Below, piece after piece: positions 1 through 64,000 of a stretch of 64,000 bases of DNA. Within the stretch, counting starts at the first letter, position 1. Each line of letters begins with the position of its first letter. Both the position numbers and the translations under genes were made by a program. The DNA is from Burkholderiales bacterium (GTDB lineage Bacteria; Pseudomonadota; Gammaproteobacteria; Burkholderiales; Burkholderiaceae_C). The notes under the pieces are model-generated. The model ran no database searches, was not told where the DNA came from, and saw only the letters and a list, made by a program, of their open reading frames with translations. The stretch is taken from the NCBI GenBank assembly GCA_029268225.1, contig JAJUGJ010000004.1, positions 62,001 to 126,000 on the forward strand, written 5' to 3'.

Positions 1-572
1 ACGCCCTCGGGCAGGCTGGCTTGCTGAACCGCGAGCGCAAAGCGTCCGAACAAGCCAGGCTTGCCCTGCGCGCCCTCGAACAACAAGCGAATGCGCTCGT
101 GCACTTCCTCTTCTGAGGGATAGTGGTCGATGACGTCGATGTAGGCCAGACTGATGGGGTAGGCGCGCAAGACCGTTTGAGACTTGAAGTCAAAGAACAG
201 GGCTTGGCCGCGCAGTTGAACGAAAAACTTGGCGAAATAGCCAAAGCGCTCCAGCGACACCGCCTCGTTGTTCAGCAGCAAGGCCACCGACACAGCGCGG
301 TCACGGCCTTTCAATTGCGCCTGCGCCGCCAAGGGTGCCAATTCAAAATTCCGGGGAGGATTGGCTTCCAGATTTTTATAAATCAGAGAGCCCACACGAA
401 CCTTGTTGGCCTCCAGCCCTTTGAGATACTGACTGGTATAGGGAAACCGATCCACGATCGACGTGGCGTCACCTGAATAGGCCATTCCCGCAAAATACAC
501 CTCTGTCGCACCTGCAGAGACCCCACTCAGCAGCAAACAAATAGCCCAGAACCTGCCAATGATTTTCTTCAT
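1..572 (-). CDS. Exported protein of unknown function (3' part outside the window)
   Basis: This open frame starts with ATG at 572 and runs leftward without a stop to the window edge, giving about 190 residues of a longer protein. The N-terminus (MKKIIGRFWAICLLLSGVSAGA) is a typical Sec signal peptide: two lysines, a hydrophobic core and small residues before a probable cut near residue 22. The mature part is mixed and soluble-looking, with segments such as VRVGSLIYKNLEANPPRNFE and VSVALLLNNEAVSLERFG. I do not recognise a family, so the role is unknown; a periplasmic or outer-membrane-associated location is inferred from the signal peptide. It is divergent from lpxC and separated from it by 276 bp. 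The frame is clean and codon use matches its neighbours, so I think the gene is real. Confidence 0.7.
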   Translation of the reverse strand, partial: MKKIIGRFWAICLLLSGVSAGATEVYFAGMAYSGDATSIVDRFPYTSQYLKGLEANKVRVGSLIYKNLEANPPRNFELAPLAAQAQLKGRDRAVSVALLLNNEAVSLERFGYFAKFFVQLRGQALFFDFKSQTVLRAYPISLAYIDVIDHYPSEEEVHERIRLLFEGAQGKPGLFGRFALAVQQASLPEG

Positions 573-662
573 GTTTTAAAGCCAGACGAACGCCAACACC
601 GCTTGCCGAGCGGCAAACGGAATGTTCAAAAAGGAAAGAGGCGCAGCAGTGACGCGCGCGCA

Positions 663-680
663 AACGTGCCTGCGCACGTT
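663..680. promoter_or_regulatory. Perfect 7-bp inverted repeat in the divergent region before lpxC
   Basis: AACGTGC and GCACGTT flank a 4-nt spacer between the divergent exported-protein gene and lpxC. The symmetry suits a dimeric regulator or a short hairpin. There is no U-run on either strand, so a terminator is less likely. The rest of 573-848 is AT-rich around 681-712 and then C/G-run-rich, with no further gene. Confidence 0.35.
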
Positions 681-813
681 ACATATAGAAATATCCCTGA
701 ATATCTTTTAATGCCCGCATTGTAGTGAGCTCCCCCTCCCTCGGGCTTCACCCTGACGGGGGGGCTTGATGAGGCCCTTGCGCGTCGTCAATCAGGGTCA
801 TAGCGAAGTCTCA

Positions 814-842
814 CTGCAAAGCATCGTCAGCCCCCCGATAAT
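814..842 (+). promoter_or_regulatory. Candidate lpxC promoter that would give a leaderless mRNA
   Basis: A GATAAT hexamer (837-842) lies 6 nt before the lpxC ATG at 849, with a weak -35 match CTGCAA (814-819) at 17-bp spacing. Transcription would then begin at or next to the A of the ATG. No Shine-Dalgarno at normal spacing is seen: the only G-run (843-847) is one base from the ATG and could pair with the C-run at 832-836. Confidence 0.4.
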
Positions 843-848
843 GGGGGA

Positions 849-1784
849 ATGTTGCCTCAACGCACCCTCAAATCCCTGACCCGCGCCGTGGGCGTGGGCC
901 TGCACAGCGGCCAGCGCGTCGAGCTGACGCTGCGCCCGGCGCCGGTCAACACCGGCATCGTGTTCCGCCGCGTGGACCTGCCCGAGCCAGTGGACATCCC
1001 CGTCAACACCGGGGCGGTGTGCGACTGCCGCATGGCCACCACCATCTCGCCCGGTGGCGATCCGGGTCTGGCCAAGGTCAACACCATCGAGCACCTGATG
1101 TCGGCCTGCGCCGGCCTGGGGTTGGACAACCTGTATGTGGACATCACCGCCGAGGAAGTGCCCATCCTCGATGGCTCCTCGGCCGCGTTCGTGTACCTGC
1201 TGCAAAGCGCCGGCATCGAGCTGCAAAAAGCCCCCAAGAAGTTCCTGCGCGTGCTCAAGCCTGTTGAAGTGCGTGAAGGTGAAGGCCGTTCGCTCAAGTG
1301 GGCGCGCCTGGAGCCGTATCACGGCTACAAGCTGACCTTCGAGATCGACTTCGACCACCCCGCCGTCGATCAGACCGGCCAGCGCGTCGAGTTCGATTTC
1401 AGCACCGGCCAGTACAAGCGCGACATCGCCCGCGCCCGCACTTTCGGCTTCACCAAGGACGTGGAAATGATGCGCTCGCGCGGCCTGGGCCTGGGCGCCA
1501 GCATGGACAACGCCATCGTGGTGGACGAGCACCGCGTGCTCAACGCCGACGGCCTGCGCTACGACGACGAGTTCGTCAAGCACAAGATCCTCGACGCGAT
1601 CGGCGACCTGTATGTGGCGGGCTACCCGCTGCTGGCCAGCTACACCGCCTACAAGTCGGGCCACGCGATGAACAACCAGCTGCTGCGCGCGCTGATGGCG
1701 CAGCAGGATGCGTGGGAGATCGTCACGTTCGAGGACGAGGCCAAGGCCCCGCGTGGCATGGCCGAACTGGCCCCGGCCTGGTAA
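849..1784 (+). CDS. lpxC: UDP-3-O-acyl-N-acetylglucosamine deacetylase
   Basis: LpxC is the zinc amidase that deacetylates UDP-3-O-acyl-GlcNAc, the committed step of lipid A synthesis in the cytoplasm. The 311 residues match the usual length of about 305. Family motifs are intact: [18 protein letters not shown] at the N-terminus, a zinc-ligand His in NTIEHLMSA (His82), and [11 protein letters not shown] with SGHAMNN holding the other metal and catalytic residues. The start is fixed by the conserved QRTLK. LpxC usually follows ftsZ at the end of the division and cell-wall cluster. Here the gene upstream is a divergent exported protein, so that synteny is broken or interrupted. A small membrane protein gene follows 18 bp downstream. 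The start lacks a normally spaced Shine-Dalgarno. Confidence 0.97.
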
Positions 1785-1802
1785 CGCGCAAGGTTGCCCA
1801 GC

Positions 1803-1988
1803 ATGGTTCTGTTTCGTACCCTGGGCATGATCCTGGCCCTGTCCTTCCTGCTGAACATGGCCGTGTTCACGGTCACCGGTCAACCACGCTGGCGGCAGTG
1901 GGCCATGCTGTCCTTGCGCTGGGGCGTGGTGCTGGGTCTGTGTTTCATCGGCCTGATCGTGCTGCGCCGCGCCGCGGTGTTCATTTGA
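1803..1988 (+). CDS. Small two-helix membrane protein
   Basis: This 61-residue product starts MVLFRTLGMILALSFLLNMA and holds two strongly hydrophobic stretches (about residues 5-22 and 38-55) separated by a short polar, tryptophan-containing loop, so a helical-hairpin inner-membrane protein is expected. A TTG at 1794 in the same frame is possible, but the ATG at 1803 has AAGG 9 bases upstream and is preferred. It follows lpxC by 18 bp in the same direction, so co-transcription is likely. I do not recognise a family. Intact two-helix topology and operon position support a real gene despite its size. Confidence 0.6.
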   Translation: MVLFRTLGMILALSFLLNMAVFTVTGQPRWRQWAMLSLRWGVVLGLCFIGLIVLRRAAVFI

Positions 1989-2065
1989 GGCAGATCAAGT
2001 CTGCACAGCTTCACCACGGGATAGTCCCCTCCCCCCTGAATCAAGGGGCGCACTAGCATCTGCGA

Positions 2066-2100
2066 CCTGAAGCTTCGGCTACCCGCTGAGGCACTTCAGG
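2066..2100 (+). promoter_or_regulatory. Inverted repeat covering the prpE ribosome-binding site
   Basis: CCTGAAG (2066-2072) pairs with CTTCAGG (2094-2100), and the second arm contributes to the AGGAG Shine-Dalgarno (2098-2102) of prpE. In the mRNA this could mask the ribosome-binding site. The 21-nt loop makes the structure only moderately stable. Confidence 0.3.
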
Positions 2101-2107
2101 AGCAAGC

Positions 2108-4003
2108 ATGAGCTACCGCGCGCTGTACGAGCGTTCCATCCACGAACGCGACGCTTACTGGGCCGAACAGGCCTCCCGCATCCACTGGCACCGTCCGTTC
2201 GACACGGTCTGCGACCACAGCCAACCGCCTTTTGCGAAATGGTTTGTGGGCGGCTTGACCAATCTGTGCCACAACGCGGTCGACCGCCATGTGCACGACC
2301 GGGCCGACCAGCCCGCCCTGGTCTTCGTGTCCACCGAGACCAACACCGAAGAGACGATCAGCTACGGCCAGTTGCTGGTCGAGGTCGAGCGCATGGCCGC
2401 CATCCTGCACGGCCTGGGCGTCGGCAAGGGGGACCGCGTGCTGATCTACATGCCCATGATCCCGCAGGCCGTGATCGCCATGCTGGCCACGGTGCGCCTG
2501 GGCGCCATCCACTCGGTGGTGTTCGGCGGCTTTGCCAGCCACGCCCTGGCCAGTCGTATCGACGACGCCCGACCCACCGTCATCGTGAGCGCCGATGCCG
2601 GTTCGCGCGGCGGCAAGGTCATCCCCTACAAGCCGCTGCTGGACGAGGCGCTGCGCCAGAGCACCCACCACGTGCCCCATGTGCTGCTGGTCGACCGCAA
2701 GCTGGCCCCGGCCGAGATGCAGACCCCGCGCGACGTGGACTACTGGGATGCCCGCAGCAGCGTGATGGACGCCATCGTGCCCTGCGAGTGGGTCGAAGCC
2801 ACCCACCCCAGCTACACGCTCTACACCAGCGGTACCACCGGCAAACCCAAGGGCGTGCAGCGCGACACCGGCGGCTACGCCGTGGCGCTGGCGGCCTCGA
2901 TGGAGCAGGTCTACTGCGGCAAGCCGGGTGAAACCTTCTTCTGTGCCAGCGACATCGGCTGGGTCGTGGGCCACAGCTACATCGTGTACGGCCCGCTGCT
3001 CACCGGCATGACGACGATCATCTACGAAGGCCTGCCGATCCGTCCGGATGCCGCCATCTGGTGGTCGCTGGTCGAGAAGTACAAGGTCAATGTGATGTTC
3101 TCGGCGCCCACCGCCATCCGCGTGCTGAAGAAACAGGATCCGGACTGCCTCAAGCGCCACGACCTGTCCAGCCTCAAGCAGCTGTTCCTGGCCGGTGAGC
3201 CGCTGGACGAGCCGACGGCCGCCTGGATTGGCGAGGCCATCGGCAAGCCCATCATCGACAACTACTGGCAGACCGAAACCGGCTGGCCCATCCTGAGCCT
3301 GGCGCGCGGCGTGGACCCGACGCTGACGCCGCGCCTGGGCTCGCCGGGGTTCCCGATGCCGGGTTACCAGGTCAAGCTGCTGGACGACCAGACCGGCGAG
3401 GAACTGACCGGCCCGAACCAGAAGGGCGTGCTGACCATCGAAGGGCCCTTGCCCCCCGGCTGCCTGCAGACCGTGTGGGGCGATGACCAACGCTTTGTCA
3501 GCACCTACTGGTCGACCTTCCCGCACAAGCAGGTCTACAACACCTTCGACTGGGGCATTCGCGATGCCGACGGCTACTACTTCATCCTGGGCCGCACCGA
3601 CGACGTGATCAACGTGGCCGGCCATCGCCTGGGCACCCGCGAGATCGAGGAGTCCATCAGCAGCCACCCTGGTGTCGCCGAGGTGGCGGTGGTGGGTGTG
3701 GCCGACCAGCTCAAGGGTCAGGTGGCCAAGGCCTTCGTGGTGCCGCGCGACGCCAGCCGTGTGACCGACGACGCCGGTCGCCAGCAGCTCGAATCCGAGA
3801 TCATGCACACGGTGGACCAGCAACTGGGCGCCGTGGCCCGCCCAGCCCGCGTGCACTTCGTCAACGTGCTGCCCAAGACACGCTCGGGCAAGCTGCTGCG
3901 CCGCGCCATCCAGGCGGTGTGCGAGGGCCGTGAGACCGGCGACCTGAGCACCATCGAAGACCCGACCGCGCTGCAGCAGTTGCAGGAAGCGGCGCAACGC
4001 TGA
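2108..4003 (+). CDS. prpE: Propionyl-CoA synthetase
   Basis: This is an acyl-CoA synthetase of the adenylate-forming superfamily that converts propionate, ATP and CoA to propionyl-CoA, feeding the 2-methylcitrate cycle. The 631 residues fit PrpE (about 628). Visible features are the N-terminal acetyl-CoA-synthetase extension, the phosphate-binding loop TSGTTGKPKG followed by VQRDTGGYAVAL, which is the PrpE rather than Acs version, the motif YWQTETGW, and the C-terminal catalytic lysine in KTRSGKLLRR (Lys595), the residue acetylated in Acs/PrpE regulation. The start has AGGAG at good spacing. No prpB, prpC or prpD genes lie nearby, so this is an isolated copy. An acetate-preferring paralogue cannot be fully excluded from sequence alone. 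Confidence 0.93.
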   Translation: MSYRALYERSIHERDAYWAEQASRIHWHRPFDTVCDHSQPPFAKWFVGGLTNLCHNAVDRHVHDRADQPALVFVSTETNTEETISYGQLLVEVERMAAILHGLGVGKGDRVLIYMPMIPQAVIAMLATVRLGAIHSVVFGGFASHALASRIDDARPTVIVSADAGSRGGKVIPYKPLLDEALRQSTHHVPHVLLVDRKLAPAEMQTPRDVDYWDARSSVMDAIVPCEWVEATHPSYTLYTSGTTGKPKGVQRDTGGYAVALAASMEQVYCGKPGETFFCASDIGWVVGHSYIVYGPLLTGMTTIIYEGLPIRPDAAIWWSLVEKYKVNVMFSAPTAIRVLKKQDPDCLKRHDLSSLKQLFLAGEPLDEPTAAWIGEAIGKPIIDNYWQTETGWPILSLARGVDPTLTPRLGSPGFPMPGYQVKLLDDQTGEELTGPNQKGVLTIEGPLPPGCLQTVWGDDQRFVSTYWSTFPHKQVYNTFDWGIRDADGYYFILGRTDDVINVAGHRLGTREIEESISSHPGVAEVAVVGVADQLKGQVAKAFVVPRDASRVTDDAGRQQLESEIMHTVDQQLGAVARPARVHFVNVLPKTRSGKLLRRAIQAVCEGRETGDLSTIEDPTALQQLQEAAQR

Positions 4004-4014
4004 GCTTCAGCGTG

Positions 4015-4043
4015 TCCCGAGTGCCCGCGCAAGGCGCTCGGGA
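4015..4043 (+). terminator. Hairpin after prpE
   Basis: TCCCGAGTGCC (4015-4025) pairs with GGCGCTCGGGA (4033-4043), an 11-bp stem including one G-U pair, starting 12 bp after the prpE stop. There is no clear U-run after it, so termination may be weak or Rho-assisted. Confidence 0.5.
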
Positions 4044-4102
4044 TGGTCAAGCGCAGGCCCTTGTCGCACAATGCGGGTTTTGACGCCCTGAATTGCCCGA
4101 CC

Positions 4103-4822
4103 ATGAAAAAGACGCCTGCGCTCACCGACGCCGAAATCAACGAAATCGACGAGCTGCTGGCCGCTGTGCCCGCACCCTTTGAGACCGTCGACGCCGTGAT
4201 CCTGGACGGCTACCTCGCCGGCGTGCTGGTGCAGCCCGTGCTGCTGCAGCCGGAGGACTGGCTGCCGCCGATCTTCGGCACCGAAGGCATGCCCGAGCCC
4301 GGCATCGAAGGCTGGAGCGAAGCCCAGCACAACCGCCTGGTCAGCCTGATCACCCGCCGCAAGGACGAGATCCTGCGCGGCATCCTGGAAGACGGCTGGT
4401 TCGACCCCATCGTGCCGATGATCGAAGATGACGACGGCAAGCCGGTCGAAGGCAAGGACGCCCTGGAAGGCATCGGCTACTGGGCCGCCGGCTTTGAGTG
4501 GGCACTGGCAAACTTCCCGCAGCTGGAAGAAGCCGCCCTGTCGGGCGTACCCGACCTGCTGGACTCGATCTGGCGCCACCTGCCCGAGCAGGACGAAGCC
4601 CAACAGGCCCTGACCAAGGCCCTGGACGAAGAACACCCGCTCAAGAACCTGGACGAGGCCATCGAAGCCCTGGTGTTCGACGTGGTAGACCTGGCCCAGA
4701 TCGGCTTGGCCGAAAGCCACAAGGTCGAGACCGTGATCCGCGAGCATCCCAAGCTCGGCCGCAACGACCCCTGCCATTGCGGCAGCGGCAAGAAGTACAA
4801 GAACTGCCACGGGGCCAACTGA
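4103..4822 (+). CDS. YecA/UPF0149 family protein with SEC-C zinc motif
   Basis: The 239-residue product has an N-terminal UPF0149/YgfB-YecA-like helical domain ([24 protein letters not shown]) and ends in a SEC-C motif, [18 protein letters not shown], which binds zinc through Cys and His as in the C-terminus of SecA. In that family SEC-C tails bind ribosomes or SecB-type partners. A cytosolic accessory role near translation or secretion is therefore plausible but not shown. The frame extends upstream to 4043, but the ATG at 4103 ([16 protein letters not shown]) matches where the family begins, and the longer start would run into the hairpin after prpE. The phosphoesterase gene begins immediately after the stop codon. 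Confidence 0.88.
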
Positions 4823-5629
4823 TTGCGCTCGGGCGGTTCTGACGGGCGTTTGACCATCCAGGTGCTGTCGGACCTGCACCTGGAAACCGAGGACTTCACG
4901 CCCACGCCGGCCCCTGGCGCCGATCTGCTGGTGCTGGCTGGCGACGTGGACAGCAGCTGGCAGGGTCTGTCGCGCTTTGCGGGCTGGCCGGTACCGGTGC
5001 TGTTTGTGCCCGGCAACCACGAGTTCGACCGCCGTGATGTGGACGAGGCCCTTGCGGGCCTGCGCGAGCGCGCGGCGCAGCTCGGCCTGACCGTGCTCGA
5101 ACGTGAGACCGCCTTCGTCACCGCGCCCGACGGCCGGGTGATCCGTTTTCTGGGCACGACCCGCTGGTGCGATTTCGACCTGTTCGGCGAGGCCCAGCGG
5201 CCCAAGGCCATGCGGGCGGCCAGCTACTTCGTCAACGTGATGCGGTCCACGCGTCACGGTCAGCCCTTTGATCCGGCGGCCGTGCGCGCCGAAGCCCTGT
5301 TGTGCCGCGACTGGCTGGCTGCTGAACTGGCCCGCACGCCGAGTGCCGACGAACCCTGGGACGCCACCGTCGTCATCACCCACTTCGGCCCCAGCCTGCG
5401 CAGCGCCGACCCGCGCTACGGCCGTCAGCCCGGCACCGCCAGCTTCTGCAACGCCGACGACGACCTGATGCCCGGCGTGGACCTGTGGCTGCATGGCCAC
5501 CTGCATTGCCGACACGACTATCTGGTCCCGCACGAGCGCGGCGTCACCCGCGTGGTCAGCAACGCCCGCGGTCACGGTCACAAAAACGAATCAGCCGGCT
5601 ACGATGGCCGCTGCTGCGTTCGGGTCTAG
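4823..5629 (+). CDS. Calcineurin-like metallophosphoesterase
   Basis: The protein carries the full set of metallophosphoesterase motifs in order: SDLHLE, LAGDVDSS, PGNHEFDR, VITHFGPS and HGHLHC, giving the Asp, His and Asn ligands of a two-metal active site. It probably hydrolyses a phosphomonoester or diester; the substrate cannot be read from sequence. There is no ATG in a usable place. The first candidate is TTG at 4823, directly abutting the yecA stop, and TTG at 4850 (MTIQVLSDLHLE) is an equally good start just before the first metal motif. The tight spacing suggests translational coupling to the YecA gene. The soluble product is about 260-268 residues, normal for the family. Confidence 0.88.
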   Translation: MRSGGSDGRLTIQVLSDLHLETEDFTPTPAPGADLLVLAGDVDSSWQGLSRFAGWPVPVLFVPGNHEFDRRDVDEALAGLRERAAQLGLTVLERETAFVTAPDGRVIRFLGTTRWCDFDLFGEAQRPKAMRAASYFVNVMRSTRHGQPFDPAAVRAEALLCRDWLAAELARTPSADEPWDATVVITHFGPSLRSADPRYGRQPGTASFCNADDDLMPGVDLWLHGHLHCRHDYLVPHERGVTRVVSNARGHGHKNESAGYDGRCCVRV

Positions 5630-5691
5630 GATCTAGACTGATCGCTGTGCGTGCACGACACGTTTTTCCGTCAACACAACCGAGGAACCCC

Positions 5692-6114
5692 ATGAAGATC
5701 TTGCTCCCCGTGGATGGCAGCTCTTACACCAAGCGCATGCTGGCCTGGCTGGCCACACATGAAGAATGGATCACTGGCCAACATGAGTTCACCGTGCTGA
5801 CGGTGGTGCCGCAGATCCCGCCGCACGCGGCCGCACTGTTCCCCGCAGACCAACTCAAGTCCTACTATGAGGACACGGCCGAGGCCATCTTCAAGCCCAT
5901 CCGCAAATTCACCGCCAAACACGACATGGCCACGTCCTATCAGGGCAAGATCGGCCACGCGCCGGACGTGATCGCCAAGATGGCCGAGAAGGGCAAGTTC
6001 GACCTGATCATCATGGGCTCCCACGGTCATGGCAACCTGATGAACCTCGTGGTGGGTTCGGTGGCCAACAAGGTCATGGCCTCTTGCAAGACACCGGTGC
6101 TGCTGGTGCGTTGA
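5692..6114 (+). CDS. Universal stress protein (UspA family)
   Basis: A single Usp domain of 140 residues. It begins MKILLPVDGS, the first beta strand with the ATP-contacting Asp, and ends with the G-x2-G-x9-G-S nucleotide-binding signature in GSHGHGNLMNLVVGSVANK. This places it in the ATP-binding subgroup of stress-response proteins, cytosolic and usually dimeric. The open frame extends far upstream, but the ATG at 5692 has GAGGA eight to twelve bases before it and fits the family start. It follows the phosphoesterase gene by 62 bp and converges with a diguanylate cyclase gene whose stop is only 31 bp away. Its partner process is unknown. Confidence 0.93.
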   Translation: MKILLPVDGSSYTKRMLAWLATHEEWITGQHEFTVLTVVPQIPPHAAALFPADQLKSYYEDTAEAIFKPIRKFTAKHDMATSYQGKIGHAPDVIAKMAEKGKFDLIIMGSHGHGNLMNLVVGSVANKVMASCKTPVLLVR

Positions 6115-6145
6115 TCTTCACCTCCGCCAGCGCAGCACACCGCAC

Positions 6146-7246
6146 TCAAACGGTGGCCAACACGCTGCGGTGGCGTCCCGCCGATTTGGCCTGGTACAGC
6201 GCCAGGTCGGCGCGGTGCAAGGTCTGGTCCGAGGACTCGCCCGGACCATGTTCGGCGATCCCCGCCGAAAACAGGATGCGCAGCGTCGGCACGTCCTCGC
6301 TGACGCATACCGTGGCCAGTGCCTCCCGCAGGCGGTCCAGCAACAAGGCAGCGCCCTCTGCGGACGTTTCCGGCATGACGATCAGGAACTCTTCACCGCC
6401 CCAGCGGGCCACGATGTCGGCATCACGTGTCACTTGACGGGCCTGCTGCGCAAAGGCCTGCAAGACGCGGTCACCCATGGCGTGGCCGTGCTCGTCATTG
6501 ACCCGTTTGAAGTGGTCCAGATCGATCAGCGCCATGGCCAGCGGACGATGGTTCCGGTCCTTCAAATGAACATGGTGATCGATGAGTTCCTGTGCGTAGC
6601 GGCGGTTGTACAGACCGGTCAGGCTGTCCCGGTTGGCCAACTCCTGAATGCGGTCCAGCGCGCCTTCCAGCTCGCGTTTGCGGGCGCGCAAGCGACGGCG
6701 CATCTCACCGAACTGTGCACCCAGCAAAGCCGCCATGATCTGCAGGATCAGCAGGATGAGAAAGTGCACGGCCTCAACCGGTGGCGGAAAATTGACCGGA
6801 TCGCGCACACTCATCCAGAGCATGCCTGAGCCCATGGTGAGCAAGGCGTACAGGCTCATCGCCCATTGACGGTCACGTGACAGGCTGAAGGTGCCAAAAG
6901 ACGTCACGGCCACACTCAAGGCAATGAGCGCCCCCCGGAACTCGTGCATCAGCATGTAGGCCACCACGGCCATGGTCTGGCCTGTCAGCATCTGTGCCAC
7001 CGTCAGGGCAGGGTCACGGAAATGCCGCGTCCAGCCCCAACGGACCATGGCGTAGCTGATGAGGCCTGCGGTCAGTGCCGCCCACTGGAACACCCGTGTG
7101 GGCCTGAGATCAGCCACGCCGATCGACAGCGCCACCTCGGCAATCAGCACCCCGAGCAGATAGCTGAAAGCCGCCAGCAGGGTGCGGAGCACATAGCCCC
7201 GCTGCCTCGCTTCGCGTCCCAACAGCACATCCAGCACGAATCGCAC
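6146..7246 (-). CDS. Membrane-anchored diguanylate cyclase (GGDEF)
   Basis: The N-terminal half (about residues 15-185) holds some six hydrophobic helices of no recognised sensor family. A charged linker (MRRRLRARKRELEGALDRIQELA) leads to a C-terminal GGDEF domain. The active-site loop is RWGGEEF (residues 283-287), and an upstream RDAD fits the inhibitory I-site RxxD, so an active, product-inhibited c-di-GMP synthase is expected at the inner membrane. I prefer the GTG start at 7246 because GGAGG lies 5 bases before it; a GTG at 7258 is the in-frame alternative. It is divergent from the double uvrA (162 bp between starts) and convergent with usp. The signal sensed is unknown. Confidence 0.9.
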   Translation of the reverse strand: MRFVLDVLLGREARQRGYVLRTLLAAFSYLLGVLIAEVALSIGVADLRPTRVFQWAALTAGLISYAMVRWGWTRHFRDPALTVAQMLTGQTMAVVAYMLMHEFRGALIALSVAVTSFGTFSLSRDRQWAMSLYALLTMGSGMLWMSVRDPVNFPPPVEAVHFLILLILQIMAALLGAQFGEMRRRLRARKRELEGALDRIQELANRDSLTGLYNRRYAQELIDHHVHLKDRNHRPLAMALIDLDHFKRVNDEHGHAMGDRVLQAFAQQARQVTRDADIVARWGGEEFLIVMPETSAEGAALLLDRLREALATVCVSEDVPTLRILFSAGIAEHGPGESSDQTLHRADLALYQAKSAGRHRSVLATV

Positions 7247-7407
7247 AACACCCTCCACAGCAGAACTTGATTATCCCCATGGGGTTCTGACGCCAAGCTG
7301 TCGCCAGATATTTGCCCCGGCTCAGGTCGTGACTTTCTGGCGTCTCTAGAATGTTTGCGCGCTCATGCCGCGGTATCTCCCTGCGGCAGACCCTTAGAAG
7401 GTGACCC

Positions 7408-10400
7408 ATGTCCGATATCCGCATCCGAGGCGCCCGCCAGCACAACCTCAAGAACCTCGACCTCGACATCCACACGGGTGAACTGACGGTTGTGACGGGG
7501 CCCAGCGGCTCGGGCAAATCCTCGCTGGTGTTCGACACGCTGTATGCGGAAGGCCAGCGCCGCTATGTCGAGACCTTCAGCGCCTACGCGCGCCAGTTCC
7601 TCGACCGCATGGACCGCCCCGCCGTGGACCGCGTGGAGGGCGTGCCGCCGGCCATTGCCATCGACCAGAGCAACCCGGTGCGCACCTCGCGCTCGACCGT
7701 GGGGACGATGACCGAGCTGAACGACCACCTCAAGCTGCTGTTCGCACGCGGGGCGCAGTTGTTCGACCAGGACACCGGCCAGCTGGTGCGCGAAGACACG
7801 CCGCAGTCGGTGTTTGCCGAATTGCTGCGGCGCTGCGCGGCCACACCGGGCGGACGCGGCGTGGTGGTCACCTTTGGGGCGGTGCTGCCGGCCCACACCA
7901 CGCCCGCGCAGATGGAGGAATGGCTGTCGGTCAGCGGCTTTTCGCGCATCCAGGCACAGCGCGTGGTGAAGGCACGTGACCTGCCCTCGGCGGCGTTGAC
8001 CAGTGCGCAGGTGGCGGCCTCGCTGGACGAGGAAGGCGCAGCGGCCAAGAAGAAGCCCGCTGCGAAGAAAACCAGCAAGAAGGCGAAGGATGCTGCCAGC
8101 ACGGAGCTGGAGGACGACGAGCGTCTGGTGCTCGACGTGGTGGCCGACCGCTTCCGCATCGGCGCCGACCCCACTGGCGCCGACCTCGACCGCCCCCGTG
8201 TGATGGAAGCGCTGGAAGTGGCCTTCAAACGAGGCAGTGGGCACATCACCGTATACGCCTTACCCGAATCGGGTGATCAAGGAACCGCCGGGCCGCCCCA
8301 AGGTTCCTTGTCCCCCGCGGGGGGCGGGATGGGCTCTGCCCAGCCCTCGGGGCAGACAGTTCTTGAGCCCGAGCTGTGGCGCTTCTCCGCCGGCCTGCAC
8401 TGCCCGGACAGCCACCGCCGCTACAGCGCGCCCACGCCGGGCATGTTCTCGTTCAACTCGGCAGCCGGTGCCTGCCCGACCTGCCGGGGCTTTGGCCGCG
8501 TCATCGGCGTGGACTGGGGCCTCGTCATCCCCGACGCCAAGAAGACGCTGCGCGGTGGCGCGATCAAGACCATCCAGACCCCCGCCTGGGCCGAGTGCCA
8601 GGAAGAGCTGATCAAGTACGCGGGCGAAGCTGGGGTGCCGCGCGACCTCGCCTGGTCGCAGATGACGCCCGAGCACAAGGCCTGGGTGCTCGACGGTGAC
8701 CCGAACTGGAAGGGCCAGTGGCAGAAGCAGTGGTACGGCATCAAACGCTTCTTCGAGTACCTGGAGAGCAAGGCCTACAAGATGCACATCCGCGTGCTCT
8801 TGTCGAAGTACCGCAGCTACACGCCCTGCCCCACCTGCGAAGGCGCGCGCCTGCAGACCGAGTCGCTGCTGTGGCGCCTGGGCTCGCGCGAAGATGCCGA
8901 CGCGGTGCTGGCCCCGGCCAAGCGCTTCAAGCCCCACGGTGCCGCCCTGCCGCGCGAGGTGCTCGAAACCCTGCCCGGCCTGAACCTGCACGATGTGATG
9001 CTGTTGCCGATCTCGCAGTTGCAGCGCTTTTTCTCCTTCGTCACGCTGGCCCATCAGGAAGACGCCGAGGCCCTGCAGTTGCTGCTCGACGAGATCCGCA
9101 CCCGACTGAAGTACCTGGTGGACGTGGGCCTGGGTTACCTGACGCTGGACCGGCAAAGCCGCACCCTCTCGGGCGGCGAGGTGCAGCGCATCAACCTGAC
9201 CACGGCCCTGGGCACGTCCCTGGTCAACACGCTGTTCGTGCTGGACGAGCCCTCCATCGGCCTGCACCCGCGCGACATGGACCGCATCAACGTGGCCATG
9301 CAGCGCCTGGTCGACGCGGGCAACACCCTGGTGGTGGTCGAGCACGACCCGGCCGTGATGCTGGCCGCCGACCGCGTCATCGACATGGGCCCCGGCCCAG
9401 GTCACCAGGGTGGCCGCATCGTCTTCGATGGCTCACCCGATGAGCTCAAGCGAGCCGAAACGCTGACCGGTGCTTACCTGGGCGCACGCCGCACCATCGG
9501 CCTGGGCCTGCGCCGCCCGGTGGCCGAGAACACCCCGCGCCTGATCCTGCAGGGCGCGCGTCAGCACAACCTGAAGAACCTGAACATCGAGTTCCCGCTG
9601 CAACGCCTGGTGGGCGTGACCGGCGTGAGCGGTTCGGGCAAATCGACACTGATCCAGGACATCCTGCACCCGGCCCTGCTGCGCCACTTCGGTCTGGCCA
9701 CCGACTCGCCCGGCGAACACGACGAGCTGCTGGGCGCCGACTGGCTGAGCGCGGTCAACTTCGTGGACCAATCGCCCATCGGCAAGACCGCCCGCTCAAA
9801 CCCCGCCAGCTATGTGGGCGCGTTCGACGCGGTGCGCACGCTGTTTGCGGTGACGCCGCTGGCGCGCGAACGCAAGTACACCGCCGGCACCTTCAGCTTC
9901 AACGCGGGCACGGGCCGCTGCGCCACCTGCGGGGGCTCCGGGTTTGAGCACGTCGAGATGCAGTTCCTGTCCGACGTGTACCTGCGCTGCCCAGACTGCG
10001 ATGGCACCCGCTTCCGCGCCGAGGTGCGCGAGGTCACCATCGAGCGCCTGAACAAGAAGCTCAGCATTTCCGACGTGCTGGAGCTGACCGTGGCCGAGGC
10101 CGTGCGCCTGTTCGCGCAGGATGTGGACGTGGTGCGCGCGCTGCAACCACTGGCCGATGTGGGCCTGGACTATGTGAAGCTGGGGCAGCCGGTGCCGACG
10201 CTCTCGGGTGGGGAGGCACAGCGGCTGAAGCTGGCCGGTCATCTGGTCGAGACCGCGCAGCAGGCCAGCAAGTCGCGCCAGAAGCTGGCGCGCAAGGGCA
10301 CGCTCTTCATGTTCGACGAGCCGACCACCGGCCTGCACTTCGACGACATTGCCAAACTGATGCGCGCCTTCGCGAAGCTGCTGGACGCGGGCCACTCCAT

Positions 10401-13400
10401 CATCCTGATCGAGCACAACCTCGATGTGATCCGCGCGTGCGACTGGCTGATCGAGTTAGGCCCCGAGGGGGGCGACGCAGGGGGGCAGCTGGTGGCCTAC
10501 GGCCCGCCGGAGCAGCTGCGTTTGGGCCAGACCCACACCGCCATCGCCTTGCGCGAGTACGAACAGGCGCTGGGCCTGGAGGTGCCTGCGCTGCCTGAGG
10601 CGACCTCGCGCGGCGAGGCCGCCAACGCCCCGCAAGTCTTGCAAGCGGCTGAAAAGGCCCCCGCCTACCACCTGGGCCGCGACACCGCTGACGATGGCCC
10701 CTCGCTGCAGGCCCTCATCAAGGCCCGCCGCGACGAGCGCCGCGCCCGCGCCGCCACCGCCCCGGGTCACGACAGCATCGAGGTCGTCAACGCGCACGAG
10801 AACAACCTCCAGGGCCTGAGCGTGCACATCCCGCGCGGCAAGTTCAACGTCATCACCGGCGTGTCGGGCTCGGGCAAGTCCACCCTGGCGTTCGACATCC
10901 TGTTCAACGAAGGGCAGCGCCGCTATCTGGAGTCGCTCAACGCCTACGCGCGCTCGCTGGTGCAGCCGGCCGGTCGCCCCGAAGTGGATGCGGTCTATGG
11001 CATCCCGCCCACCGTCGCCATCGAACAGCGCCTGTCGCGCGGCGGCCGCAAATCCACCGTGGGCACCACCACCGAGGTGCACCACTTCCTGCGCCTGCTG
11101 TTCGTCAAGCTGGGCACGCAGCACTGCACCACCTGCGTCGACGAAGACGGCCACCCCATCCCGGTGCTGCCACAAACGCCCGAGGCCATCGCCGCCCAAT
11201 GGGTGCGTGACTACCGGGGGCAGCACATCGGACTGATGGCGCCGCTGGTCGTCAACCGCAAGGGCCTCTACACCGAGCTGGCCAAGTGGGCGTCGAGCAA
11301 GGGCTTCGACCACCTGCGCGTGGACGGCGAGTTCCTGCCCACGGCAGGCTGGGGCACGGCCAAGGGCCCCAAGCTCGACCGCTACCGCGAACACACCATC
11401 GAGCTGCCGGTGGGCGACGTGGTCGTCACGCCCGAGAACGAGCCGCGCCTGCGCGAGCTGCTGGCCCAGGCGCTGGAACACGGCAAGGGTGTGGTCCACC
11501 TCATCACCGGGCTGGAAGGCCTGGCCGAGGCGCTGGCCACCGGCAAGTCCACGCTGCGCATGGGCCGCGTCAAGGTGTTCTCCACCGAGCGGGCCTGCCC
11601 CAGCTGCGGCACCAGCTACCCCGAACTGGACCCGCGCCTGTTCAGCTACAACAGCAAGCACGGCTGGTGCCCCGACTGCGTGGGCACGGGTCTGGCCCTG
11701 ACGCGCGAGCAGCGCAAGGTGATGGACGACTCACAGCCCGACGACAAGAAGGGCCGCGAATCGGGCCGCGAGCAGACCTTCGCCGAACCCGATGTGGAAG
11801 ACGTGACCGACGCCGAATGCGGCACCTGCCACGGCGCGCGCCTCAACCCCGTCGCCTTGGCCGTGCAGTTGCGCGGCCAGTCGATTGCCGAGCTGTCGGC
11901 CCTGGCGGTCAAGGATGCCCGCAAGTGGAGCGAGAAGCTCAAGCTCGATGGCCGCGAAGCCACCATTGCGCGCGACATCGTCAGCGAGATCAAGTCGCGC
12001 CTGGCTTTCATGGAACAGGTGGGCCTGGGCTACCTGAGCCTGGACCGTGCCGCGCCCACGCTCTCGGGTGGTGAGGCCCAGCGCATCCGCCTGGCGGCGC
12101 AACTGGGCAGCAACCTACAAGGCGTCTGCTACGTGCTTGACGAGCCCACCATCGGCCTGCACCCACGGGACAACCGGTTGCTGCTCGACGCCCTGCACAC
12201 CCTGGGCGCCGAGGGCAACACCCTGGTCGTGGTCGAGCACGATGAAGACACCATCCGCCGCGCCGAACACGTGATCGACATCGGCCCGGGTGCCGGCGTG
12301 CGCGGCGGCACCGTCGTGGCCCAAGGCACGGTGGCCGACATCATGGCAGCCCCCGACTCGGTCACCGGCCGCTGCCTGCGTGCCCCGATGTCGCACCCCT
12401 TGCGGCTCGATGCCGACGGCCAAGCCATCGGCCGCCGCGCCGTGGACGCCAGCACACCGCACTTGCACCTGAAAGGCGCTCGCCTGCACAACCTGCAAGG
12501 CGTGGACGTGCAGGTGCCGCTGCAACGCCTGGTCGCCGTGACCGGCGTGTCCGGCTCAGGCAAGTCCACGCTGGCGCGCGACGTGCTGCTCGCCAACGTG
12601 CATGCGGCCGTCAACATCCCCTTCAAGGAACGCGCCACCACCGTGCCGCCATGGACCGGCTGCGACGGCCTCGAAGGCTGGGGCCAGGTCGACCGCGTGC
12701 TCGAAGTGGACCAGACGCCGATCGGCAAGACGCCCCGCTCCTGCCCCGCCACCTACATCGGCTTCTGGGACACCATCCGCAAGCTGTTTGCCGACACGCT
12801 GGAAGCACGCGCCCGTGGCTGGGCTGCCGGTCGCTTCAGCTTCAACACCGGCGAAGGCCGCTGCCCGGCCTGCGAAGGCCAGGGCATCCGCACCATCGAG
12901 ATGGCGTTCTTGCCCGATGTGAAGGTGCACTGCGACACCTGCAACGGCATGCGCTTCAACCCCGAAACGCTGGCGGCCACCTGGCGCGGCAAGCACATCG
13001 GTGACGTGCTCAAAATGGAAGTGGACGAGGCCGTCGAGTTCTTCGCCTCCATGCCGTCCATCGCCCACCCGCTCAAGCTCTTGCAGGACGTGGGCCTGGG
13101 CTACCTCACGCTGGGCCAGCCCTCGCCCACCCTGTCCGGCGGCGAGGCCCAGCGCATCAAGCTGGTGACCGAACTCAGCAAGGTGCGCGACGACATCACC
13201 CGGCGCGGCCAGAAGGCGCCGCACACCCTGTATGTGCTCGACGAGCCCACCGTGGGCCTTCACCTGGCCGACGTGGAAAAGCTCATCCGCGTGCTGCACC
13301 GCCTGGTCGATGGCGGCCACAGCGTCGTCGTCATCGAACACGACCTGGACGTGATCGCCGAAGCCGACTGGGTGATCGACATGGGGCCGGAGGGTGGCAC

Positions 13401-13509
13401 CGGGGGCGGCAAGGTCGCCGCCGCAGGCTCACCCGATGAGATCGTCAAGCGCAAGACCCACACCGGGATGGCGCTCAAGGGGGTGTTGCACCGCCCCCGC
13501 TCGCAATGA
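7408..13509 (+). CDS. uvrA: Double-length UvrA: two fused excinuclease A proteins
   Basis: At 2033 residues this is twice the size of UvrA, the DNA-damage-recognising ATPase of nucleotide excision repair. Four ABC ATPase modules are visible. Walker A loops of the type G-x-SGSGKS begin near residues 31, 739, 1151 and 1713. There are four LSGGE signatures and four Walker B motifs ([44 protein letters not shown]). Each half also has CxxC zinc modules (CPTC, CATC/CPDC; CPSC/CPDC, CPAC/CDTC). The halves are joined near residues 1050-1110. Oddities are a lysine-rich stretch ([15 protein letters not shown], near 215-230) and a 35-40-residue in-frame insertion from a palindromic element (near 284-318). 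A canonical uvrA exists at 53621-56560, so this is an extra form. Long UvrA proteins occur in other Burkholderiales; their specific role is unclear to me. Confidence 0.93.
8258..8360. repeat. REP-like palindromic element inserted in frame in the double uvrA
   Basis: Four inverted repeats are stacked within about 100 bp: ACCCGA/TCGGGT (8262-8274), AAGGAACC/GGTTCCTT (8279-8309), the 12-bp palindrome CCCCCGCGGGGG (8312-8323) and CTGCCC/GGGCAG (8336-8355). The encoded Gly/Pro/Ser-rich peptide ([20 protein letters not shown]) is unlike the flanking UvrA sequence and lies between ITVYA and ELWRFSAG. It looks like a small non-autonomous element that kept the reading frame. I found no second copy in this window. 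Confidence 0.6.
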
Positions 13510-13513
13510 GTGT

Positions 13514-13547
13514 GTGGGCGATGGCACGCTGCATGGCCATCGCCCAC
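13514..13547. terminator. Hairpin between convergent double-uvrA and DUF5666 genes
   Basis: A perfect 11-bp stem, GTGGGCGATGG (13514-13524) with CCATCGCCCAC (13537-13547), has a 12-nt loop and sits 5 bp after the uvrA stop in a tail-to-tail intergenic region. It could stop transcription from both sides, although neither strand has a U-run. Confidence 0.5.
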
Positions 13548-13564
13548 CTTGAGCATGCGGCAGA

Positions 13565-14749
13565 TCAGTCGTCGAACTCGACCTCCGTGGCCAGCAGCGT
13601 GCGCCCATCCGCCTCCAGCATCGCGCTGACCTCGACTTTGGCATTGAGCGCCAACTGCGCGAGGCCACCGTCCTCGAAGCGCGTGCTGTCGTTGTACTTC
13701 ACCTTCACTCCGCGCAACTCAAAGGTCTTCTGAACGGTGTCCAGTGCGGTGATGCGCCCCTGGACTTCGAAGCCCTCATCACCGTCCAGACGCTGCTCGC
13801 GCTCCACCTTGCTCGCGGTCAACACGCCGTCATGGAGTCGGCCTTCCACTTCGACCAGGCTGCCCTGGGCCAAGCCGACCGGCAAGGTCACGCTGGCGGT
13901 GTCCACCCGCACCCCATTGACCACCAAGCCCGTGATCTGTGCGCCCTGGTAAATCACCTCACTGACCACCCCCTCCAACTCGGCCTTCAGCGACTGTCCG
14001 GCCACCAGACTGGTGGGCGCACGCAAGCGAGTGAGCACCCACGCGCCGCCCTGCTGACCCGTGGCCACACGCACGTCGACCACCTGCCCCTCGGCCAAGG
14101 CTGGCTGTGTGGCCAGCGACGCGTAAGACAAGGTCGCACCGCCGATGTTGAACCTTCGGTTGACCGGGTCCAGCGCCGTCACCGGTCCACGCAGCTTGTA
14201 ATCGTCCGTGTCGTCTTCGAGATCGATGCGGGTGGCCGTCAGCACCCCATCCTGCCCCACATGCCCATAGACCTCAAGCCGCTGCCCCACGGCCAGACTC
14301 GTTCGGCCATTCACCAGGTCATCGTCGAAGAACGTCGCCGGGGTGAGACGCACGGACTGCCCCAGCACCGTGAGCATGTCGCCCGCGATGGCCGTCAACG
14401 GCCCCTCCACTTCGCTGCGTGTGCGCACCGCCGAGGCCTTGGCCGTCGGCAAGCCGGTGGGCGATGCCGTGGGCGCCGAGGCCAGCACCTCGACCACCAT
14501 GCCCAGCTTGAGCGCCTCGCTCGCCAAGGTGACACCCTCATCGCTGCTCACGCGCGCCTGTGTCTCGTCATAGCGCACCCCATTGACAATGATCGAGCCA
14601 AAGCCCTCGATGCTGCCTTGTGCAAAGTTTGACGGCGTGGCCGCGTTGGCATCAGCACCGCCCCCACCACCACAAGCGGCCAGTGCCGCCAGTGACACCG
14701 CAGCCAGCCCCCAAGCACCCGATTTGGACCAAGACTGAAAACAAGACAT
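13565..14749 (-). CDS. DUF5666 repeat lipoprotein
   Basis: From the ATG at 14749 the 394-residue product has a lipoprotein signal ending LAALAAC followed by a five-glycine run, so lipid attachment at that Cys is expected. The body consists of repeated DUF5666 beta-strand modules of about 60-70 residues. Each pairs an 'EG-x-I...NG-V-x-V' strand with an 'L-x-V-G-x-x-V-E-V-x-G' strand, for example GSIEGFGSIIVNGVRYD and ALNAKVEVSAMLEADGRTL. These OB-like repeats are common in exported proteins of Burkholderiales; I know of no established function. A longer start at 14779 exists but would put ten extra residues ahead of the signal. It is convergent with the double uvrA and divergent from the PepSY operon. 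Confidence 0.8.
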   Translation of the reverse strand: MSCFQSWSKSGAWGLAAVSLAALAACGGGGGADANAATPSNFAQGSIEGFGSIIVNGVRYDETQARVSSDEGVTLASEALKLGMVVEVLASAPTASPTGLPTAKASAVRTRSEVEGPLTAIAGDMLTVLGQSVRLTPATFFDDDLVNGRTSLAVGQRLEVYGHVGQDGVLTATRIDLEDDTDDYKLRGPVTALDPVNRRFNIGGATLSYASLATQPALAEGQVVDVRVATGQQGGAWVLTRLRAPTSLVAGQSLKAELEGVVSEVIYQGAQITGLVVNGVRVDTASVTLPVGLAQGSLVEVEGRLHDGVLTASKVEREQRLDGDEGFEVQGRITALDTVQKTFELRGVKVKYNDSTRFEDGGLAQLALNAKVEVSAMLEADGRTLLATEVEFDD

Positions 14750-14861
14750 GAACGTATCCAGCAAAAAGTGAAGATGCACGCATTGTCAAAAACGCATCCT
14801 GAACCCAGGCTGAACCACTCGTTCATGGACGGTTTAAGGACGCTGCGATAAGCTTTCGCGC

Positions 14862-15566
14862 ATGAACCGCCTCCTTGCCTGCCTGCTGCCCCTCGTGTGC
14901 GCAACGGCCCTGGCCGCCACCAGTCAGGACGAGATCCGGCGTGCCGTGCAGGCCGGTCAGGTCAAACCGCTCAGCGACATCCTCCACCTCGTACAGCAAC
15001 GCACCCCCGGACGGGTGCTGGACGTCGAACTGGAGCAAGGCCATCAAGGCCAGCGCTGGTATGAGATCAAGCTGCTGACCCCGCAACAGCAGCGCATCGA
15101 GTTGTACGTTGATGCGGTCACCGGTCGCGAGATCAAGAAGCCAGAGCACGGCACGGGCCGCCTCCTGCCCATGGCCCAGGTCTTGCGGCAGGTTCAGTCC
15201 CAACACAGCGGCTTGATCGTCAAAGCAGACCTCGAAGAGGAGCGCGGCGAACGGCCGGTGTACGAGATCGAGTTGCTGAGCACCGATGGCCGCGACATCG
15301 CCTTGCGCGTCGACGCCATCACGGGTCAGGTGCTGCGCAAGGGCCGCTTTGACCCCGCCCTGCAGGCCACCTTCGTGGCCTTGCCGCCCCTGCTGGAGGC
15401 CCTGGCCCAACGCTTTCAGGCCCACATCAGCGAAGTGGAACTCAAGCGGGGCGGTCACCCCCCCTGGCTGTACGAAGTCGAGATGCGACTGCCCAACGGT
15501 CGCACCCAGGAAGTCTGGGTGGATGCCCAGACCGGCCGCACCCTGCAGCCCCACGAGATCCGCTGA
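14862..15566 (+). CDS. Periplasmic protein with three PepSY-like repeats
   Basis: A Sec signal peptide (MNRLLACLLPLVCATALAA) is followed by three PepSY-like modules at about residues 20-75, 95-160 and 170-234. Each ends with the typical strand pattern YE-I-x-L-L...L-x-V-D-A-x-T-G (ELYVDAVTGREI, ALRVDAITGQVL, EVWVDAQTGRTL). PepSY domains are small periplasmic or extracellular modules thought to inhibit or scaffold partners. The stop codon overlaps the start of the response-regulator gene (TGATG), so it is the first gene of a three-gene operon and is probably the periplasmic input or modulator for the histidine kinase at 16236. No clear Shine-Dalgarno is seen. Confidence 0.85.
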   Translation: MNRLLACLLPLVCATALAATSQDEIRRAVQAGQVKPLSDILHLVQQRTPGRVLDVELEQGHQGQRWYEIKLLTPQQQRIELYVDAVTGREIKKPEHGTGRLLPMAQVLRQVQSQHSGLIVKADLEEERGERPVYEIELLSTDGRDIALRVDAITGQVLRKGRFDPALQATFVALPPLLEALAQRFQAHISEVELKRGGHPPWLYEVEMRLPNGRTQEVWVDAQTGRTLQPHEIR

Positions 15567-16249
15567 TGCGCGTCCTGATTGTGGAAGACGACGAAGTGCT
15601 GGCCCGCGCCCTGCAACAGGCGCTGCAGCACGCCGGGATGGTGCCCGACGTCTGTCATGACGGCCACCAGGCTCAGGTGCTGGGCTGCGTCGAGCGCTAC
15701 GACGCCGCTGTGCTGGACTTGGGGTTGCCGGGCCAGGATGGCCTCTCCACCTTGCGCCACTGGCGCGAGCAAGGCCAGCACCTCTCGGTGCTCGTCCTCA
15801 CCGCACGCTCACGCTGGAGCGACAAGCTCGATGCCTTCCAGGCCGGTGCGGACGACTACCTCACCAAGCCCTTCCTCGAAGACGAGGTCGTCACCCGACT
15901 GCGGGTGCTGCATCGCCGCCACCAGGGACGTGCCACCCCCATCGTCACCGTGGGCCCCTTGCGCTACGACACCATCGCCGACCGCTTCCAGCTCGATGAA
16001 CGCCACCTGACCCTCACGGCCCAGGAGCAGCGCATCCTCGCGCACCTCATCCAGCGTGCAGGCCAGGTCGTCAGCCGCGCCGACATCGCCGAGCACGTCT
16101 ACGCACGCGACCTGGACCCGGACTCCAACACCCTGGACGTCCTGATTGGCCGCATCCGCCGCAAGCTGAGCCCCTACACGCTGATCCACACCGAGCGCGG
16201 ACGAGGTTATCGCCTGGCCCTGAAAGAGGACCCTGATGCGCTGGCATGA
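15566..16249 (+). CDS. OmpR/PhoB-family response regulator
   Basis: The 227-residue protein has a receiver domain (residues 1-115) with acidic pocket EDD at 7-9, phospho-acceptor Asp51 in AVLDLGLPG, and the Lys of YLTKPF. A winged-helix DNA-binding domain follows (about 125-220, ending HTERGRGYRLAL). It is a transcription factor controlled by phosphorylation. Its ATG overlaps the PepSY stop by 1 bp, and its 3' end overlaps the kinase gene by 14 bp, so the three proteins should be made together and the kinase at 16236 is the obvious phosphodonor. Target genes cannot be told from the sequence; many such systems regulate their own operon. Confidence 0.93.
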   Translation: MRVLIVEDDEVLARALQQALQHAGMVPDVCHDGHQAQVLGCVERYDAAVLDLGLPGQDGLSTLRHWREQGQHLSVLVLTARSRWSDKLDAFQAGADDYLTKPFLEDEVVTRLRVLHRRHQGRATPIVTVGPLRYDTIADRFQLDERHLTLTAQEQRILAHLIQRAGQVVSRADIAEHVYARDLDPDSNTLDVLIGRIRRKLSPYTLIHTERGRGYRLALKEDPDALA

Positions 16250-17552
16250 ACCCTGGCGCCTGTCGACGCGACTGATCGCCTTGAGCCTGTTCGCGGCATG
16301 GCTGTGCACCAGCGTGGGTGGATGGGTCATGCGCACCCAGTTGCACGAGGTCGTGCTGCGCAGTGGTGAGCGGGGCCTGCAGGACCACACCGAGCGCCTG
16401 CTGGCCGAGTTGCAAACCAGCGGCACCAGCGCCCTGCGCAATGGAGCCCTCGATCAGGGCGCCTTTGGCCAGATCTTCTCCGGCTGGTACTGGGTGGTCC
16501 AGCAAGGGGAGCAGACCTGGCGCTCGCGCTCCCTGTGGGACGACACACTGAACCTGAACAGCGCGCAGCCCCTGCCCCAACGCGTGGGCCTGTCCCGCCT
16601 GACCGATCCGCGCAGCGAGCCTATCCTTGGCCAGCGAACCGACCTCACCCTGGACGGACAAGCGGCACGCCTGTACGTGTTCGTGCCCCTGCAGGAAATC
16701 GAATCCGAATGGCGCCGCATCGACCAGATCCTGCTGCTCACCCAAGGCGGCTTCCTGCTCGCCGTCATCGGCTGGACCATCGCACAGGTCCAACTGGGTC
16801 TTGCCCCCCTGCGTCGCCTGCAGCAGGCCCTTCAGGCGGTCCACGCAGGGCGCAGCGACACCCTGAGCGGCGACTACGGCCCCGACCTGGCCCCCATCGC
16901 CCAGTCCATGAACGACGTGCTGCATCGCAACGCCCAGGTGGTCGCACGGGCGCGCCACCAGGCGGCCGACCTCAGCCACGCGCTCAAGAAGCCCCTGGCG
17001 CAGTTGAGCCTGCAGGCTCAGGCCGAACACGTGCCCGGCCCGCTGCTGCGCGAGCAAGTTCAGACCATGTCCGACAGCATTGACCGGCACCTGGCCCGCT
17101 TCGCCAGTGGGGCCGGGAGCAAGCAGGTGATCGATGTCGTCCCCGTGCTCCAGCGCGTGCTCACCTTGATGCGCCAGATCCATGGCGAGCGTGCCTTGCA
17201 GTGGGAGGCCACACTGCCACTCACCTTGCGGTGGCAAGGCGCCTCATCCGATCTGGAAGAGATGGCCGGCAACCTGCTGGACAACGCAGGCAAATGGGCA
17301 CACAGCCGGGTCCATCTCCAACTCCATCCACAAGACAAGGGCTGGACCTTGTGCGTGGCCGACGATGGACCAGGCCTCAGTCCTACTCAGCAAGAGACTT
17401 CGATCCAGCGGGGCCGCCGCTTCGACGAACAGGTGCCCGGACACGGGCTGGGACTGGCCATCGTGCAAGACATCGCCGAGACCTACGGGGGCGCCCTGCG
17501 CTTGCAGGCCAGCCCGCAAGGCGGCCTGGCCGCCTATCTGAACCTGCCTTGA
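16236..17552 (+). CDS. Membrane histidine kinase, partner of the adjacent regulator
   Basis: This 438-residue protein has transmembrane helices at about 11-31 and 165-187 enclosing a periplasmic sensor of about 130 residues rich in Trp and Gln, then a HAMP-like linker. The dimerisation helix has phospho-acceptor His248 in ADLSHALKKPLAQL; most relatives have SHELRTPL or SHALKTPL at this point. The ATPase domain has the N box (NLLDNAGKWA), G1 box (VADDGPGL) and G2 box (GHGLGLAI). Architecture resembles PhoQ-type sensors, but the sensor domain is not recognisable. It overlaps the regulator gene by 14 bp and ends tail-to-tail, one base from the stop of the opposite diguanylate cyclase gene. Confidence 0.92.
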   Translation: MRWHEPWRLSTRLIALSLFAAWLCTSVGGWVMRTQLHEVVLRSGERGLQDHTERLLAELQTSGTSALRNGALDQGAFGQIFSGWYWVVQQGEQTWRSRSLWDDTLNLNSAQPLPQRVGLSRLTDPRSEPILGQRTDLTLDGQAARLYVFVPLQEIESEWRRIDQILLLTQGGFLLAVIGWTIAQVQLGLAPLRRLQQALQAVHAGRSDTLSGDYGPDLAPIAQSMNDVLHRNAQVVARARHQAADLSHALKKPLAQLSLQAQAEHVPGPLLREQVQTMSDSIDRHLARFASGAGSKQVIDVVPVLQRVLTLMRQIHGERALQWEATLPLTLRWQGASSDLEEMAGNLLDNAGKWAHSRVHLQLHPQDKGWTLCVADDGPGLSPTQQETSIQRGRRFDEQVPGHGLGLAIVQDIAETYGGALRLQASPQGGLAAYLNLP

Positions 17553-17553
17553 A

Positions 17554-19068
17554 TCAGCCCCGGTCCGCCGTGTAGAAGGAGCAGGTCCCACGCCCCTGCT
17601 CCTTGGCACGGTACATGGCCTCGTCGGCCCCCTTCACCAAGGCGCTCACATCCTGAGCCTCGGAGGGGAACATGCAGATGCCCACGCTGGCCCCGATCTG
17701 CAACACCTCACCGTGCACATGGAAAGGTGTCTGCATCCGTTCCACGATGTGACGGGCCACACGGGCTGCGTCCTCGGGGCCGTGCACGTCTCCCAGGATG
17801 ACGGTGAACTCGTCCCCGCCCCGACGCGACACCGTATCGCTCTCCCGCACGCAGCCCACCAGGCGCTTCGCCACTTTTTTGAGCAGCAAATCGCCCATCT
17901 CGTGTCCGTGCCGGTCGTTGACCAGCTTGAAGCGGTCCAGATCGACAAACAGCACCGCCATCTGCTGGCCGTGGCGACGTTCCCGCGCCATCTCCATGCG
18001 CAGACGGTCCTCGAACAGCAAGCGATTGGGCAACTGCGTCAGGCCATCGTGATAGGCCAGTTCGGTCAGATGGGCCTCGGTGCGGCGTTGCTCGGTCACG
18101 TCCTGCACGGTTTCCACGAACAGGCGACGCCCATGCAGAAAGGCGGGATGCCGCTCGGCCACCACCGGAAAGGTGCTCCCGTCCAGACGCACGCCCACGG
18201 GCTCACCCTCTCTCTGCTGGATCAACTGGTCCAGGGGCAAGCCCAGCAACGCTCCGGGGTCTCGCCCAAACAGGCGTTCGGCCATGCGGTTGCTCTTGAC
18301 GATGGTCGTGCCATCCTCGTCCAGCACGAGCACACAGGCCGCCACCTTGTGGATCACCTCGTCGAGCAGGTCCTGCTGTTCGTGCGCATGGCGAATGCGT
18401 CGCTGATAGACCGCAAACACGCCCGCAAAGTTGAGCAAGGCCAGCATGAAGGTGATGCCCTGGTACCAGCGAATGCGGCTGGCTTCCCGGCGGGTCAACA
18501 CCTCCAACTCGGTGGTGAGCTCGTTCATCAGCGAAAGCAAAGCCAGGTTGTGCGTCTTGGCGTAGGCCACCACCGGCGGCAGCACCACCGGCAACTGCGC
18601 AGGGGAAGACGTCAACACGGCTCGACTCAGCTCGCGATAGGGTGTCCAGATCTCGATGGCTTGCGCCACCAGACGACGGGTATCGGGGTCGGCCACCGGC
18701 TCCAGCCTGACCCGCTCGCCCTGCCCGCCCTCCGTGTCTCGCCCAGCCCAAAATCCCTGCAAGGTCTGGTCGAACAGCTCGGTGGTCAGCGCCAGCTCCT
18801 GCATGGGGCCAGCCAGGCTCTCACCCGCCCGATGCGCATCCTCCATCTGCAAAAGCACCTTGGCCATGCGCTGCGACAGCATGCGCTGGCGCCCGGCCAG
18901 GTTGATGCCCACCGCCTCGCGCTCGATCTTCACCGAGAGCCACACGTTCAAACCCAAGGCGGCAAAGTCGAACAGCAGAAACAACACCACCGCCACCTTC
19001 AGGGCGCTGGACCGGCTGGAGAGCTTCGACAAGAACATGGGGAACATGTGCGGCAGCGATGGTGACAT
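17554..19068 (-). CDS. Diguanylate cyclase with PilJ-type sensor and PAS domain
   Basis: The 504-residue protein has a first transmembrane helix (about 24-46), then a periplasmic domain starting INLAGRQRMLSQRMAKVLLQ, the hallmark of the type IV pili methyl-accepting chemotaxis (PilJ) N-terminal domain. A second helix (about 205-222), a PAS-like domain (about 240-340) and a GGDEF domain follow. The catalytic loop RRGGDEF is intact (416-420) and is preceded by RESD, fitting an inhibitory I-site, so c-di-GMP synthesis with product feedback is expected. No EAL domain is present. In-frame ATGs at positions 1, 8 and 11 leave the exact start open. It may link surface or chemical cues to c-di-GMP. 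Confidence 0.92.
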   Translation of the reverse strand: MSPSLPHMFPMFLSKLSSRSSALKVAVVLFLLFDFAALGLNVWLSVKIEREAVGINLAGRQRMLSQRMAKVLLQMEDAHRAGESLAGPMQELALTTELFDQTLQGFWAGRDTEGGQGERVRLEPVADPDTRRLVAQAIEIWTPYRELSRAVLTSSPAQLPVVLPPVVAYAKTHNLALLSLMNELTTELEVLTRREASRIRWYQGITFMLALLNFAGVFAVYQRRIRHAHEQQDLLDEVIHKVAACVLVLDEDGTTIVKSNRMAERLFGRDPGALLGLPLDQLIQQREGEPVGVRLDGSTFPVVAERHPAFLHGRRLFVETVQDVTEQRRTEAHLTELAYHDGLTQLPNRLLFEDRLRMEMARERRHGQQMAVLFVDLDRFKLVNDRHGHEMGDLLLKKVAKRLVGCVRESDTVSRRGGDEFTVILGDVHGPEDAARVARHIVERMQTPFHVHGEVLQIGASVGICMFPSEAQDVSALVKGADEAMYRAKEQGRGTCSFYTADRG

Positions 19069-19134
19069 TGTCGCCCACAGCGGCCGTGAATGTGTCAGCG
19101 TTCAGCACATTCTGTACAGGCTGCACACGGTGCG

Positions 19135-19767
19135 TCAGCGTACGCGCAGCATCGCCAGCACACCCCCTCGGCGCACAACCCGCCAGCCCAGCAACAACGC
19201 CAGGATCACGGCATAAACCATGACCTCGCTCACGTCGTTCTTGGCGTCCTTCTTCAGGTAAAAGTGCAGCAAACCGAGCAGAGAAACGGCATAGACCAGT
19301 TTGTGCAGCAATTGCCACTTTCGGCCGCCCAGGGCACGGATGGCGGCATTGAAGGAGGTGATCGCCAGCGGCAACATCACCAGGAAGGTCAGCATGCCAA
19401 CGAGGATGAAATTGCGCTTGAACACGTCGGCCACGATGTCATCGAGCACCCAGCCCTTGTCCAGCCAGGCGTACGACAGCAGGTGCAGCACGGCGTACAC
19501 AAAGGCCGTCACGCCCAGCGTACGCCGGTAGCGCAACAGCGCCGGCAAAGCGGCCATCTCACGCAAAGGCGTCACCAACAGGGTCAGCCACAGCCAGCGC
19601 AAAGCCCACTCCCCCGTTTCCTGAATGAGCGTCTGCGCGGGGTTCGCACCCAGACCATCCGTCAAAGCGCCCACCAGCAAAGCCAGCGCCGGCACCGCAC
19701 ACACCACCCACAACACCGGCTTGCCCCAGGGTTTGAGCAACCATTGGTTCGCTATCGACAAGGCCAT
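19135..19767 (-). CDS. msrQ: Heme-binding membrane subunit of periplasmic Met-sulfoxide reductase
   Basis: MsrQ is the inner-membrane b-type cytochrome that passes electrons to MsrP for repair of oxidised methionines in the periplasm. The 210 residues form about six hydrophobic helices of the ferric-reductase-like fold, with conserved histidines in AVLHLLSYAW and QLLHKLVYAVSLLGLLHFYL as probable heme ligands, and the start LKPWGKPVLWV is typical. Its ATG overlaps the msrP stop codon, so the two are translationally coupled. Spacing and order (msrP then msrQ) match known operons. Downstream lies the second diguanylate cyclase, divergent in function but on the same strand. Confidence 0.92.
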   Translation of the reverse strand: MALSIANQWLLKPWGKPVLWVVCAVPALALLVGALTDGLGANPAQTLIQETGEWALRWLWLTLLVTPLREMAALPALLRYRRTLGVTAFVYAVLHLLSYAWLDKGWVLDDIVADVFKRNFILVGMLTFLVMLPLAITSFNAAIRALGGRKWQLLHKLVYAVSLLGLLHFYLKKDAKNDVSEVMVYAVILALLLGWRVVRRGGVLAMLRVR

Positions 19768-20807
19768 CAGTAGAACTTCCTCAAATCCATGCCCGCGTAC
19801 AGCTGCGCCACCTGGGCGCCATAGCCATTGAACATCAAGGTGGGCTTGCGCGGTGCAAACAGCCCCCCTTCCCCGATTCTGCGCTCCGTGGCCTGACTCC
19901 AGCGTGGGTGGTCCACCGTCGGGTTCACATTCGAGTAGTAGCCGTACTCACGCGGGTTGGCCAGCATCCAGCTCGACGGGCGGGGTTTCTCAGTCAGACG
20001 GATGGTCACAACCGACTTCGCGCTCTTGAAGCCATACTTCCAGGGCACAACCAGACGCAGCGGCGCACCGTTCTGCGGCGGCAGCACCTCGCCATACAGG
20101 CCAAAGGCCATCAGCGTCAGCGGGTGCATGGCCTCGTCGATGCGCAGGCCCTCCACATAGGGCCAGTCGAGCACGCTGCTGCGCACGCCGGGCATCTGCT
20201 GCGCATCCGCCAAGCTGATGAACTCGACGAATTTGGCCCGGCTGGTGGGCTGTGCCCGCTGCAGCAGCGTCGAGAGCGAATACCCCACCCAGGGGATCAC
20301 CATGGACCAGCCCTCCACACAGCGCAGACGGTAAATGCGCTCCTCCATCGCGCCCAGCTTGAGCAAATCATCCAAGCCCAGCTTCAAGGGGCGCCCCACC
20401 TCCCCCTCAATGCTCAGCGTCCACGGACGGGTCTTCAAGGTGTGAGCGTACTCGGCCGGATCCGACTTGTCGGTACCGAACTCGTAGAAGTTGTTGTAAG
20501 TGGTGATGTGCTCATAGGACGTGAGCTTGTCCACAGCCAACGCCCCCGGCACGCTGCTGCGCACCGCCGGCAAGGCTGCCCGCTTGCCCGGCCGCGTGAC
20601 CGTGGCCGCACTGACCGGAGCAGAAGTTTGCGCCAAGGCGCTCGACCAAGCCGAAGCGGCCAGCCCCCCACTCCCCAGCAAAACGGCATCGCGCAGCCAT
20701 TGCCGTCGGGTGGCATACAGCGCACGCGGCGTGATCTCGCTGGGAACGGGGTGCACCTGCCCGCTGTCAGGGTGTGCCGCGTGTCGAGAAGTCAGGATCA
20801 AAGGCAT
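19767..20807 (-). CDS. msrP: Molybdopterin catalytic subunit of periplasmic Met-sulfoxide reductase
   Basis: MsrP (YedY) is a Tat-exported molybdenum enzyme of the sulfite oxidase fold that reduces methionine sulfoxide in periplasmic proteins. From the ATG at 20807, which has GGTGGAG upstream, the product is 346 residues. A twin-arginine signal starts with [16 protein letters not shown]. Family motifs include [17 protein letters not shown], the Mo-ligand cysteine in [18 protein letters not shown], and [14 protein letters not shown] longer start at 20855 is in frame but would place 16 unlikely residues ahead. It overlaps msrQ by 1 bp and is preceded by a PstS-like gene on the same strand. Confidence 0.94.
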
Positions 20808-20867
20808 GGCCGAACTCCACCGGGAATGAAGGCCGCACCTTACACCTCGCGCCACGCGGGCGCAGGC

Positions 20868-21944
20868 TCACTGAAATTTGGTCAACTCGCCAGCAGGGCC
20901 TCGGATTTGCATCAGCCGACCTGCCAAGCGGGCCTGCACCGTCGCGGGCAAGGGCGCGAAGCCCGTCCCACGGGTCAGCTCATCCCCGTGCATGAAGCAC
21001 CAGTACACGAAGCGCGCGGTCCAGTCCGCCTCGCCCATCTTCGTCGGGCGCGCGTCCAGCAAGACAAAACTCGTCGAAGTGATGGGCCAGGCGTCAGGCC
21101 GTGGGCGATTGAGCAAGCTGGCCGTGTCATCGGCCTTGCGGTACACGTCCGAGGCCAGGATGGCCGCTCGGAAACCTGCCTCCGAAGCGCTCAGGATCTG
21201 GCCCGTGCGGTTGCGCAAGCGCGCGCCCACCAACTTGTCCTTCACAACGCGGTCGTACGACACATACGTGAAGCCGCCCGGCGTGGCCTTGACGAGCGCC
21301 GACACGCCATCGTTGCCCTTGGCCTGCAGGGTGGCCGCCGGCCAAGCGGGCTGCTGGCTGATGGGCACAGCCTTGGCAAAGGCAGGCGAGGAATCAGCCA
21401 GATAACGGACCCACACCTCGGTGGACCCCGATTTGTCCTCACGCACCACCCGCACCACAGGCAAGGCCGGCAAAGACAAGCCTGGGTTCAACTCGGCGAT
21501 GCGCGCGTCATTCCAGCGCGTGATGACGCCACGGGTCATGTCTGCCAGCACCTCACCGCTGAGTACCAACTCGTTGGGCCGCACCCCGGGCAGGTTCACC
21601 ACCGGGACGAAGCCGCCCACCAGCAGGGGGATTTGCACCAGCTTGTGCTCGGTCAGTTGTGCCGCACTCAAAGGGTTGTCAGTGCCACCGAAGTGAACCG
21701 TGCGGGCCTTGGCCTGTCGAATGCCATCGCCTGAACCCGTGCCCTGGTATTGAAGGGCCACGCCACGGTTCTCCTGCATGAACTGTGCAGTCCAGCGGTC
21801 ATAAACCCGAGAAGGGAAGGTCGCACCCGCCCCCTTGATCACCACATCCGCCTGCGCCGGCATCACCCAGGCGCACAGCGCCAACACACCGCCCAACCAC
21901 CACTGCGCGCCCCAGGCGCGGCACCGCTGCATTGCCATGTACAT
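20868..21944 (-). CDS. PstS-like phosphate-binding protein, without transporter genes
   Basis: After a signal peptide ending PAQA the mature protein starts DVVIKGAGATFPSRVYDRW, the classic phosphate-binding PstS opening. Further PstS motifs are QYQGTGSGDGIRQ, FGGTDNPLS, ITRWNDARI and DKSGSTEVWVRYL. Length is 358 residues. PstS captures phosphate in the periplasm for the PstCAB transporter, but no pstC, pstA or pstB is nearby. This may be a stand-alone sensor, or it may serve a transporter encoded elsewhere. TTG at 21959 and ATGs at 21944, 21938 and 21932 are all possible starts; I chose the first ATG. The next gene on this strand is msrP, 60 bp away. Confidence 0.88.
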   Translation of the reverse strand: MYMAMQRCRAWGAQWWLGGVLALCAWVMPAQADVVIKGAGATFPSRVYDRWTAQFMQENRGVALQYQGTGSGDGIRQAKARTVHFGGTDNPLSAAQLTEHKLVQIPLLVGGFVPVVNLPGVRPNELVLSGEVLADMTRGVITRWNDARIAELNPGLSLPALPVVRVVREDKSGSTEVWVRYLADSSPAFAKAVPISQQPAWPAATLQAKGNDGVSALVKATPGGFTYVSYDRVVKDKLVGARLRNRTGQILSASEAGFRAAILASDVYRKADDTASLLNRPRPDAWPITSTSFVLLDARPTKMGEADWTARFVYWCFMHGDELTRGTGFAPLPATVQARLAGRLMQIRGPAGELTKFQ

Positions 21945-22009
21945 CCATGTCCGATTCAACCGGGCGGAATGTACAAGGGCAATGCGTCAGCCGTGTGACG
22001 ACCGACCGA

Positions 22010-24664
22010 TCACGCAGCCTTCTTGGCTGCGGCTTTCTTGGCCGCGGTCTTCTTGGCAGCCGGCGTCTTGGCCGCACGTGGCTCGAACTCGAAGCCCACC
22101 TTGCCGGTCTTGGCATCCCAGCTCAGGAAAGCCTTGAACTTGCGCCGTGTCTTGTTGGACACGAAGTTCTCCAGCAGGTCCGTCTTGCCGGTGGTCAGCA
22201 GCTTGGTGATCTGCTCCGGCGTCACCGGCTGCTGCAAGATGATCTTGCCGCTCTTGAAGTCACAGGTGGGCGTGCCGGTGGTGCGTTCGCACACATAGTT
22301 GGCACCGTGCTCGTACACGTGGCCACCGCACTTGGGGCAAGCGCCCAGACTGGTCTGAGCACTGAAATCCACGGCATCACCGGAGCCCTCGTCCTTCTTC
22401 GCATCCTCGCCAAAGTCGAACTCCATCTTCCAGTTGGCCGACTCCTCGTCACGCACCATGCGCAGCTCGGCCGTGAACGGCCAGCCGGCCTTCGAGCGGA
22501 AACCTTCCAGCGGTCCGATCTTGTGGTCGCGCAACAGCTGCTCCACCTCGTGCAACTCGAAGCTGCGCCCGGCCGGGATCTTGGTCATGCTGAAGCCGCA
22601 ACCGGTCGCGCCCTCGGCATCGCCACCGCCCTTGCCCGCGCAGGTGAAGCGGCGGTAGTTTTCCTTGACCACGCCACCGCAGTTCGGGCACGGCGTGCTC
22701 AGCGTGGCGTAGTCGCCCGGGATGGTGTCGCGGTCGTATTCCTTGGCCTTTTGCACCACGCGCTGCGTCATGGCCTCGATCTCGGCCATGAAGGCCTCGC
22801 GGCTCAGGCGGCCCTTCTCCATCTCGGCCAGCTTGAATTCCCAGTTGCCGGTCAGCTCGGGCTTGGTCAGGTCTTCCACGCCCAGGCCGCGCAACAGCGT
22901 CATCAGCTGGAAGGCCTTGGCCGTCGGGATCATCTCGCGGCCTTCACGGAACAGGTACTTCTCGGTGATGAGCCCTTCGATGATGGCCGCGCGGGTCGCT
23001 GGCGTGCCCAGGCCCTTCTCGGTCATCGCCGCCTTCAGCTCCTCGTCGTCGATCAGCTTGCCGGCGCCTTCCATGGCGCTCAGCAGCGTCGCTTCGGTGT
23101 AGCGGGCGGGTGGCTTGGTCTTGAGCGCGTTGACGACCACGTCCTCGTTGCGCACAGCTTCGCCAGGCTGCACGGCGACCAGGTTGGTGTCGTCGCCCTC
23201 TTCGGCCGCTTCCTTGCCATACACGGCCATCCAGCCCGGCTTGACCAGCACCTTGCCGTTGGTCTGGAAGTGATGCACCTTGCCCGCGGCCGGCACCTTG
23301 GTGATGCGGGTCGTGACCATGAACTCGGCGGCCGGGTAGAACACCGCGATGAAGCGCTTGACCACCATGTCGTACAGCTTGGCCTCGGCCTCGGTGAGGC
23401 TGCGTGGTGCCTGCATCGTCGGGATGATGGCAAAGTGGTCCGACACCTTGGCGTTGTCGAAGACGCGCTTGTTGGGCTTCACATAGCCATCGTTGACCGC
23501 CTTGCGGGCGTGCATGGCCAGCTCGCGCAGCGGGCCCGGCAGGTCCTCGTTGGCGATCATGCCCATGGTGTCCTTCACCACGCCCAGGTAGTCCTCGGGC
23601 AGCGCACGCGAATCGGTACGCGGGTAGGTCAAGGCCTTGTGCTTTTCATACAGCGCCTGGGCCAGTGACAGCGTGGTCTTGGCACTGAAACCAAAGCGCG
23701 AGTTGGCCTCGCGCTGCAGCGTGGTCAAGTCATATAGCAGCGGGCTGGACTGGCTGCTGGGCTTGGCCTCTTCCGTCACCGTGCCGGTCTGGCCGCGCAC
23801 CGCATCGGCAATGGCCTGCGCTTCGGCCGCCGACCAGACACGATCAGCCTTCAGTTCGGCCTCTTGCGAGCCCTCGGCTGCGTTCTTGACCTTCTTGAAC
23901 TCCGGATCGAACCACTTGCCGTCGTAGCTGCCCGCGGCCACGTCAAAGCTGCCGCGAATTTCCCAGTAATCGCGGTACACGTGCTTGCGGATCTTTTCTT
24001 CGCGCTCCACCACGATGGACAGCGTCGGCGTCTGCACCCGGCCCACGGTGGTCAGGAAGAAGCCCCCATCGCGCGAGTTGAACGCCGTCATCGCCCGCGT
24101 GCCATTGATGCCCACCAGCCAGTCGGCCTCGGAGCGGCAACGCGCAGCGCTGGCCAGCGGCAGCATCTGCTCATCGGTGCGCAGCGACTCGAAGCCTTCG
24201 CGGATGGCCGCCGGCGTCATGCTCTGCAACCACAGGCGCTTGACTTCCTTGCCCAGGCCCTTGGCCCGCGTCGTGGCGGTGCTGTCCTGCGCATACTGCG
24301 CAATCAAGCGGAAGATCAGTTCCCCTTCGCGCCCCGCGTCACATGCGTTGATCAGGGTGGTCACGTCCTTGCGCTTGATCAGCTTGACCAGGGCGTTGAG
24401 GCGGCCCTTGCTCTTGTCGATCGGGTTCAGATCGAAGTGCGGCGGGATCACCGGCAGATTCGCAAAGCTCCACTTGCCGCGCTTGACGTCGAACTCTTCG
24501 GGCGCCTTGATCTCGACCAGATGGCCGACGGCGGAGCTGACCACATAGTGCTCGCTCTCAAAGTATTCATCGTGCTTCTCGAACTTGCCATCCACCGGCG
24601 TCAGCGCGCGCACGATGTCTTGGGCAACCGAAGGTTTTTCTGCAATGACCAGGGCTTTGCTCAT
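22010..24664 (-). CDS. topB: DNA topoisomerase III with Lys/Ala-rich tail
   Basis: A type IA topoisomerase that relaxes and decatenates DNA through single-strand passage. From the ATG at 24664 (MSKALVIAEKPSVAQDI, the Toprim start) the protein has 884 residues. Toprim motifs include NACDAGREGELIF; VGRVQTPTLSIV and the catalytic tyrosine region TYPRTDSRALPEDY follow. The C-terminus adds zinc-ribbon-like repeats (CPNCGGVVKENYRRF, CPKCGGHVYEHG) and ends in AAKKTAAKKAAAKKAA, a histone-H1-like tail likely to bind DNA. The open frame extends upstream to 24871, but that part is the intergenic region. It is divergent from a SET methyltransferase gene with 94 bp between the ATGs. No Shine-Dalgarno precedes the start. 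Confidence 0.95.
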   Translation of the reverse strand: MSKALVIAEKPSVAQDIVRALTPVDGKFEKHDEYFESEHYVVSSAVGHLVEIKAPEEFDVKRGKWSFANLPVIPPHFDLNPIDKSKGRLNALVKLIKRKDVTTLINACDAGREGELIFRLIAQYAQDSTATTRAKGLGKEVKRLWLQSMTPAAIREGFESLRTDEQMLPLASAARCRSEADWLVGINGTRAMTAFNSRDGGFFLTTVGRVQTPTLSIVVEREEKIRKHVYRDYWEIRGSFDVAAGSYDGKWFDPEFKKVKNAAEGSQEAELKADRVWSAAEAQAIADAVRGQTGTVTEEAKPSSQSSPLLYDLTTLQREANSRFGFSAKTTLSLAQALYEKHKALTYPRTDSRALPEDYLGVVKDTMGMIANEDLPGPLRELAMHARKAVNDGYVKPNKRVFDNAKVSDHFAIIPTMQAPRSLTEAEAKLYDMVVKRFIAVFYPAAEFMVTTRITKVPAAGKVHHFQTNGKVLVKPGWMAVYGKEAAEEGDDTNLVAVQPGEAVRNEDVVVNALKTKPPARYTEATLLSAMEGAGKLIDDEELKAAMTEKGLGTPATRAAIIEGLITEKYLFREGREMIPTAKAFQLMTLLRGLGVEDLTKPELTGNWEFKLAEMEKGRLSREAFMAEIEAMTQRVVQKAKEYDRDTIPGDYATLSTPCPNCGGVVKENYRRFTCAGKGGGDAEGATGCGFSMTKIPAGRSFELHEVEQLLRDHKIGPLEGFRSKAGWPFTAELRMVRDEESANWKMEFDFGEDAKKDEGSGDAVDFSAQTSLGACPKCGGHVYEHGANYVCERTTGTPTCDFKSGKIILQQPVTPEQITKLLTTGKTDLLENFVSNKTRRKFKAFLSWDAKTGKVGFEFEPRAAKTPAAKKTAAKKAAAKKAA

Positions 24665-24668
24665 GGGC

Positions 24669-24750
24669 GTGTTTATATATGCAAACCGTTCATACAATCG
24701 GGTTTCTCGCGCGCACGCACGCGCGCACCCGCACATTTCAATATAAACAC
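24669..24750. promoter_or_regulatory. Symmetric divergent promoter region between topB and the SET gene
   Basis: A perfect 10-bp inverted repeat frames the region: GTGTTTATAT at 24669-24678 and ATATAAACAC at 24741-24750. Each arm contains TATAAA reading toward its own gene. On the topB side TATAAA ends 7 nt before the ATG; on the SET side it ends 11 nt before. These are probable -10 boxes and would give leaderless or nearly leaderless transcripts. Neither side has a good -35 box, so an activator or a supercoiling effect may be needed. Confidence 0.5.
24708..24728. other. 21-nt alternating CG/CA tract with Z-DNA potential
   Basis: Between the topB and SET promoters lies a 21-nt run of strictly alternating pyrimidine-purine steps made only of CG and CA, the sequence type that most readily forms Z-DNA under negative supercoiling. 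One of the two flanking genes encodes a topoisomerase. Confidence 0.5.
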
Positions 24751-24758
24751 ACTGGTCG

Positions 24759-25286
24759 ATGACGCAAGCCGCGCACAAACCCACGCCTGCCGCCCGTACC
24801 GCCGCCCACAGCGACACGGCCTCTGCCACCGGCCGCCGCACCCAGGTGCGCGACTCGGGCATCCATGGCAAGGGGGTCTATGCCGTACGCCCCATCAAGG
24901 CGGGTGAACGCGTGCTCGAATACAAGGGCGAGATCATCACCTGGGAAGAAGCGCTGGACCGCCATCCCCACGACCCTGAGCAGCCCAATCACACCTTTTA
25001 TTTCCACCTTGACGACGGTCACGTCATCGACGGCAAATACCAAGGCAACTCGGCCAAGTGGATCAACCACAGCTGCGAGCCCAATTTGGAAGCCGACCAG
25101 ATCGGCAACCGCGTGTTCCTCAACGCCCTGCGCGACATCGAGCCCGGCGAGGAGCTCTTCTTCGACTATGGCCTTGTCATCGACGCGCGCCTGACCGCCA
25201 AGCTCAAGAAGGAATACGCCTGCTGGTGTGGCGCCCCCACCTGTCGCGGCACCATGCTGGCGGTCAAGACCCGCAAGCGCCGCTGA
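24759..25286 (+). CDS. SET-domain protein-lysine methyltransferase
   Basis: The 175-residue product is a minimal SET domain: RDSGIHGKGVYAV at the N-terminus, the pseudoknot motif WINHSCEPN (Asn103-His104-Ser105-Cys106), GEELFFDYG, and an intact post-SET motif CWCGAPTC (C-x-C-x4-C at 155-162) that binds zinc with Cys106. These are all the parts needed for S-adenosylmethionine-dependent methylation of protein lysines. Short basic ends (TGRRTQVR and KTRKRR) suggest nucleic-acid or chromatin contact. It is divergent from topB, whose product has a Lys/Ala-rich tail, and it is followed 34 bp later by birA. The bacterial substrate is unknown; basic nucleoid proteins or such tails are the natural candidates. 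Confidence 0.9.
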   Translation: MTQAAHKPTPAARTAAHSDTASATGRRTQVRDSGIHGKGVYAVRPIKAGERVLEYKGEIITWEEALDRHPHDPEQPNHTFYFHLDDGHVIDGKYQGNSAKWINHSCEPNLEADQIGNRVFLNALRDIEPGEELFFDYGLVIDARLTAKLKKEYACWCGAPTCRGTMLAVKTRKRR

Positions 25287-25320
25287 AGCAACGCGCCCCT
25301 GTTGCCCACGGCGCCCGACC

Positions 25321-26250
25321 ATGTCTGCCCTGCCTCCCGCGTCCAGCCCTGAGATCACCGGTCGCGCGCCCATGCAGGACGCGCTGACCCCGGTGCTGGC
25401 CGAGCTGAACGGCGCCGCCGAACGCATCTGGCTGGCCTGCAACGCCACCTGCCCCGACCTGAGCATCGAGGTGCTGCCCGAGCTCGGCTCGACCAACACT
25501 GAGCTGATGGCCCGTGGCCGTCGGGGCGAAACCGCGCCCACCCTGCTCGCGGCCGCACGCCAGACCGCTGGCCGTGGCCGTCTGGGGCGCACCTGGCAGG
25601 CCGAACCGGGTGACACCCTGACCTTCTCCTTGGGCCTGCCGCTCGACCTGGGCCGCATCCCTGGTGGTGCCAGCGCCTTGTCGTTGGCCGTGGGCCTCGC
25701 GCTGGCCGAGGCGCTCGATGCCGGCCTGTTGAAGCCCTTGCCACTGGGCCAGACACACCATGTGGGCCTGAAATGGCCCAATGACCTCTGGCTGTCCGGC
25801 CGCAAGCTCGGCGGCATCCTGATCGAAGCCAGCCCCGCCCCCGGCCTGCCGGACGGGCAACGCTGGGTGGTCATCGGCGTGGGGCTCAATGTGCGTCCGG
25901 GCTCGGCCCCTGAGGGTTCGGCCAGCCTCGCCGAGGTCGATCCGGCCTCTCCCCCTCGCATCGGTGACGTGTGGGCCTGGATGGCCCCGGCGCTGATCCA
26001 CGGCGTGCAGACCTTCGCGACCCAGGGCTTTGCGCCCCTGCAAGCTGCCTACGCCCAGCGCGACGTGCTGCGCGGCCAAAGTGTGGGTCTGTGGAGCACT
26101 CCCGGCCAGTACCCTGCCGATGGGCACCCACCTACTCAGACGGGTGTGGCACAAGGCGTGAACGCCCAAGGCGCCTTGCTCGTGCATACTGATCAGGGTG
26201 TGCAGGCATGGCACAGCGGCGACGTCAGTGTGCGCCCTCACGCCGGCTGA
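25321..26250 (+). CDS. birA: Biotin-[acetyl-CoA-carboxylase] ligase without HTH domain
   Basis: BirA activates biotin to biotinyl-AMP and attaches it to the lysine of biotin-carboxyl-carrier proteins. Motifs are LPELGSTNTEL, the adenylate-binding loop GRGRLGR (residues 84-90), and the catalytic KWPNDLW with LGGILIE. There is no N-terminal winged-helix domain, so this is the monofunctional class that does not act as the biotin-operon repressor. The ATG at 25321 (MSALPPASS) is preferred over the longer in-frame start at 25228, which would overlap the SET gene; ATG at 25372 is also possible. It lies between the SET gene and a SPOR-protein gene on the same strand, probably in one transcript. Confidence 0.92.
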   Translation: MSALPPASSPEITGRAPMQDALTPVLAELNGAAERIWLACNATCPDLSIEVLPELGSTNTELMARGRRGETAPTLLAAARQTAGRGRLGRTWQAEPGDTLTFSLGLPLDLGRIPGGASALSLAVGLALAEALDAGLLKPLPLGQTHHVGLKWPNDLWLSGRKLGGILIEASPAPGLPDGQRWVVIGVGLNVRPGSAPEGSASLAEVDPASPPRIGDVWAWMAPALIHGVQTFATQGFAPLQAAYAQRDVLRGQSVGLWSTPGQYPADGHPPTQTGVAQGVNAQGALLVHTDQGVQAWHSGDVSVRPHAG

Positions 26251-26296
26251 CCCTCATCTCTTTCAACCCTTCTCGACCCGACCTGGCCCCTCGCCC

Positions 26297-27091
26297 ATGC
26301 TGCGCTCCCTGGTGCTGATCCTGTTGCTCCTCAACCTGGCCTTTTTCAGCTGGACCCAAGGCTGGCTGACTGCCCTGGTGGGCGTTGACCCGTCGCAGCA
26401 GCACGAGCCTCAGCGCCTGAGCCTGCAGGTGCATGCCGACCAGTTGGAGGTGATCCCGCCGGGTGTGCTGCCCTCAGCCAGTGCCGCGTCGGCGGCCTTG
26501 GCCCAGGCCATCGCGTCCGCCGCGTCCGACGGCAGCAGCGAGGCCGCCTCTTCGCCCATCCCCTCGCAGGCATCCAGCGCATCGTCTGCGCCTACGGCGG
26601 CCAGCGCGGCCAGCGCCACATCCGTGGCGACAGGCCCGACGTCCTGCCTCAAGGCGGGGCCGTTCGGCTCCATGGAAATGGGCATCGTGCGCACCAACCT
26701 CAAGCCCGTCCTGGCCGACAACGCCTGGCGCGCCGAAGACGTCACCCTCGAAGGCCTGTGGTTTGTCTACATGGGCCCCTACCCTGACCGCGAGCTCTTC
26801 AACCGAAAGCAGGCTGAACTCAAGGCCATTGGTGGCCTCAGTTTCCGCGAGGTGCGCACCCCCACCAGCTTGGCCAATGGCTTCGTGCTGGGCCGCTATG
26901 AGCGTCCGGAAGAGGCCCAAGCCGCCCTCAACAAGCTGAAAGAGCGTGGTGTGCGCTCCGCCCGGGTTGTCATCATTCGCCCGCGCATGCAGGCCCAGAA
27001 CGTCATCGTGCCGCAGGCCACCGCCAGCATGCAGACCAGCCTCAATGGCGTGCGCCTGCCGCAGGGCAAGCGCTTTGCGGCCTGCCCTTGA
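26297..27091 (+). CDS. SPOR-domain membrane-anchored protein
   Basis: The 264-residue product has a short cytoplasmic end, one transmembrane helix (about residues 4-22), an Ala/Ser-rich low-complexity linker (about 55-115), and a C-terminal SPOR-like domain (about 120-205; GPFGSMEMGIVRTNLKP, VYMGPYPDRELFNRKQAELK, FVLGRYERPEEAQAAL). SPOR domains bind denuded septal peptidoglycan, so a role at the division site is likely. In many betaproteobacteria a SPOR gene sits directly after birA, as here (46 bp). The start at ATG 26297 puts the transmembrane helix at the usual place; the frame itself is open from 26198. Confidence 0.85.
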   Translation: MLRSLVLILLLLNLAFFSWTQGWLTALVGVDPSQQHEPQRLSLQVHADQLEVIPPGVLPSASAASAALAQAIASAASDGSSEAASSPIPSQASSASSAPTAASAASATSVATGPTSCLKAGPFGSMEMGIVRTNLKPVLADNAWRAEDVTLEGLWFVYMGPYPDRELFNRKQAELKAIGGLSFREVRTPTSLANGFVLGRYERPEEAQAALNKLKERGVRSARVVIIRPRMQAQNVIVPQATASMQTSLNGVRLPQGKRFAACP

Positions 27092-27131
27092 CACGCCGCT
27101 GCGATCAGCGAAGCCCCCCGCAACAGGCATG

Positions 27132-27165
27132 AAAAAACCTCCCAAGGCGCGAGCCCAGGGAGGTT
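27132..27165 (-). terminator. Rho-independent terminator after tkt-gap
   Basis: On the minus strand AACCTCCC (27165-27158) pairs with GGGAGGTT (27143-27136), followed by a U-run (complement of the A-run at 27132-27137). It lies about 45 bp after the gap stop. It may also limit read-through from the convergent SPOR gene. Confidence 0.8.
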
Positions 27166-27210
27166 GGACGATCACAGCGCAGGTGGCCTCAACCACCCAC
27201 AGCCTTCAGA

Positions 27211-28230
<1,020 letters not shown>

Positions 28231-28263
28231 CTAAGAAAACGAAAAACCGCTCAGGAAACCTGT

Positions 28264-30309
28264 TTACTTCTTCTTGGACAGCACCTTGCGCACCGTCGCC
28301 ACCACGTTCTCGGTGGTGAAGCCGAAGTGCTTGAACAGCACGCCAGCCGGGGCCGACTCGCCATAGCTGTCGATGCCGATCACGGCGTCGCAGCCATACT
28401 TCCACCAGAAGTCGGTCACGCCGGCTTCAATGGCAATGCGCGGCAGCTTGTTGGGCAGCACGGCCTTCTTGTAGTCCATCGGCTGGCGGTCGAACACGGT
28501 GGTCGAAGGCATCGACACCACGCGCACCGGGATCTTCAGCTCGGCCAGTTGCTGCTGGGCGTGCAGCGCCAGTTGCACTTCCGAACCGGTGGCGATGATG
28601 ACGGCCACGGGCTTCTTCTTCAGGCCCACTTCCGAAGGCTCGGCCAGCACGTAAGCACCTTGGGTGATCACGTCGGCATCGGCCTTGGGAGCGTAAGGCA
28701 GGTTCTGACGCGACAGCAGCAGCGCGCTGGGGCGATGCTTGTTGGCCAGCGCCATCGACCAGGCCACGGCGGTTTCGGTGGTGTCAGCCGGACGCCAGAC
28801 ATCCAGACCGGGAATCAAACGCAGGCTGGCAGCGTGCTCGACCGACTGGTGGGTCGGGCCGTCTTCGCCCAGACCGATGGAATCGTGGGTGAACACGTGC
28901 ACCACGCGGGTCTTCATCAGCGCGGCCATGCGGATGGCGTTGCGGCTGTAGTCGGAGAAGGTCAGGAAGGTGCCAGCGTAAGGGATGTAGCCACCGTGCA
29001 GGGCCACACCGTTCATGATGGCGGCCATGCCGAACTCGCGCACACCGTAGTTGATGTGGCGGCCGGGCTTGCCATCGGTCAGCACGACCTTGCCTTCGTC
29101 GTCCACGCGGAAAGCGGGCGTGCTCTTCGTGTTGGTCAGGTTCGAGCCGGTCAGGTCGGCCGAGCCGCCCAGCATTTCCGACACACCCGCGGTGAAGAAC
29201 TCCAACGCGATCTGGCTGGCCTTGCGGCTGGCCACGGTCTCGGCCTTGTCGTGGGCAGCGGCTACGGCCTGTACTGCGATCTCGGCGAAGTTGGCAGGCA
29301 ACTCACCCGCCATGCGGCGGGTGAACTCGGCAGCCAGTTCGGGGAAGGCCTTGGCGTAAGCGTCGAAACGCTGGTTCCAGTCGCGGACGAGCAGTTCGCC
29401 ATCGGCCTTGGCATTCCAGTCTTCGTAGACCTCTGCGGGGATCTCGAATGCACCGTGCGTCCAGCCCAGGTTCTCACGAGTCAGCTTGATTTCATCGGGG
29501 CCCAGGGGCTCGCCGTGCGCCTTGGCGGTGTTAGCGCGGTTGGGCGAACCGTGACCGATGGACGTCTTGCAAACGATCAGCGTGGGCTTGTCGGTGCTCA
29601 GCTTGGCCTTCTCAATGGCACCGTCGATGGCGTCCACGTCATGACCATCCACATCGTCGATCACGTTCCAGCCGTAGGCGGCGAAACGCTGCGGCGTGTT
29701 GTCGATGAACCAGGGCGTGACCTGGCCGTCGATGGAGATGCCGTTGTCGTCGTACAGGGCGATCAGCTTGTTGAGTTTCCACGCGCCAGCCAGTGCGCAG
29801 GCTTCGTGGCTGATGCCTTCCATCAGGCAACCATCGCCCAGGAAGGCGTAGGTGTAGTGGTTGACGATGCTGTGGCCGTCGCGGTTGAACTCGGTGGCCA
29901 GCAGCTTCTCGGCCAGGGCCATGCCCACAGCGTTGGTGATGCCCTGACCCAGCGGGCCGGTGGTCGTTTCGACGCCCGGGGTGATGCCCACTTCGGGGTG
30001 ACCGGGGGTCTTGCTGTGCATCTGACGGAAGGCCTTGAGGTCGTCGATCGACAGGTCGTAGCCGGTGAGATGCAACAGCGAGTAGATCAGCATCGAGGCG
30101 TGACCATTGGACAGCACGAAGCGATCGCGGTCAGCCCACTGCGGCTGCGCCGGGTTGTGGCGCAGATGGCGCCCCCACAGAGCCACCGCCATGTCGGCCA
30201 TGCCCATCGGGGCACCGGGGTGACCGGAGTTGGCTTGCTGGACGGCGTCCATGGCCAGCGCACGGATGGCGTTGGCCATGGCAGTGATGTTCTTGGTGGA
30301 GTTGGGCAT
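28264..30309 (-). CDS. tkt: Transketolase
   Basis: This thiamine-diphosphate enzyme transfers two-carbon units in the non-oxidative pentose phosphate pathway and the Calvin cycle. The 681 residues are about the usual length. Motifs include [20 protein letters not shown] near the N-terminus, [18 protein letters not shown] with the ThDP-binding GDG, and the pyrimidine-domain stretch [18 protein letters not shown]. No cbb genes are nearby, so general carbon metabolism is the likely setting. It is transcribed with gap. No Shine-Dalgarno is evident before the ATG. A TAAAAT box at 30340-30345 on the minus strand is a possible -10, giving a leader of roughly 25 nt. Confidence 0.97.
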
Positions 30310-30394
30310 GGTGGAGGGGCGCAGAGACGGAAAGATGGCATTTTAGCCCGTAGCGCTTTCCCGACGTCACCGGACGTGTGGCAGGCGTCACGCC

Positions 30395-32071
30395 TTAGCT
30401 GGCCGGGGCCAAGTGACCTTCGCAATGGGCTGTCCACACTCTTTGCAAAAGCGCATCCCAATTGGCGCTGTAGCGCTGATTGTCAAAAAGCGGCGCTTGC
30501 AATCGACACGCCATCACCGATTGCACCTCCGCGCGCCAGACTGCATCCTGCGCCATGCGTACGGCCAGCTCAACAAAGGCGTCGTCAGAGGATGCAATCA
30601 ACTGCCCCAACCCACACGCATTCACCACGCTCGCCCCGACCCGGGACGCAAAGGTTTCCCCCAGCTTGGTCACCATGGGCACCCCTGCATACAACGCATC
30701 GGTTGCCGTGGTGTGCGCATTGCATATAAAGGTATCTAGAGCCAAATCAGCCAAAGCAATGCGGGCCAAATGCATGGCCTTTCCCTCGATCGGCGCAAAC
30801 ATCAAGCGCTCCGGGTCCAACCCTTGTGCTCTCATGTGTTGTTTCAGATTCTGCTGAGCCAGCGCAGGCGCCTCCAGCAACCACAACACACTCCCCTCGA
30901 CCCGCCGCAACACCTCCATCCAAACACCGAAGGTGTGCGCATCAATCTTGGCCGAGTTGTTGAAGCAGCAATACACAAACGCTTCCTGCGGCAACCCGTA
31001 ATCCGCTCGGCCGACCTGACGCTCCGCGACCACTTGCAGGGCATCGGTCGGTTGGTAGGTATCAGGCAACCACAGCACGGATTCTGTGTACGCATCAAAG
31101 TGCGACGCTGGAATCAATACCGGATCGGCCACGATGTAGTCCATGAACCGGGCGCCCATCGTGCCTGGGTAGCCCAAATAATTGACCTGAACCGGTGCAG
31201 GGCGCAGCGCCAAAATGCCTGGTCGGCTACCCCCTGTGTAGCCCTTCATGTCGATCAGGATGTCAATTTGATCTTTGCGAATCAACCGGGCCAACTGCGC
31301 ATCACTCAACTGATCAACTTGCCGAAACACATCGCAATCCGCCTCGATACGCCGACGATGCGCCCCGTCATCAGGGTAGCCGATGGAGTAGGCGTACACC
31401 TCGAACTGTGAGCGATCATGTCCGGCGTAGAGGGCAAGGGTCAGATGGACTGTCGGGTGATCATGAAAATCACTCGACAGGTAACCAATCCGCAGTCGAC
31501 GCGCCCCTGCTTTCAAACGCCCCCGTAGAGGAATGAGATGTTTGCTACGCTCGACTTGACGCGCATGGTGTTCAGCGATTTCTTTCTGTGCGTGACGGTC
31601 CAAATCCAAAAAAAATGAGGTGAAAGGCGTCACCATCGACCACGCCTTCACCCCATCGGCCCGCCGTCTGGACTTCAAGGCATACAGGTGTGTGGCCACT
31701 TCCTGCCATTCGCACATTTCCAAAGACGTGCGCATCAGGTTCACGGAAGCTTCCATAGACTTGGGATCGATCTGCAACGCACGTCGATACAAATCTAAAG
31801 CGACGTCCGCACGCCCACCCCGGTGGTAGGCATTCGCCAAATTCACCAAGGCCCCGACATTCAACGGATCGGCTTCATGCGCCTGAACCAAGTACTGAAA
31901 ACCTTGGTCGAAGGCATGCTTGTCCATCAGCAGCGCCCCCAGATTGCTCAGCGCGTTGGCACCTCCGCCAAATTTGATGGCAGCACGAAAAAAGCGCTCC
32001 GCCAAGCTGTAATGACCCGCACGCCACTTAGCAAAAGCCAGGCGATTGAGAATCTGAGCCAGCACACGCAT
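30395..32071 (-). CDS. TPR and O-GlcNAc-transferase-like (GT41) glycosyltransferase
   Basis: From the ATG at 32071 the product is 558 residues; TTG at 32083 is the alternative. The N-terminal third (to about 140) is tetratricopeptide repeats (AERFFRAAIKFG, LVNLANAYHRGGRADVALDLYRRAL). The rest is a SPINDLY/OGT-type GT-B catalytic region: RIGYLSSDFHDHPTVHL, IDILIDMKGYTGGSRPGILALRPAP, VQVNYLGYPGTMGARFMDYI and TATDALYAGVPMVT. Such enzymes transfer a sugar to Ser/Thr of proteins. It is the last gene of a three-gene set (glycosyltransferase, methyltransferase, glycosyltransferase) downstream of the pilin gene. Composition is more AT-rich than surrounding genes, suggesting acquisition. The donor sugar and acceptor are unknown. 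Confidence 0.87.
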   Translation of the reverse strand: MRVLAQILNRLAFAKWRAGHYSLAERFFRAAIKFGGGANALSNLGALLMDKHAFDQGFQYLVQAHEADPLNVGALVNLANAYHRGGRADVALDLYRRALQIDPKSMEASVNLMRTSLEMCEWQEVATHLYALKSRRRADGVKAWSMVTPFTSFFLDLDRHAQKEIAEHHARQVERSKHLIPLRGRLKAGARRLRIGYLSSDFHDHPTVHLTLALYAGHDRSQFEVYAYSIGYPDDGAHRRRIEADCDVFRQVDQLSDAQLARLIRKDQIDILIDMKGYTGGSRPGILALRPAPVQVNYLGYPGTMGARFMDYIVADPVLIPASHFDAYTESVLWLPDTYQPTDALQVVAERQVGRADYGLPQEAFVYCCFNNSAKIDAHTFGVWMEVLRRVEGSVLWLLEAPALAQQNLKQHMRAQGLDPERLMFAPIEGKAMHLARIALADLALDTFICNAHTTATDALYAGVPMVTKLGETFASRVGASVVNACGLGQLIASSDDAFVELAVRMAQDAVWRAEVQSVMACRLQAPLFDNQRYSANWDALLQRVWTAHCEGHLAPAS

Positions 32072-32092
32072 TACCCAATGCAATGGGCGGTG

Positions 32093-32728
32093 TCACGCTG
32101 CACCGAACACCTGGACGGAGACTTCGCCATTGACCACGGGCATGAGTTGCGAAACCACTGCATCCATTCGCTGCTGTTCAGGTGACGTTTTGAAAGCGAT
32201 CGCATGCAGGCCATAGATTTGATCTCTGGCAACCACCACTTTCTCAAAACCGGCCTTCATCAAATACCCCGCCAGACTCGAACTGGTAAAACCGGTTTTA
32301 TGCGCCATGAATTCATTGCCTTGCTGAATGGAGCTTTGATGACCATACATGATGTCCAAGGCAGCAATTGGACCAGCAGGCGACACATACAACGGCTTCT
32401 CCAAATCGCCGGCTACCACCGCCTCACACACAGCCAACATATCCGGGCAAAGCACCACCGCAAACCCGTTGGACTTCAAGACACGGTGGAACTCCGCCAA
32501 AACACCTGGCACTTCGTAGGCCCACACATGCTCAATGTTATGAGAGGAGTACACCCCATCAATGACACCATCCTCCAGAATCGACATGTCCTGCAGAGTG
32601 CCAATGATGTCCGGCGCCACATCCGGGTTGATGTCGTAACGAATCTCAGCCCATTGACCATCATTGAAGAAACCAGGAAGGTCCTTCAAGCGACTGCCCC
32701 CACAACCAACGTGCAATAAATTAAGCAT
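32093..32728 (-). CDS. SAM-dependent methyltransferase-like protein in the glycosylation set
   Basis: The 211-residue product starts MLNLLHVGCGGSRLKDLPGF, where LHVGCGG is SAM-binding motif I. It continues with WAEIRYDINPDVAPDIIGTL (acidic residue of motif II) and SSHNIEHVWAYEVPGVLAEFHRVLKSNG, the pattern of class I methyltransferases associated with polysaccharide genes. The ATG at 32728 lies within the last codons of the upstream 974-residue glycosyltransferase gene (8-bp overlap), indicating coupling; the longer frame to 32830 is not needed. It may methylate a sugar, or it may be a non-catalytic relative. The gap to the next glycosyltransferase gene is 21 bp. Confidence 0.82.
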   Translation of the reverse strand: MLNLLHVGCGGSRLKDLPGFFNDGQWAEIRYDINPDVAPDIIGTLQDMSILEDGVIDGVYSSHNIEHVWAYEVPGVLAEFHRVLKSNGFAVVLCPDMLAVCEAVVAGDLEKPLYVSPAGPIAALDIMYGHQSSIQQGNEFMAHKTGFTSSSLAGYLMKAGFEKVVVARDQIYGLHAIAFKTSPEQQRMDAVVSQLMPVVNGEVSVQVFGAA

Positions 32729-35645
32729 GCATCCCCCGATAAATATCCAAAGCCACAACGCCGGTTGCCACACTGGGTGCTGACGCCATGATTTGAGCCG
32801 CATCTGGTGGATCCTCGGCGAACAAATCAATGTCCAGCTCCTTTGTCAAGGCCAACTTGGCTTCCGTCATCGCCACAACATCAGATATCTTTTCTGCGCC
32901 AACAACCAAACCCAAGCCTTGGCACACACCGAGTCGCGCCCCCGCCAAATGTGCTCGGTAAGACAGATACCCTTCAAACAGCCCACCGGAAGCCACCAAA
33001 TCTTCTGAAAAACCGTGCGCTTGAGTGAGCCATTGGGGACGGGCAATCAAGACGCTGCCATGGAGCACCGCAAACGTCTTTTCAACGCTGTCTGCACCAT
33101 CGCCCCAGACGCTGACATCCACACCATCAAGCGCGCCGTGCTCCGACAACCGACCTGTCATCCAGGCACCCACCTTGGTATCGAAAGCGTCCGTCATCCA
33201 GTCAAGGCGTTGCCAACGGGTGCAACCGGCAAAACTCACAAGATCACGCTCATGAAGCGTTGCCAACGCCCGCTGCAAAAAGTCTGGTGCAACCACATCC
33301 ACATGCGCATGCAGCAACACCACCACATCGATCGAGATGCGCTGTGACAGTTGGGCATAAGCCTCGGCCCGTGCATGGGCGTCAATGTGCTCAAAATGAA
33401 CCTCGACATGTGTTGGCGTCTGCAGCACCTTTTGCAAAGCCTCCACGCGAGCACGATACGCAGCAGGCGCTTCAGCAATCAAGCCAATGAGCACTTTGCA
33501 AGGCTCTGCGCCAAGGAGATGATTTCCACAAGAAGACCCGCTTTGATACCCCCGCACCACGGCACTCAACAGCTTCACATTGAGCTGGTCAATGCGGTTT
33601 TCAACACTTGAACGCTCCAACTCACCCATCAGGACTGACGCCGCCGCAATGTCGTGGCGATGCAGATGCCACCCGACCAAAGTGATCAACGCTTCACTGC
33701 GCGGATTGCCGGACATGTCAGACAACGCTTCCGTCAACAGCTCAATGGCCTCACCCACATCGGTCAAAGCCTTGCGCTGAGCGGCCAAAATTTTGACTGC
33801 CGCACTCGCCGGGAAATGTTGGGTCAAATAGGCAATCAAACGATCAGCCGCCTCTTCGGCGCCGGACCCCATGACTTTGTAAGCCCGGCTCACCAACTCC
33901 CGCTCAGCCAACAAGGGCACCGCGCTCTGGTGCACATAGCCCTTCTTTTTCAACTCGATCAAGTCCAGGCATCCTTGCTCAAACTCCCGCGCATAGGCTT
34001 TGCCATCCCCCAAACTGGTTGACTTGAATCGTTGCCTCAACCCCAGCCGTATCTCATTCAAACGAGCGGGATCCCGTACGAAATCGACCGCGGCCTGAAC
34101 GTAGCTGTCCAGATCTTCCACAACCAACTCCGGGTAACCCAAGTTGGTCATGATGGACTTGCCCATCCGGCTGAGCAATGAACGCCCTGCCATCGTGACA
34201 ACAGGGACACCCATGTAAGTTGCAAAGCACGTGGTGGTCCCCCCGTTGAATGGGAACGTATCCAGAATGACATCGATCTCTTTGTACGAGTCAAAAAAAC
34301 CGGACCCGCCTTCAGGCGGCTTCAACATCAACCTATCTTCCGGCAAGCCCAAACCCACCAGCCGCTGCCGATATTTTGTCAACACTGCTTCATCTCGAAA
34401 ACTGATAGAGCGCAGCAACAACCGACTGTTAGGCACCTGATTCAGAATCCGTAACCAAGCCCGCACCACGTCGTCAGCAATCTTGCAGATATTGCCCACG
34501 CAACCGAATGTGATGTACCCCGCCTCCAAAGCTGGCGTCGGCGAGACGTGAGGCGTCGCTTCCATCGGGTCATAACACCAGAAAGAAGTAGGCAAAGCAA
34601 ACGGCAATTCGGTGTAGAACGAAGCGGCATCTTCGGTCAATACATGACGGTCGATGATTTTAGCGTCGATACTCTTCAAGCCGGTGGTTGGGGGGTACCC
34701 CAAAGCTGTCACTTGCACACGGGCCAAGCGGTCTTGCAAAAGTGAAATACGGTTGTAAGAAGAATGCCCAGCCAACTCCACCAGCACATCCAGATCGTGT
34801 TCGTGCATGAGATCGCATAACGCTTGATCACTCATGCCAAAAGTGACATGAAAATGCTCCGCATCTTGCTTGATCAGTTCAGTTTGATCGTCGCTGAGAG
34901 GACCATCATGATAGACATGAATTTCAAAACGAGTGCGATCATGATGCGTCAATAAGGGCCGAAAAAAATACCGGACGGAATGCGAACGAAGATCAGGCGA
35001 CCAATATCCAATCCTGATACGTCGCCCCACACCGAAATCTGGATTTACTGGATGAATGACAACTGAACTAGGGCGCTGCGTTTCGGCCCAAAATTGATGC
35101 TCTTGAGCGATCACATCTTCGGCCCGACGAGAATATGAGAGCTGAAATAAATATGAGTTTGCCCAACGCAACCGATCAAAATTGGAAGTCCAAGATTTTT
35201 TGTGACTCACCACCATCGCTTCGGCTTCACCCACAGCGGTGCAATACGCACCGTATACCGACGCGATATCCTTAGAATATGGCGCAACCACTTTCACCCG
35301 CTTGAGCATCTCTAACGCTTCAGCGGTTTGCCCCCCTTGCAACAACACCCGGGCACGGTTGAGCAACACCATGAAATGGGTGTCATCCAGCGAGTACGCG
35401 ATGTCAAAGTATTGGGCCGCCTCGGATTCTTGCCCCACGTCGGCTAAACACGCGCCTAAGCCATTAAGCACATCCACATTGGTGGGCGCCAACTCATGCG
35501 CCTCTTTGAACCATTTCAGTGCTTGGTGACTGTCACCCGCAGCGATGCACTCACCAGCCTTGTCCAACAAGCCGTTCAATTGATCCGAATTAAGCCTGCG
35601 ATTTTTTTTCTTATAAAAAAAGGACCGAACCAACTCAAGCAACAT
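32721..35645 (-). CDS. Large TPR/GT41 glycosyltransferase with a C-terminal GT-A-like region
   Basis: This 974-residue protein has TPR repeats (about 20-130), an OGT/SPINDLY-like catalytic region (about 205-590; RIRIGYWSPDLRSHSVRYFF, HDLDVLVELAGHSSYNRISL, QVTALGYPPTTGLKSIDAK, TFPFNGGTTTCFATYMGVPV), a second helical-repeat region (about 600-760), and a C-terminal part resembling a family-2-type GT-A fold (IDVVVLLHAHVDVVAPDFL, DLVSFAGCTRW, SVLIARPQWL). It could be bifunctional: one part adding a sugar to a protein, the other extending it. It is the first long gene after the pilin and orphan genes. The region is clearly more AT-rich than average (35100-35640). It overlaps the methyltransferase gene by 8 bp. 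Confidence 0.83.
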   Translation of the reverse strand: MLLELVRSFFYKKKNRRLNSDQLNGLLDKAGECIAAGDSHQALKWFKEAHELAPTNVDVLNGLGACLADVGQESEAAQYFDIAYSLDDTHFMVLLNRARVLLQGGQTAEALEMLKRVKVVAPYSKDIASVYGAYCTAVGEAEAMVVSHKKSWTSNFDRLRWANSYLFQLSYSRRAEDVIAQEHQFWAETQRPSSVVIHPVNPDFGVGRRIRIGYWSPDLRSHSVRYFFRPLLTHHDRTRFEIHVYHDGPLSDDQTELIKQDAEHFHVTFGMSDQALCDLMHEHDLDVLVELAGHSSYNRISLLQDRLARVQVTALGYPPTTGLKSIDAKIIDRHVLTEDAASFYTELPFALPTSFWCYDPMEATPHVSPTPALEAGYITFGCVGNICKIADDVVRAWLRILNQVPNSRLLLRSISFRDEAVLTKYRQRLVGLGLPEDRLMLKPPEGGSGFFDSYKEIDVILDTFPFNGGTTTCFATYMGVPVVTMAGRSLLSRMGKSIMTNLGYPELVVEDLDSYVQAAVDFVRDPARLNEIRLGLRQRFKSTSLGDGKAYAREFEQGCLDLIELKKKGYVHQSAVPLLAERELVSRAYKVMGSGAEEAADRLIAYLTQHFPASAAVKILAAQRKALTDVGEAIELLTEALSDMSGNPRSEALITLVGWHLHRHDIAAASVLMGELERSSVENRIDQLNVKLLSAVVRGYQSGSSCGNHLLGAEPCKVLIGLIAEAPAAYRARVEALQKVLQTPTHVEVHFEHIDAHARAEAYAQLSQRISIDVVVLLHAHVDVVAPDFLQRALATLHERDLVSFAGCTRWQRLDWMTDAFDTKVGAWMTGRLSEHGALDGVDVSVWGDGADSVEKTFAVLHGSVLIARPQWLTQAHGFSEDLVASGGLFEGYLSYRAHLAGARLGVCQGLGLVVGAEKISDVVAMTEAKLALTKELDIDLFAEDPPDAAQIMASAPSVATGVVALDIYRGMHA

Positions 35646-35660
35646 GTTGCACCAAGATGT

Positions 35661-35969
35661 TTATTTTTTTGCCATACCAACGATCAAGCTTTCGACCGCG
35701 ATTTTAATGAAGTCATCAGGGTATCCAAACTCCTTCAAACTCCACTTATAGGCATTTATCAACTTAACACGCCTGAAATATCCAAAGCGGTTTTCAGACT
35801 GATAGGCTTTGGCCAACCCCGCATTACGCTCAAGCAATCGGGTGATTTTATTCACAGACAAGACCTGATGGTGCTGCGCCATCAATGCGGGCGGCAACTC
35901 CTTTTTCAAGCGATCGACCATCGATGCCACAAAAACTGCGTCATCGTTTCTACTGAAAAGACCAAACAT
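35661..35969 (-). CDS. Small orphan protein between pilin and glycosyltransferase genes
   Basis: A 102-residue, AT-rich gene starting MFGLFSRNDDAVFVASMVDRL. It is mainly predicted-helical and basic at the end (LIVGMAKK), with no signal peptide, transmembrane segment or motif I can recognise. There is no clear Shine-Dalgarno. It begins 19 bp beyond the pilin terminator and ends 15 bp before the large glycosyltransferase gene, so it is probably the first gene of the glycosylation transcript. The conserved-looking hydrophobic pattern and the tight position make it likely to be real. An accessory or adaptor role for the glycosyltransferases is only a guess from position. Confidence 0.6.
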   Translation of the reverse strand: MFGLFSRNDDAVFVASMVDRLKKELPPALMAQHHQVLSVNKITRLLERNAGLAKAYQSENRFGYFRRVKLINAYKWSLKEFGYPDDFIKIAVESLIVGMAKK

Positions 35970-35987
35970 TGTTTTGAACCAGTGAAT

Positions 35988-36013
35988 AAAAATGCCCCTG
36001 CAAGAGGGGCATT
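35988..36013 (-). terminator. Rho-independent terminator of pilA
   Basis: On the minus strand AATGCCCC (36013-36006) pairs with GGGGCATT (35998-35991) around a 7-nt loop and is followed by a U-run (35992-35988). It lies about 20 bp after the pilA stop, so pilA is mainly monocistronic and the glycosylation genes need their own promoter or read-through. Confidence 0.85.
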
Positions 36014-36033
36014 ATGCTGACAGAAGTCAGGAA

Positions 36034-36468
36034 TTAGCTGCGGCAAGAGCCAGGCACGTACTTCACAGGCGAACCCGTGCAGGTCCAGGTCAGAGTGCCT
36101 GCGGCAGATTGCACCGAAGGAGTCAGGGTCACAGTGACGGACGCACCCACAGAAGTTGTGGCGGTGCCACCTGTCACGGTAATCACACCGGCCGAATCAA
36201 CAGTCGCACCAGTAACCTTGCCAGTGACAGCAATTGCGCAATCTGCGGAAACACCGGTAGGAATAGAAGCACCGCCCTTACCTTGGTAAGCTTCCGTGAC
36301 GCAAGTACGGGCCGAGCTGGCAGCCAGCATCAACTCAGAGACCTTCGCGCGCACGGTGTAGTCTTGGTAAGCAGGCAAGGCCACGGCGGCCAAAATACCG
36401 ATGATCGCGACCACGATCATCAATTCAATCAGGGTGAAACCCTTTTGTACTTGTTTCATCATCTTCAT
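36034..36468 (-). CDS. pilA: Type IV major pilin
   Basis: The 144-residue prepilin has the leader [10 protein letters not shown] cut before [20 protein letters not shown], with Glu5 of the mature pilin (residue 15) intact. That hydrophobic helix is both membrane anchor and pilus core. Four cysteines (56, 77, 130, 142) can form the two disulfides common in pilins. Residues 82-131 contain 20 Ser/Thr in 50, an unusually hydroxyl-rich surface. The ATG at 36468 has an excellent AAGGAG; the longer open frame to 36672 is leader DNA. A sigma-54-type promoter lies 77-93 bp upstream and a terminator follows. GT41-type glycosyltransferase genes just downstream suggest the pilin is O-glycosylated. Confidence 0.95.
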
Positions 36469-36544
36469 GGTCAACTCCTTGGGACTGAGCCCGTTTGAAA
36501 GTCGGTTGTCAGAAACCCCAAGCCTGGGGTGCACCCCACTTGAA

Positions 36545-36561
36545 TGCAGGGGGCGTGCCAA
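36545..36561 (-). promoter_or_regulatory. Sigma-54 (RpoN) promoter of pilA
   Basis: The minus strand reads TTGGCACGCCCCCTGCA, matching the -24/-12 consensus TGGCACG-N4-TTGC with GG and GC at the correct spacing. Predicted transcription start is near 36534, giving a 66-nt leader. RpoN with PilS/PilR is the known control of pilA in Pseudomonas and relatives. Confidence 0.75.
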
Positions 36562-36699
36562 GTCACTGTACTCGACCTGCCGTGACATACAACACGTAAT
36601 TGCCTTGATGTTGCGCAAAGTCACGCCCTCCTTGTCACCCCTGTATCGAAGTGCATCTTCAAAAAATGTCACCCCTCCTTGCGTGGGTGACCATTTGCG

Positions 36700-37524
36700 T
36701 CACATCTGCCGCCTGTCCACGACCGGCGCATGAAACCGCTGCCCCTCGCGCAAAGGCTCAATCACATGTCGTGTGTCCAGCGCCCGAATCTGCGACAGCA
36801 CCGCTGGGACCTCGCCCGGCTTGGGATGGGTGATGTATACGCTCACCTCGCCATCCAACTGCAACAACTCTTGCGCCAGCGTCTGTGGCGACAGGTGCCC
36901 GCTGATTTCGGCCAGATACGCTTCTTCATCGCCAAAGGCGGTTTCAATCACCAGTTGCGCAATCTTTTGCCCTGCCAGTACTTCCCACAGGGCCGGATTG
37001 GGGCCAGTGTCACCCGTGAAGACCCACCAACCGAGCGGCGTCTCGACGCCAAACCCCACGGCCGGCACAGTATGGGCCGCCGGCAGCACATGCACCACAC
37101 GCTCGGGCAGTGTGCCTCTGGCGGGGAAAGACAGGACATCCCCCACCGCCAACTCGTGGAACACGAGAATCGGGTGCTGCATACTGGGCAGGCGTGTGAA
37201 GTCAGGCCAAATCACGCCGTTGAACAGATGGTCGCGCATGGCCTGAAGCGTTTCAGGCAGAGCGTGCACATGGATGGGCCGCAAAGCCGAAGGCCCAGCG
37301 CCACCCATGCGCAGCTTGATCACACTGTCCGCCAACAGGGGAATGCTGAGAATGTGATCCAGGTGGCTGTGGCTGATGAGGATATGGTTGATGCGCGCCA
37401 GCTCGTCCAGACGCAACTCCCCCACGCCCGTGCCCGCATCGATCAGGATGTCATCGTCCAGCAAGAACGACGTGGTGTGACACCGCGCCGCGATCGAGCC
37501 CGAGCAACCCAGCACACGGATCAT
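36700..37524 (-). CDS. Metallo-beta-lactamase-fold hydrolase, cyclic-nucleotide phosphodiesterase-like
   Basis: From the ATG at 37524 (MIRVLGCSGSIA) the product is 274 residues. The metal motif SHSHLDHILSIPLLADS resembles the class-II cyclic-nucleotide phosphodiesterase signature HxHLDH but deviates in the following hydrophobic run. Other ligands are AAHTVPAVGFGV and the FTGDTG strand, with a late His in YITHPKPGE. It probably hydrolyses a phosphodiester such as a cyclic nucleotide, though other MBL hydrolase functions are possible. It is the last gene in a same-strand series terC, kinase, phosphatase, FHA, hydrolase with gaps of 23-42 bp, so a signalling link is plausible. The frame upstream of 37524 overlaps the FHA gene and is not used. 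Confidence 0.82.
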   Translation of the reverse strand: MIRVLGCSGSIAARCHTTSFLLDDDILIDAGTGVGELRLDELARINHILISHSHLDHILSIPLLADSVIKLRMGGAGPSALRPIHVHALPETLQAMRDHLFNGVIWPDFTRLPSMQHPILVFHELAVGDVLSFPARGTLPERVVHVLPAAHTVPAVGFGVETPLGWWVFTGDTGPNPALWEVLAGQKIAQLVIETAFGDEEAYLAEISGHLSPQTLAQELLQLDGEVSVYITHPKPGEVPAVLSQIRALDTRHVIEPLREGQRFHAPVVDRRQM

Positions 37525-37552
37525 CTCAAGGCCTCGGTGGTGCTTGTGCGCA

Positions 37553-38311
37553 TCAGCCTTGCATGAACTGCATCTGGGTGCCCGCCAGCTCAATCACGTC
37601 ACCGCTCTTGAGGTGTACCGGCTCGGCACCAACGGGGGCGCCATTGATCAGAGGACGCGCAGCCCCCTCCACGTGTGCGAACACATAACCGCCTGGGCGC
37701 TTGGTGAGCGAAGCCACCTGCACGCCCGGCTTGCCCACCGTGGTCACCACCTTGGTCAGGGGCACCTCACGTCCGGCTGCGGCACCATTGAGCACCTTGA
37801 TGAGCGCAGGTGCCTGCGGTGCCAGCCCGCCAAAACCCGAGGCCAAACCGCCAGGCGCCGAGTGCCCGAAGCCCGAGGCCGCTTGCGGCGTGTAGGTTGC
37901 AGCCGGTGTGGGGGGCGCTGGACGCGGCGCCGCCATCGGAGAACCACCCGCCAAAGGCGAAGCCGGTGCAGCGGACACGGGAGCCCCGTGGCGCATGATC
38001 ATCGTCTTCTCGAACTCGTTGCTTTCCTCACCCAGGAACTTGATCTTGTACTTGCCGATCTCGACCGTGTCGTTGTGCTGAAGCAGCTGCTTCTTGACGG
38101 CGCGGCCGTTGATGTAGGTGCCATTGGTGCTGTTGAGGTCTTCAATGAACACGTCGCTGCCCACCATCTGGAGCACGGCATGTTCCCCGCTGACAGCCAG
38201 GTTGTCGATCACGATGTCGTTGTAGGGACGCCGGCCCAAGGTGGTCTTGTCCTTGGTGAGTTGGACCTCTTTGATGACCACGCCGTCCAGCGAGACAACC
38301 AGTTTTCCCAT
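37553..38311 (-). CDS. FHA-domain protein (one clear and one weak FHA domain)
   Basis: The 252-residue protein has a clear N-terminal FHA domain (about 20-92) with the phosphothreonine-reading residues in LGRRPYNDIVIDNLAVSGEHA and EDLNSTNGTYING. A Pro/Ala/Gly-rich linker (about 108-165) is followed by a second, degenerate FHA-like domain (about 168-250) that lacks the Arg and Ser-x-x-His signature. FHA proteins bind phosphothreonine made by Ser/Thr kinases, and the kinase and phosphatase genes are directly upstream. The ATG at 38311 with GAGAGG before it is chosen over TTG at 38317. It probably acts as an effector or scaffold of the kinase. Confidence 0.92.
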   Translation of the reverse strand: MGKLVVSLDGVVIKEVQLTKDKTTLGRRPYNDIVIDNLAVSGEHAVLQMVGSDVFIEDLNSTNGTYINGRAVKKQLLQHNDTVEIGKYKIKFLGEESNEFEKTMIMRHGAPVSAAPASPLAGGSPMAAPRPAPPTPAATYTPQAASGFGHSAPGGLASGFGGLAPQAPALIKVLNGAAAGREVPLTKVVTTVGKPGVQVASLTKRPGGYVFAHVEGAARPLINGAPVGAEPVHLKSGDVIELAGTQMQFMQG

Positions 38312-38349
38312 TCGCAACCTCTCGGGTATGGATTACTTTTCTATGACAA

Positions 38350-39153
38350 TCAACCAAGGCCACTCAGGCGCTTGAATGGCCACCACGACTTGGCGGACGA
38401 CGGTTCATTCGACCCCACAGCGCGGGCCAGCACCACAGCGATATTATCCCGCCCGCCTGCTTCATTGGCGGCCGCGACAAGGGCTTCCCCCATGTCGGAC
38501 AAACTCGGGTGTGACGCCATGATCTCGGCAATCTGTGCATCGCGCAACATGTCTGACAGACCATCAGAGCACATCAGGTACACATCGCCGGGCATCACAT
38601 CATGCTGATGGGTTTCGAGCAAGACCATGTCTTCGACACCCAGGGCACGCGTGACCAGATTCTTGTTGGCAGCAAACTGAGCCTGTTCCGGGGTCAGCAT
38701 GCCAGCGTCAATTTGTTCTTGCAGTAACGAATGGTCTTTCGTGATTTGCTGCAAGACACCGTTACGCCAACGATAGCCACGCGAATCCCCGATGTGGCCC
38801 AACAGCAGGCGCCCCGGCCTGAAGACACCCAGAACCAAAGTGGTGCCCATACCGGCATATGTCGGGTTGGAGTTGGCGGCACCAAAGATCGCCTGGTTGG
38901 CGTTGTCGACACAGATGTCCATGGCACGCTTGACATCGGCATCGCTGGCGATGGCCGAAGCTTCCTGCAGCCAGCGACCGAGTTCGGCCTTGATGAAATC
39001 ACAGGCCATGCCGCTAGCAACCTCGCCGGCGGCGTAGCCACCCATGCCGTCAGCCAGCACGGCCACAGCACAGCTTTCATCCAGGGCGACCGAATCCTCG
39101 TTGTTGGTTCGCACCCGTCCGGTGTCGGTTTGACTATAGAACTCGAAGTTCAT
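38350..39153 (-). CDS. PP2C-family Ser/Thr phosphatase (PppA/Stp-like)
   Basis: A single PP2C catalytic domain of 267 residues with all metal-binding motifs: RTNNEDS, LADGMGGYAAGEVAS, GHIGDSRGYRW, CSDGLSD and GGRDNIAVV. It should dephosphorylate Ser/Thr residues modified by the neighbouring kinase. No transmembrane segment is present, so it is cytosolic. The gene lies 42 bp after the kinase stop and 38 bp before the FHA start on the same strand. A kinase/phosphatase/FHA trio also occurs in type VI secretion clusters, but no secretion genes are here. Confidence 0.95.
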   Translation of the reverse strand: MNFEFYSQTDTGRVRTNNEDSVALDESCAVAVLADGMGGYAAGEVASGMACDFIKAELGRWLQEASAIASDADVKRAMDICVDNANQAIFGAANSNPTYAGMGTTLVLGVFRPGRLLLGHIGDSRGYRWRNGVLQQITKDHSLLQEQIDAGMLTPEQAQFAANKNLVTRALGVEDMVLLETHQHDVMPGDVYLMCSDGLSDMLRDAQIAEIMASHPSLSDMGEALVAAANEAGGRDNIAVVLARAVGSNEPSSAKSWWPFKRLSGLG

Positions 39154-39195
39154 GCGCTGATTGTCGCTGGGTTTTGGTGATCGAAGTGTGCTCGC

Positions 39196-40713
39196 TCAGG
39201 CGAGAACTGGGGGGGTGAGCCGAACGGCCACAGCCCGCAGGTCATCGGCCATCTGACGCCCGTTGGCGTAACGGATGTTGGGGTGCTTTTCCAGCGCCAA
39301 GGCGACGATGTCACCCACCGCGGCAGGCAGCTCCGGCCGCAAGTCGCACACATTGGGCACCTTGTCGCGCGCAATCGCCCGCATCAAGGTGGCCATGGAA
39401 TCGTTACGGTATGGCAACTGGCCCGTGAGCAGCTGAAAGAGGGTCACGCCCAGCGAATACAAATCGCTGCGGCCGTCGATGACCTGCCCGGAGAGTTGCT
39501 CCGGCGACATGAACGTGGGCGTGCCCAGCACCACGCCGGTACGAGTTCTCGCCGCATCGGCCACACGCGCCACACCAAAGTCCATCACCTTCACGCTGTC
39601 GGTCGCGGGGTCGATCATGATGTTGGCGGGCTTGATGTCACGATGGGTCACGCCCCGCTCATGGGCATAGGCCAAGGCCTCGGCCACGCGCGCGATCGTC
39701 AGCAACACCTGACGCACCGGCAGCAGGCGGCCAGGCAAGGTGTACTGGCTGAGGTCGATGCCCTGCACCAACTCCATGGCGATGTAGGCCAGCCCATCGG
39801 ACTCGCCCGCGTCGATGATGCTCACCACATCGGGGTGCTGGAGGCGACCCGACATCTCGGCTTCGCGCAGAAAGCGCGCCCGCGCGTCGGCCAGATCACG
39901 ACCACTGAACTCCTGATTGAGCGACATGGTTTTGAGCGCCACCTTGCGATCGGTGACGGGGTCGTAGCCGAGATAGACCGCGCCCATGGCCCCCCGACCA
40001 ATCTCCTTCTCGACCACATACTTGCCCAACTGCTTGTGCTCGGCCTGTGGTGCCAGCGGGGACGGCACGGTGCCCCAGCGCTGCACGGTGGCGGCCTGGG
40101 CCAGCCCTCGTGCACGCATCAGCCGTGGCTTGAGGTGATGTCGCTCGGGCTCGATGTCCACCATCTGCTCGTACACATCCCGCGCCTGGTCGTAACGCGA
40201 AGCCTTCTCAAACGCCTGGGCCACACGGTCCATGGCTTCCAGGGCGATGTCCCGCTGTGCGGGCTCGGGGACGAAACCTCTCAAGACCTCCCAGGCTCGG
40301 TCCAGCGCCCCCGTGTCGAGGTCGCGCAGAGCCTGGCGAATGCGAATAAGGTCGTTGCCATCCTGGGTTGGGGCCGGTGGCAAGGTCGAAGGCCCTGTGT
40401 CGGGCTCAATGTCCTCGGGAAACAAGGAGGACAGATTGGAGGTCGAGAATTGTGACTGGGGCCGGGTATTGGTGGGCACGTCCATGTAGGAGACGATGGT
40501 CTCAGGCCCGTAATCGGTTTCGCCCGCGTCGACGCGGGGCAGCGCGGCCTCGTCAAGGGGCGCCGTGTCCTGATAGGCCTGCGAGTCCGTCACGATCGGG
40601 CGTGTGTGCCGAGCCATCGGGCGGTTTCGGCGCTCACGCAACTGCCACATCAGCCACAGGCCCACGCCGAGCAGCACCGCCACGAAAACCATCAACCCAT
40701 CCAACAGCGACAT
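39196..40713 (-). CDS. Membrane-anchored Ser/Thr protein kinase
   Basis: The 505-residue protein has an N-terminal transmembrane helix (about 5-24), an acidic disordered stretch (40-120), a short TPR-like helical part (about 120-205) and a C-terminal Hanks-type kinase domain (from about 230). Catalytic features are complete: GRGAMGAVYLG loop, Lys261, HRD at 357-359 in HRDIKPANIM, DFG at 378-380, and activation segment ending GTPTFMSPEQ with several threonines for autophosphorylation. Most bacterial kinases of this kind place the kinase first and the membrane helix after it; here the order is reversed and there is no periplasmic sensor. It begins 23 bp after terC and is followed by its probable phosphatase and FHA reader. 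Confidence 0.94.
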   Translation of the reverse strand: MSLLDGLMVFVAVLLGVGLWLMWQLRERRNRPMARHTRPIVTDSQAYQDTAPLDEAALPRVDAGETDYGPETIVSYMDVPTNTRPQSQFSTSNLSSLFPEDIEPDTGPSTLPPAPTQDGNDLIRIRQALRDLDTGALDRAWEVLRGFVPEPAQRDIALEAMDRVAQAFEKASRYDQARDVYEQMVDIEPERHHLKPRLMRARGLAQAATVQRWGTVPSPLAPQAEHKQLGKYVVEKEIGRGAMGAVYLGYDPVTDRKVALKTMSLNQEFSGRDLADARARFLREAEMSGRLQHPDVVSIIDAGESDGLAYIAMELVQGIDLSQYTLPGRLLPVRQVLLTIARVAEALAYAHERGVTHRDIKPANIMIDPATDSVKVMDFGVARVADAARTRTGVVLGTPTFMSPEQLSGQVIDGRSDLYSLGVTLFQLLTGQLPYRNDSMATLMRAIARDKVPNVCDLRPELPAAVGDIVALALEKHPNIRYANGRQMADDLRAVAVRLTPPVLA

Positions 40714-40736
40714 CGTGCAGCCCCCAGCCCCGTACG

Positions 40737-41441
40737 TCAGGTTTCCACGGCCGCAGCGCGACGCGCCAGCAGGCTACCCAGCGCCAGCACCAACAAGGCG
40801 CCGGCCACGCCTGCACCATAGTGCAATGCAGGGCTTTCCGGGATGAGGTGCACGGTGGCCGGATCGCTCACGGCCAGGGTGCCGGCGATCCACCCGAGCA
40901 ACATGCCCCCGGCGGTGATGATGATGGGAAAGCGGTCCATCATCTTGAGCACGAACCCACTGCCCCACACGATGATGGGAATGCTGACCAGCAAACCGAA
41001 AATGACGAGCGGCATGTGATGCCCCGCATGACCACTGGTTTGTGCCGCACCGGCAATGCCGATGACGTTATCGACGCTCATGATGAAGTCGGCCATGATG
41101 ATGGTCTTGATGGCGCCCAAGAGCTTGTCGCTGGCCTGCAAGTTGCCATGCCCCTCTTCCTCCGGGACAAGGAGTTTCACGCCAATCCACAGCAACAAGG
41201 CCGCCCCGACCAGTTTCAGGTAGGGGAGCGCCAGCAAGGACATGGCAAAGAAAATCAAGACAATCCGCAGCACGATGGCACCCGCCGTGCCCCACAAGAT
41301 GCCACGCCGCCGGAGTTCAGGGGGCAGGTTGCGGCACGCCAGGGCGATCACCACGGCGTTGTCTCCTCCGAGGAGGATGTCGATCATCACGATCTGGCCA
41401 ACCGCCAGCCAGAACTCGGGTGTCAGCAAGGATTCCATCAT
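40737..41441 (-). CDS. TerC-family integral membrane protein
   Basis: A 234-residue polytopic membrane protein with about seven helices and both TerC signatures, [15 protein letters not shown] and [15 protein letters not shown], whose acidic and Asn residues are in the membrane. Family members are linked to metal export (for example manganese) and metalation of exported enzymes; which applies here is not known. ATG at 41441 is preferred over the in-frame TTG at 41447. The U-run of the sucD terminator (41446-41453) lies immediately upstream, leaving no room for an own promoter or a normal Shine-Dalgarno outside the terminator. It heads the kinase-phosphatase-FHA series on this strand. Confidence 0.93.
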
Positions 41442-41445
41442 GCTC

Positions 41446-41478
41446 AAAAAAAATCAGCCCCTGAGTGTAGGGGCTGAT
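41446..41478 (-). terminator. Rho-independent terminator of sucCD abutting the terC start
   Basis: On the minus strand ATCAGCCCC (41478-41470) pairs with GGGGCTGAT (41461-41453) and runs into eight U residues (41453-41446). The terC ATG is only 5 nt beyond. It should end the sucCD transcript, and it also forms the terC leader. Confidence 0.85.
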
Positions 41479-41510
41479 GGGGGCCTGTCGGCAAGAAAAG
41501 CGAACTCAGA

Positions 41511-42404
41511 TCAGAGCAGGCCCTTGAGCAGCTTGCCCATTTCGGACGGGTTGCGCGTGATGGTGAAGCCGCACTCTTCCATGATGGCGAGCTTGGCATC
41601 GGCCGTGTCGGCGCCGCCCGAAATCAGCGCGCCGGCGTGGCCCATGCGCTTGCCCGGAGGGGCGGTGACACCGGCGATGAAGCCGACAATGGGCTTCTTC
41701 ATGTTGTCCTTGCACCAGTAGGCGGCTTCGGCTTCGTCCGGACCACCGATTTCACCAATCATGATGACGGCGTCGGTGTCGGGGTCGTCGTTGAAGGCCT
41801 TCATCACGTCGATGTGTTTCAGACCGTTGATGGGGTCGCCACCGATGCCGACGGCGCTGGATTGACCCAGGCCCAGTTCGGTCAGCTGTGCCACGGCTTC
41901 GTAGGTCAGCGTGCCCGAGCGGGAGACGACGCCGATGCGGCCCTTGCGATGGATGTGACCGGGCATGATGCCGATCTTGATCTCGTCGGGCGTGATCAGG
42001 CCAGGGCAGTTCGGGCCCAGCAGCAAGGTCTTCTTGCCGCCAGCGGCTTCCTTGGCCTTCATCTTGTTGCGCACCATCAGCATGTCGCGCACGGGGATGC
42101 CTTCGGTGATGGCGATGACCAGGTCCAGATCGGCCTCGACGGCTTCCCAGATCGCGTCAGCGGCACCGGCGGGAGGCACGTAGATCACCGACACGGTGGC
42201 GCCGGTTTGCTGAGCCGCTTCCTTGACGGAGGCGTAAATGGGAATGTCGGAGAACTTCTCGCCGGCCTTCTTGGGGTTCACACCCGCGACGAAAGCGTTC
42301 TTGCCGTTGGCGTAAGCCTGGCAGCCGAGGGTGTGGAATTGACCGGTCTTGCCCGTGATGCCTTGGGTGATGACCTTGGTGTCTTTGTTGATGTAAATGC
42401 TCAT
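41511..42404 (-). CDS. sucD: Succinyl-CoA synthetase, alpha subunit
   Basis: The alpha subunit of the TCA-cycle enzyme that converts succinyl-CoA to succinate with ATP or GTP formation. From the ATG at 42404 ([24 protein letters not shown], with AAGGA before it) it is 297 residues, the usual length. The CoA-binding Rossmann part is followed by the phospho-histidine region [13 protein letters not shown]. The open frame upstream of 42404 overlaps sucC and is not used. It lies 23 bp after the sucC stop; the two form an operon ending at the terminator at 41446-41478. Confidence 0.97.
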
Positions 42405-42427
42405 GACGAAGTCCTTGTGTTCTGGGC

Positions 42428-43588
<1,161 letters not shown>

Positions 43589-43630
43589 GGGGTTCTCGCA
43601 GTCAGGTGTTGCGTTCTTGTCGAACATGGC

Positions 43631-43663
43631 AAACCCGCCTCATCCGATCGGGTGGAGGCGGGT
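43631..43663 (-). terminator. Hairpin between recX and sucC
   Basis: On the minus strand ACCCGCCTC (43663-43655) pairs with GAGGCGGGT (43641-43633) around a 13-nt loop and is followed by only two or three U residues. It probably ends the recA-recX transcript. Because it lies only about 43 bp before the sucC ATG, it could instead be part of the sucC leader. Confidence 0.6.
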
Positions 43664-43772
43664 ACACGCGACCTTTTGTCAGGTCTCGCGCGGTTCGACG
43701 CTCAGCATACATCGGCGCCCCCACGAACAGAGGGGGCAGCGATTCAGGGTTTCCCCTTGGTTTTCCGAGATT

Positions 43773-44270
43773 TCACTCGCCTGTCAACAAGCCATCGCCT
43801 CGAATGACGCGACGCACGACATCGGAGGCAAATCCGCGACTGATCAAGAAGCGCATTTGACGCGCCTTGTCTTCCGGCGATTGTGCCGGCTCGCCAAAGC
43901 GACGCAGCCACAGGGCGTGGGCACGCGCGAATTCGGTGTCGCGCAGACTTTGGGTGGCGGCCTGCGCCACCTCAGAGGGAAGTTGATGCTGAGCCAACTC
44001 AGCCTTCAGCCTCGCCGCACCATAGCGCGCTGCCTTGCGGTGCAACATGGAGTCGGCAAAACGCTGGGCCGACAGCCAGCCCTTTTGCTCCAGTTCATCA
44101 AGCACCTGGGCCACCTGTTCCGGCGATTCAGCGTGGGGGGCGAGCTTGCGGGTCAGCTCGACGCGAGAATGCTCCCGCGCGGCCAGGTATTTCAGTGCCC
44201 GCCCCTTGAGCGACAAGGTCGGGCGACGGGCAGGCTTCGCGCCGGGGTCCGGAGGATCAGACCTCGTCAT
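43773..44270 (-). CDS. recX: RecX, regulator of RecA
   Basis: RecX binds RecA filaments and inhibits their growth and ATPase activity. From the ATG at 44270 ([16 protein letters not shown]) the product is 165 residues of helical, basic sequence with the family features [39 protein letters not shown] and [17 protein letters not shown]. It overlaps the recA 3' end by 14 bp, the arrangement expected for co-regulated recA-recX. Upstream in-frame codons lie in recA and are not coding for RecX. It is slightly longer than the average family member because of a Pro-rich N-terminus. Confidence 0.93.
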
Positions 44271-45330
44271 CTTCCACCGTGTCGGCCTTGCCGCTGGCCA
44301 CGACCGCCGGCAAAAGCGCCACGCCCAGCGAGTCGCGAATCTTGTTCTCGATTTCGCGCGCCAGATCGGCGTTCTCACGCAGGAACTCACGGGCGTTGTC
44401 CTTGCCCTGGCCGATCTTCTCGCCGTTGTAGGCGTACCAGGAACCCGACTTGTCCACGATCTTGGCATTCACGCCCAGGTCGATGATTTCGCCCTCGCGG
44501 CTGATGCCCTCGCCGTACAGGATGTCGAACTCGGCCGTCTTGAACGGTGGCGAGACCTTGTTCTTGACGACCTTGACCTTGGTTTCGTTGCCGATGATCT
44601 CGTCGCCCTTCTTGATGGAGCCGATGCGACGGATGTCGAGGCGCACGGAAGCGTAGAACTTCAAGGCGTTGCCGCCAGTGGTGGTTTCAGGGCTGCCGAA
44701 CATCACACCGATCTTCATGCGGATCTGGTTGATGAAGATGACCATGCAATTGGTCTTCTTGATGGTGGCCGTGAGTTTGCGCAGGGCCTGGCTCATCAGG
44801 CGCGCCTGCAAACCGGGCAAGGCATCGCCCATCTCGCCTTCGAGTTCGGCCTTGGGCGTGAGCGCGGCCACCGAGTCAACCACGATCAGATCGACCGAAC
44901 CGGAGCGCACCAGGGCGTCGACGATTTCAAGCGCCTGCTCACCGGTGTCCGGCTGCGAGATCAGCAGGTCTTGCAGATTGACACCGAGCTTCTGGGCGTA
45001 TTGGGCGTCCAGCGCGTGTTCAGCGTCGATGAAAGCGCAGACGCCGCCTTGCTTCTGCATCTCGGCCACGACCTGCAGGGTCAGTGTGGTTTTGCCGGAC
45101 GACTCGGGGCCGTAAATTTCGACCACGCGGCCACGCGGCAGGCCACCGACGCCCAAGGCGATGTCCAGCCCCAGCGAACCGGTCGATACCACCTGGATGT
45201 CTTCGACGACTTCACCCTCGCCCAGGCGCATGATGGAGCCCTTGCCGAACTGCTTCTCGATCTGGGCCAAGGCGGCCTGCAAGGCTTTGGCTTTTTCGGT
45301 GCTGAGGGCAGATTTGGCGTTGGCGTCCAT
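44257..45330 (-). CDS. recA: RecA recombinase
   Basis: The ATP-dependent strand-exchange protein of homologous recombination, which also triggers LexA self-cleavage in the SOS response. The 357 residues include the Walker A loop [13 protein letters not shown], Walker [16 protein letters not shown], loop L1/L2 regions ([39 protein letters not shown]) and an acidic C-terminus (ADTVEDDEV). CCGGAG gives a good ribosome-binding site. A LexA-type operator is present 52-67 bp upstream. The gene is divergent from a patatin gene with 152 bp between starts and is coupled to recX. Confidence 0.98.
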
Positions 45331-45381
45331 GCGAAGTCTCCGGAAGGTTCAATGATTGGCTGGGATGCATTATGGCAAAAG

Positions 45382-45397
45382 CTGGACATTCATACAG
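45382..45397 (-). promoter_or_regulatory. LexA (SOS) box upstream of recA
   Basis: On the minus strand CTGTATGAATGTCCAG fits the LexA operator CTGT-N8-ACAG with one mismatch, in the position expected to overlap the recA promoter. A CATAAT at 45369-45374 on the same strand is a possible -10. Confidence 0.7.
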
Positions 45398-45482
45398 TAC
45401 TTTTGCAAATAATTTTCGCCCCTCTGATTGGGGTGGCGGCCTGCGCATATTGCAATGCAGCATTTCCCGCTAGACTGATCTC

Positions 45483-46673
45483 ATGAGTTCCAAGCGCACG
45501 CCCCAGGATCAGGCCAGCACGCAGCGTCTGGAGGAAGACCATCAGGTGCATCGGCGGCCCCGGCGCGCGCGCACCGGTCGCGCTTCGCACAATGGCGCAC
45601 GGCCTCGTGTCAACCTGGCCTTGCAAGGCGGCGGCTCGCACGGCGCCTTCACATGGGGTGTTCTGGATCGTTTGCTGGAAGCCGATGGGCTCGACTTCGG
45701 CGGCATTTCTGGCACCAGCGCAGGGGCGCTCAACGGCGCCGTGCTGTTGACGGGCTACGCAAGAGGACACCAAGCGGGAGGAGAGGCGGCCGCGAGGCAG
45801 GAGGCACAGAAATCCCTGCGCGAGTTCTGGCGCGACGTGAGTCGCCACGGCCCCCTGTTTTCACCCTTGAACATCCAGGCCAACGGGCTGCTGAAAACGG
45901 AGTTCAACTTCGACCAGTTCCCGGCCTATCAATGGCTGAACGTGTTCATGCGGTCGTTCAGCCCCTATGAGTTCAACCCCCTCAACCTGAACCAGCTGGA
46001 AGCCGTGCTGAAGCGCCATGTTGACGCGGCTGCGCTGCATCAGGGCTGCAAGCAATGCGGTATCCCGCTGTTTGTGACGGCCACGTCGGTACACACCGGG
46101 CAGGCGAGGGTGTTCACCGCAGAGTCGTTGTCCATTGATGCCTTGATGGCCTCAGCCTGCCTGCCATTTGTGTTTCAGGCAGTGGAAATCGAGGGCGAGC
46201 CTTACTGGGACGGCGGCTACACCGGGAACCCGGCGCTTTACCCCTTGATCTACGAGACCACGGGCATCGACATTCTGCTGGTCCGCTTAACCCCGCTGCA
46301 ACGCATCGACAACCCGACACGCAGCATCGACATCATCGATCGACTCAGCGAGATCACTTTCAATGCCAGCCTGGTCAGCGAGATGCGGGCGATTGCCTTC
46401 GTCAAACGCTTGATCGACGAGCACAAACTGGACCGAGGTCACTACAAACGCCTGCACATGCACATGGTGGCAGATGACGAGGGCATGAGCGCTTTCAATG
46501 CTTCCAGCAAGTTCAACACCGACTGGGCCTTCTTGCAGGAGTTGCACCGTCTGGGGCATCAGGCCGCCGACCAGTGGTTGAAGGCGCATCGACATCAGGT
46601 GGGGGCAGAAAGCTCCTTCGACATCCACGAGACGTTTTTGCAGCAAATGGCCCCACCAACCGGCCAAACTTGA
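45483..46673 (+). CDS. Patatin-like phospholipase
   Basis: The 396-residue protein has a basic N-terminal extension (to about 38; RRPRRARTGRAS) and then a patatin domain: oxyanion loop LALQGGGSHGAFTWG, nucleophile Ser in GISGTSAGALNG, and catalytic Asp in YWDGGYTGNP. It is probably a cytosolic or membrane-associated lipase or phospholipase acting on acyl esters; no signal peptide is seen. It is divergent from recA. TAGACT (45471-45476) ends 6 nt before the ATG and no Shine-Dalgarno is visible, so the message may be leaderless. A YdcH-type gene follows after 95 bp. Confidence 0.92.
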   Translation: MSSKRTPQDQASTQRLEEDHQVHRRPRRARTGRASHNGARPRVNLALQGGGSHGAFTWGVLDRLLEADGLDFGGISGTSAGALNGAVLLTGYARGHQAGGEAAARQEAQKSLREFWRDVSRHGPLFSPLNIQANGLLKTEFNFDQFPAYQWLNVFMRSFSPYEFNPLNLNQLEAVLKRHVDAAALHQGCKQCGIPLFVTATSVHTGQARVFTAESLSIDALMASACLPFVFQAVEIEGEPYWDGGYTGNPALYPLIYETTGIDILLVRLTPLQRIDNPTRSIDIIDRLSEITFNASLVSEMRAIAFVKRLIDEHKLDRGHYKRLHMHMVADDEGMSAFNASSKFNTDWAFLQELHRLGHQAADQWLKAHRHQVGAESSFDIHETFLQQMAPPTGQT

Positions 46674-46768
46674 TTTGCCGCAAGACTGAGTGCACCAATC
46701 AGGCACAAGATGTGTTCAACGGAAGACCGGTTCTTCCCCAGCTTCAATGACCTTTGACAGGAGACACG

Positions 46769-47011
46769 ATGGGACACGACCTCGACAATCACCCTCTGGC
46801 AAGCGACTTTCCTGAGTTCAAGGACAAGATCCACGCACTGAAGACCAGCAATACGCACTTTGCGCGCCTGCATCGTGAATACGAAGAAGTGGACAAGGCG
46901 GTGATTCGTCTGGAAACCGGTGTGGAGCATGGCTCAGACGCCGAGATCGAGACCAAGAAGAAGCTGCGTGTGCTGCTCAAGGACGAGTTGTACGCTCTGC
47001 TGAAGGCCTGA
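46769..47011 (+). CDS. YdcH/DUF465 family small protein
   Basis: An 80-residue helical protein starting MGHDLDNHPLASDFPEFKDKIH and continuing with the DUF465 pattern HFARLHREYEEVDKAVIRLE, KKKLRVLLKDELYALL. It should form a charged helical hairpin or coiled coil. The function of the family is not established. The ATG at 46769 has AGGAGA at good distance; the frame opens earlier at 46754. It lies alone between the patatin and metH genes. Confidence 0.9.
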   Translation: MGHDLDNHPLASDFPEFKDKIHALKTSNTHFARLHREYEEVDKAVIRLETGVEHGSDAEIETKKKLRVLLKDELYALLKA

Positions 47012-47176
47012 TCCGGCACCGCTGTCAACAGTTAAGGCAATTGCTGCGGGTGGCCAGATCCAGCCACCTCGACAGCGCCTCTGGGCATCGCGTCACAAGC
47101 GCGGTGCCCTTTCCTTTTGTGGGCCCGACAGCGAGGGCCAGACATTCTCAAGGCCTGCCCTCTAAAATGGAGGGTT

Positions 47177-49999
47177 ATGACCGAGTCTGCCCGCCCCCCT
47201 TCCGCTTCGCCATCCGGCGACACCGCCCTGCCCCGCGCCGCCGCTGTGCCGCCCATGCGCTTGTCTGGCCTGGAGCCGGTGAACATCGGGGAGGGTTCGC
47301 TGTTCGTCAACGTGGGTGAACGCACCAACGTGACGGGCTCGAAGGCTTTTGCACGCATGATCCTGGAAGGGCGCTTCGAAGATGCCCTGTCGGTGGCGCG
47401 CCAGCAGGTGGAAAACGGCGCCCAGGTCATCGACATCAACATGGACGAGGCCATGCTCGACAGCAAGGCCGCCATGGTGCGCTTCCTGAACCTGATCGCC
47501 GGCGAGCCCGAGATCGCGCGCGTGCCCATCATGATCGACTCGTCCAAGTGGGACGTGATCGAGGCTGGCTTGAAGTGCATTCAGGGCAAGGGCATCGTCA
47601 ACTCGATCTCGTTGAAGGAAGGCCTTGAGAACTTTGTCCATCAGGCCAAACTGATCAAGCGCTACGGTGCGGCTGCCGTGGTGATGGCGTTCGACGAACA
47701 AGGCCAGGCCGACACCTACCAGCGCAAGATTGAAATCTGCGAGCGCGCTTACCGCATCCTGGTCGATGAAGTGGGCTTCCCGCCCGAAGACATCATCTTC
47801 GACCCCAACATCTTCGCGATCGCCACGGGCATCGAAGAGCACGACAACTACGCGGTCGACTTCATCAACGCCACGCGCTGGATCAAGCAGAACCTGCCGG
47901 GCGCCAAGGTGTCGGGCGGCGTGTCGAACGTGTCGTTCAGCTTCCGCGGCAACGAGCCAGTGCGCGAGGCCATCCACACAGTCTTCCTGTACCACGCGAT
48001 CCAGGCGGGCATGGACATGGGCATCGTCAACGCCGGCATGGTCGGCGTGTACGACGACCTGAACGCCCAGCTGCGCGAGCTGGTTGAAGACGTGGTGCTG
48101 AACCGCCAACCGGTGTTCAAGGAAGGCGAAGACACCTCGCTGACTCCGACCGAGCGCCTGCTGGGCATTGCTGAACAGGTCAAGGGTGCCGCGAAGGACG
48201 ACAGCGCCAAGCTGGCCTGGCGCGGCACGGCCGAGCACCCCGCCTCGGTGGAAGACCGACTGAGCCACGCCCTGGTGCACGGCATCACCGATTTCATCAC
48301 GGTCGACACCGAGGAGTGCTATCAGAAGATCAAGGCCGGCGGTGGCCGCCCGCTGCACGTGATCGAAGGCCCCTTGATGGCCGGCATGAACACAGTGGGT
48401 GACCTGTTTGGCGCGGGCAAGATGTTCCTGCCACAGGTGGTGAAGTCGGCCCGCGTGATGAAGCAGGCCGTGGCCCACCTGGTGCCCTACATCGAAGAAG
48501 AAAAGCGCCAGCTGGAGTTGGCCGGCGGCGACGTCAAGGCCAAGGGCAAGATCGTGATCGCCACCGTCAAGGGCGATGTGCACGACATCGGCAAGAACAT
48601 CGTGACCGTGGTCTTGCAGTGCAACAACTTCGAGGTGGTCAACATGGGCGTGATGGTCCCGTGCAAGGACATCCTCGCCAAGGCCAAGGAAGTGGGCGCG
48701 GACATCGTGGGCCTGTCGGGTCTGATCACGCCCTCGCTGGAAGAGATGCAGTACGTGGCCGCCGAGATGGAGCGCGACGAGTACTTCCGCTCGCGCAAGA
48801 TTCCGCTGCTGATCGGCGGCGCGACCTGCTCGCGCGTGCACACGGCCGTGAAGATTGCGCCGAACTACAGCGGCCCGGTCGTGTACGTGCCCGATGCCTC
48901 GCGCGCGGTGGGCGTGTGCTCGGAGCTGCTCAGCCCCGAACGCCAGCAGGCCTACATTGCCGAGCTGAACGCCGACTACGAACACGTGCGCCAGTTGCAC
49001 GCCAGCAAGAAGGCCACGCCGCTGGTGAAGCTGGCCGAGGCCCGCGCCAACAAGGCGGAAGTGGACTTTGCCACCTACACGCCCACGGTGCCGAAGTTCA
49101 TTGGCCGGCGCGTGTTCAAGAACTATGACCTGAGCGAGTTGGTGGCCTACATCGACTGGGGTCCGTTCTTCCAGACCTGGGACCTGGCCGGCCCCTTCCC
49201 GGCCATCCTCGACGATGAGGTCGTCGGCGTCGAAGCCCGCAAGGTGTACGCCGATGCACAGGCCATGCTCAAGAAGATCGTCGAAGGCCGCTGGCTGACC
49301 GCCAATGGCGTGATCGGCCTGTACCCGGCACAGTCGGTCAAGGACGACACCATCGAGATCTACGAAGACGAGTCGCGCAGCAAGGTGCTGATGTGCTGGG
49401 ATCCGCTGCGCATGCAGACCGAGCGCCCGGTGGTCGATGGCGTCAAGCGCCCCAACCGCTCGCTGGCCGACTTCATCGCGCCGCGCGACGCCAAGCCCGA
49501 TTACATCGGGATGTTCGCGGTAACGGCCGGCCTGAACATCGAGAAAAAGGAAGCCGAGTTCCTGGCCCACCATGACGACTACTCGGCCATCATGCTCAAG
49601 GCCCTGGCCGACCGCCTGGCCGAGGCCTTTGCCGAGCGCATGCACGAACGGGTGCGCAAGGAGTTCTGGGGCTATGCCGCCGATGAGGCACTGGACAACG
49701 CGGCGCTGATCAAGGAACAGTACCGCGGCATCCGCCCGGCACCGGGCTACCCGGCCTGCCCTGACCACACGGTCAAGCGCGAGATGTTCCGCGTGCTCGA
49801 CGCCGCCGACGTGCACATGCACCTGACGGAAAGCCTGGCCATGATGCCCGCCGCCAGCGTGAGCGGTTTCTACATGGCCCACCCCGATGCCACCTACTTC
49901 AACGTGGGCAAGATCGGCCACGATCAGGTGGAAGACTGGGCACTGCGCATGGGCCTGTCGGTCACCGATGCGGAGCGTGCCTTGGCACCGCTGCTTTGA
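47177..49999 (+). CDS. metH: B12-dependent methionine synthase lacking the homocysteine domain
   Basis: The 940-residue product contains the last three MetH modules. These are the methyl-tetrahydrofolate-binding domain (from [21 protein letters not shown] to about 300), the cobalamin-binding cap and Rossmann domain with the B12 ligand His469 in [11 protein letters not shown], and the AdoMet-dependent reactivation domain (about 620-940; [19 protein letters not shown]). The N-terminal homocysteine/zinc domain of about 350 residues found in the 1227-residue E. coli enzyme is absent. It must be supplied by a separate protein not in this window. The ATG at 47177 has GGAGG; the earlier open frame to 47117 does not encode the missing domain. 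A terminator follows. Confidence 0.95.
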
Positions 50000-50023
50000 C
50001 CCCCCTGTGCACAAAGTCGCACT

Positions 50024-50051
50024 GAAAGCCGCAGCGTATCGCGCGGCTTTC
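50024..50051 (+). terminator. Hairpin terminator after metH
   Basis: GAAAGCCG (50024-50031) pairs with CGGCTTTC (50044-50051) beginning 24 bp after the metH stop; the 3' arm itself ends in a short U-rich stretch (CUUUCAUU). The remainder of 50052-50203 holds no gene I can see. Confidence 0.6.
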
Positions 50052-50203
50052 ATTCGCTTACAAAGCAGACGATTGGCAGCACCTGCAGCGCAGGTCAACG
50101 TGGCACCCTTGCGGCCACGGGTCTGACCCGCTCGCAACGCCGACGTCCGAGGAGACTGCGCTGCAGCAGATGACCTTCTCCAGTCATCTCTTCGTCGGCC
50201 TCC

Positions 50204-51979
50204 ATGCGATCTGCCCCCTCTCCCCGTTCCTGCCACCGATCGTCTGCGTGGCGCTGGTCTGCACTGGCCTTGGCTCTGCTGCTCACTGCGTGCGGCGGAG
50301 GTGGCGGCAGCTCGACGTCCATTGACCCGGACACAGGCCTGACCGTCTCGGCATCCATGGTGCCGAGCAATGATGCCGAGGGCTACCGCTTCCTGACCCA
50401 GGCCACTTTCGGACCCACTGCGTCCGATCTGGCTCGTATCAAGAGAATCGGGTACGACAACTGGATCGACGAACAGTTCAAACTGCCCATACAAAGCAGC
50501 CACTTGAGCACCGTGGAGTTCTCCGCCGCGACGCTCGGTCAGTCGCAAGCCTACGCCCACAATGTGACCCACAGCTGGTGGACCCATGCTGTTCGCGAAC
50601 CGGGCCAGTTGCGACAGCGTGTGGCGTTTGCATTGTCCGAGATCTTTGTGGTCTCGACCCTCACGGTCGATGACGGCCGCAGTGCTGCCAGCTACCTGGA
50701 CATGCTGACCGTCCACGCCGATGCCAACTACCGAGATCTCCTGGAAGCCGTCGCCCTGCACCCCGCCATGGGACAGTATCTCTCCCACCTTGGCAATCGC
50801 AAGGAAGACGGCACCGGTCGCGTTCCCGACGAGAACTTTGCCCGTGAGGTGATGCAACTTTTTTCGATCGGCCTGCATGATCTGGAGGACAGTGGACGCC
50901 CGCGCCTGGTCAATGGTCAAACCGTCGAGACCTACAACGCCAACGACATCAAAGGTCTGGCCCGCGTGTTCACAGGATTCAGCTGGCACTGGCCCTCGGC
51001 CAAGTCAGCCCTGGAATGGTGGCAGTGTTTCTGGCGGACCCTCGAGTGCCGAGATCCAAGCCAGGACGTACGCAGCATGACGGGCTACGGTCAGGCACAT
51101 TCGACCAGTGCCAAGCAGTTTCTCGGTGTCGATGTGGCGGCACAGGAGACGGCCGACCCCAAAGCCAGCCTGAAAGCCGCGTTGGACCGTTTGGCCACCC
51201 ATCCCAACACAGCACCGTTCATCAGCCGTCAGTTGATCCAGCGGCTCGTCACCAGCAACCCCAGCGACACCTATGTGGCCGATGTCACCCGGGTCTTTCG
51301 TGCCCACAATGGCAACCTGCGCGCGGTGGTCAAAGCCATCTTGTTGCACGAGGAGGCGCGCCGCCCGCCCGCAGTCAGCCTCAGCACCTACGGCAAGCTG
51401 CGTGAGCCGGTATTGCGTCTGAGCCACCTGCTGCGCGCACTTCCTCACACCAGTGCCCGCTTCACAGCCGGTGGCGCGGCCCCCTTCTATCTGGCCGACG
51501 ACACGAGTGACCCTGGCACGCAACTGGGCCAGACTCCACTGCGAGCCCCATCGGTCTTCAATTTCTTTCGGCCGGGCTACACCGCGCCGCAAAGCGCGAT
51601 GGCCGCCCAAGGCATGGTCGCGCCAGAAATGCAGATCACCAGCGAGACCTCCGTGCTGGGCTACGCCAACTTCGTGGCCACGATCCTGGAGAGGGGCTGG
51701 GGGCAATGGAACGTCAACAGCGGCAACTGGGACATCCAGTTCGACCTCAGCGGCTGGGACACGCTGGTTGGGGATCCGCCCGCCTTGATCGATGCCATGG
51801 CACGGCACTTGGTGGGACACACCTTGCCTGACGACGAGCGCAATCTGGCTGTCAGCGCCATCACGGCCATGCCCATCAGCGCGACCGATGCGACTGTGCT
51901 GGCCAAACAGCGTCGGCAGCGCGTTCAAGCGGCCATTCTCATGGTCGCAGTCTCGCCCGCTTTCGTGATTCAACAGTGA
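50204..51979 (+). CDS. DUF1800 lipoprotein
   Basis: A 591-residue exported protein whose signal sequence ends LLLTAC followed by five glycines, a lipobox. The mature part starts RFLTQATFGPTASDLARIKRIGYDNWIDEQF, the standard opening of DUF1800, and continues with WWTHAVREPGQLRQRVAFALSEIF, DENFAREVMQLFSIGLHDL, FTGFSW and APSVFNFFRPGY. DUF1800 proteins nearly always precede a DUF1501 gene, as here (8 bp before the ATG). The pair is common in Planctomycetes and many proteobacteria, has no firmly established function and is probably cell-surface or periplasmic. Confidence in family is high, in function none. Confidence 0.92.
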   Translation: MRSAPSPRSCHRSSAWRWSALALALLLTACGGGGGSSTSIDPDTGLTVSASMVPSNDAEGYRFLTQATFGPTASDLARIKRIGYDNWIDEQFKLPIQSSHLSTVEFSAATLGQSQAYAHNVTHSWWTHAVREPGQLRQRVAFALSEIFVVSTLTVDDGRSAASYLDMLTVHADANYRDLLEAVALHPAMGQYLSHLGNRKEDGTGRVPDENFAREVMQLFSIGLHDLEDSGRPRLVNGQTVETYNANDIKGLARVFTGFSWHWPSAKSALEWWQCFWRTLECRDPSQDVRSMTGYGQAHSTSAKQFLGVDVAAQETADPKASLKAALDRLATHPNTAPFISRQLIQRLVTSNPSDTYVADVTRVFRAHNGNLRAVVKAILLHEEARRPPAVSLSTYGKLREPVLRLSHLLRALPHTSARFTAGGAAPFYLADDTSDPGTQLGQTPLRAPSVFNFFRPGYTAPQSAMAAQGMVAPEMQITSETSVLGYANFVATILERGWGQWNVNSGNWDIQFDLSGWDTLVGDPPALIDAMARHLVGHTLPDDERNLAVSAITAMPISATDATVLAKQRRQRVQAAILMVAVSPAFVIQQ

Positions 51980-51987
51980 GATCCACC

Positions 51988-53604
51988 ATGAGTCAGCACA
52001 CCCGCCGACAATTTTTGCAACGCATGGCGGCCCTCTCTGGCATGGGCTCCGCCGCACCTCTCGGACTCAGCCTGAGCGCGTTGACCGACGCTGCTGCACA
52101 AAGCGCGGGCAACGGCAGCTATCGAGCATTGGTTTGCATCGTGCTCAATGGCGGCAACGATGCCTTCAACACCGTGCTGGCCACGGATGCCGAATCATGG
52201 GCGCACTACAACACACATCGCAAGCCCGTCGATGGCAGCACCGGCATTGCCCTGCCAGCGCCCGGCGTCGCCGCAAGCAGCACTGCCGCACGCACTGACC
52301 CCGCCAGACTGGGCGGCGTGCTGCCGATCAACCACCAAGGTCGCAGCGTGCATGCGGGCCGCACCTTTGCGCTGCATCCGGCTTTGCCACATGTGCAAAG
52401 CCTGCATGAGGCCGGGCGCATCGCGATCTTGGCCAACGTGGGTCCGCTGACACGCCCAACCACCAAGGCCGACTTTGCCAGCGCCACAGCCAGCAAGCCG
52501 GCCAAGCTGTTTTCCCACAACGATCAACAGTCCACCTGGCAATCGTTCCATGCCGAGGGCGCCGACAAGGGCTGGGGCGGACTGATGGGGGACCGGCTGA
52601 TGGGCAGCAATGGAAGTGGCCGCCCCGTCAGCGAAGCCGGCATCATCCAGCGCTCATTCACATGCATGAGCCCAGGTAGTGCATCCGTCTGGCTGGCTGG
52701 ACAAATGGTGTTGCCCTACCAAAGCAGCACCACCAGCATTCTGGGGCTGGGCAGTGGTGGCAAGGTTTACGGTAGCAGCACCCTTCACAGCTCAGTGGCC
52801 GCCATCATGGGCAAGTTGCAGCCGGACGGCAGCCAACCGGTCCCGGCACGCAACCTGCTGCACGGAGACCATCAGAAGGTCGTACAACGCGCCTTGCAGG
52901 CAAGCGATCTGCTGAGCACCAGCCTGGCCTCTGGTGGGGTCGCCCCCTGGGCCACGCCATCGGGTTCCGGCAACTACAACGCCTACAGCGACGACTTGCT
53001 CAAATACACCAGCACGATCGACGGCACCCTGAAAACCAACCACCTGGCGATGCAACTGCAGATGGTCGCCCGCCTGATCGCCACCAACACGGCAGCGAGT
53101 CTGGGCATCACCCGACAGTTGTTCATGGTGAGTCTGGGCGGATTCGACACCCACGACGATCAAATCCGCAATCACGGTGAGCGACTGGCGCAACTCAACC
53201 ACGCCATGGCTTACTTCGATGCGGTACTGGGCAGCATGCCCACGGGTGACATGAGAGCACAAGTCACCACCTTCACCATGTCCGAGTTTGGGCGCACTTT
53301 CACCAGCAACGGTGATGGGACCGATCACGGCTGGGGTGGACACCAGTTCATCATGGGCGGTGCGGTCAACGGTACCGAGGTGTATGGAACCTTTCCCACG
53401 TACAGTTCTGCCGACAGCAGCGGTGCATTCAGCAGTCCCGATCAAATCCAGAATGGCTCGCTGATCCCGTCAACCGCGGTGGAGCAGTACGCTTACACCC
53501 TCGGCAGATGGATGGGCGTGAGCCAGGCGGATCTGAACGCCATCCTGCCCAATCTAGGCCAATTCAACAGCGATGTGCATGATCTGGGCTTCATGAAGAC
53601 CTGA
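51988..53604 (+). CDS. DUF1501 protein with Tat signal
   Basis: The 538-residue protein begins with a twin-arginine signal (TRRQFLQRMAALSGMGSAAP), so it should be exported folded. Its body has the alkaline-phosphatase/sulfatase-like DUF1501 pattern: LVCIVLNGGNDAFNTVLA, FSHNDQQSTWQSF, SLGGFDTHDDQIRNHGERL, FTMSEFGRTFTSNGDGTDHGWGGH. Those His and Asp residues look like a metal site. It follows the DUF1800 gene with an 8-bp gap; a GTG at 51976 that overlaps the upstream stop is an alternative start. The two probably form an exported complex. It ends tail-to-tail with uvrA, 16 bp apart. Confidence 0.93.
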   Translation: MSQHTRRQFLQRMAALSGMGSAAPLGLSLSALTDAAAQSAGNGSYRALVCIVLNGGNDAFNTVLATDAESWAHYNTHRKPVDGSTGIALPAPGVAASSTAARTDPARLGGVLPINHQGRSVHAGRTFALHPALPHVQSLHEAGRIAILANVGPLTRPTTKADFASATASKPAKLFSHNDQQSTWQSFHAEGADKGWGGLMGDRLMGSNGSGRPVSEAGIIQRSFTCMSPGSASVWLAGQMVLPYQSSTTSILGLGSGGKVYGSSTLHSSVAAIMGKLQPDGSQPVPARNLLHGDHQKVVQRALQASDLLSTSLASGGVAPWATPSGSGNYNAYSDDLLKYTSTIDGTLKTNHLAMQLQMVARLIATNTAASLGITRQLFMVSLGGFDTHDDQIRNHGERLAQLNHAMAYFDAVLGSMPTGDMRAQVTTFTMSEFGRTFTSNGDGTDHGWGGHQFIMGGAVNGTEVYGTFPTYSSADSSGAFSSPDQIQNGSLIPSTAVEQYAYTLGRWMGVSQADLNAILPNLGQFNSDVHDLGFMKT

Positions 53605-53620
53605 TCCTGACGAACGTTGC

Positions 53621-56560
53621 TCAGAGCAAAGGCCGCAGATAGCGCCCGGTATGGCTGCCCTCGTGCGCGGCTACCTGCTCGGGGGTGCCGGCCACCAGCA
53701 CCTGACCGCCCCCCGAGCCGCCTTCCGGCCCGATGTCGATCAGCCAGTCAGCCGTCTTGATGACGTCCAGGTTGTGCTCGATGATGACGATGGTGTTGCC
53801 CGCGTCGCGCAACTGGTGCAGCACCTTGAGCAGCAAGGCGATGTCGTGGAAGTGCAAGCCCGTGGTCGGCTCATCCAGGATGTAGAGCGTGCGACCGGTG
53901 TCGCGCTTGGACAACTCCAGCGCCAGCTTGACGCGCTGCGCCTCGCCACCGGACAAGGTGGTCGCGGCCTGCCCCAGGCGGATGTAGCCCAGGCCCACGT
54001 CCATCAGCGTCTGCAGCTTGCGGGCGATGGTGGGCACGGCGCTGAAGAAGGTCAGCGCGGCTTCCACGGTCAGGTTCAGGATCTCGTGGATGTTGAGACC
54101 CTTGTACTGAATCTCCAGCGTTTCGCGGTTGTAGCGCTTGCCATGGCACACATCGCAGGGCACGTACACGTCCGGCAGGAAGTGCATCTCGACCTTGATC
54201 ATGCCGTCACCCTGACAGGCTTCGCAACGGCCACCGGCCACGTTGAAGGAGAAGCGGCCGGCGCTATAACCACGCTCGCGGGCAGCCGGCACATCGGCCA
54301 TCAGCTCGCGGATCGGCGTGAACAGGCCGGTGTAGGTGGCGGGGTTGCTGCGCGGCGTGCGGCCAATCGGGGACTGGTCGACGTTGATGACCTTGTCGAA
54401 CAGCTCCAGGCCCTCGATCTCGTCATGCGGCTCGGGATCGAGGTGGCTCTGGTAGAGCTTGCGGGCGACCGCCGCATACAGGGTGTCACTGACCAAGGTG
54501 GACTTGCCCGAACCCGACACGCCGGTGATACAGGTCAGCAGGCCCACGGGGAAGTCAGCGGTGACGCCTTTGAGGTTGTGACCGCGGGCGTTGACCACGC
54601 GCAGGCGCGGCGTCTCATCGGTGAAGGCATGACGCTGGGTCGGCACCTCGATGCGCAGCGCTCGCGCCAGATAGCGGCCGGTGATGCTCTCCGGATTGGC
54701 CTGGACCTCTTCCGGCGTGCCTTGCGCGAGCACGCGCCCACCATGCACGCCCGCGCCCGGCCCCATGTCGACCACATGGTCAGCCGCGCGGATCATGTCC
54801 TCGTCGTGCTCGACCACCAGCACACTGTTGCCCAGGTTACGCAGGTGCTGCAGGGTGCCGATCAGGCGGTCGTTGTCGCGCTGGTGCAGGCCGATGCTGG
54901 GCTCGTCGAGCACGTACATCACGCCCGTCAGGCCCGAGCCGATTTGCGACGCCAGGCGGATGCGCTGCGCCTCGCCACCCGAGAGCGTGTCGGCGCTGCG
55001 ATCGAGGCTGAGGTAGTTCAAGCCCACGTCATTGAGGAAGCGCAGGCGCGAGCGGATCTCGTTGACCACCTTGGCCGCGATCTCAGCCTTGGCGCCTTGC
55101 AGGTGCAGGTGCTCGAAGTAGTACTGGGCTTCGGCCAGGGTCGCGTGAGCGATCTCATAGATGGGCTTGGTGTCGCCCGTGCGCGCATCGAGCAACTTGA
55201 CGTGCCGCGCTTCGGTACGCAGGCGCGTGCCGTGGCAAGCCGGGCAGGCCTTGGGCTGCTGGTAGCGCGCCAACTCCTCGCGCACGGCGCTGGAGTCGGT
55301 CTCCTTGAAGCGGCGCTCGAAGTTGGGGATGATGCCTTCGAAGGGGTGCGAGCGCTTGACCTTGCGCTTCTTGCCGCTGGTGCCATCGGCCTCGTAGGTG
55401 AACTCGATCTCCTCGGTGCCCGAGCCGTACAGCAACACCTGCTGCACGTGAGCCGGCAGCTCTTCAAAGGGCTGCTCGATGTCCACGTCGTAATGCCGAC
55501 CGATGGATTCGATCAGGCTGTAGGTGTAGGGGTTGCGGCGATCCCAGCCCTTGACGGCCCCGCTGCCGATGCTCAGCGACGGGAAGGCCACCACGCGCTG
55601 CGGATCGAACGCGATCACATGGCCCAGGCCATCGCAGGTCGGGCACGCACCCTGCGGCGAGTTGAAGGAGAACAGCCGAGGTTCCAGCTCCGAGAGCGAA
55701 TAACTGCAGATTGGGCAGGCAAACTTGGCCGAGAACAGGTGGGTGACGCCGCTGTCCATCTCCAGCGCCAGCGCACGCCCCTCTGCGAGACGCAACGCCG
55801 CCTCGAAGCTTTCGGCCAGACGCTGCGTCATGTCCGCCCGCACCTTCAGCCGGTCGATGACCACGTCGATGTTGTGCTTCTCGTTCTTGACCAGCGGCTG
55901 CAGATCGGCCGCCTCGACCACCTGCCCGTTGATGCGGAAGCGCACATAACCCTGCGCCTGCATTTGCGCGAACAGCTCGACGTGCTCGCCCTTGCGGTCA
56001 CGCACGACGGGCGCCAGGATCATGAGCTTGGTCTCTTCAGGCAGCGCCAGCACGGCGTCCACCATCTGGCTCACACTTTGCGCCTGTAGCGGCTCTCCAT
56101 GCTCTGGGCAGAACGGCGTGCCCGCACGGGCGTACAACAGGCGCAGGTAGTCGTGGATCTCGGTGACGGTGCCCACGGTGGAGCGCGGGTTGTGGCTGGT
56201 CGCCTTCTGCTCGATGCTGATCGCCGGCGACAGGCCCTCGATCACGTCCACATCCGGCTTGTCCATCAATTGCAGGAACTGACGTGCGTAGGCGCTCAGG
56301 CTCTCTACATAGCGACGCTGGCCTTCGGCATACAAGGTGTCGAACGCCAGGCTGGACTTGCCCGATCCCGACAAACCGGTGATCACCACCAACTGGTTAC
56401 GCGGCAGATCCAGGTCGATGTTTTTCAGATTGTGGGTGCGGGCACCCCGGATCTGGATCTGTGTGCGCTCGGCCAGCGGCGCCGATCGCACCGCGTGAGC
56501 GAGGTAGGGGGCCGCATCGGCAGGGGCGCCGGGCACGACGGGGGCATCAGGGCGGGACAT
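53621..56560 (-). CDS. uvrA: Excinuclease ABC subunit A (canonical)
   Basis: The standard-size UvrA damage sensor of nucleotide excision repair. From the ATG at 56560 (MSRPDAPVV) it is 979 residues, a little longer than usual because of about 35 extra N-terminal residues before [15 protein letters not shown]. Walker A loops [10 protein letters not shown] and [10 protein letters not shown], two LSGGEAQR signatures, Walker [12 protein letters not shown] and [11 protein letters not shown], zinc modules CPIC/CPTC and [27 protein letters not shown] are all intact. It coexists with the double-length UvrA at 7408-13509. I see no CTGT-N8-ACAG box in the 153 bp upstream, so SOS control is not evident. 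Confidence 0.97.
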
Positions 56561-56713
56561 GGAAGACTCAATGCAAGAAAAATGGCCCCGGCGCAGACGT
56601 CCGACACCGGGGTATCGGCGGCCAAGGCAACCGAACATGATACGTCGGCTTGGTCATTCGACGCCAGGGGTGCAACGGGAAGCCTCACGGCCCCGCGCAG
56701 ATGCAGGACGTAC

Positions 56714-57379
56714 TCAACGTGCGGTCGATCTGCCGACTGGGGCGCGTGCGAAAGCGGGGATGCAGCTCAAGAGCCAGTGCGAGGGCCACCAGAGCAAAAC
56801 CAGCAGCGCCAGCATCAACACACCGAGGTACAGATGCGGCGGCATCCAGGTCTGCGCCCCCTGGCCATCCAGACCAAACACGAAGTTGACATTCACCGGC
56901 AAGCCCGGTTGATCCGCGGGCGCAGGCGGTGGCGGCAGCCACAGGTAAGACGCCAGCATGGCCGCCCAACTGATCGGCCACCACACCACCAGCCCCCGAC
57001 GGTCATAGCCCAGCCGCCACAGCAGCCAGACCAGCACCGGTGGCTGCCAGAAATGGAAGAACGACAGAAAGCGGGTGAACCACGGGATGCGGGGCTCGTA
57101 CATGTAGGTCGTCATCCCGGTGATCGGCCAGCCTAAGCCCGTAAGCAGGAAGTCCAGCATCCACAAGACCTGGGGCAGCAAGATGCCCACCGCGCAGGCG
57201 GACACCAGCACGGCCGACTCCATCCAGAGGGCCACGCCGGTGAGCAGCAGCGCTAGATCGCAGAAGTACAGGAAATTACCCGGCCCGTAGTGGTACCAGT
57301 AGGTGGGCACCAGCACCGCCACGAAGGCGGTGTAGAGCAGCTTGAACCACAAGGGCAGGCGCGACGCAGTCGGTGTCAT
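56714..57379 (-). CDS. Polytopic membrane protein, paralogue A of a tandem pair
   Basis: The 221-residue protein is very hydrophobic and aromatic-rich, with about six helices. It is clearly paralogous to the next gene. Shared blocks include YTAFVAVLVP, NFLYFCD, SACAVGILLPQ, PITGMT, RFLSFFHFW, RLGYDRRG and PGLPVNVN. I do not recognise the family. The ATG at 57379 (MTPTASRLPLW) aligns with the paralogue's start. It is the last gene of the phospholipid block, 71 bp after its paralogue, and ends before the uvrA upstream region. Membrane lipid handling is a guess from position only. Confidence 0.8.
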   Translation of the reverse strand: MTPTASRLPLWFKLLYTAFVAVLVPTYWYHYGPGNFLYFCDLALLLTGVALWMESAVLVSACAVGILLPQVLWMLDFLLTGLGWPITGMTTYMYEPRIPWFTRFLSFFHFWQPPVLVWLLWRLGYDRRGLVVWWPISWAAMLASYLWLPPPPAPADQPGLPVNVNFVFGLDGQGAQTWMPPHLYLGVLMLALLVLLWWPSHWLLSCIPAFARAPVGRSTAR

Positions 57380-57450
57380 GCCCCGATGCTGCGCCAACCA
57401 TCCCGCTGCTGTCCAGCCGCCTGGTGCATGACAGGATCACCCTTGACGCG

Positions 57451-58110
57451 TCAGCCCCGCGATGACCGGGCAAAGCGCTTCAACACCAGGTGCGTGGGCA
57501 TCCAGATCATCAAAGGCAAGGCCACCAGCATCGCGCCAAAAAACAGATGAGGAGACATCCACGTTTGCGGTGCCTTGTCATTGATCCCGAACACGTAGTT
57601 CACGTTGACGGGCAATCCTGGGTTGCTGGCTGGCGCCGGAGGCAAGGGCAGAAACAGATACGACACCCACATGGCTGCCCACCCCAAGGCCCACCAAACC
57701 CACAGGCCTCGCCGGTCATAGCCAAGTCGCACCACCAACCAGATGAGCACCAAGGGCAGCCAGAAATGGAAAAACGAGAGGAACCGAGCAAACAGCGGAA
57801 TGGCATCCTGGAACATGTAGCCCGTCATGCCGGTGATGGGCAACCCCACCCAGGTCCCCAGAAAGTCCACCATCCACAAACACTGCGGCAAGAGAATCCC
57901 GACCGCACAGGCAGATGCCAGGACGGCCGATTCGCGCCACATGGCCACACAGGTGAGCAGCAGGGCAATGTCGCAGAAATACAGGAAGTTGGTCGGGCCA
58001 TAGGCCTGCCAATAATGAGGCACCAATACCGCCACGAACGCGGTGTAAACAAGCTTGCTCCACAGAGGCAAACGGGGTGCAGAACGAGAATTCACAGCAG
58101 CAGTCGTCAT
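57451..58110 (-). CDS. Polytopic membrane protein, paralogue B of a tandem pair
   Basis: The 219-residue protein starts MTTAAVNSRSAPRLPLWSKL and has about six hydrophobic helices. By eye it is roughly two thirds identical to the following gene over the first 190 residues, with near-identical loops (GILLPQ-x-LWM-x-DF, RFLSFFHFW, RLGYDRRGL) and a conserved polar end PGLPVNVNYVFG...QTWMSPHL. Family unknown. Its ATG overlaps the stop of the CdsA-like gene (ATGA), a sign of coupling, so it probably belongs to that pathway. The conserved Asp, Arg and Asn residues in loops could be functional. The open frame upstream of 58110 lies in the neighbour gene and is not used. Confidence 0.82.
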   Translation of the reverse strand: MTTAAVNSRSAPRLPLWSKLVYTAFVAVLVPHYWQAYGPTNFLYFCDIALLLTCVAMWRESAVLASACAVGILLPQCLWMVDFLGTWVGLPITGMTGYMFQDAIPLFARFLSFFHFWLPLVLIWLVVRLGYDRRGLWVWWALGWAAMWVSYLFLPLPPAPASNPGLPVNVNYVFGINDKAPQTWMSPHLFFGAMLVALPLMIWMPTHLVLKRFARSSRG

Positions 58111-59078
58111 CAAGGAACCCACCAGAAACGAATCACATGAAAGAACATGGGGGCAGCAAACACCACGGAGTCCAGGCGGTCCAACATGCCGCCATGGCCC
58201 TCGATCAAGGTGCCCCAATCCTTGACACCTCGATCTCGCTTGATCGCCGACATGACCAGCCCCCCCAGAAAGCCCATGAGGCAAATGGCCAGCGCAATCA
58301 GGGCCGACTGCCAAGGCGTGAACGGCGTGATGGGATACAAAGCCGCCCCCAGCAACGTGGCCGACAGCACGCCCCCTACCAAGCCCTCAACGGTCTTCGA
58401 CGGGGACAACTCCGGAGCCACCTTGCGCCGCCCCAGCAACTTGCCCCACACGTACTGCAGCACGTCACTGCCCTGAACCACCACGATGAGGTAGGCGATC
58501 AAGAGCAACTCACGACCTTGATAGCCGGGAATGTTCAGCGTCAGCAACGCCGGCACATGCGACACGCAGAACACGCAGATCATCAAGCCCCACTGCATCT
58601 TGGCCGTGCGCTCGAGAAAGCGCGTCGTGTCACCGCGCAAACTCGCCAGAATCGGCAAGACCAGAAAGACATGCACCGGGATGAAAATCGAGAACAAGCC
58701 GTACCACTCGATCCAGATGAGGAAGTACTGCATGGGCAAGGCCACATAGAACATCAAGACCATCGCCATGTGGTCTCCCGCCCGGGTGTAGGCCAGGGTG
58801 ATGTACTCACGCAGTGCCGCAAACGACATGAAGGTGAACAACAGGATCACGGCTGTCTTGCCCAACACAAAGGACAAGCCGATGAGTGCCACCATCACCC
58901 ACCATGCCTTGATGCGACTGTTGAGGTTGTCGATGACGCCATGAGGCTGACCGCGTGCCACGCGCCACTTGAGCACGCCACCGATCAAGGACGCCAGCAG
59001 CAACACGGCCAAGGTGCCAGCAAAGAGCCAGCGGGTCATCTCATCGTGCAGCAAGGCGGGCATCGTGGACATCAACAT
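58110..59078 (-). CDS. ynbB: CDP-diglyceride synthase-like (phosphatidate cytidylyltransferase, YnbB-like)
   Basis: This 322-residue, roughly eight-helix protein carries the CdsA signature SAIKRDRGVKDWGTLIEGHGGMLDRLDS. The S-x-x-K-R, KD, HGG and DRxD residues bind metal and CTP, so it should make CDP-diacylglycerol from phosphatidate and CTP. It is the counterpart of E. coli YnbB, a CdsA paralogue in a similar gene set, and is probably not the housekeeping copy. Start candidates are ATG at 59078, which overlaps the acyltransferase stop, and ATG at 59072. The downstream membrane-protein gene overlaps by 1 bp. Its product would feed the CDP-alcohol phosphatidyltransferase at 63363. Confidence 0.9.
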   Translation of the reverse strand: MLMSTMPALLHDEMTRWLFAGTLAVLLLASLIGGVLKWRVARGQPHGVIDNLNSRIKAWWVMVALIGLSFVLGKTAVILLFTFMSFAALREYITLAYTRAGDHMAMVLMFYVALPMQYFLIWIEWYGLFSIFIPVHVFLVLPILASLRGDTTRFLERTAKMQWGLMICVFCVSHVPALLTLNIPGYQGRELLLIAYLIVVVQGSDVLQYVWGKLLGRRKVAPELSPSKTVEGLVGGVLSATLLGAALYPITPFTPWQSALIALAICLMGFLGGLVMSAIKRDRGVKDWGTLIEGHGGMLDRLDSVVFAAPMFFHVIRFWWVP

Positions 59079-59776
59079 GAGAGGCTTTCGGCAGGACGCA
59101 AGGCCAGCACGGCGTCACGTGCACGCACCAGGAAGGCGTCCTTGGACTCTTGAGGCAAACGTTCCAGCGGCGCACCAAAGCTCACCGTGCAGATCAGGGG
59201 CACCGGAATCCACTCCCCCTTGGGAATCACGCGGCGAATGTTGTCGATCCAGACGGGGATCAGTTCGGCATCCGGATACTGCTGCTCCAGGTGATACAAC
59301 CCGCTTTTGAAAGGCAGCAGGGGGCTCTCGCTGGTATTGCGCGTGCCTTCTGGAAAAATGATGAGGGAGTCGCCTTCCGACAGGGTTCGCGCCATGTGAT
59401 CCACCGGCGATGGCTCGCCAGGTTGCGGACTCCGATTGATCAACAAAGCCCGGAACACCTGCGACGCCACAAAGCGCCGCATCCCAGAGGCCAGCCAGTA
59501 ATCTTGCCCGGCAACCGGACGGGTCATCCGCCTGAGTGCCGGTGGCAACGACGCCCAGATCATAACGAAATCACCATGACTGCCATGGTTGGCAAAGTAG
59601 ACGCGCTGGACTGCGCGTGGCACGGTGCCTTGCCACAAGGGCCTGACCCCGGTGGCCACTCGCGCCACCCACAGCAAGCCACCGCCCACCACCCAGGCTG
59701 CACATCGAAGAAGCCATGCGCCGAGAGACCCGCCGGTCCTCGACATGTTGCGCATGGCTGTACGGCTTTCCTGCAT
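59072..59776 (-). CDS. 1-acyl-glycerol-3-phosphate acyltransferase (PlsC-like)
   Basis: The 234-residue protein has one N-terminal hydrophobic helix and a PlsC domain with the catalytic NHGSHGDF (H-x4-D) and the glycerophosphate-binding FPEGTRN motif. It should acylate lysophosphatidate to phosphatidate at the inner membrane. ATG at 59776 overlaps the upstream stop codon (ATGA), so I prefer it to the longer frame from 59830. It lies directly before the CdsA-like gene, supplying that enzyme's substrate. E. coli ynbABCD, as I recall it, has no acyltransferase gene, so this is an addition to the set. Confidence 0.9.
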   Translation of the reverse strand: MQESRTAMRNMSRTGGSLGAWLLRCAAWVVGGGLLWVARVATGVRPLWQGTVPRAVQRVYFANHGSHGDFVMIWASLPPALRRMTRPVAGQDYWLASGMRRFVASQVFRALLINRSPQPGEPSPVDHMARTLSEGDSLIIFPEGTRNTSESPLLPFKSGLYHLEQQYPDAELIPVWIDNIRRVIPKGEWIPVPLICTVSFGAPLERLPQESKDAFLVRARDAVLALRPAESLSC

Positions 59777-60228
59777 CAAGACACCCACCATAAGTAAGCC
59801 GCAGATCCCCCGGCCTGCAAGACACTCCACGCGGCAAGGCTGCGATACAGGCGCAGAGCCCCCGCCACACGCTGCGGCAGTGACCGCGGCGAGGGCTCAC
59901 GTTCACGCCCTCCCGTTGGGCGCCCCTGCACCACCCGCTGAAGAGACGCATCAAGCACAACGCCCTCCGACAAGGGGCCATCGGAATGGGCCATGTCATG
60001 GAACAAGCGGGCATCGAGGTGGACGCGTACGGCCCACCAAGTGCCCAGCATCCACGCGGCACACAGCACACACCACGCCATCAGGTCATGCCTCGCCCAG
60101 ATCGAGAACGCCGCGGGGGCACCACAGATCATCATCAACCCCCACCACCAGCGTCCGGTGGCAAGGACAGAGGCACACACCGCGCTATCGGCTCTTTCAG
60201 CAGTCGACCAGGTTGAAGGCTGGGTCAT
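59776..60228 (-). CDS. Small membrane protein of unknown function in the phospholipid block
   Basis: The 150-residue product has two or three hydrophobic segments (about 28-45, 50-66 and 130-148) with Trp-rich ends and a polar, arginine-containing middle (QGRPTGGREREPSPRSLPQR). I recognise no family. Its start overlaps the stop of the PAP2/dual-specificity phosphatase gene, and its stop overlaps the acyltransferase start, both as ATGA. Coupled translation on both sides argues that it is real and part of the same membrane pathway. Function unknown. Confidence 0.7.
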   Translation of the reverse strand: MTQPSTWSTAERADSAVCASVLATGRWWWGLMMICGAPAAFSIWARHDLMAWCVLCAAWMLGTWWAVRVHLDARLFHDMAHSDGPLSEGVVLDASLQRVVQGRPTGGREREPSPRSLPQRVAGALRLYRSLAAWSVLQAGGSAAYLWWVS

Positions 60229-61577
60229 GCCCCCTGCTCCCGCTCAGACGCTGTATCGATGGCCAGGGCAACGGCTGCCTTGAGGGCAGGGCGCAACACG
60301 ACCTGGGGGCGCTTGGCGCGGACCCAGGCTTCCGCAGCATCCAGCGAAGCGCACCGCCCCGAGATGACCAGCCAGGCCATCACCACGGCGGCACTTCGCG
60401 AAACGCCCAGCGCACACGAGACCAGCAATTTGTCATCGGCCCCCATGCGCTCAACCATGGACTGCACATGGTCAGCGGCGTCACGCAGCTGCCGCGCGCT
60501 GGGCGGACTCAGATCCAGCATGGGCAAGCTGAGCATGCCAGGGTGTCGCAACGACAGCTCTGCCGTGAGGTCCAGCACACGCTCAAAGCGCCGGTGATCA
60601 GCCTCCCAAGGCAACGGCAAGCGTCCCAGCCACACCTGATCCGCAATCGCCACACTGCTGGGCCAGCGCCACGTCCAACATCGGGCGTTCAGCCAGGCAA
60701 ACAAGCACAGAGGCGCCAGCAACAACGCGGTGGCCACGGCATGCTGCCCCTGTGGCCCCTTTTGAAACACTGCATGGCCCCAGCGGACATACGCCAGTCC
60801 AACCCACAAACAACTCACCGCGGGCCACCACAACCACCAGGCCACGCGACTCCAGGCTTCGCCGACAGACCAGGCCACCATGGCCAACAATGCAGCGCCC
60901 ACCAGATAAGCACTGCCCAGCCCCATATGAGAACGGCGTGCGCCGTGTGACACCCGCCACGGTGGACTGTCATGCAAGGGCCAAGCCCACATGCACACGG
61001 CCCCGGCCAGCAAACCCGTGGGCACGTCGATGAAATGGTGCTGATAGGTGGTCAACACCGACACGCCGATGAGTGCGCTCCAGATGTGCAGAACCCAGGC
61101 CCAACCACCTCCTAATCGCTGACGGTAAAAATCCCACAAGATCAGCAACAGCACGATGTGCAGCGAGGGTGCCTGGTTGTAGGGCAAGTCAAAGCCTGCC
61201 AAGGCATCGAACAAGACACCAGCCCAACCGTCAACCTCCGGACGCTCCGTCGAGAACTGCAAGGGCCACAGCAGGAAACAGCCGACACACAGGATTTGCG
61301 CCGACAGCAGGCGCTGAACCTGCCTTCTCAACTCGCGACGATTGCGCGCAATCAACAAGGAGAGGCCATAGAACAGGTCGATCGACCAATATGGCAGGAT
61401 GGTCCAGGGCAGCAACGGAATGGCCGCCTCCCATTCGAACTTGATGCTCGAAACCTGAGAAGAAGCGGCAGCCAGTTGATTGGCCAGCCCGTAAGTCCAG
61501 AAGAAAAAGGGCGCCAACAACAGCAGGGCCAGAGCCCCGGGCTGCCAATGGGGCGCCAACCGGGTCAAGGTCTTCAA
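60225..61577 (-). CDS. ynbD: PAP2-like and dual-specificity phosphatase fusion (YnbD-like)
   Basis: The N-terminal two thirds is a multi-helix PAP2-superfamily domain of the Aur1/sphingomyelin-synthase kind, with NQAPSLHIV (His140) and TYQHHFIDVPTG (His181, Asp184). The C-terminal third is a cytoplasmic dual-specificity phosphatase with the P-loop SCALGVSRSAAVV (Cys388, Arg394); the usual His before the Cys is Ser here. This architecture matches E. coli YnbD. It could dephosphorylate a phosphatidyl-alcohol phosphate, or transfer a head group. The start is uncertain: TTG at 61577 has GAGGGTGG upstream and overlaps the previous stop as other genes here do; GTG at 61622 is the longer alternative. 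Confidence 0.85.
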   Translation of the reverse strand: MKTLTRLAPHWQPGALALLLLAPFFFWTYGLANQLAAASSQVSSIKFEWEAAIPLLPWTILPYWSIDLFYGLSLLIARNRRELRRQVQRLLSAQILCVGCFLLWPLQFSTERPEVDGWAGVLFDALAGFDLPYNQAPSLHIVLLLILWDFYRQRLGGGWAWVLHIWSALIGVSVLTTYQHHFIDVPTGLLAGAVCMWAWPLHDSPPWRVSHGARRSHMGLGSAYLVGAALLAMVAWSVGEAWSRVAWWLWWPAVSCLWVGLAYVRWGHAVFQKGPQGQHAVATALLLAPLCLFAWLNARCWTWRWPSSVAIADQVWLGRLPLPWEADHRRFERVLDLTAELSLRHPGMLSLPMLDLSPPSARQLRDAADHVQSMVERMGADDKLLVSCALGVSRSAAVVMAWLVISGRCASLDAAEAWVRAKRPQVVLRPALKAAVALAIDTASEREQGA

Positions 61578-63379
61578 GCCACCCTCACCTTCACGGCCAG
61601 CGAGACGGTGAAGATACCCCACTCATCAATGCGCTGCGTCACCTTGCGGAAGCCTGCCGCCTCCACCAACTGGTCCATCTCCTGCTGCGTGCGACGGCGC
61701 ATCACCCAGGCCTGGCCTTGTCGGTGACTGGTCAAGGCGCGCGCGATCATCTCCAACTGAGGGTGCCACGGCTGACCGGTGTAGACCAGGCAAGCCCCTT
61801 CGGGCATGGCATCGGCGATGCCCGCGAGCGAGCGACTCACCATGGCATTGTCGGCAAACAGCTCGTACAAGCCCGAGACGACGGTCACTGTGGGCGCAGG
61901 GTCAGTGGTGGCCAGCGACGCACGGTCGAACGCATCGGCCTTCACAAATCCCGCACGACCTTGCAAACCGCGTGAAGCGATCAAAGCGCCACCATCCCGA
62001 ACGTTGATGTCGCTGTAATCACGCAGCAGGATGGAGGTCGGCTGTATCGATGAATTGGCCACGGCATCCAGCACGTAGCGCCCGTGTCCTGCGGCGATGT
62101 CCATCAGTCGGACGGGCAGGCCCTGCTCCCGAATGCGGCCCATGGCCGCACCCAGCAGTTCTTCGACATGCTGCTTGCGCACCCGGATACCGCGCCAGCC
62201 GATGGACTGCAGGTAGAACCAGTCGACCAACCGCCCCACGGGCCCCACACCTGACGCTTGGTTTCGGTACACGTAATCCAGGGTGCTGCCCGAATCAAAG
62301 CCGGTGTCATGCCCCAGCCGAATCCCGTGCGACAACCAGCCCCCGATGCGCAGCCCGGCTCGTGTGAACGCCCAGTACCAGGCGCGTGGCGACCAGGCCG
62401 ACAAAGGACGAGACAGGGACTGGGCTTCCTCGTACGTGGCGCCGGCGTGATCGGCTGAACGGACATCGACCGATCTGGACTCCGCGGCAAAGCACCGCTG
62501 CACAAAGGCCTGGATGCGAGCCAGTGCGAGATGCCGGTCTTTTTCGCCCAAGGTGTCGTGGTAGAAGCCCGGTAGCTCGTGGACTTCCTTGACCGGACTG
62601 CCGAGATCCTTTGCGAACCGTCGCTGAGGCCCCTGATGAACCACCCAATCAGCCCCCGAAATCAGCACCTGCGTCGGCACGGTGATGGCAGCGGCATCGG
62701 CCACCACACGCTCGGCCGCCTCATACAAACCCAGCAGGATGTGCGAGGCGATCGGACGGGCGATCAGGGGATCCGACTCATAGCTGGCAATCCGGGCCGG
62801 GTCGTGCGTCAGGAACCGGGCCTTGACATAGCTGTTGACGAAAAACGGACCCACGATCTGCTGCCACGCGCGAATCCCCATTCGTGCGAACGGGACGTAC
62901 AGCTTGACCTGAAAGGCCGGCGACGCCAGGGACATGCCTCGGATGGGGGGTGCGTAGTCATGCACCCACGTTGACACCAACACCGCCCCGACACTCTGGG
63001 CCACGACAAAGACCTCGGGCAACGCGATGCCATGCTGGCTCTTCAAGTGGTCCATGAAGGTCTGGATATCGCGGACCGAGGTGCCGAAACTGGGGCTGAA
63101 ACCCCGCGCGCCAGGCGACTCACCGTGGCCACGGGCATCCCATGCCACAAAGGCCATATCGGGCAAGTTCAACTCATCAACGAGATGGGCCATGCGACCA
63201 CCATGCTCGTGCCCGCGATGGAAGAGCGCGATCGTGCCACGGCGCGCACCCGACACGGCGGGCCAGTAGCGGTAACGGAGCATCACGCCATCGTGCGTCT
63301 GAAACGACAGAAGCTGCGGCGTGCGTGTGGTGGTCATCGCTGGCGACGCCAGATGGTCTTGATCAAGCACTGCGTTCAT
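61574..63379 (-). CDS. ynbC: Alpha/beta hydrolase fused to SAM methyltransferase (YnbC-like)
   Basis: This 601-residue soluble-looking protein joins two enzymes. Residues about 20-300 are a monoacylglycerol-lipase-like alpha/beta hydrolase (FHRGHEHGGRM, DARGHGES, nucleophile Ser in VAQSVGAV, late His in PGFYHDTLGE). Residues about 380-600 are a class I methyltransferase (motif I LMDIAAGHGRYVL, later VVSGLYELF and VYTGQPWHPQ). The same fusion is E. coli YnbC. It may trim an acyl chain and methylate a lipid head group, but substrates are unknown. The ATG at 63379 overlaps the end of the ynbA-like gene by 17 bp, and its stop overlaps the next gene. Confidence 0.9.
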   Translation of the reverse strand: MNAVLDQDHLASPAMTTTRTPQLLSFQTHDGVMLRYRYWPAVSGARRGTIALFHRGHEHGGRMAHLVDELNLPDMAFVAWDARGHGESPGARGFSPSFGTSVRDIQTFMDHLKSQHGIALPEVFVVAQSVGAVLVSTWVHDYAPPIRGMSLASPAFQVKLYVPFARMGIRAWQQIVGPFFVNSYVKARFLTHDPARIASYESDPLIARPIASHILLGLYEAAERVVADAAAITVPTQVLISGADWVVHQGPQRRFAKDLGSPVKEVHELPGFYHDTLGEKDRHLALARIQAFVQRCFAAESRSVDVRSADHAGATYEEAQSLSRPLSAWSPRAWYWAFTRAGLRIGGWLSHGIRLGHDTGFDSGSTLDYVYRNQASGVGPVGRLVDWFYLQSIGWRGIRVRKQHVEELLGAAMGRIREQGLPVRLMDIAAGHGRYVLDAVANSSIQPTSILLRDYSDINVRDGGALIASRGLQGRAGFVKADAFDRASLATTDPAPTVTVVSGLYELFADNAMVSRSLAGIADAMPEGACLVYTGQPWHPQLEMIARALTSHRQGQAWVMRRRTQQEMDQLVEAAGFRKVTQRIDEWGIFTVSLAVKVRVA

Positions 63380-63998
63380 GCGCTCCCCTGATGCCCGCTT
63401 GGACGCGGTTGTAAATGGAACAAGCTGTCAACAAGGCGATGCATGGCAACCCACAGGTGATGAGGGCATGCCAGGCAGCGTGTGAATCGGCTTCATGCCC
63501 GCCCGTGGCCACAACCAGCCCCAAAAAGCCAAAGACGAACGCCCGGTCACTTTTGCCCATCGGCCCGTCATAACGGCGTTCACCACCGACCACGGCCCCC
63601 TGGATGCCAGCCATCTCGGAGAGGGCGGCCAGCAATGCGATCACACAAATCCAGAAGGGATCGAAGGGAGCGATGCGGGCAAATGGCAAATACAGCGCCG
63701 CATCCGACACGACGTCGGTCAACTCATTGAGATAAGCGCCCAGCACCGATTGCTGTCCGTGCTCGCGCGCCAACATGCCGTCGATGGCATTGAGGGCCAT
63801 GCGACACAGCATCCAAACGGGGATCAGGGCAAAACACCAGGTCGGGAGAGGCAAGCCATACAAGGCCACCCCGAGAGCGACAGACAGCACGCAGGCTGAG
63901 ACGGTCACCTGGTTGGCGGTCACGCCGGCACGGAACAGCGTGCGAACCAAGGGGCGCAACAGCGCCTGAAAACGAGGCTTCAGTTGATAAATCGACAA
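63363..63998 (-). CDS. ynbA: CDP-alcohol phosphatidyltransferase-like protein (YnbA-like)
   Basis: The 211-residue, six-helix protein has the CDP-alcohol phosphatidyltransferase motif in modified form: NAIDGMLARE, then GAYLNELTDVVSD. Two of the four metal-binding Asp positions (D1 and D3) are Asn here. From memory E. coli YnbA has the same Asn pattern and the same start (M-x-x-YQ-x-KP), so this is a subgroup trait rather than decay. It would join a head-group alcohol to CDP-diacylglycerol. The start is TTG at 63998, two bases from the window edge; a longer start outside the window cannot be excluded. It is the first visible gene of the phospholipid block. Confidence 0.87.
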   Translation of the reverse strand: MSIYQLKPRFQALLRPLVRTLFRAGVTANQVTVSACVLSVALGVALYGLPLPTWCFALIPVWMLCRMALNAIDGMLAREHGQQSVLGAYLNELTDVVSDAALYLPFARIAPFDPFWICVIALLAALSEMAGIQGAVVGGERRYDGPMGKSDRAFVFGFLGLVVATGGHEADSHAAWHALITCGLPCIALLTACSIYNRVQAGIRGAHERSA

Positions 63999-64000
63999 GG

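Follow-up and report, generated by a model that had tools for sequence, protein, structure and literature searches.

The eight-gene operon at the edge of the window (the whole 64,000-nucleotide stretch of Aquabacterium DNA that was analysed) is of the Arc1/YnbABCD type and, on balance, probably provides a second route of phospholipid (re)synthesis, apart from the housekeeping one, which would preserve the membrane when its phospholipids are cut. The Ynb-family identity of the operon is well supported by its predicted proteins: YnbA, YnbC, YnbD, a small protein, a PlsC-like acyltransferase and YnbB follow one another in the order of the six-gene Arc1/Ynb cluster, and YnbC has both of its expected domains, a hydrolase and Methyltransf_20. 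The link by context between Escherichia coli K-12 ynbABCD and Pseudomonas aeruginosa arc1, together with a defined six-gene core, an invariant non-canonical YnbA site and genomic ties to lysophospholipid repair, turns an orphan cluster into testable lipid chemistry.

Gene layout and core order across genomes

The genes of the operon, in the order in which they are read, are:

Gene A, 63363..64000, minus strand: ynbA/arc1-type CDP-alcohol phosphatidyltransferase (PF01066, 3.2e-07)
Gene C, 61574..63379, minus strand: ynbC-type alpha/beta hydrolase fused to a methyltransferase domain (Hydrolase_4, 5.5e-67; Methyltransf_20, 1.5e-145)
Gene D, 60225..61577, minus strand: ynbD-type protein with a membrane PAP2-like domain and a dual-specificity phosphatase (frame extends to GTG 61622)
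Gene E, 59776..60228, minus strand: small membrane protein, part of the six-gene core (hydrophobic ORF, conserved place)
Gene F, 59072..59776, minus strand: PlsC-like acyltransferase (PF01553, 1.8e-15; frame extends to GTG 59830)
Gene B, 58110..59078, minus strand: ynbB-type CDP-diglyceride synthase (PF01148, 6.6e-68)
Gene G, 57451..58110, minus strand: membrane protein paralogue 1, accessory (family without a Pfam model)
Gene H, 56714..57397, minus strand: membrane protein paralogue 2, accessory (143 residues identical with gene G)

The initial annotation had described eight same-strand genes with short overlaps, and both this layout and its domain assignments were upheld, the latter by domain searches; the six overlaps on the minus strand are of 17, 4, 4, 1, 7 and 1 bp. 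Read from the sequence, ynbA and ynbC share 17 bp (63363-63379), while ynbC and ynbD share 4 bp if ynbD starts at TTG 61577 and 49 bp if it starts at GTG 61622. The overlap is 4 bp between ynbD and the small-membrane-protein gene, 1 bp between the latter and the plsC-like gene (ATG 59776), 7 bp between the plsC-like gene and ynbB, and 1 bp between ynbB and gene G (ATG 58110), after which a gap of 53 bp (TTG 57397) or 71 bp (ATG 57379) precedes gene H. The start of YnbA is likely the ATG at 64004, just beyond the window edge, since the form from the same genus begins MALSIYQLKP. Upstream of ynbA, pyrF ends at a distance of about 160 bp, with purB farther upstream, and uvrA lies downstream of the operon.

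Forty-seven loci, the window's own included, were sampled through the methyltransferase domain PF12147, so that forms lacking YnbC lie outside the reach of the survey. One place per genome was fetched, weak second matches in genomes G626 and G450 being left out, and loci were counted from single-pass searches with overlap removal. The order A-C-D-(E)-F-B, with all genes on the same strand, recurs in 31 of the 47 (the window and 30 others), which argues that the arrangement in the window is not due to chance, and the six-gene form is the commonest among the loci surveyed. The small membrane protein encoded by gene E scored above cut-off against no Pfam or NCBIfam family. Its place is filled by a hydrophobic ORF (121-183 aa) in 31 of the 32 loci with neighbouring D and F, the match resting in most loci on position and hydrophobicity. 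The core genes are co-inherited, the distance matrices of five core proteins being correlated with r of 0.77-0.93 (for every one of the ten pairs, none of 999 permutations reached the observed value), and the Arc1/Ynb-type reading is supported by these correlations together with the recurrent order. No further gene cluster was found at more than five ynb loci at the thresholds used, and of six stretches matching the YnbA pattern in a search for a viral link none was confirmed.

Terminal membrane proteins and links to lysophospholipid repair

Of the extra genes that the initial annotation had joined to the ynb set, the acyltransferase and the small membrane protein are indeed kept beside it in other genomes, but not the pair of terminal membrane proteins. 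Genes G and H belong to a family with relatives in 245 stretches of genome_contigs, and among the best 80 of these ynb genes adjoin only two, both from Aquabacterium. LplT-like or Aas-like lysophospholipid-repair genes adjoin 15 of the same 80 relatives; 12 of the 15 loci are verrucomicrobial, and shared descent may therefore explain much of this link. G and H would be an Aquabacterium-lineage addition to the core, drawn from a family found partly beside LplT/Aas repair genes.

It is possible, though short of probable, that G and H are passengers, lying next to an ordinary Arc1 operon but contributing nothing to its pathway, a reading compatible with every other considered here. The rarity of ynb neighbours is what such passengers would present, as is the behaviour of gene H, which among six loci compared scores best against a copy that does not adjoin ynb genes (L111; 437 bits, versus 300 for gene G); a draw of 150 family genomes likewise yielded one match, in the window's own genome, although the draw did not contain G159, which carries a copy. 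The 1 bp overlap of gene G with ynbB is harder to reconcile with passengers, as are the occurrence of a gene G homologue after B in three further loci (L059, L102 and L103), making four of the Aquabacterium lineage with the window, and the place of the family beside LplT/Aas genes elsewhere.

An AF2 model of gene G (pLDDT 93.4) had no Foldseek match in the PDB at E <= 0.001, and a profile search had none among PDB sequences at E <= 1. The alignment of the membrane-protein family comprised 48 hand-picked loci of the 80 kept plus the two window copies. A TMEM164-like acyltransferase was rejected, PF14808 being matched by one of 50 members (E 0.033), above cut-off in none of 12 genomes and nowhere in the window's genome; matches to Bac_export_1 (6.3e-4) and PAP2_3 (9.6e-4), in one of 50 members each, were taken as chance.

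The core itself is linked to repair in two of the 47 loci only: in L062 an LplT-acyltransferase fusion lies directly upstream of ynbA, and L063, whose operon has no gene F, carries one some 1.3 kb downstream of ynbB. The damage-repair reading is supported by these fusions and by the LplT/Aas neighbours of the G/H family. An LplT-acyltransferase fusion is also encoded in the window's genome, at a site separate from the operon.

Core enzymes and the predicted route

The initial annotation had proposed a dedicated phospholipid route, and the enzymes lend weight to this. Outside the operon, the window's genome has separate PgsA and PssA genes and a second CdsA-like gene (PF01148, contig C11). E. 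coli YnbB is no substitute for CdsA ('data not shown' in PMC6362211), nor is YnbD for PGP or the undecaprenyl-PP phosphatases (PMC7413402). Conserved motifs comprise S.GAV and D.A.G.GRY in YnbC (47 aligned sequences), NHxSHxD and FPEGTRN in the PlsC-like protein (34) and the signature GHGG..DR.DS in YnbB (38). The YnbD motifs CX5R and PSxH/H...D are invariant in an alignment of 41 of 44 sequences, from which L061 (partial), L089 and L090 (near copies) were left out; DSPc was found in 39 and PAP2_3 in 32 of the 41 (E <= 0.01).

Family chemistry would assign each of these proteins a step. The PlsC-like enzyme would re-acylate lysophosphatidate or a lysophospholipid, YnbB would convert the phosphatidate to CDP-diacylglycerol, and YnbA would transfer the phosphatidyl group to a (phospho)alcohol by means of an atypical active site, after which the two phosphatase/transferase domains of YnbD could trim or transfer the head group. 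YnbC may act with both its halves, the hydrolase stripping acyl chains from lipid that is damaged or an intermediate, and the methyltransferase modifying the product; the protein of gene E is a putative conserved subunit or scaffold. We infer from this a closed route and a methylated product.

The full set of enzyme families, leading from lysophosphatidate to a head-group-modified lipid, would also suit a permanent pathway that makes a phospholipid not described so far and probably methylated, in which a response to damage is not primary. The conserved catalytic motifs would fit such a pathway, also in the methyltransferase half, with the caveat that this domain had served to choose the loci, as would the failure of E. 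coli YnbB and YnbD to stand in for housekeeping enzymes. We nevertheless consider it unlikely: arc1 of P. aeruginosa is described as having very low basal expression and being induced through Gac/Rsm, a control known for that species only, which disfavours a standing membrane component in that organism, and the portions of the literature examined report no lipid product of ynb or arc1.

YnbA scores 31.3 bits against the CDP-alcohol phosphotransferase profile PF01066 (cut-off 22). Instead of the four-Asp signature DxxDGxxAR...G...D...D it has NxxDGxxA...G...NE..D, with D1 and D3 replaced by Asn in 44 of 44 aligned proteins, and D2, D4, an extra Asp four residues later and the Glu adjoining N3 are also invariant. 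As judged from the alignment, the active site is atypical in missing two canonical Asp; the genome's two other PF01066 genes, PgsA and PssA, have the canonical signature, and no earlier description of the Asn-for-Asp feature was found. Phosphatidylinositol is disfavoured as the product, since YnbA falls below cut-off for the NCBIfam phosphatidylinositol-phosphate synthase equivalog (49.9 bits, cut-off 170) and for archaetidylinositol-phosphate synthase (63.2 bits, cut-off 180), and inositol-1-phosphate synthase had no match in the window's genome. More speculatively, and in our estimate rather doubtfully, YnbA/Arc1A might represent a distinct class of CDP-alcohol phosphotransferase with a rebuilt metal site (Asn at D1 and D3, the Glu and the further Asp). 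Acting with its own CdsA, acyltransferase, phosphatase and methyltransferase, it would produce an as yet undescribed head-group lipid, able to resist phospholipase or to stand in for the membrane lipids that phospholipase has cut, and to this system Aquabacterium would have added two membrane proteins of a family linked to lysophospholipid repair.

The same substitutions, set against the canonical PgsA and PssA, might instead mean that YnbA does not function as a phosphatidyltransferase and that hydrolase, phosphatases, acyltransferase and CdsA serve mainly lysophospholipid and lipid-phosphate turnover, to which the genomic links with LplT/Aas would also be suited; this is improbable, however, as the invariance of D2, D4, the further Asp and the Glu argues against decay. 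PA2541 of P. aeruginosa is presumably the YnbA-type gene, for a CDP-alcohol phosphatidyltransferase. Its deletion lowers survival under attack, which also counts against the turnover reading. That the operon is a side branch leading to the glycolipid MPIase, the role put forward for YnbB in E. coli, is highly implausible: YnbB overproduction raises MPIase in E. coli, but in the same source ynbB deletion causes no significant change (PMC6362211), and such a branch has no role for YnbA, YnbC, YnbD or the acyltransferase, all co-inherited.

Comparison with known systems

The preferred reading, of a second route that preserves the membrane, draws on published work on the arc1/ynb context (PMC8926400, PMC6362211, PMC12663445, PMC4066749, PMC2246019, PMC8190622, PMC7413402). 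There arc1A-F (PA2541-36), the antagonism resistance cluster 1 of P. aeruginosa, is a Gac/Rsm-controlled defence against type VI secretion attack, and a 2025 paper reports that arc1A gives protection from lipase effectors of the TseL and Tle1 types. No single effector mutation tested in Burkholderia thailandensis restored survival of arc1-deficient cells, and arc mutants matched the wild type in survival under heat, peroxide, salt and detergent; the protection looks broad, and therefore does not prove a lysophospholipid or general membrane role. Which gene is called arc1A is not certain, since the 2022 paper uses arc1A-F for PA2541-36, yet has Arc1F in its methods where the strain table has pa2541, and the 2025 paper, in the part available, terms arc1A auxiliary and gives no PA number.

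The window core probably corresponds to arc1, as matched by context and annotation rather than by direct sequence alignment. In three loci of g171, which we infer to be Pseudomonas, A starts with MIS and B with MN, as in the published primers, MIS being a weak marker that also occurs in L077 from another genus. Arc3A/DUF2339 had no match in the window's genome. The notion of an undescribed, 'expanded' operon is not supported: most of the surveyed loci have the six-gene form, and by context it is arc1, whose phenotype is published.

Like the window operon, arc1 has six core genes; by annotation a 'probable acyltransferase', PA2537, takes the place of F, and that of B is taken by PA2536, a 'probable phosphatidate cytidylyltransferase'. 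The window differs in its two added membrane-protein genes. E. coli ynbABCD (b1408-b1411) is a smaller form of the six-gene cluster, all four of its genes having homologues in the window operon, though in the order A-B-C-D and with neither acyltransferase nor small membrane protein. For the YnbA profile, the nearest solved structures are PI(P) synthase/AF2299-type CDP-alcohol phosphotransferases (PDB chain 6h53, 1.9e-11), which share the extra Asp after D4, whereas YnbA differs in its Asn at D1 and D3 and does not conserve the PIPS segment KARAE. With LplT/Aas repair the window operon has in common a PlsC-type acyltransferase, and the two systems are physically linked through the core in two relatives and through the terminal membrane-protein family; unlike LplT/Aas, the window operon contains no transporter or acyl-ACP synthetase domain.

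Architecture and conservation of the ynb core

The eight genes occupy the minus strand between uvrA on one side and pyrF and purB on the other. As the initial annotation had proposed, they run in one direction with tightly overlapping junctions, the overlaps measuring, in gene order, 17, 4, 4, 1, 7 and 1 bp and the last gene being preceded by a gap of 53-71 bp (two junction values vary with the choice of start codon). YnbA likely starts four bases past the window end.

Features of the locus
56638-53621: uvrA, neighbour of the operon, named by NCBIfam
63363-64000, minus strand: YnbA, aligned with the ynb loci L003 and L055-L099 as the signature set; Asn at D1 and D3
Beyond the window end: pyrF and purB, neighbours on the other side of the operon, named by NCBIfam

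Pfam and NCBIfam concur with the domain content first assigned to these genes. In YnbC an alpha/beta hydrolase is joined to a Methyltransf_20 domain. YnbD combines a PAP2-like membrane domain with a dual-specificity phosphatase: of 41 aligned members, 39 have DSPc and 32 have PAP2_3 (E <= 0.01), with PAP2 in the window YnbD itself scoring under the Pfam cut-off. Motif alignments of 34-47 sequences show that relatives retain CX5R and PSxH/H...D in YnbD, NHxSHxD and FPEGTRN in the PlsC-like protein, GHGG..DR.DS in YnbB, and S.GAV and D.A.G.GRY in YnbC. Neither the small protein encoded fourth nor the two terminal membrane proteins (G and H) matched any family over cut-off in the Pfam/NCBIfam scan.

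Within the window's family, Methyltransf_20 occurs in 22 of 250 genomes, and within its phylum in 27 of 398. Counting the window's own, these make 47 distinct genomes, and one stretch of each was surveyed. Some contigs (e.g. L061, L064, L069) are too short for the whole operon, and the stretch of one weak match, L101, is devoid of ynb genes; forms without YnbC would escape the survey because every locus was chosen by PF12147. The complete one-strand order YnbA-YnbC-YnbD-(small protein)-PlsC-YnbB is present in 31 of the 47 loci, own included. Of the 32 loci where YnbD and PlsC are neighbours, 31 have a hydrophobic ORF (121-183 aa) between the two, L062 being the sole exception by a crude measure. 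Five loci of the window's family (L070-L074) share a second layout that lacks a PlsC gene and has YnbA and YnbD on the strand opposite to YnbB-YnbC; the remaining 11 of 47 are partial or arranged otherwise. For the five larger core proteins, the distance matrices are correlated in all ten pairs (r = 0.77 to 0.93), with 0 of 999 permutations reaching the observed value in any pair, and no further gene is shared by more than five ynb loci at the thresholds used. On these grounds the core is a self-contained unit that is inherited together, and having six genes is its ordinary form, not an expansion.

The YnbA active site and housekeeping lipid synthesis

The CDP-alcohol phosphotransferase signature reads N..DG..A...G...NE..D...D in each of the 44 YnbA proteins aligned, among them that of E. 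coli: Asn replaces the first and third Asp (D1, D3), and Glu and one more Asp are invariant. Asn at D1 and D3 throughout YnbA is unusual in a family that is not decaying. The genome encodes its own PgsA and PssA, identified at NCBIfam cut-off as its two other PF01066 genes, both with the canonical four Asp, as well as another CdsA-like gene under the E. coli CdsA equivalog cut-off.

The solved structures nearest to YnbA are phosphatidylinositol(-phosphate) synthases and AF2299. Inositol is nonetheless an unlikely head group, since YnbA falls under the NCBIfam cut-offs for PIP synthase and archaetidylinositol-phosphate synthase, the PIPS segment KARAE, which has a role in inositol phosphate binding, is unconserved, and inositol-1-phosphate synthase had no match in the window's genome (~95% complete). 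Among the literature matches listed, no paper concerned YnbA biochemistry by its title or the start of its abstract. Two E. coli studies report that ynbB deletion left MPIase without significant change and that YnbB did not complement cdsA loss ('data not shown'; PMC6362211), and that YnbD complemented neither PGP-phosphatase nor undecaprenyl-PP-phosphatase mutants (PMC7413402), results compatible with a distinct substrate for YnbB and YnbD.

The terminal membrane proteins

Genes G and H belong to a strongly conserved family, with 245 stretches matched in the species-level genome collection; the best 80 of these include Planctomycetes, Verrucomicrobia, Bradyrhizobium, Hymenobacter and others. 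An alignment of fifty members, which come from several phyla and comprise the two window copies and 48 of the 80 loci (L102-L181), gives identities to gene G of 48-92%; Tyr, Asn, Cys, Asp, Gln, Arg and His residues are invariant across it. No Pfam model covers this family. The predicted fold of gene G is confident (pLDDT 93.4) and had no PDB match at E <= 0.001.

The two genes had been counted as part of an expanded operon, which the survey does not uphold: among the best 80 of 245 loci, several of them short contigs, only two adjoin ynb genes, both Aquabacterium, so they stand outside the conserved system. The five best named relatives are likewise all Aquabacterium (top identity 92%), which makes Aquabacterium the very probable host of the window. 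Within the window's genus, G159 has one copy following ynbB and G033 none, and among 150 family genomes, a draw that did not list G159, the window's own alone matched. In a comparison of gene H with six loci, L111, which has no ynb neighbours, scored higher than the five from Aquabacterium.

In 15 of the best 80 of 245 loci, the membrane-protein gene has a same-strand gene of repair type next to it or nearby: LplT-like in 13 loci, within ~140 bp in twelve of them, and an Aas-type acyltransferase-ligase in the other 2. An NCBIfam scan of ten of the 15 agrees, the LplT model scoring under its own cut-off. The link is perhaps inflated by shared descent, because 12 of the 15 loci are, by record title, verrucomicrobial. 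The same LplT query matched two ynb loci, and an LplT-acyltransferase fusion stands near the ynb operon in 2 of 47: in L062 (5883-7823) it sits immediately upstream of ynbA in the same orientation, and in L063 (14140-16029), whose operon is without a PlsC gene, it lies ~1.3 kb downstream of ynbB, also in the same orientation, with a single open frame in the interval. The window's genome has its own such fusion at another site. The G/H family is best regarded as an accessory to the handling of (lyso)phospholipids, one that Aquabacterium joined to its Arc1 operon.

A putative repair route and its relation to arc1

The idea of a dedicated pathway survives, with all catalytic steps inferred from family. 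In the most economical model, the route would respond to membrane damage: lyso-lipids would be re-acylated, CDP-diacylglycerol made and a distinct phospholipid built, with intermediates processed by hydrolase, phosphatase and methyltransferase steps.

The cluster is a known one with a widespread core; its probable P. aeruginosa counterpart is PA2541-36, in which PA2541 is presumably a CDP-alcohol phosphatidyltransferase. A primer-derived P. aeruginosa pattern matched 0 of 25 genomes of genus g171. In three g171 loci gene A starts MIS and gene B MN, as in the published primers for PA2541 and PA2536, which is weak support because L077, of another genus, also has gene A starting MIS.

In Ting et al. 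2022, PA2541-36 are named arc1A-F, a Gac/Rsm-controlled cluster required for surviving the Burkholderia thailandensis type VI secretion system; no single effector mutation among those tested restored arc1-deficient cells, and arc mutants equalled wild type in survival of heat, peroxide, salt and detergent (PMC8926400). Known RsmA targets include PA2541 (PMC4066749). A 2025 study reports that arc1A, given without a PA number, helps cells resist TseL- and Tle1-type lipases and suggests an auxiliary role beside arc3A (PMC12663445); which gene arc1A denotes is in some doubt, judging by the usage of Arc1A and Arc1F in PMC8926400. These defence phenotypes are the ones published for P. aeruginosa (PMC8926400, PMC12663445).

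E. coli K-12 ynb has the order A-B-C-D, in contrast to the window-type A-C-D-(E)-F-B. PA2537, annotated as a probable acyltransferase (PMC2246019), and PA2536, annotated as a probable phosphatidate cytidylyltransferase (PMC8190622), correspond in position to genes F and B, and by genomic context, not direct alignment, the window operon is identified as arc1-type.
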